A stretch of DNA of 64,000 bases from Branchiostoma floridae. Lineage: Eukaryota > Chordata > Leptocardii > Amphioxiformes > Branchiostomatidae. Under the pieces are notes generated by a model. That model made no database searches. It was not told the origin of the DNA and saw only the letters and a list, made by a program, of their open reading frames with translations. The DNA lies in contig NC_049990.1 in assembly GCF_000003815.2 (NCBI RefSeq), forward strand, positions 20,923,189-20,987,188, written 5' to 3'. The position numbers and the translations under genes were made by a program. Shown piece by piece: positions 1 through 64,000 of the stretch. Every line of letters starts with the position of its first letter. The stretch's first letter is position 1.

Positions 1-3000
1 ATCTGTAACCAACAACAGATAAATACAGAGACATTAAATTACGTTTTATATAATGCTTTCAAATCAGTGTCCACTGTTCCAGGACGTACCCTCCCTCCCT
101 CCGGAAGCTGTACACAACAACAGCGACATACAGATACATTAAGTCATTGTCAAAATATTATACTAAAAACACACTATTATTACAGGAATAGAATGTATTG
201 TTGGTATTGAAATTACAATACGTGTCAGACAAATTATTCCTTACTAAAGTAAGTATTAAAGTTGATTGTCTTTATCACAGTACAATACTTTGTTAGACCA
301 TTACTACATATACTGTCTTACAAAAGCGTAAATGTTATAAATAAGGTACAAAGCATTGGAAACGAAGCTGTAGCTGTACACAAGACTAGCTGAAAGAAAA
401 AGCGTCACAATTCGTTTTCAATACATAGCGAAGGCAAATAGGCAAGTGACAGACTGTATCAAATGTAGGGAAAACTGTATTGCTTATTATTAGTTCTATC
501 TGACGTTGCACCACATCGGTGTATAAGGTCTAACTAGACACTACTGTTCGATACAACCTGTCACAAAGGTAAATCCGCTGGCGCCTCCTGACAAGGGCGG
601 GCTAAACCCGAGGCTTAGCCTAGCCCCAGACACAAAGATGGAAGGATTAAGAAGAATGTCAAATCTGCGGCAAAGTCTAGGAGGTCGGAGAGCCGGCTGC
701 ACACGACTATTATCCCACACAAAGCATAATTATACCTCTGGTACGTCAGGTAGAAAGGGATCATTACAACAAAGTAAGGTAAACATCAGGTAGTCTATCT
801 AACCACTGGGTTAGGGGCTTAACCATTGACGCAAGTAGAGAATTATGACGTGTTTGTCTGCAAAATATGGATGTAATGTTAGCAAACCAAAAATCAAATC
901 AAAATCTTCTATTTTAGGTTCTGCTTCATTTCCTACTATGTGTCCTGTGGGCATAGCGTATGCCATAGGCAACACCTGGTTTGTGCCAAATTCCAAGGTC
1001 ATTTAGTTTCAATACGAGGGCGCAGAAGCCCGAAATATGCATTTTTAGTCTGAAAATGACCATAAAATTGATTCTGAGCAGAAATTTTGTTTCATTTTTT
1101 CATGAATTTCTGATCAAGTTACATAGATACAATCAATGACATTATACAGTATAATGAAATAATGTCCTTGCTAGAATCCAAAATGGCGGAGTGATTTTGA
1201 CAAAATGGTGATCTGTCCACCCAAACTATCATCCCCATCTGACCCGCCATCTTGCCTTGTTGTTACCTTATGACCTGTAAGTGATGAATAGGCGGACATA
1301 ATTAAAAGCCCGTCAAATTAGCCGGTTTAAAGACACGTTTCTCTGTAGCCGTTAAAGAGTTTAACGAGAACCATAAATTTCTTCTAACCTCAAAGCACCG
1401 TACCGCCATAATGACCAATCAGAATAGAGTGTCGTCGGATATTTACGCCTCAATCTACTGTATACAGTATAGACAAACTCTTCTGACATAATTATGTAAT
1501 ATAGTTTAGACTTAGTGTACACACTGGCATACGTTGTATCGAGTTAAGCTTTGATTTATGTATCTCTCTTTGTGTCAGTCAGTTATGTATATATTGTACA
1601 TTTATGTAAGTTTAGGTACTACTGAAATGGTTGATATTTTCATTCGCTATTACCATATTTTGACAAGGGTAAGAGTCACGCCACTTGTATGAGCTTGTGA
1701 AAGTTTGCCTTCTTTGTAAACATTTCTGTCATGATTTTCCCGCCTTTTTACCAACCAGCTTGCGTTTGTGTGACAGGGTCTCGCCAATCACCCGAAAACG
1801 ACAACTTCGCACGACCGGCGCTGGAGTGCTTACTCTCTTCGTTGACCTTCAACCACTCTTCCCTGACACCGGAAATTCTGTCAGAGTTTGGTCGGGAGAC
1901 TTTTCCGTGCCACTGGGGTGTTATCAACCCCGCGTCATGCGAGTAAAACTTTCGAAAAATAAACACACTGACAGGGTTGCGAGGTGGTAGCTTGGCACGA
2001 TGGTTGTCTTATATGTTCGCCAAATTTCTTTCAGCATTTCTTAGAATCTGACCCAGTCGAAATCTAATTTGCAAATCGTATTTTTCACCTCAGTCCAAGC
2101 ACCATTCTCCAATATTTGTGTTCGCTTTGGAAGGTTACATAAACCATGTCGACACTTGAGAAACATGTGTTTGTGACGAACTACATATGTTGTTGAAGGA
2201 ATGAGGTCACTTGCCATTTTTAATTGTGACTAATCATAAAGGGGATACGCGAAGCCCAAACATAGAATCAACAACGAGTTACTATTACACATTTATCCTT
2301 AATAGACCGAAATGGCCGTGTTGTCGGTGTTGATATCAAGAAAAAGAAAAATCTGTTTAAAATGTTCGTTTATCGTTCTGAAATATTTGCCGCAATTCAT
2401 TCATCGCCAAGGCAAAACATATCAGTCGCATTTATGGCTTATTAAGGTAGAATGGTATACAATGGAATAAATATAGAACAAAGTAGAATACTAGTACAGA
2501 ATGGGGGAGACTAAAATAGAACACAAAGCATAGAATGTTGCTAGGACAAATTGCAGGTCGTGCCATTGTCTGATAGGGGGGTTTATCTTAACGAGGGATT
2601 TCCTCGCCCGTCCACATAATGTACACACTAATCCGCACAACTCGGCACCATGATTACAGTATCATCACAGACTGGGTTTGTTTATCTATGGGTTCAAGGG
2701 TACAAGAGACAAGTTGTACTATTCAGATACACTGTTAGGACTACCCCTTGAAAAAAGAAGCCAAAACCAACTTGTCTAGATATAGGAAACACTAGTACTA
2801 AAATCAGTGTCTTGTTAGAATGATGCCAATTACTATGCTGGTCACAAGTATGTTTCCAAAGTTCAATTAGCGTTCGGGCACGAACTTGTAAGTCTGTTTC
2901 TACTAGATCAATAAACTAAGGAGGTTCCAAAATTCCATCAACGCTCTTCGTTAAAGTATGGTGGTTAACGTTTTTTTGCCGAACAATTGTACAAGTAAAT

Positions 3001-3543
3001 TCTATTAACAATTTTAAGAAACTCATAACGTTATACTCAACAGAAGTATTGGATGAGATTACATACGTGCACAAATACGGTGTAAAGTATAATACATGTA
3101 TATGACAGCAGCCACAAGCTTACAATATTTGAAGACTCTACCAAACGAAAATAGCGAAGGGACTGATTCAAAGAATTTCAAAACATCCAAATTGATGTTG
3201 TTGTTTTTTCAAACCATCATTGGCTTATGTGCAGTCTAACTCAGAAAATCATTATTCTACTCGTCCACTCCACCCCATGTCCGATATTGTCCCGTTCTCA
3301 TGATGATGACCATGTGTAGATTGAATTAGACGGTTAATGAGGTTCGGAAATACATCTGTCTACAGCACATACCTCCCCCCTCATCCACCGGAATAGCCTC
3401 CGCAAAACAGTTGACAGAAATCGTTCCGTTTCAACCGTTTAGTGTAAACTACACTTAACTTTCTCACGTGAAGTATTTCAGAAACGTGCCAGAAGAAACC
3501 CACCGAACCATTTTACTATCAACCTCTGGCATTCCAACGGTAT
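1..3543. other. No supported gene
   Basis: AT-rich non-coding sequence. The open frames here (about 60-100 codons) overlap one another on both strands near 1,685-1,990 and carry no recognisable motif. A candidate minus-strand frame at 1,748-1,966 looks moderately protein-like but has no convincing splice sites. Nothing else is supported. Confidence 0.6.
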
Positions 3544-3768
3544 CTAACGCTTGTTCACCTTTATTCGCGGGGTAACCTATATCCGTTGTTTTGAAGAACA
3601 TGGCATTTAGGAATATCACATAGATGGACAATGGTTTCGATCTAAAGAAATATTTCTGAAAATATTGCAGTTCAAAACCACCGTCCGTTGACTTGATATC
3701 CCTGAATACCCTGTTTTTGAAAACAACGAATATAGGTTACCCCGCGGATAAATGTAAGCTAACGTTAC
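3544..3768. mobile_element. MITE family A, copy 1
   Basis: Non-autonomous element with terminal inverted repeats. The left end reads TTCACCTTTATTCGCGGGGT and continues into AACCTATATCCGTTGTT; the right end is its reverse complement (AACGAATATAGGTTACCCCG). The outermost bases are TAACGC on the left and GCTAACGTTA on the right. Two further copies lie at 7,727 and 44,488. There is no coding capacity. The superfamily is not assigned because the target-site duplication is unclear. Confidence 0.8.
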
Positions 3769-4887
3769 GTTCCATATTTGTCAATACGCTTATTGAATTT
3801 CCGCTTCTGACTACAAATATGCACCCACGATGGCATGTGCCAACTAGATTGCTTGTGGCAAACTGATCTTGGTGATGATTGCAATACACATGCCGATGAA
3901 TTCGTGGCAAATTATTTTTGATCGGTGCTTTACCGCAAAAACCCTGTCCCAGTTGTGTGATCAGATCCATCTACACAAATTTGTCTGGATAATTTCAAAT
4001 CTTATTTCGGCTTTAGCGACCAATATTCCGCCCCAAGAAATTGGCTAGCGATATTAGGACAAGGATACAGCTTTGAAAGATGCTGGCGAAGATTGTAAAA
4101 AGTAGAAAGTCTCTGTATTTTATTTTTCGTGCTTAGCATTTATAATTTAGAAGCATTCTTTGGTGCTTTCTTTTTGCTTAACAGGAATAAACGAATACAC
4201 AATGAAGGTGGCAAGAAAAAAACTAAGGACAAGTACTTTATCTATCTTGATCCTCGACCGATGTTCGTTTATGTTTGGATGTATTTAGAGCGCGACAACC
4301 CCCATGGTACGTTAGAGAGGCATTCTAAAAATGTTTATACGAAAAGCTTTTGTAGTAACAAACGTCCAAAAATAGTAATTGTTTAGCTTCATACATAATT
4401 ATCGTAGTCCACATGAATCGGGGGTGTTAAAGTGTTAAATCTCCTGACACAGCGAGTTTCAGCATTGTTTTTCTTGTGTAAGGGTCGCTTGAGACTCACG
4501 TTATGACCTCTGTTTAGGTAGTGTTTTGTGCACTTTACAAGTTTATTTACACCCCGCACTTAAGGATAGATTCTTACAGGACGGAGGCTAGCTTTCACGC
4601 ATGAAAGAATTGTTGACAAAACTATACAACATCCGTATACAGCTGCTCAATAACGGTACTATAATAAATTATAAAATCCATGCCCCCCCCCCCCCCATGA
4701 AAACTGAGTAGACGTTTTCTATACGCAGATTCGTATCGACAGTTTGGTAGACGTTTCCTAAACTCCGATTCGTATCATCTCTTCACCTGTGACCCCTTTC
4801 GTGACCTGTCAAGCAGACGAGAAGAAACAGTGACAAGACTTTGGTTCACCTTTCCCAACAGGACCTTTCCCTCTCTTTGATCAACAC
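3769..4887. other. No supported gene; poly-C run
   Basis: Nothing coding is supported. A 14-base C run lies at 4,683-4,696. The sequence runs into the assembly gap. Confidence 0.6.
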
Positions 4888-5763
4888 NNNNNNNNNNNNN
4901 NNNNNNNNNNNNNNNNNNNNNNNNNNNNNNNNNNNNNNNNNNNNNNNNNNNNNNNNNNNNNNNNNNNNNNNNNNNNNNNNNNNNNNNNNNNNNNNNNNNN
5001 NNNNNNNNNNNNNNNNNNNNNNNNNNNNNNNNNNNNNNNNNNNNNNNNNNNNNNNNNNNNNNNNNNNNNNNNNNNNNNNNNNNNNNNNNNNNNNNNNNNN
5101 NNNNNNNNNNNNNNNNNNNNNNNNNNNNNNNNNNNNNNNNNNNNNNNNNNNNNNNNNNNNNNNNNNNNNNNNNNNNNNNNNNNNNNNNNNNNNNNNNNNN
5201 NNNNNNNNNNNNNNNNNNNNNNNNNNNNNNNNNNNNNNNNNNNNNNNNNNNNNNNNNNNNNNNNNNNNNNNNNNNNNNNNNNNNNNNNNNNNNNNNNNNN
5301 NNNNNNNNNNNNNNNNNNNNNNNNNNNNNNNNNNNNNNNNNNNNNNNNNNNNNNNNNNNNNNNNNNNNNNNNNNNNNNNNNNNNNNNNNNNNNNNNNNNN
5401 NNNNNNNNNNNNNNNNNNNNNNNNNNNNNNNNNNNNNNNNNNNNNNNNNNNNNNNNNNNNNNNNNNNNNNNNNNNNNNNNNNNNNNNNNNNNNNNNNNNN
5501 NNNNNNNNNNNNNNNNNNNNNNNNNNNNNNNNNNNNNNNNNNNNNNNNNNNNNNNNNNNNNNNNNNNNNNNNNNNNNNNNNNNNNNNNNNNNNNNNNNNN
5601 NNNNNNNNNNNNNNNNNNNNNNNNNNNNNNNNNNNNNNNNNNNNNNNNNNNNNNNNNNNNNNNNNNNNNNNNNNNNNNNNNNNNNNNNNNNNNNNNNNNN
5701 NNNNNNNNNNNNNNNNNNNNNNNNNNNNNNNNNNNNNNNNNNNNNNNNNNNNNNNNNNNNNNN
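4888..5763. other. Assembly gap (876 N)
   Basis: Unbroken run of N. Any open frame drawn across it is artefactual. The size suggests a gap estimated from read pairs rather than a fixed-length placeholder. Confidence 0.99.
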
Positions 5764-5778
5764 AGTATTTGTTAGAGT

Positions 5779-6065
5779 AGGAAGATATTTCAGCACAGTC
5801 GTCTTTTTAGTTCAAAGTTGTATGTTCAACTTTAGGTCACTAAAAAGGGCCAGAATTTACAGTATATTTACAGCAAGCAACTGCATCCTTGTCTCTTGTC
5901 TTTCAATAGAATCTGGCCTTGAAGTCAAGGAAACGTAGCGGATATATTTTCGAATTCTGTGAGGTTTATCTATTTGTATAATGTTAGATCTAGGAAGATG
6001 TTTTATTTTGTATTTTAACGTTGTAGGTTCAAGTTTTCGTCACTCAAAGAGGGGCAGACTTTATA
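5779..6065. repeat. Diverged tandem duplication
   Basis: Two imperfect copies, starting near 5,779 and 5,991, share the order AGGAAGAT, GTTGTA(T/G)GTTCAA, a GTCACT segment and a GGGCCAGA/GGGGCAGA block. The array abuts the gap, so more units may be missing from the assembly. Confidence 0.4.
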
Positions 6066-6294
6066 TGTTTACCACTATAAGCACAACAAAGGATTAACGT
6101 TAAAACCACGACCACATCTAAAACTGTCGTCCCTACCGTTCCCATGGGAGACACAGTGGTACATTGTCTGACTCACATTGTTGACAGGCTAGACACGCGT
6201 CTCCTTCAGGCCTGCAACGCACAAATACTCAAAGGTCCCGCCAGGACAGCCACCCGGAAACTTATACTACGACTTAATTGAACGTTCTGCTTAC

Positions 6295-6376
6295 TTTGCT
6301 GGCTTTTAAAAGGACTTGCGGGGGAACCATTTTTGTTTTGATGTTCGGAAGGCTTTGGGTCAAGATCAGCCGCCAT
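6295..6376 (-). CDS. Candidate first coding exon, unknown protein
   Basis: On the minus strand an ATG in the context AAAATGGCGGCTG opens a frame of 27 codons plus one base (phase 1). It ends at a good donor, CAAA|GTAAGC. The peptide begins MAADLDPKPSEHQNKNG and is polar, with Ser, Pro, Lys and Gln. The YY1-type AAAATGGCGGC context at the start codon is common at animal first exons. I could not find the next exon, and the peptide is too short to assign. This could be a real 5' end or a chance frame. Confidence 0.35.
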
Positions 6377-7726
6377 TTTGTTTGATGTGGTCGCAACCAA
6401 ACTTATCTACAAATATCTTTTATATTCCTTGGGCCACGCAGACTTCCTATCTTTTCTACAGACATTCTTGAAACAGATGTATCAAAGCTGACCCCCCTAA
6501 AGTCGAGGTTTTGTAACATGAGAATATAAGCAAATTACGTCTTTTTCTTTGGCAGCAAATTGTCCGTAGCTTATTTTCTACTCAGCATTTGAGCCGTGAA
6601 ATCTAATTATGAAGAACTACTCTCGAAAGGAAGTCTTGCGGATTTCGCACAAACGAAGGTTACAGAAAGAAGATTATGGTTAGAATTAGTGTGTCCAGGT
6701 TTAGTAAATCATTTTCAGGGTTATGTGAGGTTAAATGAAAGCCAAGAAATAGAGATACATACAATGTAGTGACCTTTTGAAGGTATTTAATGTGCAATTA
6801 GCCGGATGGCTAAAAACAATTTCATAATTGCCCCCTCCTCAATTAACCATATGGCACGCTGACGGCTATTGTAAAATCCCATAAAGAAATTATTGTCATC
6901 CTATGTAAAAATTCTCTAACTCCAAATTGTATTGCCAATCACCACAAAACCATTTGAACGGAATATTTGTAATTGTAAACATTCGTAATGCAATATTCCG
7001 TTGATACCAAAAGCTGCAACCATACGTTTGCATGCGGTTTAGAACAGCAATGGTATAAAGTTGTAGGTAAACATATTTTGATTTTTAGATGCGCAGTTCG
7101 GAAGTTAGTCATAATTCCTCGGTCTAATTATACGTTTGGCATTTCCTGAAAGTCTGGTTTAAGACTTTTTTTATTTATTATTCAACCTACCCGATATACT
7201 AGCTACGACACAGCCCTGTCTAAACATGGTAATACACAAGCAGGTGCAGAATTTATCTTATCGAGTAGATCGCAAACCATCAATTTTGCCGAATGTAAAC
7301 ACCACGTTTAAGATTCGTTAATCTTCGCTAGCTCGCGGCACAGAATATCTTGGGTAACCTTAGCATGTTCTTGCAGAGAAGGATTGTAAGTTTGCGCAGA
7401 CTGTGACATTCTGGAAACGTTACTATTAGGACAACTGTTCCTTGAAGAATGTAGTTCGGTTCACCCTAAGATTATAGGTTAAGACTGATGCGGCCCCCCT
7501 CCCTCATTAGCGCGAATATCGTCACCAAGTTGTAGCGAAGTGTTGAAGGAAAACCAGTGACAGCCGTTTCTTTCAAATTCTGTAGCCTAAAAAACACGCG
7601 CCTTAGTCCAAAACACATGGAGTGACACGTTGGAGAGAACAGATGCATTCCAAAATGTGTTCCAGTCGAAAACGCACAATACTGGTACATTGTATTTTCA
7701 AGGATGTGACTCTGTCGTTGCAAATG
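6377..7726. other. No supported gene
   Basis: AT-rich non-coding sequence with no motif, repeat or convincing exon seen. Confidence 0.55.
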
Positions 7727-7907
7727 TAACGCCAGTTCACCTGTTTTCGTGGGGTAACCTATATCCATTGTTTCTAAAAAGTATAATTAGAGACATCAAT
7801 GTTACAGTTTGAAAACAACTTCTATTGACTTGATATCCCAAATTCCTTGATTTTATTAACAACGGATATATGTTAACCCGCGGATAAAGGTGAACTATAT
7901 AGCGTTA
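7727..7907. mobile_element. MITE family A, copy 2
   Basis: Same terminal sequences as the copy at 3,544. The left end contains GGGGTAACCTATATCC and the right end GGATATATGTTAACCCGCGG, followed by GGTGAAC and AGCGTTA. It is shorter and more diverged than the other two copies. Confidence 0.75.
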
Positions 7908-8671
7908 GTCTCTACCAGACTTCTCGGGTGGCGGACATAGATAGATATAGAAATTGGCCAAAATAGTTGCGGATATCTTATCAGAAGGCTTTAATTTGTT
8001 GATCATTAGAGTACAGATATATCTACCGTTTATGTAAATTGGAACTCTATGCCAGGCTTACTCATCTGGCCAATTCCTCAGTTTACCGGCCAAGCCCAAG
8101 GAGTCTGACAGAGACTACGACAGGCGATGGAGTGGCATGGTTGGCAATAAGACAGCCGTACAGGTATCCAACATGGCGGAACAATACCGTTCAACGTCTC
8201 ACTATGAATAATTAAAGACACACACACGGGGATGCTACACAAGCTTGACTAGAGACACTGTCTCTCTGGAAACAAACAAAAATAATTACCTAGAAATTAG
8301 AGGAGGCGCCAGTCAGAAAATTCATCGCCGAGGGGCAAACCACCAAAGATCTTAAACGGTTGTTCCGACATGGGTATTCTGATTGCGTCTGAAAACTGAT
8401 CTCTGTTTCTGTGATATGATCATATCTCACACGTCGTTTTAAGCATTAAGATTAAGGATAAGTTCCTGTCAAATTGGGATCCTTGTTGTAATGATATGCG
8501 TTGAGCTGACTCCCCTATTATCATTAGTGTACCGCCCCTAACCTGCAAATTTACTTCGGATGTTTGTTACAACATAGACGGAAAAGAGTCCAGCCATCGG
8601 CCAAACACAGGCATTTTTACCGTGGGAAAATACAAGAAATGGTTCAAATTCAAAGTCTCCACTTAATCTAT
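7908..8671. other. No supported gene
   Basis: Nothing coding is supported. An AACATGGCGGAACAATACC start context at about 8,170 opens only a 12-codon frame. Confidence 0.55.
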
Positions 8672-8878
8672 CGTGGTCACATAGGTCGTGCGATCGTCGT
8701 ACGATCGCTAACTTCATTTTGAAGGACAAATGTGTACGTCTCCTACAAAGTTCAACTGTCTTGGTACACAAAAAATGCTGTTTTAGATCCATGTCGGTGG
8801 TTGGTTCTGTCACGGCCTGCTTGAAAATCAAATGGAATCAAAATCGTGCGAAGATCGCACGACTTATGTGATACGACT
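8672..8878. mobile_element. MITE-like inverted repeat
   Basis: The left arm contains GGTCACATAGGTCGTGCGAT. The right arm, read on the minus strand, contains TATCACATAAGTCGTGCGAT. Each arm is followed by a second small palindrome (CGTCGTACGATCG on the left, TTCGCACGAT on the right). The arms enclose about 130 bases without coding capacity. The structure fits a small non-autonomous DNA transposon. No second copy was seen in this window. Confidence 0.55.
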
Positions 8879-10983
8879 TCAGCGATGTTCAACGAATGGG
8901 TTTTAAGGCTAAACATATGTTTGTTCTCTCTGATTTTCTTACTGAAGTGTTTGGATTCTTGTTTTGCTATATACAACTACAGAGATATACACAGCTGCCA
9001 AAATAGCGTACAAGGTCACAAGGGTCATCACCTTACAATAACCCAAGGTTTACCACCCAACAATTGTGTTGATGTTTATGTTATGCTCAATTCTTCTAAC
9101 AAGTGAGTTTTGTAAGGGGCTCAGATATGTCTATTTCTGATTGTGTAAAAAGTATGATATTGCGCCTTAAAGGCAAAATTTATCGTGATTTTAGGACAAT
9201 AGTTAGATTACCTGTTTTCAGTGCTCCTTGGCTTTGGAAAAAGGAGTAAGAATTAGATTTTTTGAGGTAGAAATTAGAATATTTGTGAACAAAGAGGCCG
9301 CATGTGTCGGCACTAATTTGTGTTGAAGATCGTTGAAGAGTAACAGGTCACCGAAAACGCAGTGGGACAGACATAATGTGAAAGTAACGAACCGTACACC
9401 TACTGTACCGAAAATTGCGGGCGTCGAAAGACATCCAGACAAACATGTACTTAACCCAGCTTTTAGTTGTCTGTGAGGGGTGGGCTATCCATTTGTTACA
9501 ACAGACCTCCGTGTTTGGATTCCTGGAGCGTTCGCGAGTTGTAAATTCATGCAAAAGCACACAGAGAAGGCGACAGAAATGTGGAGGAAAATTTTAGCGT
9601 TCGGGGTAAAATCCTCGCTGGCTGTGTAGCATGACATATTCCACATAGCTTCGGTTTTCTCATGCTCACGGCGCTATCTCAGCTATCTTGTCTGTACACA
9701 TTGGTCTTGGGCGCTGAAAGCTGTTCACCATACACGTACACTTTATCAACCAACTTCACAAATAGAGGAACAGGAAGAGAAAAAAAATCATTCTGCAGCC
9801 ATTTGAGTAAACAACTACAGATACAAACAGAAACGAAAACGAAAGACTTTAAAACGTTCTTTTCTATTAAAGCTAAACTTGCAACACGTTGTGAGGCTCT
9901 CCAACGTACTTCAGTATCGCACCAGCTGCAATTCCTTGACCAAACACTTGCCATTAAATCTCGCAAAGAAATATAAACACTAGAATTCCTAAAGTTTAGG
10001 TCGTCCGGCCGCATCTGAAAGCCAGATTTTCCGCATGGGTGGCAGCATTCTAACCCAAAGACTGCTAATATGGCAGAGAGAAAGGCGGGCGGGTAGCGAG
10101 CCTTTCAGCCTAAACATGGCGAGCGTCCACGGTGTTTTGCTTATTCACGGGATTGTGTGTTTTTCATTCAGAACGGTGTTTTGAGCTCTTGTGACCACTA
10201 TGCCTGCCTTTCAGTGCAAAGTTTACAGTTAGATTGTATCCTTTAGCAGGTTAAACATGGAGATTAAAACGCGCTCCACTGCACACAGTGATATCGGCCG
10301 GTGCCTATCGCAGTAAAACAAGCGTGCACAGGTCTAACATTGGCACACCTACTGTAAACCAATAAACCCAACTGTTCAACTCTACAACAACGTTTGACTC
10401 AAACCACATAAGAACACTATAAGCTCATAATCTCTAGTCAATGGCACTGTATATCTTACCAACAGGTCGTAATATTGTCGCTCACAAAAAGCTAGCGAGT
10501 AATTCTAAATCGGATAACTCCTTCCTTTGATGCCGGTGGTTTTGTTTTTGTTCTAGGTTGCTCTGTTTGCGTTTTTCTTCAGTATCATTATTCCGCGCCA
10601 TTTAGTAGCACTAGACGCACACGGAAAGACAAGACAGGACGGTATCGGCGATACAAAGGGGGTGAAGACATGATAGGTGATACCATGTGTGCAGACCTGT
10701 CATTGCGATTATACCGGTGAGTGGACAAGGCATGAGACAACCGGCCATTAGACAGACATCGGCAACCGTTTCATTTCTGTACTCAGATTCGCACCGACTA
10801 CCATACGGTCTTTCAGGTGAACAAGCGAAAAGATAAAGTTTAGCATAACGTTATGTGGACTAAAAATTCCTGGGATTTTTCATTTATCAAATGAATATTT
10901 AGTTGTCACTACAACAGTACAGGAACTATAAGAATATAGGAATTATAAAAAATAAATTTCCCCCAGTAACTATATTAGGCTAA
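8879..10983. other. No supported gene
   Basis: Open frames of up to 111 codons at 9,662-10,014 lie on opposite strands over the same bases and have no recognisable features. A CATGGCGAGCG context at about 10,117 opens only a 22-codon frame. No gene is called. Confidence 0.5.
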
Positions 10984-11060
10984 TTTTACAGGTACGTACT
11001 TTTATATAGTGCCTAGTATTCTATGTACTTTAAAAAATTAAAAAATACGTACCTGTAAAA
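10984..11060. repeat. 77-bp hairpin
   Basis: TTTTACAGGTACGTA at the left end is exactly reverse-complemented by TACGTACCTGTAAAA at the right end, around a 47-base AT-rich centre. It is probably a very short MITE or a foldback relic. Confidence 0.7.
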
Positions 11061-11472
11061 GTAGCCTTCTTGAAACATACGCCTATGCTCATATCACCAT
11101 TATTTTGCATAACATATACAGAAACAATGTAATTGTGACTTTCGTGGGAAAATTTAAAAAGACAAAAACACGATGTGTATTTGTTGCTTTTGGCACGATG
11201 TGGACAAGTTGTGAACTAGGTGTGTAGACTATAGTCTGGATTCTACAAAGACAATACGTAGTAACAATACTATGCAAATAATGCAAAAGGCTTCTTGCCA
11301 GACAATGCCCACACGAGACAATGGGGTGCTAACGACCTACATGACAATACATAAGGTATTGCACTACTATTGTCGTGTACCGTGAGATTCAAGCTAACCA
11401 GACATTAGAACATGGCCATCTTTCCTCAGCCAATCAGGAGCGAGTATTTCTTGTGACTATATCCACATAGTA

Positions 11473-11624
11473 TGGTGTCCCTAGGGGTAGGGGTGTACTA
11501 AGTAACGAATAAATTGACTAAGTTGGAGACGCCCACCATTCAACTGAATGGTCTCCCTTGGGGTAGGGGTGTACCAACCAACGAATAAATTGACTAAGTT
11601 GGAGACGCCCACCTTTCACATGCA
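11473..11624. repeat. Two tandem 76-bp units
   Basis: The units begin at 11,473 and 11,549 and share GGGGTAGGGGTGTAC and the run CGAATAAATTGACTAAGTTG followed by GAGACGCCCACC. They differ at few positions, so the duplication is fairly young. Confidence 0.85.
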
Positions 11625-12227
11625 AATAAAAGCAATTAAAGAATTAACAAAAAGGGAAACAGCAAATCAACCTATGTTACTGAACATGTTTATTCATAAC
11701 ATAAACAAAGGAAATTCTTACGATCATGAAAGAAAGTCAGAAAATGAACAAGACAATAATAAAGAGTTTCTTGTAACAAGAAAATGTACAAACAGCGTTA
11801 CATCAAACTGTCAAAGACATGACAAAGACATGAAAGATATAACCTCCTTGGTTACATCAAGCTAAGGAACAGGCTCCAAGATAGTAAAGAAAAACTAGTA
11901 GAGATGCTACATAAAAACATGCGAGTTAAATCGATCAATACTTCCATAAACGAGAAACAAACTAAAAATGCAGGAAGATAATGCATGATGTGGTCTACCA
12001 GGAACGGGTCAAACTGGGAACAGGACAGCTCGTCAGAACGGTTGCTCCAGCAGGGCGAATGAAATGGGGGAGGAGGTAGGAGCGACATCGGCTGGTCTGT
12101 CTGGCAAGAACTGGTCAGGATCAAAACTACAGAACAGTTCGGCAGAGATGCCACCATGCTGCAGCAAAACGTTTTACACCAGCTCGAGCTGGAACTCAGA
12201 CATGTCGGGTTATGTACGGAACTCGCC

Positions 12228-12333
12228 TGAACATACTCAGTGAAAACGGCTGAACATACTCGAGAAAATGGGCCTCCCTGAACATACTCGAGAAAATGGG
12301 CCTCCCTGAACATACTCGAGAAAATGGGCCTCC
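12228..12333. repeat. 28-bp minisatellite
   Basis: Three near-perfect copies of a 28-base unit (AACATACTCGAGAAAATGGG plus CCTCCCTG), preceded by two partial copies. Open frames through it are products of the repeat, not genes. Confidence 0.9.
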
Positions 12334-12666
12334 AAGACATGCCACGTCCTGCTCATTTGAGGTCAGGTTGGGAACTGGGATTGATCTGACATACACCCAC
12401 AGAACAATGGCATTGTGGTGCAAAAAAGTGTTGTAAAACCAGACATGAATTTCACACAAGCCTCATGAGGAAAGGTGTGAGGCGCCATCACCAGGGTCAT
12501 GAATGGGAAATAGGAGAAGAATATAGCCTGTCTGTTCGCTTGCTAGGAAAACAAACTGCATGTTTCTATTGACTAAAAAAGTGTATTTTGCTTCGGAAAG
12601 ATGGCCATGTTCTAAGTCAGATAGATCCTGGTAGTGTCCTGACTATTGGGTCCATGACTCAGATCG

Positions 12667-12766
12667 NNNNNNNNNNNNNNNNNNNNNNNNNNNNNNNNNN
12701 NNNNNNNNNNNNNNNNNNNNNNNNNNNNNNNNNNNNNNNNNNNNNNNNNNNNNNNNNNNNNNNNNN
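12667..12766. other. Assembly gap (100 N)
   Basis: Exactly 100 N, the usual placeholder for a gap of unknown size. The flanks should not be assumed to be close neighbours. Confidence 0.99.
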
Positions 12767-15700
12767 CCACTCCCATGATCTATCTATTACTTCGTACTAA
12801 GGTACTAACATAGTTATGCAAATGTTTCATGTATGCAAAATAATAGTGGACTTAGCATGTCTCGAAAAAAAGGAACAAAGACAAACAAAATTTGCATTGT
12901 TCGACGAAGCCATGGCTTTTGTTTACGGAAAGTATTTCCAGACGTTTTGTTGTGTGGCTTCCAAAGCTACCACTTGGTTTGTTGTCTGCAAAGTATTTTT
13001 TAGGTTACAACAACAAAAATATTACAATTTTAAGTTCTTCTTATGGTCCTTTTTACCTAGAGTGACATTTTTTTTCTGTGCTGAAAATGCAAGAAATTAC
13101 GTGTACCTATGCCTGAGTCACCCATAGTTACGTCAGGCATGCGCCAACATTAACCCTCTTGTGACAAGCCACTAATCCAGCCGGTGAAACACAACACTCC
13201 ACTGGTTAAAACTGCGGACTGATAACCTATCTGAAGATTTGTTACCAGTCTAGTACTGTTTTCCTTTCGCAGTGTGGTCTAGTTACCACATCACTGTCAT
13301 ATAGCGTTTTCTTTAAACTAACGAGCAAAAAGTGGTCATTATAGAAGTGTGATTGTCGTTTGTTAACGAGACCAACGGTGGGAGGGCGCTTTCATTTAGA
13401 ATTCCAAAGAGAGGTCAAGTACGTAGGGCAGACGGGTTTTCTACAACAAGGGTATTGTAGAACAGAGGTCTGTTTGTACATGTAAAAGGTTCAAAAGCTT
13501 CCTTTCTTTTACCACTGACGATATTGTAACTTGCCTGTCCATGAAAACAAGACGTATTCTCTGTAAACCGAAGTAAGACTGGCCCAGCTATACCAAATCG
13601 AATCAGTGCCCCACGTAAACCAGAAGTCGCAGGAAACATTTGAAAGCCAGCCAAATTTCTGAGCGATCTCCTAAGAAACGGCCTGCCTGTGTAACAGGCA
13701 TGTATGACATCCGCTTAGGGGTTACAGGGGGGAGAGAGCTTCCTCTACTCTTCGGGACAACGAACACGTTTCCCCGTCGGGACAGCATGACAAAATCCCT
13801 AGCACCTATCCACACACTCTTGTTAGCACACATGCTTACTCGCAGTTTTCTTACACAATATTTGCCGAACGTGTTCCGCTTGTAAAGAATTGACGTCCTC
13901 GCTGGGAAGAGAAGTACACCTATGTACACAAACACTCTACACTACTCGGTACACAGTTGTCACAAACTCTGTAGCGCTCGCTGAACAAACGACGTGGATA
14001 CATGTGGCAGCTACAAGTGAAAAGCGCTTCTGTGTGTCGAATGTGATTTCTATCCCGAGGCGTGATCGTACGCTGAGATAAGGCCCATGTAAGAACGTGT
14101 ACTTATCGCTGGTGCAACTAGTGACCCAAGCAAAATATGTTCTCAGCGCGCCGTACGCTACTTCCTAAAACATAGCGATTTCGCAGTTAGAACACAATAT
14201 TCTACAAAGCTTTAGTTACCAGGGAAAATAGATTTCTCTTATATAAATGTTATGGTAAGAGGGGAGCTACTTATTGAGTGCTTAGTGAGAGTATTTTGGT
14301 CTAAATAGCGTATCCTCCCCCTGGGTATAGCGCTATGTCTGCCCGGTGGTGTGTGTGTGTTTAGATAGTGTGTATGTAGTAAGCTCTACATGTACTTACG
14401 ACGGCGACAATTGGTCCCAATAAAAAGAGAATCCTCGTCCCAACGCGGGGGTCACCAGTGCCAACAGCAACAGTATCCACGCAGGCAAATATATCCTCAA
14501 GAGTCGAGAATCCGACATTGCATCTTTACTGTCCGGTGCTCAGAACGCAGCGTGCATGTTTCGGAGCCGGTCGGATTGCTGAGTGGGGCGTGCGCGGTGC
14601 TGGGAGTCTCCTGGCGTGATGATGTCACTAACCACTGTCATCTGATCGCCAATGGCTACAAGGCCCCGTAGGTAGGCATGCGCCTGCGCGGTGAGAACTT
14701 AGGGCTGACCATTGTTTTCCTCTAAACCAATAGTCGAAAGGAATTCGTGTCAAGACAACTATTACATGCACTATCAAAGAATAGAAAATTGTCTGAATAA
14801 AACTGTTGTAATATTTGCAACAGTTAGAACTTTGCTATCTTTTTCTTCAGAATTTGTGAACTTGATTCATTTTATTGTGTATGTACCGGAAATGACAACG
14901 GTATTTGGTATGTCCATGATATTGAAGTTAAGAGATTAATTTACATAAATCCAATAGGGCTCGCTCTCTCATGTCACATAACTACCAAACAAAATTTGAC
15001 TAAGCTGTAGAATTTATAACAATTAGAATTTTCCATGGTTTTGTTGGAATTTCTTAATTCCTTAGTAATTTGATACCTTTTATTATATACCGGATGTGAC
15101 AGATATAAATGGTATGTCCACTTTTCACTTTTAATCGCTGCTCACAGCGAGAGTTTCCCGCAAATGTCATAAAAGTCACGGTGACGCAAGTTTTGTCGTT
15201 TGTCGCAGACTTGGTGGCGACCTGAAAGCTTCCTCGTCCATTCTCGGTGGTTAGCTGCGAACAGATGCCAATCTTTACTCTCACATGTACCAGCGGAACA
15301 AATTCCACCTCTTATCTTCACCCTACAAAGTTTCCTTTCAGGCTTTCAGCACAGAGGAAGTCGAAATTGTAGTAACAGCAGCCGGACTCAGGCACGCGAG
15401 CAAATATACGCCTTGCCCGGTCAGTGGTGAACACAGTGCGTTATTGTGGGAGCGGTGGGGCTGTGTTTGTACAATAGTCTCTGAGTTGGGGCATGTTTGA
15501 GTGCTGTGGACGTGACCATGGTTTCACTAAATGCACCATTCTTGTTGTTATCTTCATCCAGATGTGCGACTTTGGATTGTCTTCTTGTAGTGTTCTGTTT
15601 ATCCAAGCAGATGTAGGGTGTGACTCAGTGTTTTTCTGGCATCGTTTGCCACAGTGGAAGGCGTATACATATGTACATATCTCGAAAAACGCGTAAAACA

Positions 15701-18338
15701 AAGAACAGATTACGGACATTTGCGTGTATTGACAATTAGCATTCCATTTATCAAGGAGGTTGGCAGAGCCCTCTTTCAAGTGCTTTGTTTCTTCTCTTCA
15801 TCCAAATATTCTAAAGGCGTTGGCCTTTGATACGCATAAAAAACATTTAAAACCAAAAAGCATGTAGAAAAACAAGTAAAAATCATAACCCTGTTCAAAG
15901 ATTGGTGTCCTTGATACCCAAGTCCGAAGTGTCAATTTGAGTTTGGGGGATATGAATCAGTTGATTGCTGAACAGTGCACGAGCAATTCAGACACCACCT
16001 AGCGTATGTACTTGGAACTACAATATCCTGCGGCTGTAGCATATACTAATATACAGACCTGCCAGTTGTGCCACAAATCCCTTATTTAACGCGGTTTTCA
16101 GGAAAGGAATGCGCAACAAACGAGTCTGATTTAGTGCCCATTTACGGGCGACACGGTGGGTGTACATGCAGAGGATGTGGGGCACAGGGTGCTGTCAATT
16201 AGAGACAAAAATGGGAAGCGAGAGGTCCTGAACCCTGGGTACGCCTGGTGCGCCTGGTGAGTGTCAAGGAAGATGACTCAAGTCTGTGAGGCGACAGCGC
16301 GAACAGTTTCTGTGATAAAGGAGACACGTGATAAATCTTGAAGCTTGCCCGGCGATAAGCGAACGGGAAGGAACAATCAAGTGTCGACGTGAGATGATCG
16401 GGCTGTCGTCCGTTTGAATCTCCAAGCAGATGTTAACACCGACTTGTTTCTAAGATCTTCTAAGGTCTTTTATGCGTTTTTGTGCAGTCTATTATGCCAG
16501 ACTTCTTTTTGTACATGTACACCAGTAAACAAGGAAGACCTGACAAAATAGAAATACCATCAATAAATGCCTACAATACATTATAAACTTTGAAAACAAA
16601 GACGGACGGTACTATAACATCTGCTTGAAGAGTATATTTGAGTCATGTACTGAACTAACGTTACAGAAAGAAGCTACAGTACAGTCCCATACAACTCCCA
16701 ATATTTTGTTCACGCGTTTTTACCTCTCACTATGAAAGGATAATATTTTTTTTTTCAAATGGACGTTTTGAAATACCGTAACTGGCTAGTGAATATATGT
16801 GAGCACTGCTTTTCAACTTTGAAATAAATTTTTTTGTAGTAAATTGTACAATTTCATATAACGATAGACCCATTGTCTAAAAGCAGCTGTGAATGGCTTA
16901 AAAGCGAACACGAGCTTCAGAGAGCTATATAAAGAGAGGCGGGGACTTAAACGTTTCAAGTACTTTATCAACAACTACAAAGTCCAGTAGATGTTTGTAT
17001 CAAGTTAAAATAGACTAAACAGTAAAGACCTTCCGTGGCCGTGTCGCTTACACAGACACCTGTTCCTTGTACACTATACATGTCTAACGTCTGTCAACAC
17101 CTACGACTTGTACGACAACAAAACCTTCGAACCACTACCCGTTATAAACTGTACACTAATTATCGCTAGATAGCTCTCAAAGGGCTTAGTGTTGAGGAAA
17201 TAGGACTCTTTAGGTTTTAACGTGATGTAAAAGTTGCACCATGTCTGTTACCATTGTTTAAAACCCTACCAGACACCCCGGTATGTGGACCTGCACTTGA
17301 ACGCTGTACACAGCCCTGTCAGAGGTTGTCACATTGTTTATCAGCACTTTGCGGTACAATCAGTGTGAGGAGGGATTACCCTTGCCTGACCTCGCTTCTT
17401 CACACGCACGCTTTCTCCACTCATCAGTTGGTCTGGAAGAAAGTAACGACTTCCCAAGCTCTTATGTAGCCTGGTTTAGAAGATAGAGCCTCTGTTTGTG
17501 CGTGTTTTGGAGGTTTGAACGTTGTCTCTAACGTTACCAGACTCCCGCCTGACCAAAAAGTGATAGGGGAATTTGGCCAAGTTAGGAATAAAAGTCTACT
17601 AGGAGTTAATTGGTCTAGGAGTGAACTGTGCTAGCTGGATGTGCTGCAAAGCCTGACTGAAACCCATTGTAACTTATTGAATTATTCGTCCATATTTGGC
17701 CAAATTCTTCTCTTTTATTACCTATCTGACACGTCTGCCTGGAGACTACTAGTAGTTTGAACGAACCTTGGACTCATTCTGTTACTGCTGAAAATTTGAA
17801 ATCACGTACCAAGTGACTCAGAAATACCACACACAAGGTTTATAAGAAACAGACGCCGAATTAAACTCGTACCACAAACACTACTACATATATAAGCATG
17901 CATACAAACAAGGGGAGTTAAATAATGCTCCAAGAAGCAGTAATTTGTCGCTAAAAGATAATGTTGGCTCTAAGTCCACCTCTCAGTTGTGGAGTTTTAA
18001 AAGGCTAATGACAATTCTATCACGGCCTTGCTTTCACGAAAATTGGCCAGTCCTCAAGGGGAAAAGTAAACGAGATCAGGAAAGAAACTTGAGAGCCTAG
18101 CTATGTGTTATCCCCGTCTTACATCTTTCTACGCAGACGGTCATTTCTTTGATGGCTCCTTCATACGAAACCCTGGGGTTATGTGTAAGGGATGGTGAGA
18201 TATTGAGAAAGACAGGGCGCGCCTGCGAACCTTTTTTGTGGCCTTGTTCTCAAGAGAGAGCGGTTGAGACTTGCCTTGGCATTGATTTTTCACGGCGTTG
18301 GAGGCACGCGCCAAAATCCATCACAAGAATGTCACAGG
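12767..18338. other. No supported gene
   Basis: Mostly unremarkable sequence. The frame at 15,285-15,500 reads like protein for about 50 codons but has no clear splice sites. A single MITE-end word ATCTCCAAGCAGATGTT sits at 16,418-16,434. A diverged duplication at 14,820 is listed separately. Confidence 0.5.
14820..15122. repeat. Diverged duplication, spacing about 200 bp
   Basis: Segments at about 14,820-14,920 and 15,020-15,122 share CA(G/A)TTAGAA(C/T)TTT, a TTTTATT(G/A)T block, TACCGGA(A/T)(A/G)TGACA and TGGTATGTCCA in the same order. It is old and degraded. Confidence 0.5.
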
Positions 18339-18448
18339 ATGTCTGCTGTATTCTCATGGGTTGCCTATGTCTACTGTGGGGTTTTATGTGTGGTGAAATT
18401 TGGCTTCATTACGTTAGGTCTTGTTTCACTCCAAGCTGCGATCATCAG
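18339..18448 (+). CDS. Candidate first exon of a membrane protein
   Basis: An ATG opens 36 codons plus two bases and ends at a donor ATCATCAG|GTAAAG. The peptide is one long hydrophobic segment (VAYVYCGVLCVVKFGFITLG and beyond) with an embedded Lys and a closing Arg. The layout is reminiscent of the first helix of MAPEG enzymes (microsomal glutathione transferase / prostaglandin E synthase), but that is a guess from residue spacing only. The expected downstream N-P-E-D exon was not found. It may be a chance frame. Confidence 0.25.
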
Positions 18449-21329
18449 GTAAAGTTTCCAAGGCGCTTTGGGCCCTTGGCTTTCGGCCTAACCTAGTTGC
18501 TTGACAGGCCGACACCCATGAGTAGGAGGCTTACATGTGACACTTGCCCCAAAATGACATCCCGACCCTTGCCTCTGGCAAAACTTCTAAACAATTACAA
18601 AGATATGTAAATAAACAGTCTCCATTGGTGGCGGTGTGTTAGGTAATGTGGCACGATTTAGTAAGGACCTCGACCTCACCAATAATGGTTAAATCGCAAC
18701 AATCTAGTCACGGATTGGAGCTTTAAGCAATCGCACGATTCGAAACAAACACGTTATCAATTTATACGGATAGTTGAAAGAAAAAGTCCAAATGAGTGTT
18801 TAATCCAGACAACATTTTAACTGACAGTTTGAGTGATTTAACGGTCTATTTCTTAACACACAAAGGAGCTGTTAGTGGTCGCTAACAAGCCGGCAAATCC
18901 GTTCTGACGTGAGGTTGAAAATTCGCACTTTGTAGTTTCGTTTCTTGTTACCAAAACGGCTTGCTTAACAATCTCCAGACACTGACCTTAGGCGTCTGCC
19001 CTTCAAAGTACACAATAGGTTAATAATAATAATAATAATAATCACCAGGTGTATTTTGCCAGCCAGTAGGTACCCGTTATGAGTAATGAGGCTGTTTAAC
19101 GTGGTCGAGGCACCTCCTCGAGCACTAAGAGAAAAATCACAGCCATAACTCGTTTAAAAGGCTTGGGGAAGGGAGGGGGGTATAATCCGAAGCGTTTGGC
19201 ATCTCAAGTGCGTTTTGTGTACACTTGCGACCCATTTAACACTGACAACAAAAACGCTACGACAACCGAGCAAGGATGCTTGTCAGACAAGCCAAGTTGA
19301 TTCTTTCCACACTTTGAAATCCAGTTAAACTTTACCATGAAGTTCGCGGGTTGGAACATTGGATCACAAAACGATTAAGAGAATGATTTATAGCAAAACT
19401 TGTTCGATTTAATAGTTTAATCCTAGATAATCCCAGTTTGGTTGGATTGTGGTACAATGTGTTGGACGACCTTCGACACAGGAAACTGAGCAAGGTTACA
19501 CAAGGCAAGGAGAATGACCCCCCCCCCCTCCATTCCCTAGCCCTATTAAAGAACTGTATCACCTGGAATAAACAAGTCAGCCTTTTTTTGCTATAACTAT
19601 TCAGTTGCGTTTTATAGTCTTAGTTTTATGTACTTGTAACGTTATATTTTGTGCCAAGTTGTCTTTCCTAAGGTAAACAACAGTTTTGATAAAGTTTAGT
19701 TCGTTTGTTTATCAGGAACTGAACTGTCTGGTTGTGGTTCGTAATTCTTTCCTCCTTCGTCTGATGAATTCCAGATCGGCGCTGCTGAGGGTAAAACTTC
19801 CTCTGACAAAGAGCAAACAGCACTTCCAACTTCCATTCAAGTACAAATTTTTCGTCGCCTTTTTAGAGGGATTTTAGATGGAGTGTTTCACCTGAAGGGT
19901 GGGGAGGGGGGCGACGCCAACAACATATTTTACTTTAAAATTCTACATCGTGTGCATACATACCAAATGATTTTATCGTCCTAAATCTTGCTAAATATAT
20001 TCTGTCGTGGTCAGGATCCATATTTTGCACATTTATATACGATAGAATTCATATGGTTTATAATATAACAAAAGAATACGTCTGTACGCCTCACACGAAT
20101 CCGTATACTCAAGGGAAATTATCCCTAATTGTCATTTGATATCATATCGTCTGAACCGAGGGAGCTGTAGTATATACGTGACGAAAATCGCTAGTAGGGA
20201 TCATCACTCAATTAAAGTGTCCAGCAGTCTGTTTGTGTGCTTAATTGCACCAGATCATGACTGTCATACAATTAACGATGAGTAATTATTAGGTGGAACA
20301 AAAGGGCGGGAAACCAATGAGGTATGACGGATACTTCAGAGGTCGTTAGACGCCATTATCGTCTGACATGAGGGCGTCATACACTCGAAAGGGTTATCCC
20401 TACATTTTCAGCGCCCCTCTTTCTCTATTTTCATTCCCTGGTTGTTATGTTGCTTGACAACAAAAATAAACAGTTCAAAACATGATTATAGTACTGTTAT
20501 GGATTAATATAAGTATATCTATGGATAATAAGCGCAGGCGGTTTGCCAGTGATCAAAAACGCGTGTAATGAGCGACTAGGGAGGGGATAATATCGGGATG
20601 AAGCGCTGTCAGAAAGGTTACATCTGCGTATTAGTCTAATTGGTATTTATCGGTACATCTGCAACATGTCGCTCGTCGCCGGGCGCCCCAAAAGGTCACT
20701 AAGGAGCGCTTGGGGGAGCGTTTTGTGTTATTGATATTCATATAATAATGGGTGACTTGTGGGACCGATCGGGAAATCTCTCATGATGGAGAGGGCTTGT
20801 TCAGAATATCTAATAATAGATTGAATGGGTGGAGTGGTAAATATGGTCCTATTGTGTAGTACGCAAATCGTAAGTCTCTATTTTGAAGCGGGTCACGGTC
20901 TCATTGGACCGCGCTTGTTTGCGCCAATTTGCGCCATGCGTTCGCAAACGACCACAAACACGCGTCAATCGGCGCAAATTTGTCGCATGGAATATGCAAA
21001 TCAGAAATGTTGCAAATTGGCACAAAATGGCACAATTTATTTACGCATTTATTTCATAATTAATCCTACCTATCATGCGTTTTATGATGGGTGAACATAC
21101 TTTTATCGGAGATCGGAGAAGACCTTTATTGTACATTGTTTATCACTGTCTATATCTTTTTGATGCATTTTTAACGATTGTGCATTGTCTATATTTTAGA
21201 TCAGATTCAGTAGCAACACTTCTACTTCCAAAAATCTGCTCATCTGGGCTTCGTGTCGCACGCCAGTGTGGCCACACCGTGTGGCACAAATTCACAAAGT
21301 GTATCTCGATCCAGGAAATGTCTACATAA
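18449..21329. other. No supported gene; microsatellite
   Basis: Contains an (AAT)n microsatellite at 19,020-19,042 and a C run near 19,519-19,528. At about 20,900-21,000 several GCGCAAATTTG/CAAATTTGCGCC words form a weak inverted pair. No exon is supported. Confidence 0.5.
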
Positions 21330-21735
21330 TGTCTACAGCTACCTGTGTCTGAGAGGATTTGTAAATATTGCCCCTCAAATGGTGTGGAAGACGAGAGTCA
21401 TTTTATCACTAATTGTTCTTTTTATGATGATATAAGAAACCAACTATTCATGAGTGCATCCAAAATACACGCTTACTTTCCAACTATTCCTGACAATGAA
21501 AAATCAACCCTACTACTAAAATCAAAGAACCCACAGATTATAAAAGAAGTGGGAAAATTCGTCTTCCACTGCCTAAAGAGAAGACGTCTAACCCAACAAA
21601 ACCAGTATAATGTACACTAGCACAGCATAGTCATAGAATGTATTTCCTAGTAACTTTGTATTTTGCTTATTTTACATGTTGTTTGTACCTGCAATTAGCC
21701 CTCGGGCAAGAATTTGCAATAAACATATACATAAT
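21330..21735 (+). mobile_element. 5'-truncated LINE (end of ORF2 plus 3' tail)
   Basis: A frame ending at a stop at 21,618-21,620 encodes the typical C-terminal tail of a non-LTR retrotransposon polyprotein. It has a Cys-x2-Cys zinc-knuckle start (RICKYC), then EDESHFITNC with the His and Cys ligands, then a basic end (KRRRL). The 3' tail carries TGCAATTAGCCCTCGGGCAA and ends in TTTGCAATAAAC, a LINE terminator I recognise from lancelet-like genomes. The reverse-transcriptase and endonuclease domains are absent, so this is a dead insertion. The 5' boundary is uncertain. Confidence 0.75.
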
Positions 21736-22349
21736 TTTTCATGATCTCAACTGAGACGCAAAGCAGATGTTGGTTATGTTTTGTAAGTCAGATACGACTT
21801 CTTCTTACTAGACTGTAGCTGTAGTGAATAAAAATACTATAAATCTCGGCTTGAAGATTCTATATATAGCTAATTTAGATGTCAAAAGTGCTGTTGCGAT
21901 TGTGCTATGCCAGCATGGAATTGGAGTAAAAGGGAGGACCTTTTTTCTTTAGCTTCAACGGTGTGGAATAAATGAAGTAAGCCCTTAATGACAGGCTCTC
22001 ACAGAATAAGGTCAACGGCACACAAAACATGGCTGCACTGTAGTCTACCAAGGACGAATGGAGGGCGTTTTTTTGTATGAATAATTGTAAAGGAGAGAAA
22101 ATCTGTAAGTATTTGAGGACACACTACTAGTAACAAGATTAGTATAATGTGTATGATTTGTCTCTTTCGTGCTTTTAAGATAATGTTCTGGACAGGGAAA
22201 TGGCGACTAGATCACAATACATTAGATTTGGAACAGACCGCAGTCTCTTAGTGCATATAGAACCCATTGTAATGGTGAAGTCAGTGTGTCGATCTACGTA
22301 GACAGTGACATCACTCGTACACAAATGCACTACCCTCACTGTAATGCTA
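21736..22349. other. No supported gene
   Basis: Nothing coding. A half copy of the family C MITE end (AAAGCAGATGTTGG) lies near 21,759. Confidence 0.5.
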
Positions 22350-22542
22350 TGGTCACATTTTCCAACCGGGGCCTGGTCGGGCTGGTTGCGGAAACGAACG
22401 ATTTATGTGTATATCAATGAATATGTACTTGTTATGTTCTTGAATAATTTTGGTACATTTTGTGTTTTTGTTGCATTGTATGCCATATTTTCCATAAGTT
22501 TCCCGACACTACCCGACCGGGCCCGGATTAAAAATGTGACCC
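22350..22542. mobile_element. MITE family B, copy 1
   Basis: The left end begins GGTCACATTTTCCAACCGGG; the right end on the minus strand begins GGTCACATTTTTAATCCGGG. The inner arms carry GTCGGG and GGAAAC blocks. The middle is AT-rich with no coding capacity. A second copy (55,676-55,841) and a half copy (54,329-54,378) lie inside the 198-aa gene. Confidence 0.8.
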
Positions 22543-22583
22543 TTCGGCGTTATAGCATAGAACACTGATCAGCAAGATCTAAC

Positions 22584-22711
22584 ATCTCCAAGCAGATGTT
22601 GGAATAAAAAAAACTCAGTTTACCCGCTTTATGAAACACCCGACAATCATGTCAGAAAAAATGGGGTAATCATGCAGAAAATATTTTCCTTCCCAACATC
22701 TGCTCGGAGAT
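22584..22711. mobile_element. MITE family C
   Basis: The 17-base end ATCTCCAAGCAGATGTT is answered at the right by AACATCTGCTCGGAGAT (one mismatch), enclosing about 94 AT-rich bases. The same end word occurs alone at 16,418, at 56,684 and, inverted, at 60,503. The word is, from memory, common in lancelet DNA. Confidence 0.75.
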
Positions 22712-23101
22712 TAGAAGTGTACCAGCCCCACCAAATCACGAACACACACGGCTAAAGATGCCTGACTGGTGGCGGAGCTGGTTAAACCGGCCGTATTGTG
22801 CTGGAACGCGTCACGTATTCACTGACAAGCCGAGCGGCGACATCCGTAAGCCGACCAGTATTACCCGGATCACAGGCTAGCCATTACTGTGCCATGCTGA
22901 TACTATCTCACCCCTCCCTACCCCCGAATCTACCGTTCTGGGTGTATACGTTACATGGTTACCAAGATGTATCCGTGATATATAGATGGATATGTACAGA
23001 CAGGTGATCTTTTTGTCTCGGAAGGAGACACTTCCTAAGGACTCCACTACATCCGTCGTACCACAAGATCACGACAGCAAATCGTGTACATTTTTGATAC
23101 A

Positions 23102-23370
23102 GACGTGTAGTGTCGTTCATAGTTGTACACAGTATTGTGTGTGTCGTATACAGTCGTACGCAGTCTTGTATGTGTCGTACACGGTCGTGTATTTGTCGTA
23201 CACAGTCGTGTATGTGTCGTACATAGTCATGTAAGTGTAGTACACAGTGGTGTATGTGTCGTGCACAGTCGTGTATGTGTCGTGCACAGTCGTGTGTGTG
23301 TAGTGCGCAGTCGTGTATGTGTCGTGCATAGTCGTGTTTGTGTCATACACAGTCGTGTATGTGTTGTACA
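23102..23370. repeat. 21-bp minisatellite, about 12-13 copies
   Basis: The unit resembles GTGTATGTGTCGTACACAGTC with substitutions between copies. Because 21 is a multiple of three and the unit lacks stops in several frames, long open frames appear on both strands (Val-Val-His-Ser-Arg-Val-Cys on plus, Tyr-Asp-Thr-Tyr-Thr-Thr-Val on minus). These are not genes. Confidence 0.92.
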
Positions 23371-24660
23371 CATTTATTGATCTATTTCCTTTCAAAACAA
23401 CTTATTAAAGTTTATTTTTACGTTACGAGGGCCAAGTGTGTATAGGACAAGTCATGTTACATTAAAAGTGTGCCAATTGTACGACTAATTTAACTAAACC
23501 GCACTGCAGAGTTACAGAACTAGCAATATCTTCTCTTCAGAACGTCCCATCAAGATGTCAATCATCCGTGCCTTCTAGTCAACATGGGGGGATATCACCT
23601 TAATCCTACCCACAGGTCTCTGTCCACATTGTGGGATTGAATTCTCCTGCTCATATTTTCCCAAAGACGGAGCACAATTCATCTCCTATCCAATATCAGG
23701 TCTATATCCACTTCTAAACCCTTGTAGAGCCTCTCTTCAGCATTCTCCACACATCTTAGAGTCTAGACATGTAATGAGTAGAGAAACTTTGGACCACTAA
23801 GCTACTGGTATGATGTACTTCTTGTTTGTGTCTGTCGTCTGTATCCCTTCATCTTCTCTTCTTACTGTTTCCCTGATTTCATCTTTTCTATCAATACCTC
23901 ATTGGTCACTGCTACCCTTTACGTCATCTCTCATTACTCGAAGTATTACATAAATAGGCAGTTGTTCTTGCTTTCAGACGACCACCGTGTAGTGTAAGGC
24001 TATTACCTCCATGAAAAATGAAGATATAGTTTTTGGCGTGTTTATTTGTCTGTATGTCTGTCTGTGTGTGTGTTTTTCTTGATGATAGTGGTCAACATGA
24101 CTTAAGAACCTGTTGTTGATGGATTGTAATGATATTTGGTAGACGTTGGTCGAAGAAAAGGGACAATGTCAAGGGTCAAAGACAAGTATCAAGGTCAAGT
24201 ATTGCCTCCTTGGTGTGTGACCTTGATACTGAGGCAAAAATTCTGTGCGTTTCTGCATCTTTTGTTTTGGACATGCTATGGTCTTGATGGCTTTAGGAAA
24301 AATAGGAAATCCCCAATTTTGTGTCAGACCAAGTTAAGGATCTAATGCAATGTTATAAACCTAGTGCATTCTACAACTTTCCCGTCATAAGAGAGCTGAA
24401 ATGTGTACCTCTCAAGTTTTGTCGTGACCCTATCGTATGTAGAATGTGGCCGGACCCTAATTCGTCTTGCTCTTTTAGTCGTCACCTTGTCTGTTTTTCC
24501 TGCAACTGTTCTTTCACATCTGTCACAACTGTGGTTCATTTTCACATTGTTAATGACAGATGTCGATTTTCTCTCTCCCACTTTAAGAAACCTTACCCAA
24601 TAACATACCATCTAAGCTAACCCTCTAGATGCCTTTACGTGATAAATACAGTCCAAGCTA
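23371..24660. other. No supported gene; interspersed repeat
   Basis: At about 23,985-24,320 a TGTCTGTATGTCTGTCTGTG tract is followed by GTAATGATATTTGGTAGACG. I recall this pairing from an unclassified interspersed repeat of marine invertebrates. No exon is supported. Confidence 0.4.
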
Positions 24661-24855
24661 ACAAGCTGTCAACTTTATGCACAGAAATCGTGAGATTTGA
24701 ACATAACTCAGGTAATATCTATATAGATAAGACCTGGCTATTTCTGATAGTGTTCAAATAACAAGCTGTAAACTTCATGCACAGAAATCGTAACATTTGA
24801 ACATAATTCAGGTGATAACTAGATAAGACCTGGCTATTTCTGATAGTGTTCATAT
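24661..24855. repeat. Two tandem 100-bp units
   Basis: Units starting at 24,661 and 24,761 share ACAAGCTGT(C/A)AACTT, ATGCACAGAAATCGT and GATAAGACCTGGCTATTTCT with few differences. Confidence 0.85.
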
Positions 24856-26050
24856 CAAAATCGTAGAACAAGTTCTATATACATGTTTTGTATAATTCAA
24901 TCAAACCCTACTACACTGTATCGTGCAAAGTAAATTTCAGTGTGTATGAAAGCAGTTTAGGTCTTTCATAGTAAGCGGAATAATGCGCTACGAAACTACT
25001 CTGAAAATATTCACCTAGCTGTAGCTGTAGGCGGACTAAATTGATAATAACAAACCCTTGCACCGAGTAGCAATTTCATCCAGGGAAAACAATTTTCATG
25101 GGAAAATCAGCAAGTGGGCAAATTACCAGCCGGCACCACCAAACGGCGACAACCCTTTGTTTCTCTAATTTGCCGTTAACATGTTTACAACTCTGCCCTG
25201 TAATTTTCCACGCATCCCCGACTTAAGACGATACCCAGGCCTCGATCAATGACTGGATGGTACTGTGAAATCTCCTTTTTGTTTAAGCGTAATCTTTGTG
25301 TCATCTCATAGCTCAGTTGCCGGCTGACTTCCTACGATGTTTAGGTAGCGAAGCCTTTGATCATATCGCACACGCCTAATTCTTCCCTTGGGCGCACTCT
25401 TCTACTAGTTAACCCCTGACATTACACAAGGAATAAGAACACTTCAAGAAAACAGACAAAGATGTAGCCAAAAGACATCGTTGTCAAGACGTATCAACCA
25501 TATACTTTATCCATTTTGAGTTGGTCAAGTGCAAGGAGGGAAATTGTCATTGTCGGCCACCGTAGAAGAAAGATTAGAACAAGCTGCTACCGTGCTTCAG
25601 ACGAAACAAAAATACATCAAAAGAAGATACAATAATTAGACTTCGTTAGATGTCAAATGGTGTTTCTATTTATACTAAATTTGATTTCAGGCAACATAAG
25701 TGCATTCTAGGATGCTTGTAGTATATATATTGTTTATTCTGTCTATGGTTGTGTAAAGAATGTGTTGAATTTAACCAGAAACGACTTTAAAAAGGTGTGT
25801 TTACGTTTAAACAATTCTCCCTCGAGCAGGATTTAAGTGACTAATTCCAAACTGACTCCACCGCGCAATTTCGCCACAGGGCTCCGTACGGTTTCTTTGT
25901 TGTTTCTATCCTGTACACGTAATTAACTCCGAGGAGGTTCGTAGTCTTGTATAGATGCACGTTGTCCCAATTAGTGAACCTTGCATTCATTCAATACCTG
26001 TATAATTGCTTTTTTCCTGTTTGATGCAAAACTGTTATATCATATTTTTT
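24856..26050. other. No supported gene
   Basis: Plain AT-rich non-coding sequence. No repeat or exon seen. Confidence 0.5.
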
Positions 26051-26700
26051 GTTAGCTAAGATGTATTCTTAGTTAGTATACAAGTGTTCAACCGTAGAAA
26101 ACGTACTATTATACCAGAATACATTTGTATTTATCGTAACACGACTGCGCAATACTCAGTGCATCTATGGAAGTTTCTTTTCATAATTCATCATTTCTGT
26201 TAATGTTAGCTAAGATGCTTTCTTACTTAGTATACAAGTGTTCAACCGTAGAAAACGTACTAACCAGAATGCATTTGTATTTTTCACAACACTACTGTGC
26301 AATACTCAGTGTATCTATGAAAGTTTCTTTTCATATTTTATCATTTCTGTATATGTTAGCTAAGATGTTTTCGTAGTTAGTATACAAGTGTTCAATCGTA
26401 GAAAACGTACTAAGTACTATTATACCAGAACGCATTTGTATTTATCGTAACACGACTGCGCAATACTCATTGTATCTATGAAAGTTTCTTTTCATATTTT
26501 ATCATTTCTGTATATGTTAGCTAAGATGTTTTCTTAGTTAATGTACAAGTGTTCAACGGTAGAAAACGTGCTGACAAGAATAAGAACAAGGAAGTCTTGG
26601 TTTTGACAGCTTTTTTAAAATTGTTACAATGTGTGTAAATACTCAGTGTATCTACGGAAAGTTCTTTTCATAATCTATCCTTTCTTTAATGTTACAAAAT
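26051..26700. repeat. Tandem array, about 155-bp unit, four copies
   Basis: Each unit starts with GTTAGCTAAGATG, at 26,051, 26,205, 26,355 and 26,516, and contains ACAAGTGTTCAA(C/T)(C/G)GTAG and ATACTCA(G/T)TG. Unit lengths vary (154, 150, 161) through small indels. The last unit is strongly diverged in its middle. Confidence 0.9.
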
Positions 26701-26772
26701 TTAAGTCCACTCACCACTGATCTGACTAAGACTGTTCAAATGTACAAGGATTTGTGTTCGGCCAGCCTACAT

Positions 26773-26796
26773 GCCGCCATTTTGGAAGTGACGTCA
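26773..26796. promoter_or_regulatory. Paired YY1-type and CRE motifs
   Basis: GCCGCCATTTT is followed eight bases on (TTGGAAG spacing) by a perfect CRE octamer, TGACGTCA. This pairing is typical of animal core promoters. On the minus strand the ATG in the YY1 motif opens only 14 codons. A start site on either strand is possible, but no exon could be attached. Confidence 0.35.
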
Positions 26797-27119
26797 CAAA
26801 GCTCCCACCGGTATCTGGCAAGCGCATCGCACACAGAATCTGAAACTCGTTAGCTTCTAATTGTCAACCTTGAACTTGTCTACCAGAGATCACATTCTAG
26901 TGTCACTATTGCTGTAAGGATGGCCCCGTTTGTGTCTAGTCTTGTCTACAACGCTAGAGATGCACGAGTAGAGATAGAATACCTGCCACACCCATTCTAG
27001 ACCATCACATACTTGTTAAACTTGCATATTACACTATGTCAATACGCCATTTATGTTCACATTTCTATACTATATGTGTATGTAGTTATAGAACTTAGAC
27101 GAGTATCATTGTATTAATT

Positions 27120-27200
27120 GACTTGTTACTGTTGCCTTACAATTGTACCATGTACAAATGTTGTGCAATAAAGTTCATCATGATTATCATCATTATCATG
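27120..27200 (+). mobile_element. Possible LINE 3' tail
   Basis: GTGCAATAAAGTTCATCATG followed by ATTATCATCATTATCATG looks like a poly(A)-signal-like LINE terminus with a short tandem tail. No coding portion is recognisable upstream, so the call is weak. Confidence 0.3.
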
Positions 27201-27916
27201 TACAGTCAGATCATCATGCAGTGCAATGTTTATGTTTATGATGAGTGGAATATATGAGCTACAACTGTATTCGAGATTGAGATTCATCTACAGCCGTAGG
27301 TGTATATAAGGTTGAAATTCTAGCTAACTGTATAATTTGTCCTATATCAGTATTGATATTTGTATCAAGCATCACGATTGCGAGAAGGTGTTCTTATTTT
27401 GTGAAATACGTCAAATTTTGTGAAATATGGATTTGGATTTCCTTGACTTCATAATTGGAATGTTATCCAAAATGTACAAATATGACAGGGTGATAAAAAA
27501 GCAATTTTGATCTATGAGATTCGTTGAGAACTCTGTGAAATTTTAAGTTACAGCGAATACGCCGCTCTAGTGCAATAGGTGTGTTAGAAACGTTGTCTTG
27601 TTAACTATGCCCCCCCCCCATGTGTCGCCGTACAATACACGTAAACATGGGGTCACCTAAACCCCTATCCCAACCATGAGCACCTGAGCCAATACTATTC
27701 GATCTCTCTGTATAAACAAGCCACCTCCACAGTCCAAGGCGTCCCTGGTATCCATGGTAACGAGGATAAGAGTAGTACATTCTACACCTTGTCTGGTCAC
27801 ACACGCACGCCTTCTTACAGCGTAAACCTGTTTCTTAAGGGATAAACACGCTCCTTAATCCCCCAGACGTGTTGTATATGAGCCACGGCTCTGCGCTATG
27901 TACATAAGATGTGGAC

Positions 27917-28438
27917 GTTAGGTATTGCTTCGCGCTTGCTTTATGTGCCATGCTTGTTGAAAACGGACGGATGAGAGGAAATGCACACATCTTACGAGGG
28001 ACTAGATGTCAATTTTAGACGCCCCTTTCTGGCAATGATGAATGAAGAAGTGCAATATATAAAAGTGTGAGAAGAGAACAATCAAATATTGTTAGGTATT
28101 GCTTTGCGCTTGCTGTATGTGCCATGCTTGTTGAAAACGGACGGGTGAGTGGGAATGCACACATCTTACGAGGGACTAGATGTCAATTTTCGACGCCCCT
28201 TTCTGGCAATGATAAATTAAGCAGGCAATATACAAATGTGTGAGAAGAGAACAATCAAATATTGTTAGGTATTGCTTTGCGCTTGCCGTATGTGCCATAC
28301 TTGTTGAAAACGGGCGGATGAGAGGAAAGGCACACATCTTACGAGGGACTAGATGTCAATTTCCGACGCCCCTTTCTGGCAATGATGAATGAACCAGAAT
28401 AATATAGAAAAGTGTGAGAAGGGAACAATCAAATATCG
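27917..28438. repeat. Tandem array, 174-bp unit, three copies
   Basis: Units start at 27,917, 28,091 and 28,264 with GTTAGGTATTGCTT and carry CACACATCTTACGAGGGACT and ACGCCCCTTTCTGGCAATGA. Identity is high, so the expansion is recent. Confidence 0.92.
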
Positions 28439-28812
28439 ATTGAGAAGTCTTCAATCTTTCAAGCCGTCCGGAGGGTTTTGTGGTGATGGCAGTGATGCAT
28501 ATTTTGTTGCAATGAAAAGTTGATGGGTCACAAGAACAAGTCTTCCTACTTGCATCAAATTTTGATTAATATGACTTTTCAACTTATGATAATTCTTTAG
28601 CATGTGCAAAGTTGTACGGAAATTACCGCTGTCTAGAAATTTCATGATTGGAAACAAACCATGTTTACATGATGGGTGTTAGAAGCTCTCCAAACAAACA
28701 CGGAAACAGGTCAGTTATGACCAGACGGAGTTACGCCTGTCTATCGATATGGTAGATCCTGTAGGTAAATGCACACACACCGAGTTGTGTTTAGGTCCGT
28801 CTGCAATGCCCC

Positions 28813-29395
28813 GTGTGGGGGTTTCAGGATCACCAAACACCAAGACGAACGTTACACGGGAGATCGGATGGATGGATTGCTGAGTTTGGGAATCATCGGA
28901 ATGTCTTCGGTCACCGACGAGCGTTCCACGGACATCTGATATGGAAGACTGTGTTTAGGATGTCATCGGTATGTCCTCGGCCATCTTCGGAATGTCTTCG
29001 TCCATCATCCAGCCTTCGGGTCACGAAGAAAGTTCCGTGGTGATCGGTTGAAAGACTGGGATCGGGAATTATCGGAATGTATTCGGACATCATCGGAGTG
29101 TCCTCCGTAACAACGAAGTTTTTCGGGGCATTTCGGAATGCGGGAAAGAGGAACTAGACACGTTCGGGATATCTTTGGCCGAGATCGGACGGAGATCTGG
29201 GTTCGGGAATCATCGGAACACCACGAACGTTTCATGGGAGATCGGATTCGGAACATCATCGGTATGTCTTCGGCCATCCGATCGGTATGTCTTCGGCCAC
29301 CATCGGCATGTATTCGGTACACGAGAGCGTTCCACGGAGATCGGATGGAGTCTTGGGATCGTGCTATCATCGGAATGTCTTCGGTCATACCTTGA
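28813..29395. repeat. Degenerate repeat region with core ATCGGAATGTCTTCGG
   Basis: Many degenerate copies of (A/C)ATCGG(A/T)ATGTCTTCGG mix with GCGTTCCACGGA and GAGATCGGATGGA blocks at irregular spacing. The resulting open frames on both strands, up to 127 codons and rich in Arg, Ser and His, are repeat artefacts. The sequence is more GC-rich than its surroundings. Confidence 0.8.
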
Positions 29396-29773
29396 CGTCA
29401 CGGGAAGTGGAGGTCAAGGGTTCACCCTCGGTCAACGCGGAACCCATTTCAGGGGTCACCGTCTTTCAAGGACCTCTTCAAGAGGGACGGACGAAATGGA
29501 CCACAGCGCAATTCCTTTCCTCTGACGTGCTCTCTATTCAGGCTTTCTCAGCGAAAATAAACAGTCTTAAGTTGTTTTTTGTCTCTTTTTCATGAACTTT
29601 GGACATTTTTACTGACATGCTTGTATCAATGTTATACAACATCAGTTCTTTTCATTAATATTTTCCTTAACGTTTTCCTTTATTTTTCCCTTGTCTATTT
29701 GTACCGGCATTTATGTTGTAACTAACCCATGTGCAATCTGCCGTTAATCTCTGCAAAGATGCTGGACAGTACA

Positions 29774-29818
29774 GAAGAAGAAGAAGAAGAAGAAAAAGAA
29801 AAAGAAGAAGAAAAAGAA
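29774..29818. repeat. (GAA)n microsatellite
   Basis: Pure GAA/AAG triplets interrupted by a few extra A bases. Confidence 0.95.
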
Positions 29819-31714
29819 CATTGCACTTTGAAATGCAGAATTTTCAGAGAACTGAATATTTTGTGCCGTTTCAATAGCAGCCTTAAGTATATGATCTAGC
29901 ACAGGACTTCAGAAGTCTTAAGAAATGCAGATGTCTCAAAAACTGGGCTATGACCCACATCTGTCTTATAAAACAGCGTTTTTTAAAACTCCCAGATGAC
30001 AGTTGTTAAATAATACAGTACAAATCCTGTGCTTCCTGCTGGTTTTCTGTCTCCGTACACGATGCATATCGTTTATAAACCCTAAAGGAACGTGTCAAAA
30101 GTGTCAACCTGTCCATCAAGTGTAACTTGAGTAGTAAAAAGTTTGAGTTTAAGAAACCTGAAAGAATAGAGAGCAATTACAAAATGAAAAGCAGTACAAG
30201 GGGTAGAACAAATTGGTGTTTGTAGTTTAACTCTATAATATTTTAAAGTTTAACTCTAAAGCTTTAAAGCCGAAGAATGAGTTAAGAAGAAGCGTTGAGA
30301 CTAAACGTTTTGGCCCCCTGCCTGTAAGACATTCTTGTTTACGTCCAGACGTCCTTAAGAAATTCCTTTGCGTCTTCTAAGAAACCATCTGATATCGTAT
30401 GCCATGCCCAACCCCTGCTGTCTACAAGCCGACTGGAAAACCTGTATTGTACTTAGAACGACAGCAGGAACCTTGCCTTGTCAGTTTTGTCTGCGCCTAC
30501 CGATAAAGAAAAACAACAACTACAACTCAGGCCTCATCAAGTAACTTGTATGGATGACATCAACGCGCTCATTAATTTTCGCCTGATTTCAGAAAAAAAA
30601 ATTTTTTGTTAAAATCTTTTCGGGGATGGTCAGATAGACCAAAAAATGAGTTTTATCTCATTATTTTGCACTCAGCATTGGACGTCATCCATAAAATTTA
30701 CCTGCAGTGGCCTAAAGGAACGACAACACTTGAGAAACATCACAAGCGCCGCCTCGCGCTCACCTGTGTACCTGGCGGGGAAAGGTGTTCCACCTGCGTG
30801 TTTATAGAGGACAAAAACCAGCGGGAGACGACTCACCTGCCAGGTGTAGACCAGCCTTAATATATCACATTGTTTCCGCGCCATTAAGGCTGAATATTAC
30901 CCCGCCCACCGCCGATAGTTGACCCGTACGTTTGGCGTTGAAAATTGCACTAAATCGATGCCTTCAAAGCCACCGCACAAATACATACCCCTTAGTCATT
31001 CTATTCACAACGGGGGGCCTGAAGATTTCACTGTCACTTTGCTTTTTATATACCTACACGAGGGTCATAAAGTGAGATGGTCTGATTCATTCTTCCGTCG
31101 GTCTTTTTGAACGCAAAAGCCCTAGGGGGAAGAATACTACTTAAATTCTTTCATAAAAAGCGTTTTCCGGACATTATCTACTTTTAAATGTATGTCGACT
31201 TGAGTTAAACAAAGAAGATAAAATGTGTCCCTATCATTTTTCTACATAAATCTCTCCATTGTTTCACCGCGCTCATGTGGAAAGGGAACACACCATTAGT
31301 TAAGTGGGTTGTATTAAGTAGGCTTAGGAGTTAATTCACATGTCACTATCGATAAAATGATCGACCCTTTTCTCGCCATCAAGTATTTATAATCAATATT
31401 ACAGAGCAAACCAAATTGTTTGAATTGAGTTGTAATGTCACATTTGCAGTGCTGATTTGGAGAGAAATTGATTAAGAGAAATTCAGAAAATAACGTTCTT
31501 GTCTTGTATAATGCATAATAATTTATTGTATTGAATTGAATCGTATTGTGTTGCATTGTATACTCTAGTCTACCATATTGTATTGTATTAGAGAAAAGCA
31601 TCAATAGTAGATTGGTAAATATATTTTCTGACCATAGTTATATAATATACTTAATATAATATAGTTTTACTAGGGTACTCAGTCCAAGTTGTGAAATGAT
31701 GCGACAAACTGATC
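29819..31714. other. No supported gene
   Basis: Two donor-like sites occur on the minus strand near 30,770 and 30,835 (CACAG|GTGAGC, GGCAG|GTGAGT), but no matching acceptors or protein-like exons were seen. The 31,500-31,610 stretch is a low-complexity TTGTATTG-type tract. Confidence 0.5.
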
Positions 31715-31990
31715 CTGGGATACAGCTGCGAACAGAATTACAACTCCAACTACAATACTCCGTCAGGAGGCGACCCTCCTTCCCGGAGTAACAACCAGAA
31801 TATGAAGTAAACACACAATGTGTATCATCTTGAAGTTACGGCTAGACAAACGTAAACAACGAACTAACAAACGAGTGTAACGAAGGGATCTTGAGAAACA
31901 GCTGCGAAAATTCCCAACTACAATACTCCGTCTTAAGTCGACCACTCCTTCCCGGTGTAACAACGAGAAATATGAAGTAAACACACGTCA
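31715..31990. repeat. Direct duplication about 173 bp apart
   Basis: Two blocks share ACAGCTGCGAA, CAACTACAATACTCCGTC, CTCCTTCCCGG(A/T)GTAACAAC and ATGAAGTAAACACAC. The sequence between them is not clearly repeated. Confidence 0.75.
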
Positions 31991-32617
31991 GACGCACACG
32001 TCTCTCAGCGCACGAATAATGGAACACAATGCGTGTATTGACTGCCACCATTAGGCATGCACTCACAGATGGATTACTGGGACGCTCGATTTAGCACCGA
32101 GATATCGCTCTTAAGATAAAACTGCTGACGCCCGACGGCCCACTGCTATTGTTTTAAGACCCGAGGGAAAAGTGCGCGAAGGAAACTTTGCATTAAACGA
32201 AGCAAGTAGCCTTAACGTTAAAGGCGAAAAAAAGTCGGACGAAATTTTTAGGAAAGTACAGTTCAGATTTTAGCCATGATATATATTTTTGTTGCTTCCC
32301 TCTAGTCCCAATTCCTACCTATCATGTGGGAAGATACGATAAAACTCCGTACTCTACTGGCTGAAAGGAATTCTGTTGACAGAAAAGCGGACTTCTCATT
32401 ATTCAAATTCGTCTTAAGAAGATGGTTTTTTATAATTTATGCCTAGGTGTCTTTGTCAGATGCGGTGCGTCGTATAGACGGACAAGCAAAAAAAGTTTTT
32501 GGAGAAAGTTTCAAGCAATCACAGAAAGACAGAAAGAGAAGAAGTATTGAAAATGAATAGAAACATTGAGGCAGAAACACAAACACAAAGTAAGAAAGGG
32601 AAACAAATACACATGTA

Positions 32618-33137
32618 TAACGTTTGAAACGTACATCGCACACCTGCCTAATTTCTTTGAACGACAGTAGACGTTCAGTATTTTTCTTACACCCCTTCTC
32701 CATTCCACTCTGTGGTTCGCCGAAACAAAGACTTGAAGGAAGAAATGAACGAAGAAGGAAGGAAAGATGGAAGGAAAGAAACAAAGTGATAGAGGAGACA
32801 AGCACACCTGTATCAACGTTAGAAACTTATATCGCACACATGTCTAAATTTCTTTGTTGCACAGTACGACAGTAGACGTTCACAGTTTTTCTAACACCCC
32901 TTCTCCGTTCCACCCCGTGGTTAGTCAAAGGAAGAAATGAAGAAGGAAGGAAAGATGGACGGAAAGAAAGAGAAAAGAGCGGCTTGTTCATGGAGAAAGA
33001 AAGGGAGACGAAGACACCTTTATTAACGTTAGAAACTTATATTGCACACATGTCTAAATGCTTTGTTATACAGTACGACAGTAGACGTCCCATGTTTTTC
33101 TAACACCCCTTCTCCGTTCCACCCCGTGGCTCGCCAG
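32618..33137. repeat. Tandem array, about 200-bp unit, three copies
   Basis: Units start near 32,618, 32,814 and 33,024 with (T/C)AACGTT(A/T)GAAAC and carry GACAGTAGACGT, ACACCCCTTCTCC(A/G)TTCCAC and purine-rich AAGGAAGGAAAGATGGA(A/C)GG tracts (absent from the last copy). The purine tracts put open frames on both strands. Confidence 0.88.
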
Positions 33138-34189
33138 CCATGTTTGTGTACCCACTACCGCGATGGTTGGCTGGGTTTATCGGTTGTTGAGGGGGGTCTG
33201 AAGTGGACGGGATTGCGTTCCGCCTTCTCCGTATCAAACTACAAATCCTCTCATCGCCCCAGCACAGCATACTGTAAGCTGGAAACGGTTCCAATTCTCT
33301 CCGGTGTGTTTTATCGCTAAACCCGGCAAAGCGTCGTCATCTAGCAATACATCCAAAGCTCCAGACAGGAAATTAGGACTTGAACAAAAATATTTTCCGT
33401 AGAATGTTTCGTATGCGGCAAAGCAGTTTCTGCATTCCCTTTGATACCTGGTTTTGATGTAGGTACTAGGTAGGCTACATTGGTATAGTACTGGGTGCCC
33501 AGTTTAGTTCTATTGTGGTTGAATATGACTCAGTCTTTTTGGTGCAGTTGTTAAGCTTTTCTAAAATGTAAAGCAACTCCATCTGATCATGTATACGCGT
33601 ATCTGTACCCTGTCTACTGTAATGCGATGCCAATAACGGCATAGAGATGTCATGGTGATTTTTCTACGCCCAAGGAACCCAGCTACGGCATAGTTCGCAT
33701 GAATTAGCGTGAAAGCGTTCCCGTTTTTCATCGTATCATTGAAAGAAAGAAATGCATTCTACCTGGCATCTAATTCATAGTTTATATCAAGTTACCAAAG
33801 GAATGGTGGGCATAAGATTTATATTTTTAATTGTCATGTGGGTTCGATAAGACATATTTTTTTCAAACGTTATTTTTTCCACTGGGTGCCCCCCTCCCCA
33901 CCTACCCACACACATGCAGTCATGGCATTATAGAACGCGGTATTCGACAGGAAAAAACACGCATGTACATCAAGTCATGCATGGGCATTCAACATGAAAT
34001 GCGCAAGGTGGTTGTCACGACCGTTACGAAGTTGCACCTTTGCCACACGTTTTCACGGAAGTTTAACTATGATTCTATGAAAGACAAATTTTCCCTCCAC
34101 ACACAATCAAAAATAGACAAGAACTGAGAGAAAGAAGGAAGTATGATACAAGGGGGGTAAAGGTACAGGTGGTTTCATAGCCTCTCAGA
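33138..34189. other. No supported gene
   Basis: No exon or repeat supported. The open frame at 33,831-34,127 has no recognisable features. Confidence 0.5.
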
Positions 34190-34376
34190 TGCCGTTTTGG
34201 GCACTAGATTGTTAACTCTTCCCTTCCGCCGCCTCATACGAAGTCAGGTACCTATTTTACACCTACATGGTTGTTGGAGTAAGGACACAAACATCGGTGA
34301 CATGTCAGAAAACTTGAACCCAGTACAAGTTCGAGTTTTAGGCCAAACACCCTAACCATCACGCCAACACGAGGCC
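34190..34376 (-). mobile_element. tRNA-derived SINE
   Basis: Read on the minus strand it begins GGCCTCGTGTTGGCGTGATG. The polymerase III A box TGGCGTGATGG (34,356-34,366) is followed by a B-box-like GGGTTCAAGTT at 34,311-34,321. After this comes a conserved SINE body containing ATGTCACCGATGTTTGTGTC, GGTGTAAAATAGGTACCTGA and GGCGGCGG. The body is familiar from widespread invertebrate SINEs. The B box is mutated, so this copy is probably inactive. Confidence 0.75.
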
Positions 34377-36946
34377 ACAAAGAATGAAAGAAAGAAAGCG
34401 ACAGATAGTAAGAAAGTAATACAAAACAATGAAAATTGTCGGAAAGACGAAGCCCTAGCCTGGGGCCATTGCAGCAGACAGTTTTAATAATTGGCTCCTT
34501 TCCAAATCAAGTATACCAGTCTCCCCCAAGGGCGAATAAACTACTGATTGGGCAAATAAGAACCAGCTTCCGATTCTTTTGGCTAGCTAACTCTTCTCTC
34601 AAACTATGGATATACCATAGTTAGTCGATTTGTGATATCCATTCGGCCCTATAAGGGTAGTCAAGTGTATTGAAGACCATATCAAATCAAAGTAATTACA
34701 ATCTCCCTTGCGTACAAATTTTGTCCGAACATTTATAGTTTGAAAAACATTCTATAGGGGCATTTCCTTCAGGTTAAAACTAAGAATAAGACACTTAAAA
34801 TTCGACAACAATCCAGGAGAGCGAAAGTTGTGGTGTCTACAACACACGCATGTGTCTGCACACCGCACGGCTGTTCAAATACCGGCCTTACACAGGACTT
34901 ACCAGATTAACACTATACAGCAGGTGCCCCTCACCATGGGAAAATGCAAGTGAAAACACCTGAACAATTCCTGGCCACGGAAAGGTGACAAGGCATGACG
35001 GAAGCTAAGACGGTATGAACCTTGAGTTGAAGACTTTAAAGCGGGAGTTTTCTTTGCCAAGCACGTATAATTTTGTGGAGTTAGTGGCTAATAAATCGAT
35101 GAGTGATGACTAAAAAGAACTGTACACTATACGATCAATTGCTACACAACACTCGCAGCATTACGCCAGGAGTTTACAGAAACAACATATTTAGTGGACC
35201 TGGCAACAAAGAACAGTATCTGTCCCTTGTATCGTGAAGTGGAGGGACATGAAAACCGCTTCAACCTTGCATGTGCGTACTGTTTTCCTTGTGAGTAATG
35301 AAGCAAAAGGGCCCGGTATCGCCTTACCACTACCAGGTGTCCCATACCCGCACACACCTATCACATAAGTATGCGCAAACACTTCCAAAATGACTGTCTT
35401 AGTGAAGTTCGTCTCTGAAGGTTTGGTAACTGCAGCTGTAATCTCGAAAATGTTAAGTGTGTGCGGGCGTGACAATCACTAAGATAGGTCTAACGACAGT
35501 TCTTCAATATGGCGTGAAGGATTCCCGCGCAAAATCACGTCGTCTGACAAGGTCGGCACAGACAGTGATATCTCCGCGAAGGTCGTAGTGCCACAATGGC
35601 AGCGTTCTAAAACCAGGTGTCTCTTTTTTTTTGTTGGTGAACTGGCTAAAATTAGACAATAGATACGCTGTGCTTTGTTGTGAACTCCAGATAAACTCTA
35701 TTTTTTCTGTATCGTGACAAGACAAGGTGTCAAAACAATTGTCCTTCACGTCAAAGAGTAGTTTACAACTTCCTATGTAGTCTGTACGAGAGAAATTTAA
35801 ATAACCCTACTTATACTATCAGTCTATAGTCAGACACTAACGTTACATACTAGTAGAACTCACAAAAGCATATATCCTGCAAGATGTTGATATAAGCATT
35901 TTTATAATCTTCTTGATACAAGATATGTCAGGTGGCGAGCCACATAAAAAGAGAGCTTTTGACGGGAGAGACTATACGATATAGTACAAAGGAAAGAACT
36001 ACTTGTAACCTAAGCTAAGAAAACTTCCAGTGTCAGTAACACCTATCCCTATAGACAAAGACTATTCTAACTTCAGCACATACCTCTACCTTTCCGTACA
36101 CATTAAGAAATGTGGGAACAGGATTTTTAACAAAGGTTAACAATGAAACCATAAACAATGGCGAGAATAGTGAGTTCTCTGTCCAAATAAGCAGGTCTTC
36201 TACATGAGAAAGTCGATTTCCTTGTAGTGAGTCACAATAGGTGGGAAGAATCCCGAGTGAATGAGAAAGCAGCGCTATGGTTTCAGACAACAACATGAGA
36301 AAATATGGATTTTCGCTAACACTAGGTTCTATATACTTGGTCTTTAGGGTATTTCCTACATTTTGTAAGTATGAGAACAGAATAGCCAGTTAGTATGTGT
36401 AGGAAAGAGTGGTCTAGACATCGTCAAATATCGGTTCTGAAAAGTTTATCACCAAAAAGGCGGAGCGGTGCTCTAGTCAGGACATAGCCCCGGCGGACAA
36501 ATATCCGAGGGAAAACAAACTGGCGTGTGCCGGGCCTAGACTGCCTGGGGGCGAAAAGCTGGCCGTTATATTTCGGCAACTCGATGTATATTTGATGCAA
36601 TCAATGCTTGTTTTCGCACGGTCGGAAAGCGAAACGTGGTAAGAATACCATGTCGGGAGTACAGAAAGCGGAACAACGTAGGAAAAACTGGAGAAATAAT
36701 TACAATCATGAAAATTTGATGACACCAGAGGGTACAATGCCACTAGAGTCGTAAAAAAATGTCCAGGTTCAAGGCTAGATATTAATAATTACAGAATTTG
36801 CTAGGCTAGCACATTTTTCTTCTGTGTTGAATGTCTTCACGTACCGTTGCACTGGGCGAAGAATACAAAACGTATCACTCCCAACACAAACATAGCTAGC
36901 ATGGCTTCACACAAGCGCCCTCCCTAACAAAAGATAAACAACTTAC
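34377..36946. other. No supported gene; expected intron of the 36,947 exon
   Basis: If the minus-strand exon at 36,947 is real, its downstream exons should lie here or further left. I checked donor and acceptor pairs and found no exon whose phase and protein character were convincing. A T-rich tract lies at 35,620-35,633. Confidence 0.4.
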
Positions 36947-37101
36947 ATCTCGTCGTTCTGATTCCAGTTTATGTCCGGTAGAACTCGTCCAAAGAAATAC
37001 CCCTCTGTGCGATCCAACATGGTCAGGAACAGGAACGTAAAGACATGGGCGGCAGGGTAGGATTTTAGCCGGCTAAACCAAGTCCACTTGTTGAGCGCCA
37101 T
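36947..37101 (-). CDS. Probable first coding exon, unknown protein
   Basis: On the minus strand the ATG at 37,101-37,099 opens 51 codons plus two bases (phase 2) and ends at a strong donor, GAT|GTAAGT. The peptide starts MALNKWTWFSRLKSYPAAHV, continues into a short hydrophobic stretch (FTFLFLTML, residues 21-29), then RTEGYFFGRVLPDINWNQND. Composition is protein-like and balanced, unlike neighbouring chance frames. The N-terminus could be a signal anchor, but the hydrophobic core is short. I do not recognise the family and found no second exon. Long plus-strand frames begin 146 bases upstream, so the intervening sequence might be a bidirectional promoter. Confidence 0.5.
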
Positions 37102-37246
37102 CCTAGGAAAGTACGGTGGACGCTGTTACTCACACACGCGGCACAGACAAAGTGCTCTCGCTCTCATACTCCAGCAATGCCCCTACAGGAAGTGTGCGCG
37201 GCCACTTTTCATATTGAAATACACAGGTATATAGTGCTTCAAGAAA

Positions 37247-38352
37247 GTGCTGGGGTTGTCGTCTAGGGTTTCACTGTTTTTGTTCCAATTACCTGTGACC
37301 TCATGTGTGCAGACAAAGCGCGTTTTTGTGCCGGTGTCAAAAACTCGCCAACCCACAATGCGAGGAAGCGAGTTCGTTACACCTCTCTTTAAAACATACC
37401 AGACAACAATTATGCCATTACACGAAGTCTCGGCGGAAATGGACGATCAAGGAGAGACTACGGCGTCGTGTGTTGTCGGAGAAGTTCGCGGACGAACTCG
37501 CCCGAAGACTCGAACTCGAAGTTTTGACACGTCCCTTGCTCGCCGATCTCTACTCACTCCCCCCGTATGTATGATGCAAACACGCCAACCTACCGGCGTT
37601 CTCGCTTTGCTTCAGCGGCAAAGTTGGCCGGATACGGGTAACTTACACCTGCCCGGTGCGATTGTTCACTCCGCTAGAAGTTTACCCGTGTTAAGTCGTG
37701 GACTGGCGTGGAACAAAACAAACGAACAGAATGTGAAAACATGAAATAATATCTGCAGCTCGCTCCGTTATGAGTCAGTGGCGTTCGTTGCCACAAAAGA
37801 CATGCTACGCCGTTGTATGACAAACTCAACCCGTGCCTTTTGGAAAGACTCTGCTCCGGAATTTGCCCACCAATTGTCAATTTGAATCTCGCTACAACAA
37901 ACCCTGAGGACTCGCATTTTTTCTGTGACCCCGGTTTTTTGTTCTACAGCGCTACTTGTATTAGAGTAGGGCGAAGAAAATTGTCTCTTTATCTTTTCAA
38001 GAGATATCAGTGTCGCTTGGTACTCGGGATATTTTGTGTGTGTGGTCTAGAGCAACGTATTCTTTTGGGGATCAGAATACTTCTTATCAACAATGCCTAT
38101 CGTAAACCGCAGTGCGTGACTCGGTTAGAGTACGCACATGCTGACTGTGTACACCTCCACAAGCTACAACAGTATCGTATGAACTCAAGTATGTTCCTCC
38201 TAGCCGTGTGTGTTTCTCAAAGAAAAACACTACATCTGACAAGCGGAAAGATGAAAGAAATTGTGACTATGTCTCCTTTGGTTACTTCTAGAGGCACAAT
38301 CTTTAAGCGTTTTAAAACTTACATATTGTTCCCACCAAATTTTAAGTATTAG
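37247..38352 (+). other. Two long open frames, status unknown
   Basis: Two of the longer plus-strand frames in the gene-poor half (165 and 179 codons) lie end to end at 37,247-37,744 and 37,813-38,352. In another frame at 37,420-37,570 a stretch reads as an amphipathic helix (RLRRRVLSEKFADELARRLE). None has a recognised domain, and the longer ones are Cys-rich and irregular. They could be chance frames in GC-richer promoter-proximal DNA, or part of a divergent transcript. Confidence 0.2.
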
Positions 38353-41300
38353 GCGGGGAAATTCTTGACTTGTTGACCTAGATTTAATTTTACAATTTAG
38401 TAAACATCTGATAACAAAGTCTGCACTGTATATACAAAACAGGTATGACAAAGTAATTTGTTATTTACATAAAACAATAAAAGAAAAGCAGGTAACATTG
38501 TCAGAAACAAGTCTAGTCATAGGAAAAACACAATTCATATAGAAGAAACACTCATAGCCAAATATGGGGATACTAGTAGTGGAGACAATATTTGTTTTAG
38601 ATGACTCTGTTCATATATTAAGCATTTTGACAAGTCAACAAACATGCGGGTTGTTTTCTTTTCTACGCAGTTTGTACTCTATTGTCCGAGTGAATGAGTT
38701 TTTGTGTTGCGACATACCAGAGGAACAAAATCACCATACTCATATTTATGAGTGTTGTATATTATTACATAGCCATTCAAGTTATTACAAAGGCGACTGT
38801 CGATGCCATTGTCTTTAGCGCATAGGCTATATATAGCCTTACATCGAAGCCCACGCGTGTTGTCACTACATGATTTTACGATGTTTGTTTTTCTCCGCCC
38901 GTTTCCTTGTATATCATGGCCAATTTATGATTAAGCGAGTGATTCAGGTTGAGTCGTCAAACGGGCAATTCTCTAAATAAGGTGCTCGTTCCAGCTAGCA
39001 GGACAAGACGCATGGTAACATATACCCCCCCCCCCCCCTCCAACAAGTCTAGAGTTATGTGTTAATCTGTATTGTATTTATGTTTGTATATGAATGTATA
39101 ATGACTAGATAGCATTCGAAGTACATGTTTTCATCAATTCCTAGGACTGATTAACGTTATAAAGTTCTGAGACATTTCCTTAATAGTAATTCTCTTAAGT
39201 ATCGACTGCTTAGCCTAAAATGGAACGTTTTATCACACCAGCAATATACATTTTTGTATTGTTCTAATTACGTGGAAAAAATCCAAAATCGTTCAAAATT
39301 GTATAGAATAACGACTCGACTATTTACGTACGCCCTTATTTCATGCCCACTTAAACTGTGTGACTATCTTATCAAATATATCGTTATCTAGCTAGGTGTG
39401 AAGTTGATACAATATATCAATCTTTGTGTCAAAAATCACAATACACGTTGTTAAATATTATTGATTTTCGTAACCAGAAAATGGACATATTTTCGTCAGC
39501 GCTAAACTGTGTAACCATGTATTTCAGACACAGTGTTACCTCTGTTAGAGTAACAAAAGTGTCACACACACACGGCCACTAGAGCACTACACATCGCTTG
39601 CGTTCCCCCATCGTCCGCCAACCGTCCCTGAACAACGGCCTTTCATACTTGTACTTTCATCGCTGGGGCGTTTTTGTGGTGGTGTGGGGATTAGGTCATC
39701 GGTTGGGGAGGTAGAGGTGCTTAAGTGCCACAGCTGTAGGTAGAAGTGCTGTTCAGGGTACTTCTGGAAGGGACAGAATTATATATGAGGCGCGTGAGAA
39801 AGTGTTGACCGCACTCAGTGGGTCATTGGCTTCATGGGAGTTCTTTTTCTCTATTATATCGTTAATATTTATTGACACAAAAAAAGTACAGCGACTTTCG
39901 TATAAGGTCTTCTACACCTATCGTTACATACATACAAACAAATGGATACAAAAGATTGACAATCAGATATAGGAATACATGTATATCGACATGTTGAGTT
40001 TTAAGTATCTATTATATCACATATGTCGTACGACAGGCTTGCGACATGTGCTATGCGGGGAAATTCAGTTGTGACGGAAAAGTGTTCTAGTCGAAGGATA
40101 TTACAATTCTTGTATATAATATCGTTGAAAATCACACGAATTAAATATGTGATTATACAACTAGAGGATTATTTGTTGTTTGCTAAAGTGCAAAAATAAA
40201 ATTACAAAAGAATACATCAATAGATAAAAATCTATCAATAACATGATGACATTTCTTAATGTACTTATCTCCCATCATTGAATTAGGGTTCGATTCACAT
40301 ATTCCGTGATTCTTTACACCCAATCCAGTAATACAATACTAAGTCCTTGCGATTATGAGGAAAACTACAACCGTTCTATATCAGTCGAACTTTGGCACGC
40401 ACAAGCACTTTTCAAATGTTGAGTTGCTGAGTATTACCTGCTTGGTCAGCGATCATTGGAGTAACGGAATGTGCTGTAACTTCGGACGTAAATTAACGAG
40501 TTCGACATCGTATTGTAGCAGTGTCAGTTGTCTGAAAACTGTTGTGTTTTGACTAATGATAAATGGGCGTGGTGGTGTTTGGGAATTTTCCGTTCAGGAG
40601 TTTATTTTACATCGTCTGTGCACGATTTACACCATGCATCTCGGCCGGTAAAACAGAAAGTTGTTGTTATAGATATTGCGTTCCACATTGTTCCATTCTA
40701 AATAGGGTACCCTAACTTCGGATTACAAATACCTCTGTCTCTCTTTGACTCATTGGAACGATTTTAAGAAAACAAAAAGAAGAATTTTGTGTCAACTAAC
40801 TTCATCTTCCCCCTGGTTCGTATTTTTGGACCGTGCGTAAGTTTCCTCCAATGCGAGGCCCGCTGTAACTTAGCGATTGTTTACGCCGCTTGTTGCATTC
40901 CAAGTCACTTCAACGCTGACGATCTGTTTCTTCGTATGGCGATGAGACTAAATACACTTTTCACACCCATGGCTCTTGAGTATGAGCGCACAAAATGCCA
41001 CAAATTTGTTACAAGAATGCCGAATGTGTCGGCAGGCATGGTAACACCGGAAACAGATATGCTGACCTCTGCATGGCACCCGGCACGTGATCTCAAAGTA
41101 TGCCGCAAATCCTCCATCAGTGCAGTGCAAAGTCATTGATATCTTTTAACCAAATCCTCGATTTTTTTGGGACCGCAAGCTGTATTTTTCTTGGTTTATT
41201 TTTAGGCAAGCAATGAGAAATTCACTTTCAATTATGTTCTTGTTATGATGCACTCAGCGATTTGCATATTGTCAGATCGGGCGGGCCGCGCGCTGACTTC

Positions 41301-42247
41301 AAAGCCTGTCGCGAACTTTATGGGAGTGTAAGGTTTCATGTAGACATGAGTTTGCTACATCAATGATCCAGTCGCGTCGTGTTTCGTCAGACGGTCACTG
41401 AGATTTTTCAAACTCAAGTTTATACGACGGGTACAAGCTAGATTAAATGCAATTTTACCGATTTGCGAGCCCTACTTGACTTCTGTACAGCGCGACCAGA
41501 GGTGCCTGCACTGTTGTAGGTACTTTTTCGAACAGCGGTCAACAGATATGACCGTGACGTAACTTGGGGAGGGCGTTCGACGCCACGATTACTTTGTAAT
41601 TTCAGGTCAGTTTGATTGCCAGATAAACTCCCCAATACCCAAGTTATTGGTGTTTTGTATAGCTTTATGTCTCATGTCTAAAACAACTAAATTTGCATGA
41701 TGATTGTTGAGTAAGTTAAATGTAAGAGGCGCCACTACACAGTGACCTTGTTTCGAACGTAGCCATTTTAAATGTTCAAATTCTTTGGTTACGCAAAAAT
41801 AGATTATTGTACTCAAAACCGTGTTTCATCCAGACGAAAGCTCTGTGCATTAACTTGGGTTCTTCGCGATTTTATTCAGCACTGTTGATGAAGACAAACA
41901 TGCCTCATTTCTGCATAAAGAGACAATCAAAAATTCATCCGAAGTTACAGCACATCCGAAGTTACAGCACCCCCCGTTAATAGTTTATAGTTTTATACTT
42001 ATCATTGATTCATTATAGTTACGTCAAGAGGATGTTGTTAAAAATTTCTAGCTTTTTAAAACGTGATAGGTTCTAGTGACTCAACAAATATATCGCGAAG
42101 TCTTCCTTTTTGTGTAACGCATACCCTGTGACTCCTACGGTAACATTTCTGCTGCATGACTCACGATCGGTAACACTGCAATGCTAAAATAGATCGCAAG
42201 AGGTCGCTCTTGAAAAGTTAAAAAGTAACTTTATCAACTTTATCAGT
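38353..42247. other. No supported gene; poly-C run
   Basis: A 14-base C run lies at 39,025-39,038. The open frame at 40,789-41,139 overlaps a frame on the other strand and has no motif. No exon is supported. Confidence 0.5.
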
Positions 42248-43403
42248 CCGGTGTGACAGCGATCTCGCCCCCCCGGCGATCTCGCCCCCCCCGGGGGGCG
42301 AGATCACTAGCGTTTTCGCCCCCCTTTAGCGTTTTCGCCCCCCCCCCCCAAGAGCAGCTGGTTACTACATATTACAGGTGCGCTACCTGGTACTATACTG
42401 CACCTGGGGAGTAACGTGTATGGTGTGTTACCTGGTACCTTATGGCACCTTATTACCGTACCGTAAGATGCTTGTCATACCTCTAAAGTCGATACTATAT
42501 TGTTCGGTGCAAACATGACATTGAAATGAAAAGACAATTTTTGCAGCTGAGGTGGCATAAAAACAGTGCTACTGCGAACGTATAAATCAACACCGTCTAT
42601 GGTACGGAATACGTCAGCTATATGTTTTCAATTTGTCACAGTGTTTTCTTTCTTGTGCTGGAAACATTTCCAAAGCACTAACAAAAACACACGTGAATAA
42701 TAGTTTCTCATTATAAACACTATCTACGCGCAAGTTGATATAGCTGTTGCTAAATGCTACACAAACACTGGTAAAGTACCAGTCTTAAGAAACACGGGTA
42801 AATGCATCAGTTCCTAAATACTAGAAAAAACAGTCATGTTGGAGGTGAAGATATCCCTTGGCCAGGTGCATATACCAAAATGTGCGTTATTCTAATTAAT
42901 ACCTAATATTTGCATAATTAATAAAGACATTACATAGTTCTTTTGTGGTCACTTCATGGTAGAGACTTCATATTGGAGATATATAGCTTGTTTGAGGACA
43001 GGTGAATACAATTAAATACATCTTATGTCAAGACTCAGGTATATGCAATAATGGGAATACAAGGGACCCAACCCTCCTTGTCTGAAACAAGTTCAACTAT
43101 CTTATTACCATGTAATTGCGTTACTATTGATACTATGAATGGAGTTATGTATCAAACTCGTGTACTTATATCATTCTGAAACTGCATTTTGTGATTTATA
43201 CCAATCAACTTCTAAAATGTCATGTAAACCCGTTTTTTTTGGGGGGGGGGCGAAATCGCTAAAGGGGGGCGAGGTAGGGGGGCGAGATCACTAGCCGGGG
43301 AGGGCGAGATCGCTAGCGATTTCGCACCGGGGGGGCGAGATCGCTAGTGATTTCGCCCCCGGGGGGGCGAGATCACGGGGGGGCGAGATCGCTGTCACAC
43401 CGG
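42248..43403. mobile_element. 1.16-kb element with C/G-run inverted repeats
   Basis: The left end CCGGTGTGACAGCGATCTCG runs into repeated GATCTCGCCCCC and TTTTCGCCCCCC blocks (to about 42,352). The right arm (about 43,241-43,403) mirrors it with GGGGGGCGAGATCGCTAG blocks and ends CGAGATCGCTGTCACACCGG. The outer 20 bases are perfect inverted repeats. Inside each arm, shorter copies of the same block occur in both orientations, so the arms are themselves arrays of palindromic units. The 890-base centre is AT-rich and non-coding. No target-site duplication is obvious. Most likely a non-autonomous DNA transposon with expanded arms. Confidence 0.75.
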
Positions 43404-43779
43404 CCATAGTTCACCGTTTCATCATCAGCACAGGGAATCCGTTCAAAACCCTCTCACAAGCACGGACACTTACAATCGAAATGTTGAGAGGCGGCTATGA
43501 GGGATTTTCAGTCAGGGATGGAAATGGTAAGTGAGAAATTGCACCCTGACAAAAATCTTTGGTGTTTGAAATAGCCTATGAAAAAATTGCCCTTTCAGAC
43601 AATCTTCAAGTTTCAAATGATAGGAATTCTTTCTATACGTATATATAGAAATTTGTAGTCATTTCATGAGAAAGAAACGTGCATATACTTGACTCAAATC
43701 CCGGTATGTTATTTAAAGTTTAATTAACCTTGTGAGGTCACACTGAGGACACCAAACTTGTGAACTTTTAATAATGCTG

Positions 43780-43900
43780 CGCAAGGCATACCGGGAAACC
43801 AACATGGCGGGATCGGACGATATTTTCCACCAGGCCGACTTTTGAACGTAACTTTTCCTCAGAATTTAGCAGAGACAGCCTCTAATTTTGACAGCAAGAG
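43780..43900 (+). other. Candidate non-coding first exon of the GRL gene
   Basis: The first coding exon at 44,898 is preceded by a splice acceptor, so an upstream exon is required. A candidate contains CAACATGGCGGGATCGGACG and ends at 43,900 in a donor AGCAAGAG|GTAAAT. The ATG in it opens only 14 codons (a potential uORF). This would give a first intron of about 1 kb that contains MITE family A copy 3. Confidence 0.35.
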
Positions 43901-44487
43901 GTAAATATGAATGTCATGTGTCTGTCTGTTGACTGCAATGCCGTTTAAACTTTTCTGACGTTCGTCACCTAGACGATATACGGGGAGCAAATAAACTAGA
44001 CAGGACCGGTCTGAATTTGTGCAATCATTCAAATGCACAGTTCAAAATGAGATTATGACTGTGGGCTCCTGTTTTGTCAGATACAGAAATGTCGTTTTTA
44101 TCATATACAGGTACTAGTACTTGTTGTAACACGTAAAAATCAGCACGAATTGCACAAATTATAGGCGTGACCATCTCTTCAAGTTCAAGCAAATGAGGGG
44201 GAGGGTCTTTGTCGTACTTGGGAGGAGTGCTAATTGTTGAAATTATGAATTTATGAGTAGGTAATTGCACTCGTTGTATTTTATAAAAGAGCTCAAACAT
44301 AATTTGTCGTACTCTTGCAACATCTGATAATGTACTTCTAAGTTAAATCTAATGTGTTCTTGTTTTTGTCTTCAATGTTTTTTAATACTTCCTGGTCACA
44401 AAGTAGCTTGATTAAATCTTGCTTGTATCAGCACACCTATCAAGACTGGCCTCCTAGTTACAACCCCAGACAGTGCACAGTCTGTGT

Positions 44488-44708
44488 TAATGCTAGTTCA
44501 CCTTTATCTGCGGGGTAACCTATATCCGTTGTTTGTCAAAACAGTGTATTTCTAAAGGCACATCAAGTCGACGGGTGGTAGTTTTAAACTGCAATGTATG
44601 GAAAATAATGAAATTTTAAACCAACGTGTCAACGTGATATCCCCAATTATCCTTTTTTCATAAGCAACGGATATAGGTTACCCAACGGATAAAGGTGAAC
44701 TAGCGTTA
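44488..44708. mobile_element. MITE family A, copy 3
   Basis: Best preserved copy. GCTAGTTCACCTTTATCTGC at the left continues into GGGGTAACCTATATCCGTTG. The right end carries CAACGGATATAGGTTACCCA and closes with GGTGAACTAGCGTTA. It sits about 190 bases upstream of the first coding exon of the GRL gene, probably in its 5' intron. Confidence 0.85.
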
Positions 44709-44897
44709 CACAAACTAGTCACAAAACTTCGCTTAATTTCACTATAAACTGTTACTGGTTAACTAGCATGTTATAGATCAATTGGTTTGGGTACAACGCT
44801 AGGCATTGTCAACTTTTAAGATTAAGGGTCCTTAGTTTATACTTATAATTCCTTCTGTCAGTCCCATTATCAATATGTTTCCTGTATTTTTCAGACC

Positions 44898-47800
44898 ATG
44901 TCTTCACCATGTGAGAACCAGCCCAGTATCAACAGTTCCCACAACATGGCAGTGGAGTACACCAACATGGGTGCTGATCTCAGCACCGAGTCTCAAGTCA
45001 GTAATGTCTCCATTTGTGTATCATGCAACTTTGCATGTAGTAAAGAAACTTTGACCAATAGATAGCCATGATATATCATATGTTGTAGATGTTAAAACTT
45101 AAAGTTTACAATTATGAAAGCATCAGAATTTGGAGGAGAAACTTCCAATGGATAGTTTTTGTCTCATAGAATGTTATGATAACAGAATGTTGGTAATATT
45201 TCCTTTCCTGGGACCTCTTGGGGTCTGGCTCAATCATGCTGCAGTTACACCACATGACCTCACAAATTAGTTGATATGTTAAACTCAAATGGTTCAAAAA
45301 GAGAGAAACATTTGTCTTGACATTACCTTAAAAACACTTAAAACAGTTACAGACTTCAAACCATTTCTTGTGACACATCGTTCCAGGATGACCGTCCGTT
45401 CCGAGAGATGATGATAGCCAGTGAGCTGAGCAGCAGTGTGGATGATCCTGACATCACCATCATTAGGGACTATACATCCTCTATGAGCAGTGCAGTCAAA
45501 GTAGAGGTATGCAATGTTACAGTTTTAAATGTAAAGAAGTGCTCAAAATACTTTTTCGGCCATGTTGCTGAGGCGACAACCTGAGTCAAAAGCCAGGTTG
45601 CACCATCAATATTTCAGGTTGCCCCACTTCAAAGTTATTACTTTCTTCAAATCAGCTACTTATCCATTATCATATGTTCCACCTTCATGTAACTACTTAT
45701 GTTTTATCTTATCAAGAAATCAAAACAAAAGCTTATGCACGCTGGTGAGCAAAAGCGGTGTTCCAACTGCAAAATTTCAGGTTGCGCACTGCACTACCTA
45801 GGTTTAAGATTAAGTTGCGCCAAGCAAAATGTATTTGCATTTGCTGGTGTGCAAGTGGGTTTTTCAAGCACAGTGTAAAGTTAAACCTTTCTAACTATGC
45901 ACATCAAATGTATTTGATAGTTTAGTAAAAGATATATCTAAAACATTTTAGAAAATGGCACACGAGTGGATAGAGTGGGTAGAGCCTTGCATATGGTAGG
46001 TCGAGAGGTCATTCTTCAGCCAATTCATACCAAAGACTTGATTCATGCTGCTTTCTCTGATAAGTACTCAGCATATGGGAAAGAGTGTGGAAGTGGAACA
46101 CACACACCACTACCAGTGAACTAGCCCCCTGGTGTAGTGATTGCACAAACGTTGTGTGGCCCAAGGCTACTGAAACAGAGATGGGTGCCACACTGTGCAC
46201 CATCTGATGCGGGAAGGACCTTTTTATTTTAAACATTAGTCAGATACATTTTGAAAGTTACCTTTTTGTTTGTTTTACAGATCACTGATGCTAACGACGC
46301 AGAGTTTAACTACAGTACTTCAGCAGCCCTCAGGAAGTGTAAGAAACAGGTTCTACAGCCATATGGGAGACTACTGGCTTTGGTGAGTTGTTTTCATGCA
46401 GAATATACTGCAGCAAATATCTCAAATATAAAAGTAGAAATTTCAAATGCAAGAAAGCACCTAAGAAAAGTGCATTGGTTCAAAGTCATCATGTTGTAAG
46501 TTGTAACTGTCTCTGAGGGCCACGAGGATTTTGATAAAACTGTTTGAATATTTTTGCAGACTATATACAATGTCAACTAACATAATTGTATTCTACTATG
46601 TGCATTTGACTTCTAGCTTCTTTGTGACACCAAAAATGTATGCAATTATATGTTTTACAATTTACAATTATAAAGTTTTGTCTAAATTTGTCTGGAATAT
46701 GAATTTGTCTCTGCTACTTGCTAGTAGGTATATGAAGTAGGGAAACATTAAGTTCTATCCATCTATGAAGTTAAGCTCTCTCTTTGTTGTATAATCTACA
46801 TTCTAATACAAAATGCTTTTCATCTTCTACTCTATCCATATTACAATGTATAATGCACTGACTTCATTATTTGGCTGCTATGAAACCCAGTTTTCTGTCC
46901 TTGGTTTCAGATTGGATGGCGAGCGCTCGGTCGTGAGTCCATCTCCAACAACCTTGGCTGGAAGGTGCTGAACGTACTGTACACCATCTTCATCCTGTTC
47001 CTCCTCATCTTCTCCTACATCTTCCAGGTCCTGGTGTGTCAGGGGAGGCTCAACATTCACACTGATGTTAAGGTACCTGTGCAACATAATGTATTAGATC
47101 AGGCTTTTAGCTAAGGATTTAACTACAGGGGGTCCAAGTTTCTTCAATGGTGAGTTGTGGTAAGTGCACTTCTATAGTAGGGGGGGTCCAGGAGCATCCA
47201 CTTTCCATTGTGCAGAGTTTTCAAGAATTTTAAGTTAAAATGGTGCATTTTAAGGTATCCTGAGGGGCAAAATTACTGTCAGAGAGGTCACAGTACAAGA
47301 CTGTGACCACAAATGACCTAGTGGCATCCCTAGGTCTGGGTCCCCCTTGCAGCTTTTTGGAGCTGCAGGGGCCATTTTTGTTAACCTCAGTACAACATGA
47401 ATGCCCAGTTGGGGCCAAACATTGTGGGCACTTTTACATGCATTGTGGTGTGCACTGCATTCCAGGCTCCTACAGAAACCCCAGCCACACAGGTCCCACA
47501 GACATCAAGCGTAACACCATGGTCCATCAATGAGACCAACATGTTCACAGCTCAAACCATTCCTACATCCACCAACGCCACGACGATCGACGCCTACGCC
47601 CAGCCCGCGCAGTGTTCCCACGTCTTCACCACATACGTCGTACCGGACATCCTGCACTTCATGGCCTACCTGCTAGGGTTCTTCTACTTCCGCATACAGG
47701 ACAATGAACAGCTGTATGCACTAATGGAAAAGGTACTACAGTTGGATGAATAGCAAAGATCTTAGGAAATAGTTCAACCAGTAGTTCAAGCACTTATTGT

Positions 47801-50800
47801 CACTTGAATGTTTTTCTAATCCCCCCTTTTTATATACATCAATCCCAATACTGGTAACTAATGAATAAACGCCAGTATTACAAGGGATTGTTGCAGTTTC
47901 ATATGTGATCTTTGGTTTGTTGGGCAAAGGTAAAAAGTTGTAAAAACATTTCTTGACCGATGATGAGATTAATGTATGGGCCAGTTTTCTTAAGAAGAAT
48001 TATGTGTTGCTTGATATTCTATGAGTGTTATTCTATTTCTTGTCAATGTGTTGCAGAGAAGTTAACATTATGACATTGTGGACACTGATTTCTCTTTTGT
48101 GTCAATACCAGGTCTTCTTAAAAGCATCTGTAGCTCAGTCTAGAAATGTGTCCAGAGCTAAAATGATCCAAATGTCAAGGTGAGTTCAAGAAATATTGTG
48201 TAAAAAAAACATTGTCTTGCTTTCATACATCTGTTTTCCTTTTAATGATATCACAGAGTGATTTGGTTTGGTTTTATCACTTAGGAAGATCTAGAAATCT
48301 CTGTAACTCGTAAAATACCAGTATTCACAATTCTTCCTGGCATCCAGCAAAATAGAATAGTAAAGTAGACTAATGTAAGATAATGCACTGTTTGATGCTT
48401 TCTTTCCCATTTTGTTGTTGTTTCAGGATATACCTGATAGCAGGTGCCTTGTGGGTAGTGTTGTCCCTTGCTGTACAGGGAGTGTTTGTAGCAGCCTTTG
48501 GTGTGGATAAGATGACTTTCCTGGGAACTGCTGTACAATGGTGAAAACACTAAATTTCCCTTGTTTTAGTTCTAAATCCAGTTTATTCATGCCCAACAAC
48601 CTTGTTCGTCAAACTGATCTGATAAAAGTCAATTAGAATTCTGTGTAATGAACACTTTGAAGTACAATTCTTTCTCCAATGCCGAATTGTTTGTGTGCCC
48701 TACTACTTTAGGAAAGGATATAGGCTTCAGTTTTTTTGTATGTCTTCAATGGTATTTACCTTAGGAGATGCTGGAATGTTATGCTGAAATTTCTTGAGAC
48801 CTATTGGGTCTTGATTGAGTGAAGTACTGTAAATCTTGTACCTTTTGCTATGGTTTTATTTTCGTGGTTTTTCATGACACTTACAAAATTGCATTTCAAA
48901 TGCATTACCGCTGCATTACAGAGTTTTTCAAGCATGAAACCTTCTTTCGTCTCCAACTGTGAAAATCAAAGAATTTGCCCATATGCTATTGTAACAGTTT
49001 TTTTTTTTCTTATGTTCATTATTCTTATAGGAAAGGCTGGCACATCATGCTGATTTGTCTGCAGATGTTGGGGGCCTTGGTGACTAATGCAGTGAACTAT
49101 GCTGTAGTGGTTAACTACACCACCCAGTGTGAGATGATCATCTACTACATGAAGGGTATCTTTAGACGACTGCAGGAGAAATCAACCGACCTGAAGCTAG
49201 CCATGCATGTAAGTTCAATTTATAAGATATTGCCTAGTTACTAAGAATCGTTAGACCCAACATTCACCACCATAAAATGTGTTATTCATGATCAGCATAT
49301 GCAGAAATGTAGGTTACCATGTAAAATACATGTATTCTTATTGTGTCGATAAAGTAATCAAAATCTGTGATCTAGCCAAGTCTTGAATGTAGGACCAGAT
49401 TACTTGATTTTACAATACAGGCCTTTTCTGTTTCTGTATCGATGATAGCTAGCATGTGAGCTTTGTAGGACAGTACGTGATGTGGCAGTAGCTGGTTGTA
49501 TTACACTGAACAATCTGTCACATCTAGCCTTTGCACATCTGTCTGTTAAAGCATTGTTTCAAGCTATCTACTGACTACCCTACTGTATGCCAACAAGTTC
49601 CACTCTGAGACTCTTAATATCATGTTCTTCTTTTCTCTGGTACTTAAAGGATATCTTAGATGCTGGGAAGTCCATCTCCCAACTCAATGGACAAATTGCC
49701 AAGATGACGTCTCTGTGTGCAGTCAACTTTGCTGAATTATCAATTATTGGTAAGAAAGTAGTATACCCATTTTCAGTAGACAATTTCTGCCATACTGCAG
49801 CATTGTTTGTACAATACATTACATTACACTACAATACAATACATTTAGATGTGTTGCTTGAGTGCTCTAACCTAAGAGTAGGCTACAGAAGTCTTTTATG
49901 CCACTCGCCTATATCGTCAGTATATGTATTATCATTATCAAGAACATCATCCAATTTTAAGTCTGGAGTCCTGTGTCTTTCCTTAGGGTACCTTTTTTTC
50001 TAATGTTGGCTCCCATAAGATTTGAGCTTAGTACTAGCAACTGAACCATAATATTATACATCTTGGATTCATCTATAGCATGTAAATGTTTTGTAGGTCT
50101 TGTGATCCTGTTTCTGAACGAGTTCCACAGTGTGCTGATCTGGGTCTACAGGGGGACCTTCCCCATACTGTGGCTGGTTATCCTCATTGTGCCACTGGTG
50201 CAGGTATGTTATAAACTGCTAGGGGGCACTTCTGTATGGTAATTGAGGATAAAGTACCAATATATTGGATGGACATTCAAGTGATGAGATATGCAATATA
50301 AAAGATACTGAAGCTGCTAGGTAGATTTTGTTTATGGTCAGACATTTCAGTTACTGCTAAAAGATAGTGGACTAAGTGGATGCTACCTAAAATATCTGAC
50401 CGTATACACTATCCAGTTGGTTGAATACCTTTTGTATACTTTTGACAAAGATTTGAACAACATACACACAACTAAAGTTCAATTAGCTTGGGGAAGCTTT
50501 CGAGACGACCTCTGTCTCTTTGTCAACCCGGGGATCTCATCTTGGAGTTTCTCTGTCACGTGACGTTTGATGGACCTTTTGTATGGTTTAAGGGTGAAAC
50601 AGGTCAAAGTGTATGCATTTTTTCTAGCCATGGAATAACAAGATACAAATAAAAATGCCTCAGAATTAAAAAATATGTACAATGTTGAAAGCATTATTAT
50701 ATAATAGGCAACATGATATTATCATAAATACATGTAAATTCCACTGACATTTAAAATGGTTTAACAGACAATAGACAGAATAGAAATATTCATCATCACA

Positions 50801-51805
50801 GTCCTTTGATTATTATATTAATCAGTAGGTCACTGCTCATTCCGGTTTACAAGGCTTGCCACATACAGTTTAGAAAAAACAACAATTGAAATAAAATACT
50901 GAAAATATCTGTACATTTCAAATTGTCATTGCCCCTCAAGATGACAGAAGTGATTTTGCAGTGAAAATTTCTTGTTTGAATGTAGACTCATGGTGAGTGT
51001 TTTCCTTGTGTTGGAACAAAGCTTAAACCTGTCAACTGAAAGTTTCTTTTTGATGTCCCCAGGCTGCGAGACTGAACTCCACCATCATGAGTCTGAAGAG
51101 GATCGGACTGGACATGCGAGTGTTCGGGTACCAGAACTCCTCTCAGCTGGAGAGGGACTCCTTCTTACTCTTCCTACTCAACCTTAACTTCAAGGTCTGT
51201 TCAATCTGTGTTTTATCAAAGAGCATAGTGCAGAATTGTCGTAAAAAGGACAAAGAAGTACAAAACACAAGCCATATCCACTCCTGATGTTTCTGGAAAC
51301 TATTTGATGTATGGAAAAATTTATGTGCCATATTTTATTTTATTTCCAGGATGAATATACAGTGGAAGCCAGTTAATTGCACATCGGATTAACGCACACT
51401 TCTGTTAACTGCACGGAATCCCCAAATCCCAAACCAGTGCGGTCCAGCTAGATAACTTCGCATAATTGCACCAGCCGGATAATTGCACCAAATTCGCTGG
51501 CAAATAGGCCGTGCAGTTAAGCGGCTTTTACTGTAGTAAACAATCTGCATGTGACAACATAATTTCAGTGCTCGTATCATGACTATGTCAACTATGATAC
51601 TTGACAAACTGTATAAAGTTAGCTGAAATCGATCTTAGAACTTGCAGTCAATATACTAGTACCTTTGTCTTTTGTTTTGCAGGCCAAACTGTTCCATATC
51701 CCCATCAAGCCATCCTACCTGTTTGGTATCCTGGTACTCGTGACCTTTACCCTCTTGTTGCTGCTTCAGACTAGTGTCATTGGAGGGTCAAGCATCTTCT
51801 TGTAA
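44898..51805 (+). CDS. Gustatory-receptor-like seven-transmembrane protein (GRL family)
   Basis: Twelve coding exons join in frame to 523 aa: 44898-44996, 45387-45506, 46281-46382, 46911-47072, 47466-47732, 48112-48179, 48427-48540, 49031-49208, 49650-49749, 50097-50203, 51063-51194, 51683-51805. All introns are GT-AG. Seven hydrophobic segments lie near residues 126-150, 217-237, 274-298, 313-339, 389-410, 416-439 and 494-516, after a 107-residue hydrophilic N-terminus. The TM1-TM2 loop is Thr/Pro-rich with two N-glycosylation sequons (N183, N198), which suits the inverted (N-inside) topology of insect gustatory receptors. The C-terminus fits the family: a phase-0 intron precedes a last exon beginning AKLFHIP and ending in TM7 with FTLLLLLQT (505-513), a match to the TYhhhhhQF signature. 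The family forms ligand-gated channels in insects; the ligand here is unknown. The start is the first ATG of the exon (ACCATGT). Confidence 0.8.
45955..46225 (+). mobile_element. tRNA-derived SINE in GRL intron 2
   Basis: An A-box-like GTGGATAGAGTGGGTAGAGC starts the element. Next comes a decayed B-box region near 46,000-46,020, then a body with ATGCTGCTTTCTCTGATAAG and CCCCTGGTGTAGTGATTGCA, and a 3' part with GATGGGTGCCACACTGTGCA and CATCTGATGCGGGAAGGACC. The arrangement matches the general plan of invertebrate SINEs with a conserved central domain. Confidence 0.65.
48825..48960. mobile_element. Fragment of an ACTGTAAAT-type MITE in GRL intron 7
   Basis: ACTGTAAATCTTGTACCTTT followed by GGTTTTATTTTCGTGGTTTT resembles the start of a MITE family I recall from molluscs and lancelets. 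No matching right end was seen, so it is partial or misassigned. Confidence 0.3.
51360..51533. mobile_element. pogo/Tigger-like MITE in GRL intron 11
   Basis: The left end CAGTGGAAGCCAGTTAATTG continues CAC; the right end on the minus strand reads CAGTAAAAGCCGCTTAACTG then CAC. Both are flanked by TA (51,358-51,359 and 51,534-51,535). CAGT termini with TA duplications are the hallmark of the pogo/Tigger group. At 174 bases it has no transposase. Confidence 0.8.
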
Positions 51806-51838
51806 GGCCAACGGTCATGGCTTCCGGTTGGGTCGTAG

Positions 51839-51913
51839 TTCATTCTGGTTCTGGTGACCTTTACCCTTTTGCTGCTGCTTCAAACAAGTGTCATGTCTAT
51901 CATCTGCCTGTAG
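51839..51913 (+). pseudogene. Second copy of the GRL TM7 coding end
   Basis: It begins 34 bases after the GRL stop codon. A 24-codon frame, preceded by an in-frame TAG that could serve as a splice acceptor (GGTCGTAG|TTC, phase 0, like the real one), repeats the end of TM7: FILVLVTFTLLLLLQTSV then MSIICL and a stop. The shared 15-codon core (VLVTFTLLLLLQTSV) is identical in protein but differs at six nucleotides, all synonymous. The copy is offset by 114 bases from the original. It is either an alternative last exon or a recent tandem duplication of the exon end. Used as an exon, it would lack the segment before TM7. Confidence 0.6.
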
Positions 51914-52059
51914 GGTCAAGGGTCATGGAAGGGCTTCCTGTTGGGTCATAGGTCATAATCATGCAATGTACTTACTGGTACAAGTCCTGTCATATGACTA
52001 AGCACAGCTAGATGGTTTCTATGAGCTGGATTTCTTGTGAGGTCATGAGTAATTGAGAG

Positions 52060-52240
52060 CTCACAATAATACTTCCTGTGGGTTCACAGGTCATGGTTGC
52101 ACTTCCTGTAGGAAAAAATGTTATGGCTGTAGTTCCTGTGGGGTCATAGGTTATTGTTACACTTCCTGCAGGTCAAAATGTTATGGCTGTACTTCCTGCG
52201 GGGTCACAGGTTATGGTTACACTTCATGTTGGAGCAAACT
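52060..52240. repeat. 30-bp minisatellite in the GRL 3' region
   Basis: About six copies of a roughly 30-base unit (CACTTCCTG(T/C)(G/A)GG..., with alternating GTCA-AGGTTATGG and AAAATGTTATGGCTG halves giving a 60-base higher-order period). Related GGTCATGG...CTTCCTGTTGGG pieces occur at 51,814-51,960, so the repeat seems to have spread from just after the stop codon. The Cys/Gly/Tyr-rich open frame through it is not a gene. Confidence 0.85.
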
Positions 52241-53109
52241 TTTGTGTTGAGTAGTTTTGAGTTTTGTTACCATCATCATTTTCGTATGGTTAAAGTTAAC
52301 AATAGAATTGTTTTCGGTTGTTAAGATTAACGCTAGAAACAGTGTAGCATTATTTTGATTTTTTAAGGTATATTTGCACATTTGTCCTGTTTTGTAATAT
52401 TAGTTATTGTTTTTAGTGATTACAAGTGAAAACTTAATTTATTTTCCTATCCAATGTCAATTCCAATGGATTATTTGAGTGATCATAATTTTGAAGAGAG
52501 GTTATTCTTAAGTTAAGGTCTGAGCCATAAAAGAGTCGGTAAGATGATATGTGATATAAGAAACATATGAATTATATATATATATTTGAGAAGAACAAAT
52601 GAATCTTCAACAATCAACGCAATTGGTTTTTGAACTGAGAAAATCTCCTATTCTACAAAATACTTATGCTTGTATCTTTGCATAGCATATAGTCTAATAG
52701 GGACTAAAAAATTGATAAAGAAATAGATAACAATATATGTGGCAATGGAAGTATGTAAAAGGAAATTATATAATGTACATTCGTACATGTAAAACTGTAA
52801 TATATTTGCCATAGTGGAAATAACTTCAGTGAATTGATGTTATACGTGGAAATGCAGATACAAGTTATTTTGTTAAAACTTGGAAATATGATGATATAAT
52901 GCAAATGCTCTATTTTCTTCTAATTACAATACATGATATATATCATTGAACAAACATCCCTTTGTAGAATTACCAAAGATTTAATTGTAAAAACAATATA
53001 AATATTTCATCCATACATGTAGTATATCATAAACAAGTGAAATATCATATGATGATATAGGAATGTAATGTAAAGAGAGGAATACTGTAACTGCTGTATT
53101 TATAAAACA

Positions 53110-53115
53110 AATAAA
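53110..53115 (+). terminator. Candidate poly(A) signal of the GRL gene
   Basis: AATAAA within ACAAATAAATACATTG, about 1.3 kb after the GRL stop codon and the first such hexamer I see on this strand in that interval. It lies just before the upstream region of the next gene. Confidence 0.5.
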
Positions 53116-53134
53116 TACATTGAATTTTGATATT

Positions 53135-53360
53135 GATGCGTCATAATGACTGGTTGAAACATTCTTTCGAACAGCATTTCGACGTCTCTTGTTTATATTA
53201 TGTTAAAGGCGCACAATACGTGGGTTCTATTACGTCATATGACGTCATAGTGGCTGGTTACAACATTCTTTCGAACAGCATTTCATGTCCAGTTTGTTTA
53301 CATTATTATGTTGAAGAGCTCACAATACGTGAGCTCTATTACGTCATATGTGACGTCATA
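53135..53360. promoter_or_regulatory. Tandem duplication with CRE/ATF sites upstream of the 198-aa gene
   Basis: Two units (starting 53,138 and 53,241; a third begins at 53,352) share ACATTCTTTCGAACAGCATTT, CACAATACGTG(G/A)G and CTATTACGTCATATG. Perfect TGACGTCA octamers lie at the unit joins, 53,240-53,247 and 53,351-53,358, each next to a TTACGTCAT half. The duplication ends about 105 bases before the ATG of the downstream gene, a promoter-proximal position. Confidence 0.6.
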
Positions 53361-53463
53361 GTGAGGTGCGGTACGACGTACATGTATGTAAAGGTGCATA
53401 AGCGCCAGGTGTAACAAGAACTTGCGTCAGGGGCTGGTTAAGTGATCATCCTCCGGAAATATC

Positions 53464-56260
53464 ATGGATCGCGAAGAGATAGACTGGAAAAAACCTGTCT
53501 TGTATTCACCAAGTGGTGGAAAAGTCGACTTTTATGTTGCGGATCAGAAGTAAGGAGTTGTCCGGAAAAGTTAGAGATAACAAATTTTGGTTCGACCTAC
53601 GCTCCAAGCAGAGGTTCAGCTTCGTCTGTTTTTTTGACGTGGTTCTAGGCGTTTTTATGGCGCTTTTTGTGCTGTTTTCTATATGTATCTCTCCCTTTAT
53701 GTCTTCCTACAAAACAGAAAGACATAAAGAAAACAGCACCAGAAAGAAAGCCCGATAAAATCGCCTAAAAACACGGCAAACAACAGCTAGTCGGAGCCGA
53801 AACTTTCCTTGGAGTGGGTTGGACCAAGCACAAACTTGGATACAAAACTTCGGGATTCGCTATTTGCCTTTGGTTGTCGGGTCGAGAGAAAATTGCCAAT
53901 TCTAAGATGTGCAAAGTCTTTCTCTCATGATGGTTTTCTGTTTATTTCTAATGATTATCGTTGTTCGTTTTATAATAGTGGGAAACTTGGACTAGAGATT
54001 GTTCTAGAACAACTTGTCAAGACATTACTACCATTTATGACATCTTAAATCACGCACATTATTTCTACATTTTTTAGTAGTACGGTTGACAACATATATA
54101 GTTAGCTAGCCGGCCTAGCGTTCTGTTAAAGGTGTATTTCCCTGTAGTAAGAACCCGGAAAACAGACATCGTTCCAGGCGTGGTCGGCCTCGACCTGAGT
54201 TTCGAAAGCTCCCCAAGAAAAATGCCGCCCCAATCATGCACAACATTGGGCCAGGCTTCGTCATCCCTCGGTACAAGCGGGCAAACTATCCAGATGAGCT
54301 CTTATTGCAGAACCCTGGTAAGCTTAACGTTACATTTCCAAACCGGGGCCCGGCCGGGATGTTTCCGGAAAACGAAAGACAGAAATATACGAAAAACTAT
54401 CCCAACGCGATCTTGTTCCAGAACCTTGGTAATCTATTACTTGCTCTTGTTACAAAATGATGAAACCCACAACAAAAAAGAATCGTGTTTATATATCGCC
54501 ATAGGAAATAATAAATGACATATGTGAAAAGTACATTAGTTTTAACGCTACAACGTTTCAATACTTCGATGAAATTCATCAATACAAAATAAACAACAAG
54601 AACGGCACATTATGAATTACCTTTTTTAATCATAGAATACACATTATCTTATAAAACAGTTTATGAGAGCAAAAAGTGCCAAACCCATGGAGTTTGTATG
54701 GATTATGAATGTGAAAAGTTAAACGTTATACTTGGACGTTTTGCTGACGATCTAGCACAGATTTTCCCTCTAACGTCTTCCATGTAACATGTCTACCCAG
54801 ATACTGCTCCTCCAAAAAGACCGATCTACGATAACTTTCACTACCCCACCAAACATGTCCCTAAGCACGTCCTCAAGCCGGCCAACTGGACCTCCATCTT
54901 GAGGGAGATCAACCGTCTGTGGAAGTTGTCCAGGTCCTTCCACCTGGAACGTAAGTCATGCAAAACTTTCAGGAGTTTTTGGAGACGATTTTCGCTCTTC
55001 TTAAGTTCTCGAAAGTTAAGAGATGTTCAACACATGTACTGAGGACTGTCTTACCTAACAAGTTACTACCGTTAACAGAGGAACTACCTTAAACGTTCGA
55101 ATTCATATCTAAAGAGCATGGATGATCCATACCCGAAATATATCGTAGTCACGAATTGGCTGTTTTTGCACATTGCTGCGCCAACTACAGTATTACGATC
55201 GTTTGGTTTGATTAGTATTGGTAGTCCACTGTGTTCTGCCGATGCAGTGGTCTGGACACTCTGCATCAGCATTCAGTCTTTCTTCATCTCTCTCCACTGC
55301 GTCTTGTTCATCGCTAGCTTCCTAAGCTTCCTCAGTTTTCTTTCTGACCGCAATGGTCAAAGTCCTCTATCGTGGAGGTCAGCCCTCAGTAAGCCTAACA
55401 GGTTCTTACAGTGCCTTCCTTTTCGAGTTTTGTAGGTGTTGGAACCAATCAGGGCAAAGTTCAGGGCCTGTTGGGCAATTGTGTTGGTTACTTTGTGAAA
55501 AATCTCCACTCACAAACGATGCAAAAGAAGACTGAAAACGTAGGTAACGCTCAGTAGACATGATAGTATTCCCCCATTTTTTTTCAGAAATTCGGAAGCG
55601 TGCAGAAAAGTCCAGAGCCATATCAGAACAGGACCATACCAACCATGATGATGATGATGAACCAGGTTAGGCTACCGTCTCATTTCTAAACCGTTGTCCT
55701 GCTGGGCTGTTTGTGGAAACGAAATGTACACAGATAATACCTACGACTTTTCTCTTTACGTCTTTTAAATTTGTAGTCTTTTATATCATACTTTTCGTTC
55801 CCGAAAGCTGCCCGGTCGGACCCCGGTTTGGGAATGTGACGCAAGATGACTTAGCAAATACTCTAGATCTCAGAGACAGGTCTTGTGCAAGTTTGACATA
55901 ACGTTAACAGAGCCAAAGTTACTGTTTCACTAGAAATGCCTCGAGCATAAATACACGTACAGCTTATGCAAACACAGCTTGTTTCAGTATTAGACAAGCA
56001 GTGATCACTAATGTAATCGTTCGGTGAGATTGGTATCGAGAAAATGGGAGAATAGAACGGATCACTCTGCCGTTTATGTTTGCTACGTGTAGTTTGATAA
56101 AGCTTATACACAAAGTCGAAAGTTTTCCATTTTCCCTGTCTTTCTAGATTTCGAAGTCAGTGCTCATGGTCAAGCTCCGAGGAAGACCAGAAGTTGTCCG
56201 GTGTCTCCCTTGAGGACAACAAAGAAAGTATACCGTAACACAAAACCTTGGATCCCATGA
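53464..56260 (+). CDS. Small basic protein of unknown function (198 aa)
   Basis: Five exons join without a frame break: 53464-53549, 54148-54317, 54801-54950, 55588-55665, 56148-56260, with intron phases 2, 1, 1, 1 and consensus GT-AG sites. The protein begins MDREEIDWKKPVLYSP, has an Arg/Lys/Pro-rich patch (residues 35-53, including RHRSRRGRPRPEFRKLPKK), then PGFVIPRYKRANYP, a Pro/His/Tyr-rich stretch (IYDNFHYPTKHVPKH), a helix with WTSILREINRLWKLSRSFHL, an acidic DDDDEP and a basic tail. There is no signal peptide or membrane segment, so a cytosolic or nuclear product is likely. I do not recognise the family. Short Tyr/Pro-rich proteins of this size include ciliary microtubule inner proteins, but that is a resemblance only. 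Introns 2 and 4 contain MITE family B sequence, and a longer exon 2 is possible. Confidence 0.75.
54318..54428 (+). other. Possible in-frame extension of exon 2 (alternative donor)
   Basis: Translation continues open past the exon 2 donor for exactly 37 codons to a second donor (CCTTG|GTAATC) of the same phase, so its use would insert 37 residues. The last 39 bases before and across both donors align without gaps (31 of 39 identical; NYPDELLLQN against NYPNAILFQN), so the exon end appears duplicated. The first part of the extension (54,329-54,378) is the left half of a family B MITE. It is either an exonised insertion or a decayed duplicate. Confidence 0.45.
55676..55841. mobile_element. MITE family B, copy 2, in intron 4
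   Basis: The left arm has CATTTCTAAACCGTTGTCCT and GTGGAAACGAA. The right arm on the minus strand has GTCACATTCCCAAACCGGGG and GGGAACGAAAA. It matches the element at 22,350 in both arms. Confidence 0.75.
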
Positions 56261-56413
56261 TGAGATATCACAAACTGCCGTAACCGATGGAGCCGACTTC
56301 TCGCTATTTGTGTTATTTTCTCCAGTAATATTGCCACATTATTGCATATGTTCGAAGGTTTTAGCATATTGTTACTAAGTAACACACCCTAGAACATGCT
56401 GGATGGAATATTG

Positions 56414-56419
56414 AATAAA
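56414..56419 (+). terminator. Candidate poly(A) signal of the 198-aa gene
   Basis: AATAAA 153 bases after the stop codon, a normal 3' UTR length. Confidence 0.6.
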
Positions 56420-56457
56420 TTGATAATGAACAGACAAAAAATTCTGTTGCACGATTT

Positions 56458-56463
56458 TTTATT
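56458..56463 (-). terminator. Candidate poly(A) signal of the 530-aa gene
   Basis: TTTATT on the plus strand reads AATAAA on the minus strand, 855 bases after the minus-strand stop codon. With the plus-strand signal at 56,414 it makes the two genes a tail-to-tail pair whose 3' ends nearly meet or overlap. Confidence 0.4.
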
Positions 56464-57318
56464 TGTGTAAATCCTAATATGTATGACAAGTTACAGTCAG
56501 GTCAAACGTTATTGCATAACACTTGTTATGGGTACAATGCAAGACAAAGCTAAGACAACAGTCTACATAGATGTCCTATCATTGCTGGTCCTAAAAACAG
56601 GATTCAAATTTGCCTTTGGACGTGGTAGCCTTCCAGAAAGAAAGAAAATTATCTTCTAATTCTGAAACAAGACAACATTCCAAATCTCCAAGCAGATGTT
56701 AGGTGAAAGATCATAATGCTTCTTAATTGACGGCGAGGATTGTCAGACAGTCCCTTACTCCATATAAGCAGATAAACTGTTGTTGATGGAAAACAGATGA
56801 TGTACTTGTATGTTCTTATCCTACTCACTACGTAGAAGAAGTGATGTTTTTACCTAGACCCAAAATGTAGGTGGCGCTTTGACGGGCGGCAAAAACGTGT
56901 TTGTTTTCATAATCATCATCAATCTATCTTCAAAGTCTATACAAGAGTTTGGAGTTGGTAATGTATATACAAATCTTCGACAAGCGGACAACAGGAATTT
57001 TTTTCACTAGAAGTCAGCCCTTTCTGCACGACATTTGGCATTTTTGTAAGAGGACAATAACTCTCAATGACGTAACGTTATGTATAACGACTTAAAAAGG
57101 AAGGTGTGGTTTGAAAAGCCAATGTGAAATGTAAGACTCGCTGTCATTGCTCACATTTAAGTGTCATAGTGGTTGCCTTACTGATTTGTACATGTGCTTT
57201 GTATAGTTTGTCTTACAGATCGGAGTACTTACTTTTAACGTTTGTTTTTTAAAATCTTTACCTAAAAAACAAGACAAGATACAAATGATTAGTTAGATTA
57301 TAATTTCGCTAAGTCCCT

Positions 57319-60300
57319 TTAGACCCAGTTCTCGTTCCCAGACTGGATGCCGTTCCTGCGCCCGTGTCCAGGGTAGTATGACTCCATGTCGTCATCACCA
57401 CCTGTCGTGTTGGTCACGTGATTCTCCACCAACCCGCACTCTTCTCTCCACACACCCTCAAGAACCGCGCAGTAGACCTTCACCTCAGTGACGTCATCAA
57501 GGTCGTCGTCATGCTCCTGCCCGAACCAGGAGAAGCGAACCTTCTGGTCGGTCGTGACGTCATCTCGGTGACAGAACTGGCTGTCTTCCCGCCAATCAGC
57601 GTAGAACACGGCACATCTCAGTTTCCTCTGCAGCCGGGGACTCACGGGTACGTGCTGGGACAGGTGGCCGCTCTCGGAGTCACTGGAAAGTTACAAAGGC
57701 TGGTGGTTAAGAGGGTAACTCACTGGGCCACGTCTGTTTGCGAAAGACATTCGTTAACTGATTGCTGACAGACGTCAATCGACTCCTGTTTCTCACATGT
57801 GGGTGCGAATATGTCACATGAAACGGCCTTTTTCTTGAATATCAAAAAAGTGCGCAAATGGGAGGAAACTAGGGATGAGCAGTATGGCCGTTATAGGAAT
57901 ATTTTACAAAGTTGTCGCAATAATTTGTTGTTAACAGACTTTGTCCAATAAGGTAAGTACTTTAGGATATCTTACCAGTCTTTGGATCACTCTTTCTGTC
58001 ATTGTTTAGAAATTATAATAAACCAAAAATGTGAAATTTCAAAATAAGTTCAGAAACAAGATGAAATACAAGTCTTGTCTCAAATGTTACATACTAACGA
58101 TATATACATAGACTCACAAATGTCCCTCGGACAGGAACTGTTCCGAGCTGATCTCAGTGTCCGTCTTGTCTGTGACGTGTGGCGTGGATCCGATCACCTC
58201 TCGTGTAGCAGCGCTAAGCTCGTGCCGAACGGGACATGCCGTGACTGTGATGACTTCTGCCTCTGTGAAGTCAGCGCGTCGAGGACTTGTTTCTCCCGAG
58301 CTGCTGATGACGTCATTTCCCGCGTTTTCTCCGTCAGCGGGATTTGGCAGGCTGCAGGTGTTCATGACGTCAGTGCTGATGTCAGAGGTGACGTCATCCC
58401 CACAGAAGTCGTGGTCCTTCCCGACGTTCCCCTCGGAGACTTGGCCCCCTCCAAGAGGACACGCGGAAGGTGACTTCTGGTCGCTGATGTCAGAGTTGGA
58501 CGTCATCAGCTCTATCGTCGGCCCCTGGTCATCATCAGACGCGGTGACGTCATTTTCAGACGACACGTCTGCTTCGTTGTGGTCTGCCCTTGTCTTTGTG
58601 TCAGGCAAGCACTGTGGTGTGCCTAGACAAAAAGACAAACCAAGTTGTAAACATACCAACTTCAAAACTGGCCAGTCCAATAAGAAACAAGAAACAGCAA
58701 GGACTACTTCAAGTTTTAGATCCCATCACACAGACAGGTGTTCAGTTTTTTTTGTTTGTTTTTTTACAGGGAGGGTTGCTAGCCCACCCCCTTCAAGGCA
58801 ATTCCACAGGTGGACATATATGGCGTATACGTAGTACTACAGAGATGGAAGAATTCGGTCGCTCACCTCTCTTGTTCACAGCATCGTTGAACACTTCCTT
58901 GATGTCTCTTCCATCTGCTTCGTCTCCAGACGTCTTACTCTCTGTGGAAGCTGTACGGACGTCTTCCACAGCGGACAGCGCCTTGTCGCGCATCTTCACG
59001 GGACCGACAGCCGTCGGCGTCTCGTCCGAGACATCCCGTGGGCACTTGTTGGCCTCCTCGGTGGAGGTAGTCTCCTCGTTTGTTTCAGCAGGCCTACCAA
59101 ACTGGGCGAAGACTTGCTGGTCTTTCTTGTCACCTCCACTAGCCTCGCTCCCGGCTACTTTCCTGTCGTTCTTTCCGAGAGGAAAGGCGGCGCTCCTGCA
59201 CAGCACCCCGGCCGGGGTCTGCGGCGCCAGCGATACCAGGTTCAGGCCCGTGTACTGACTGTTTACTGACGGGACGTACTGAACACCTGCACCTTCGAAA
59301 GGTGGTACTTCGGACGGTGTGTGCGTGGCCAGAGATCTTTTGTGCTGATGAATAACAAACAAACCAAGGTGTTTGATAGTGAACGAAAGATGTGCAGTAT
59401 AGCTATTACAGTGTATGAGACCTAAAGATGATAATCTCGACTCAAAAACAAAATTTGACTTTTGATAATATGAAGAATTACTAGTACGGAAAGAGACGAC
59501 CCTTTTATAAATCGTACAAAGCAGCTGCACAATGATCAAATGCCGCACATTTAAAAACAAACGAAAACAGATAATTCTTTATCAAATTTATAGTATGTCT
59601 ACGTTCAAGAAAAATATGTAAAGGAACACAGAAGAATCTGTAAACAATGCCACACTACTTGTGTTAAGTTCAACCTTCCTGACCAATAAGATTTCATGAA
59701 GAAGGAAACTTTGAATATTTTGTCAAGTAAGCCTTTTTTTACATGTGATCAATCATCCTTACAAGATTAATAAATAGAAAAATCACCATGTATAATACAA
59801 TCATTGATGACCTTTTGTAGGTCACAAAAAGCTACACAGGACGCCGTTCTAGAACAGTCTTCATCAGTTAGTTTTTAATTTGAGAGTTGAAAAGTACAGA
59901 AAACCTCACCTCATACAGCCCGGCAGTGACAAGGACGCCCGCCCCGATGAAGAGCCCCAGGTCCAGACCGCTCCAGTCCGCATGGCCGGTCTTGTACGGC
60001 ATGTCCGGACGGAGGCAGTTCTGTTGGGAACCGCTAGGGCGCGGTGGTGAAGTGTGCACAAGCACCATACCTGGGTCGTAAAGTGATGAGAAAAATTGTC
60101 AGAGAGGAATAAAAAGGAAAGACGAAACGTCGAGTGACATTGGTCCCAGTTATTCCCTTTTCAGTGTCCACATCGTTAGGGTCCACATATTCAGCATTAC
60201 AAATACACATTCATATTCAGTATTACTACATCTACGGAGAATAATATCTACTATATATCATATGTAACGTTATAGGTTCAACTTGTTTTCGCTTCTTAAA

Positions 60301-60671
60301 ACAGTTGTAGATATAGGGACCGGAAGAATGAAAGTATATATGATTTATCTAATTGCATAACACATAGAAAATGTTCCATGATATATGATATACATATATA
60401 TACGGAAATTAGAGAACATAGGGGACATTTCTCTCATTGGTCCTTTGGTGTATCTCGATAAAGACACGTAACAAGACGTTCCAACTGTGTAAGTCGCCGT
60501 CGAACATCTGCTTGGAGAGTAGTACAAAACTCCTCCCAGGAGAAATGTCTAAAGTTGGAAAACAAAGGACATCTAGTCTTTCTTACCTGCGGCTGGTCTA
60601 GTGTAGGTGGACACTGCAGTTCTGGGACAGACCCGCAAGGCGACGCCTAGCGCCGCTCTAGCGGTTTGCAT
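57319..60671 (-). CDS. Acidic single-pass protein with mitochondrial-type N-terminus (530 aa)
   Basis: Five minus-strand exons join in frame: 60671-60587, 60070-59910, 59344-58867, 58622-58118, 57682-57319, with intron phases 1, 0, 1, 2. The N-terminus (MQTARAALGVALRVCPRTAV) is Arg/Ala/Ser/Thr-rich without acidic residues, as in mitochondrial presequences. One membrane segment follows (LDLGLFIGAGVLVTAGLY, about 64-81). Residues 83-410 are polar, acidic low complexity (Ser, Thr, Glu, Asp) with recurring (N/D)DV(T/I) motifs. The last 120 residues look folded (CAVFYADW, VRFSWFGQ, VKVYCAVLEGVW) and end NENWV. The plan recalls inner-membrane proteins with long acidic tails such as MGARP, but I see no sequence match. 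A second in-frame Met at residue 30 would give a form without the presequence. No family is assigned. Confidence 0.75.
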
Positions 60672-60927
60672 ATTTCCACTCTCGTCACTTCGATACACAA
60701 ACGTAACTTCAAGACTCTCACGTCTTGGCAAATAAACTGAAATACCAGGGCTTCTCACGGAAAACCCAACTCTTCGCTGGCAACTCCTGACCAAAATATC
60801 GCACAAGTTGTCTCGAGAAACACAGGGGAAAAGAAACAAAACGTCTTGCTTCTGTCGCTGACGGATTGTCACTGATAAACAACAACAACAAACCAGTTGT
60901 TACCTGGAACAACCGATTGTGAGGTTA

Positions 60928-60953
60928 TTTCCGGTCAGTTTACGTACTTCCGG
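60928..60953 (-). promoter_or_regulatory. Paired ETS-type sites upstream of the 530-aa gene
   Basis: On the minus strand, CCGGAAGT (60,953-60,946) and CCGGAAAT (near 60,935-60,928) lie 260-280 bases before the ATG. CCGGAAGT is the GABP/ETS site common in promoters of mitochondrial-protein genes, which suits the presequence. The promoter directly abuts the reverse-transcriptase fragment. Confidence 0.45.
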
Positions 60954-60954
60954 T

Positions 60955-61067
60955 GTTCTGGAACACTATAACACGAGAGAGTTCGGTGTGGATGAGGGTC
61001 TAATCCAGACCATCGAAGCTGTGTATGAAAACACAACTAGGAAAGCATTACTTGACAATAAAGTTGA
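60955..61067 (+). pseudogene. Reverse-transcriptase fragment of a non-LTR element
   Basis: An open frame encodes VLEHYNTREFGVDEGLIQTI and continues EAVYENTTRKALLDNKVEG. This is the pattern between reverse-transcriptase motifs in LINE polymerases (a hydrophobic L..Y, aromatic-G, a long helix ending Y.N/Y.G, then a basic strand). The frame runs into the 366-bp array just before the expected G-V-x-Q-G motif, so the domain is cut at that junction. Confidence 0.6.
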
Positions 61068-63876
61068 GGGGCATGGCTGGGGACCAATGGCGGTCGCACA
61101 TCTCTTCGTCGCTCTTAAGGGCCCTTAAAAAACCCTGGTTCCATTGGAATGCATTGCGCCAGGGTTTTTTACACCTATTTCTTTTATACCAAGGAAGTAC
61201 CGCCGGCGCTTAGCACCAAGACACGCCCGTCACCCGCCCGCATCGACCTAGCGCGAAAGATCCGGATTCCGGGGCCGTCTGGCTGCCTGAGGCGGTGAAA
61301 TCGGGTCTACACCTGTCCAGCTTGATGACGTCATCATGGCCTTCAGGACCGCGGAAGGTATAATCGCAGCATATGGCCAGAAAGAGACATCTTTCCCCCA
61401 GACTATGGTGCCTGTCCTTAGCGCCTTGGCCAGGGGCATGGCTGGGGACCAATGGCGGGCGCACATCTCGTCGCCGCTCTTAAGGGCCCTTAAAAAGCCC
61501 TGGGTCCCATTGGAATGCATTGCGCCAGGGCTTTTTACACCTATTTCTTTTATACCAAGGAGGTACCGCCGGCGCTTAGCACCAAGACACGCCCGTCACC
61601 CGCCCGCATCGACCTAGCGCGAAAGATCCGGATTCCGGGGCCGTCTGGCTGCCTGAGGCGGTGAAATCGGGTCTACACCTGTCCAGCTTGATGACGTCAT
61701 CATGGCCTTCAGGACCGCGGAAGGTATAATCGCAGCATATGGCCAGAAAGAGACATCTTTCCCCCAGACTATGGTGCCTGTCCTCAGCGCCTTGGCCAGG
61801 GGCATGGCTGAGGACCAATGGCGGGCGCACATCTCGTCGCCGCTCTTAAGGGCCCTTAAAAAGCCCTGGGTCCCATTGGAATGCATTGCGCCAGGGCTTT
61901 TTACACCTATTTCTTTTATACCAAGGAAGTACCGCCGGCGCTTAGCACCAAGACACGCCCGTCACCCGCCCGCATCGACCTAGCGCGAAAGATCCGGATT
62001 CCGGGGCCGTCTGGCTGCCTGAGGCGGTGAAATCGGGTCTACACCTGTCCAGCTTGATGACGTCATCATGGCCTTCAGGACCGCGGAAGGTATAATCGCA
62101 GCATATGGCCAGAAAGAGACATCTTTCCCCCAGACTATGGTGCCTGTCCTCAGCGCCTTGGCCAGGGGCATGGCTGGGGACCAATGGCGGGCGCACATCT
62201 CGTCGCCGCTCTTAAGGGCCCTTAAAAAGCCCTGGGTCCCATTGGAATGCATTGCGCCAGGGCTTTTTACACCTATTTCTTTTATACCAAGGAAGTACCG
62301 CCGGCGCTTAGCACCAAGACACGCCCGTCACCCGCCCGCATCGACCTAGCGCGAAAGATCCGGATTCCGGGGCCGTCTGGCTGCCTGAGGCGGTGAAATC
62401 GGGTCTACACCTGTCCAGCTTGATGACGTCATCATGGCCTTCAGGACCGCGGAAGGTATAATCGCAGCATATGGCCAGAAAGAGACATCTTTCCCCCAGA
62501 CTATGGTGCCTGTCCTCAGCGCCTTGGCCAGGGGCATGGCTGGGGACCAATGGCGGGCGCACATCTCGTCGCCGCTCTTAAGGGCCCTTAAAAAGCCCTG
62601 GGTCCCATTGGAATGCATTGCGCCAGGGCTTTTTACACCTATTTCTTTTATACCAAGGAAGTACCGCCGGCGCTTAGCACCAAGACACGCCCGTCACCCG
62701 CCCGCATCGACCTAGCGCGAAAGATCCGGATTCCGGGGCCGTCTGGCTGCCTGAGGCGGTGAAATCGGGTCTACACCTGTCCAGCTTGATGACGTCATCA
62801 TGGCCTTCAGGACCGCGGAAGGTATAATCGCAGCATATGGCCAGAAAGAGACATCTTTCCCCCAGACTATGGTGCCTGTCCTCAGCGCCTTGGCCAGGGG
62901 CATGGCTGGGGACCAATGGCGGGCGCACATCTCGTCGCCGCTCTTAAGGGCCCTTAAAAAGCCCTGGGTCCCATTGGAATGCATTGCGCCAGGGCTTTTT
63001 ACACCTATTTCTTTTATACCAAGGAAGTACCGCCGGCGCTTAGCACCAAGACACGCCCGTCACCCGCCCGCATCGACCTAGCGCGAAAGATCCGGATTCC
63101 GGGGCCGTCTGGCTGCCTGAGGCGGTGAAATCGGGTCTACACCTGTCCAGCTTGATGACGTCATCATGGCCTTCAGGACCGCGGAAGGTATAATCGCAGC
63201 ATATGGCCAGAAAGAGACATCTTTCCCCCAGACTATGGTGCCTGTCCTCAGCGCCTTGGCCAGGGGCATGGCTGGGGACCAATGGCGGGCGCACATCTCG
63301 TCGCCGCTCTTAAGGGCCCTTAAAAAGCCCTGGGTCCCATTGGAATGCATTGCGCCAGGGCTTTTTACACCTATTTCTTTTATACCAAGGAAGTACCGCC
63401 GGCGCTTAGCACCAAGACACGCCCGTCACCCGCCCGCATCGACCTAGCGCGAAAGATCCGGATTCCGGGGCCGTCTGGCTGCCTGAGGCGGTGAAATCGG
63501 GTCTACACCTGTCCAGCTTGATGACGTCATCATGGCCTTCAGGACCGCGGAAGGTATAATCGCAGCATATGGCCAGAAAGAGACATCTTTCCCCCAGACT
63601 ATGGTGCCTGTCCTCAGCGCCTTGGCCAGGGGCATGGCTGGGGACCAATGGCGGGCGCACATCTCGTCGCCGCTCTTAAGGGCCCTTAAAAAGCCCTGGG
63701 TCCCATTGGAATGCATTGCGCCAGGGCTTTTTACACCTATTTCTTTTATACCAAGGAAGTACCGCCGGCGCTTAGCACCAAGACACGCCCGTCACCCGCC
63801 CGCATCGACCTAGCGCGAAAGATCCGGATTCCGGGGCCGTCTGGCTGCCTGAGGCGGTGAAATCGGGTCTACACCT
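61068..63876. repeat. 366-bp tandem satellite array, about 7.7 units
   Basis: A first divergent unit (365 bp) is followed by six nearly identical 366-bp units and a partial one. Visible differences are single bases, e.g. AGGAGGTACC at 61,558 and GCTGAGGACC near 61,806. Each unit has a TTAAGGGCCCTTAA palindrome, a 12-bp-stem hairpin, ATTTCTTTTATACCAAGGAA and GATGACGTCATC, the last containing a perfect CRE. Because 366 is a multiple of three, each unit offers the same 93-codon plus-strand frame (MAFRTAEGIIAAYGQ...) and 84- and 90-codon minus-strand frames. These repeat with the unit and are not counted as genes. Homogeneity implies recent amplification or gene conversion, and assembly may have collapsed copies. 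Confidence 0.95.
61127..61170. other. Hairpin of the divergent first satellite unit
   Basis: Stem arms AAAAAACCCTGG (61,127-61,138) and CCAGGGTTTTTT (61,159-61,170) enclose a 20-base loop. All later units have AAAAAGCCCTGG and CCAGGGCTTTTT with a 21-base loop. The one stem position that differs changes on both arms (G-C to A-T), so pairing is kept. In later units the feature recurs every 366 bases. Confidence 0.85.
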
Positions 63877-63882
63877 TCCAGC

Positions 63883-64000
63883 CCCTGAAGGCGTGCTCGT
63901 TGGGCATCTTGGCCCCCCGAATGGCCAAACCCCCCCAAGAGGAAACCACCGAGGCACCCTTCTCCACTAACATGGGGACCCGTCCCCAAATCCTCGGGCT
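63883..64000. other. Array flank, unassigned
   Basis: Sequence after the last partial unit is GC-rich and open in one plus-strand frame to the window end (starting FQPLKACSLGILAPRMAKPP). It could be part of another element or an exon. It is too short to tell. Confidence 0.3.

Follow-up and report, generated by a model that had tools for sequence, protein, structure and literature searches.

The locus at positions 44898-51805 (+ strand) of the 64,000-nucleotide stretch of Branchiostoma floridae DNA analysed here, which we call the window, raises the question of whether a chordate encodes a gustatory-receptor-like (GRL) protein, as an earlier note on this DNA had proposed. The gene at this position is real and its 12 predicted exons are confirmed; the exon boundaries are predicted and were picked to suit splice sites. 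Each of the 11 introns is GT-AG, and joining the exons gives an open frame of 523 codons plus a stop, distributed as follows.

44898-44996, + strand: exon 1, the first coding exon, with a likely 5' leader exon upstream (splice model)
45387-45506, + strand: exon 2, cytosolic N-terminus (splice model)
46281-46382, + strand: exon 3, cytosolic N-terminus (splice model)
46911-47072, + strand: exon 4, TM1 (splice model, topology)
47466-47732, + strand: exon 5, TM2 and most of outer loop 1 (64 aa, two sequons) (splice model, topology)
48112-48179, + strand: exon 6, inner loop 1 (splice model)
48427-48540, + strand: exon 7, TM3 and the short outer loop 2 (splice model, topology)
49031-49208, + strand: exon 8, TM4 plus the extension on its inner side (splice model, topology)
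49650-49749, + strand: exon 9, inner loop 2 and the start of TM5 (splice model, topology)
50097-50203, + strand: exon 10, end of TM5, outer loop 3 and the greater part of TM6 (splice model, topology)
51063-51194, + strand: exon 11, the TM6 inner extension and a TM7a-like amphipathic stretch, flanking introns both phase 0 (splice model, topology)
51683-51805, + strand: exon 12, TM7b with FTLLLLLQT and the stop (splice model, topology)

The coding sequence has a GC content of 0.49 and a GC3 of 0.63, compared with 0.36 GC in the introns. Because the ATG is placed 3 bases past an acceptor-like AG, the gene probably has a 5' leader exon further upstream. That the gene model is partly wrong, with mis-joined exons, or that the gene is a decaying, unexpressed copy, would be in line with the weak acceptor of exon 9 (judged by eye), with the lowest GC3 values among the exons, those of exon 6 (0.36) and exon 9 (0.42), and with exon joins that were predicted from genomic sequence. 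However, all introns are GT-AG, the 12 exons are open without stops and no better copy was found in the genome, and we regard this explanation as very unlikely. A bacterial-type promoter scan was uninformative for this gene. Within the last intron, a short element (51360-51536) with the ends CAGTGGAAGCCAGTTAATTGCAC and CGGCTTTTACTGTAGT resembles, by eye, a non-autonomous transposon of the pogo/Tigger type.

A genome-wide protein search (513,431,437 bases in 431 contigs; 15 candidates scored) returned 12 matches, each to a different exon of the gene. No paralogue was found within the window or across roughly 198 kb of flanking sequence (less a 900-base gap upstream), and peptide-pattern searches with the C-terminal 212 aa matched 41 stretches in a genome contig collection and 2 in a viral contig collection, none of them a relative. 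At the search sensitivity used the gene is apparently single copy, with the qualification that a second copy of the TM7 end, described below, is absent from the listing of the genome-wide search, so that short diverged copies may escape it.

Nine hydropathy rows of the 523-aa protein exceed the threshold, and seven of these are read as membrane segments, with segment ends placed by hand from hydropathy and loop charge; the rows left over lie at 291-310 (TM3 tail/EL2) and 473-491 (the TM7a-like stretch). Lysine plus arginine counts are 6, 7 and 7 in inner loops 1-3 but 2, 2 and 1 for the outer loops and zero for the C-terminus, and this bias toward the inner loops therefore puts N inside and C outside, the opposite of GPCRs. 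Hydropathy and loop charge agree with the seven membrane segments of the earlier note and suggest a predicted layout, seven segments with N inside and C outside, of the kind expected of the 7TMIC superfamily. Because the 124-aa N-terminus is acidic as a whole (11 K+R, 17 D+E), the N-inside call leans on the loops and on a stretch next to TM1 where its basic residues cluster (by eye). Sequons in the first outside loop, to which the note had also pointed, are present at N183 and N198 in this 64-aa loop (EL1), but the other 6 of the 8 sequons sit in presumed cytosolic or membrane parts, where glycosylation is unexpected, and they are thus undiagnostic of topology. Proline is absent between residues 221 and 426, which is compatible with long helices extending below the membrane, and the 51-aa inner stretch that separates TM6 from TM7 contains an amphipathic part whose position before residue 484 makes a TM7a/7b split possible; the proline-free run and the amphipathic stretch are together compatible with anchor projections of TM4-6 and a split TM7.

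In the last segment, FTLLLLLQT stands in place of TYhhhhhQF, as described before. The TM7 motif of the insect GR/OR families (Pfam PF08395, PF02949) is thus not reproduced: one of its four fixed positions, Q512, is kept at the correct spacing, and F and T occupy the places of the expected T and Y. The last exon is preceded by a phase-0 intron, as the earlier note had also reported, though phase 0 occurs in 8 of the 11 introns (in order 0,0,0,0,0,2,2,0,1,0,0). It falls after residue 483, 29 residues ahead of Q512, and is a candidate counterpart of the intron looked for in GR/OR genes. PMC9998090 describes GR genes with a phase-0 intron preceding the TM7 exon, and fungal GRLs, as characterised by Benton et al. 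2020 (PMC7746228), retain just one of the four motif positions, like the 523-aa protein.

Pfam searches, listed to E 10 with HMMER filters that discard most matches above about 0.1, gave no 7tm_7, 7tm_6 or other significant family for the whole protein, TMEM213 at E 3.6 being the sole entry. The whole protein also had no match to the PHTF domain, for which Pfam contains a model, and when the protein was searched in three parts, DUF948 at 0.24 was the sole entry and neither 7tm_7 nor 7tm_6 appeared. A profile search against the 7tm_7/Gr family, one of the checks suggested in the earlier note, therefore returned no match for the whole protein or its three parts. In the control searches, two 44-aa GR tails matched 7tm_7 at 8.8e-14 and 3.5e-10 and Orco matched 7tm_6 at 7.3e-68; since 44 residues of a solved GR are enough for a match, the null result counts against 7tm_7 membership. 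PF08395 had 0 matches in the lancelet genome itself, a null that is no proof of absence because all 14 of 14 control genomes were silent as well.

Searched against the PDB, the full-length protein and its C-terminal 101 aa yielded matches at chance level only (best E 0.28 and 0.44, respectively), and against a small GR-tail profile the protein scores 0.7 bits, with its best domain away from TM7. The best hhalign match to Orco (query 343-366, Orco 227-249) had a probability of 0.1 and a score within that of shuffles; the lack of a GR-family match by HMM-HMM comparison, one half of what the earlier note had named as speaking against its proposal (the other half being structural), is thus what was found. 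The hhalign match falls just behind TM4 in both proteins. Alignment of the GR tails with Orco by hhalign is not an independent positive control, as the GR alignment included an Orco row. Among class-preserving shuffles (n=1000 each), the real score was reached by 713/1000 with Drosophila Orco and 604/1000 with A. bakeri Orco for the whole protein, and by 189/1000 and 736/1000, respectively, for the C-terminal half, and the similarity to Orco is indistinguishable from shuffle noise. Identity among 7TMIC proteins can be as low as 8% (PMC9998090), and sequence methods neither prove nor exclude membership of this protein in the superfamily. Of the proposed GRL identity, the predicted topology fits the 7TMIC/GRL layout, but a sequence link to GR, OR or another family was not found.

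These results bear on a second explanation, in which the gene encodes a seven-segment protein of another, undescribed family, possibly acting in transport or scaffolding, whose GRL likeness is topological. The absence of similarity, by the sequence methods used, to Pfam families, GRs, ORs or PDB chains agrees with it, and topology by itself is a weak character, whereas the combination of an inverted layout, proline-free inner extensions and the TM7 arrangement is, from general knowledge, unusual beyond 7TMICs. We consider it a serious possibility that falls somewhat short of probable.

According to Benton and Himmel 2023 (PMC9998090), earlier extensive searches found no 7TMIC in chordates, PHTF proteins are candidate vertebrate members of the superfamily, GRLs are known from hemichordates, and GrlHz (GrlHolozoa, the CG3831 family), a subset of which carries WD40 repeats, occurs across Holozoa, Branchiostoma floridae included. 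A 2024 review (PMC11526382) gives GRs as missing from chordates, yet cites the 7TMIC superfamily. Among open-licence full texts, GrlHz was found in PMC9998090 alone, and the open-licence literature yielded no other lancelet GRL paper by title or abstract start. The earlier note had held that a lancelet GRL would be new; because GrlHz from Branchiostoma floridae was already reported in 2023 (PMC9998090), this novelty is gone, and the 12-exon gene may be the published lancelet GrlHz. A special case of the 7TMIC reading would be a canonical GRL of the GR lineage, sister to the hemichordate and sea-urchin GRLs and apart from GrlHz, that was kept in a chordate. The Q at the motif place and the phase-0 intron before the TM7 exon would suit such a protein, as would the hemichordate GRLs of that kind mentioned in PMC9998090, but the prior extensive searches without a chordate 7TMIC reported in the same source, the lack of a 7tm_7 match and the replacement of the expected T and Y by F and T make it unlikely.

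A 7TMIC is favoured by the open 12-exon frame, its coding composition, the inverted seven segments and the loop charge, by the proline-free run 221-426, the 51-aa TM6-TM7 stretch and the phase-0 intron before TM7, and by the lack of a significant Pfam match to a GPCR or other family. It is weakened by the missing 7tm_7 and 7tm_6 matches, the GR-tail score of 0.7 bits and the Orco score within shuffles, and also by the three of four motif positions that differ, the acidic N-terminus and lengths of outer loops 1 and 2 opposite to those of Orco. The report of a GrlHz, itself a 7TMIC, from B. floridae (PMC9998090) speaks for it again. On balance we see about an even chance that this is an apparently single-copy lancelet gene for a very divergent 7TMIC (GR, OR, GRL, GrlHz), perhaps the known GrlHz; if it is a 7TMIC, its most economical identity is GrlHz, which has been described from the lancelet before, or something closely allied to it. 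Taking Orco and the solved GRs as models, we infer for a member of this family, on a topology predicted from sequence, a tetramer that would be held by the inner ends of TM4-TM6 and by TM7a. Its cation pore would be lined by TM7b (residues about 495-515) and opened by a ligand.

Just past the exon 12 stop, the end of TM7b is repeated at 51842-51894 with 87% DNA identity, within the following feature.

51839-51913, + strand: the end of exon 12 (TM7b and stop) repeated in tandem, with an open frame of 24 aa and a stop in the same frame

Over 17 codons (ILVLVTFTLLLLLQTSV), the two TM7 copies differ at 7 nucleotides, and 7/7 differences are synonymous; the codon that follows is a replacement, and after it come a 6-base gap and mixed changes, with the stop codon kept. 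In simulations of drift to 7 differences (n=3000 each), outcomes free of protein changes made up a fraction of 0.0 when both copies drifted and of 0.005 when copy 2 drifted alone, fractions that are somewhat flattering because the 17-codon stretch was picked after being seen. The all-synonymous differences suggest coding constraint on both copies. Read-through from copy 1 into copy 2 was rejected, since two in-frame stops stand in its way, the TAA of copy 1 and a TAG immediately ahead of copy 2. The sole acceptor-like AG seen before copy 2 (gggtcgtag) looks weak, and there is a hint that the second copy is a candidate alternative C-terminal exon, in which case the duplicated TM7b end may supply an additional C-terminus where the pore opens to the outside. 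A fuller version, in which a chordate keeps a GR-lineage channel distinct from GrlHz with two tandem TM7b/C-terminal exons under selection, so that its channels would be identical except at the pore helix's outer end, strikes us as highly improbable. Directly behind the TM7 duplicate lies a 30/60-bp minisatellite (52070-52233), and words resembling it (TTCCTGTNGGGTCA) sit, by eye, in the spacers beside the TM7 copies.

Elsewhere in the window, 61067-63882 holds a GC-rich 366-bp satellite (7.7 copies, 99% matches). Its 7 listed units have long open frames on either strand; the satellite gave no Rfam match and, in the one unit tested, no Pfam match. The window's three best-scoring coding-like frames lie on the minus strand (57322-57690, 58117-58725 and 58796-59578); they are rich in D, E, S and T, have no Pfam match over the cut-off and are possibly one gene for a disordered protein. 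A 21-bp tandem array at 23153-23372 (10.5 copies) gives, when read on the minus strand, an open frame rich in Tyr and Thr. Among twenty neighbouring frames, none had an organism-diagnostic Pfam match over the cut-off, and Rfam at gathering thresholds matched nothing in the window, nor in the 7 of 20 flanking loci searched.

If the protein is a 7TMIC, the gene offers a defined chordate locus at which to probe roles of these channels beyond insect smell and taste, and it bears on the timing of the family's loss toward vertebrates. Should it turn out to be the lancelet GrlHz in print, the gene is a known one, and with GrlHz in the lancelet and PHTF in vertebrates already described (PMC9998090), the matter is less open than the earlier note assumed.

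With the insect GRs and ORs (7tm_7, 7tm_6; Orco, Gr43a, BmGr9) the 523-aa protein shares seven segments with N inside, a phase-0 intron before the TM7 exon and a Q near the end of TM7; it differs from them in giving no profile or pairwise match, in three of the four fixed motif positions, and in its distinct 64-aa outer loop 1 and 124-aa N-terminus. In Orco, outer loop 1 is short and outer loop 2 long; in the 523-aa protein it is the other way round. The GRLs of cnidarians, echinoderms and hemichordates, compared by published description only, share the general layout. PHTF proteins have the same general topology, as outlined in PMC9998090, although the Pfam search gave no PHTF match. Unlike the WD40-bearing subset of GrlHz mentioned there, the protein shows no Pfam match in its 124-aa N-terminus; like GrlHz as sketched in the same source, it is lancelet-borne and has seven segments without a recognisable canonical TM7 motif.
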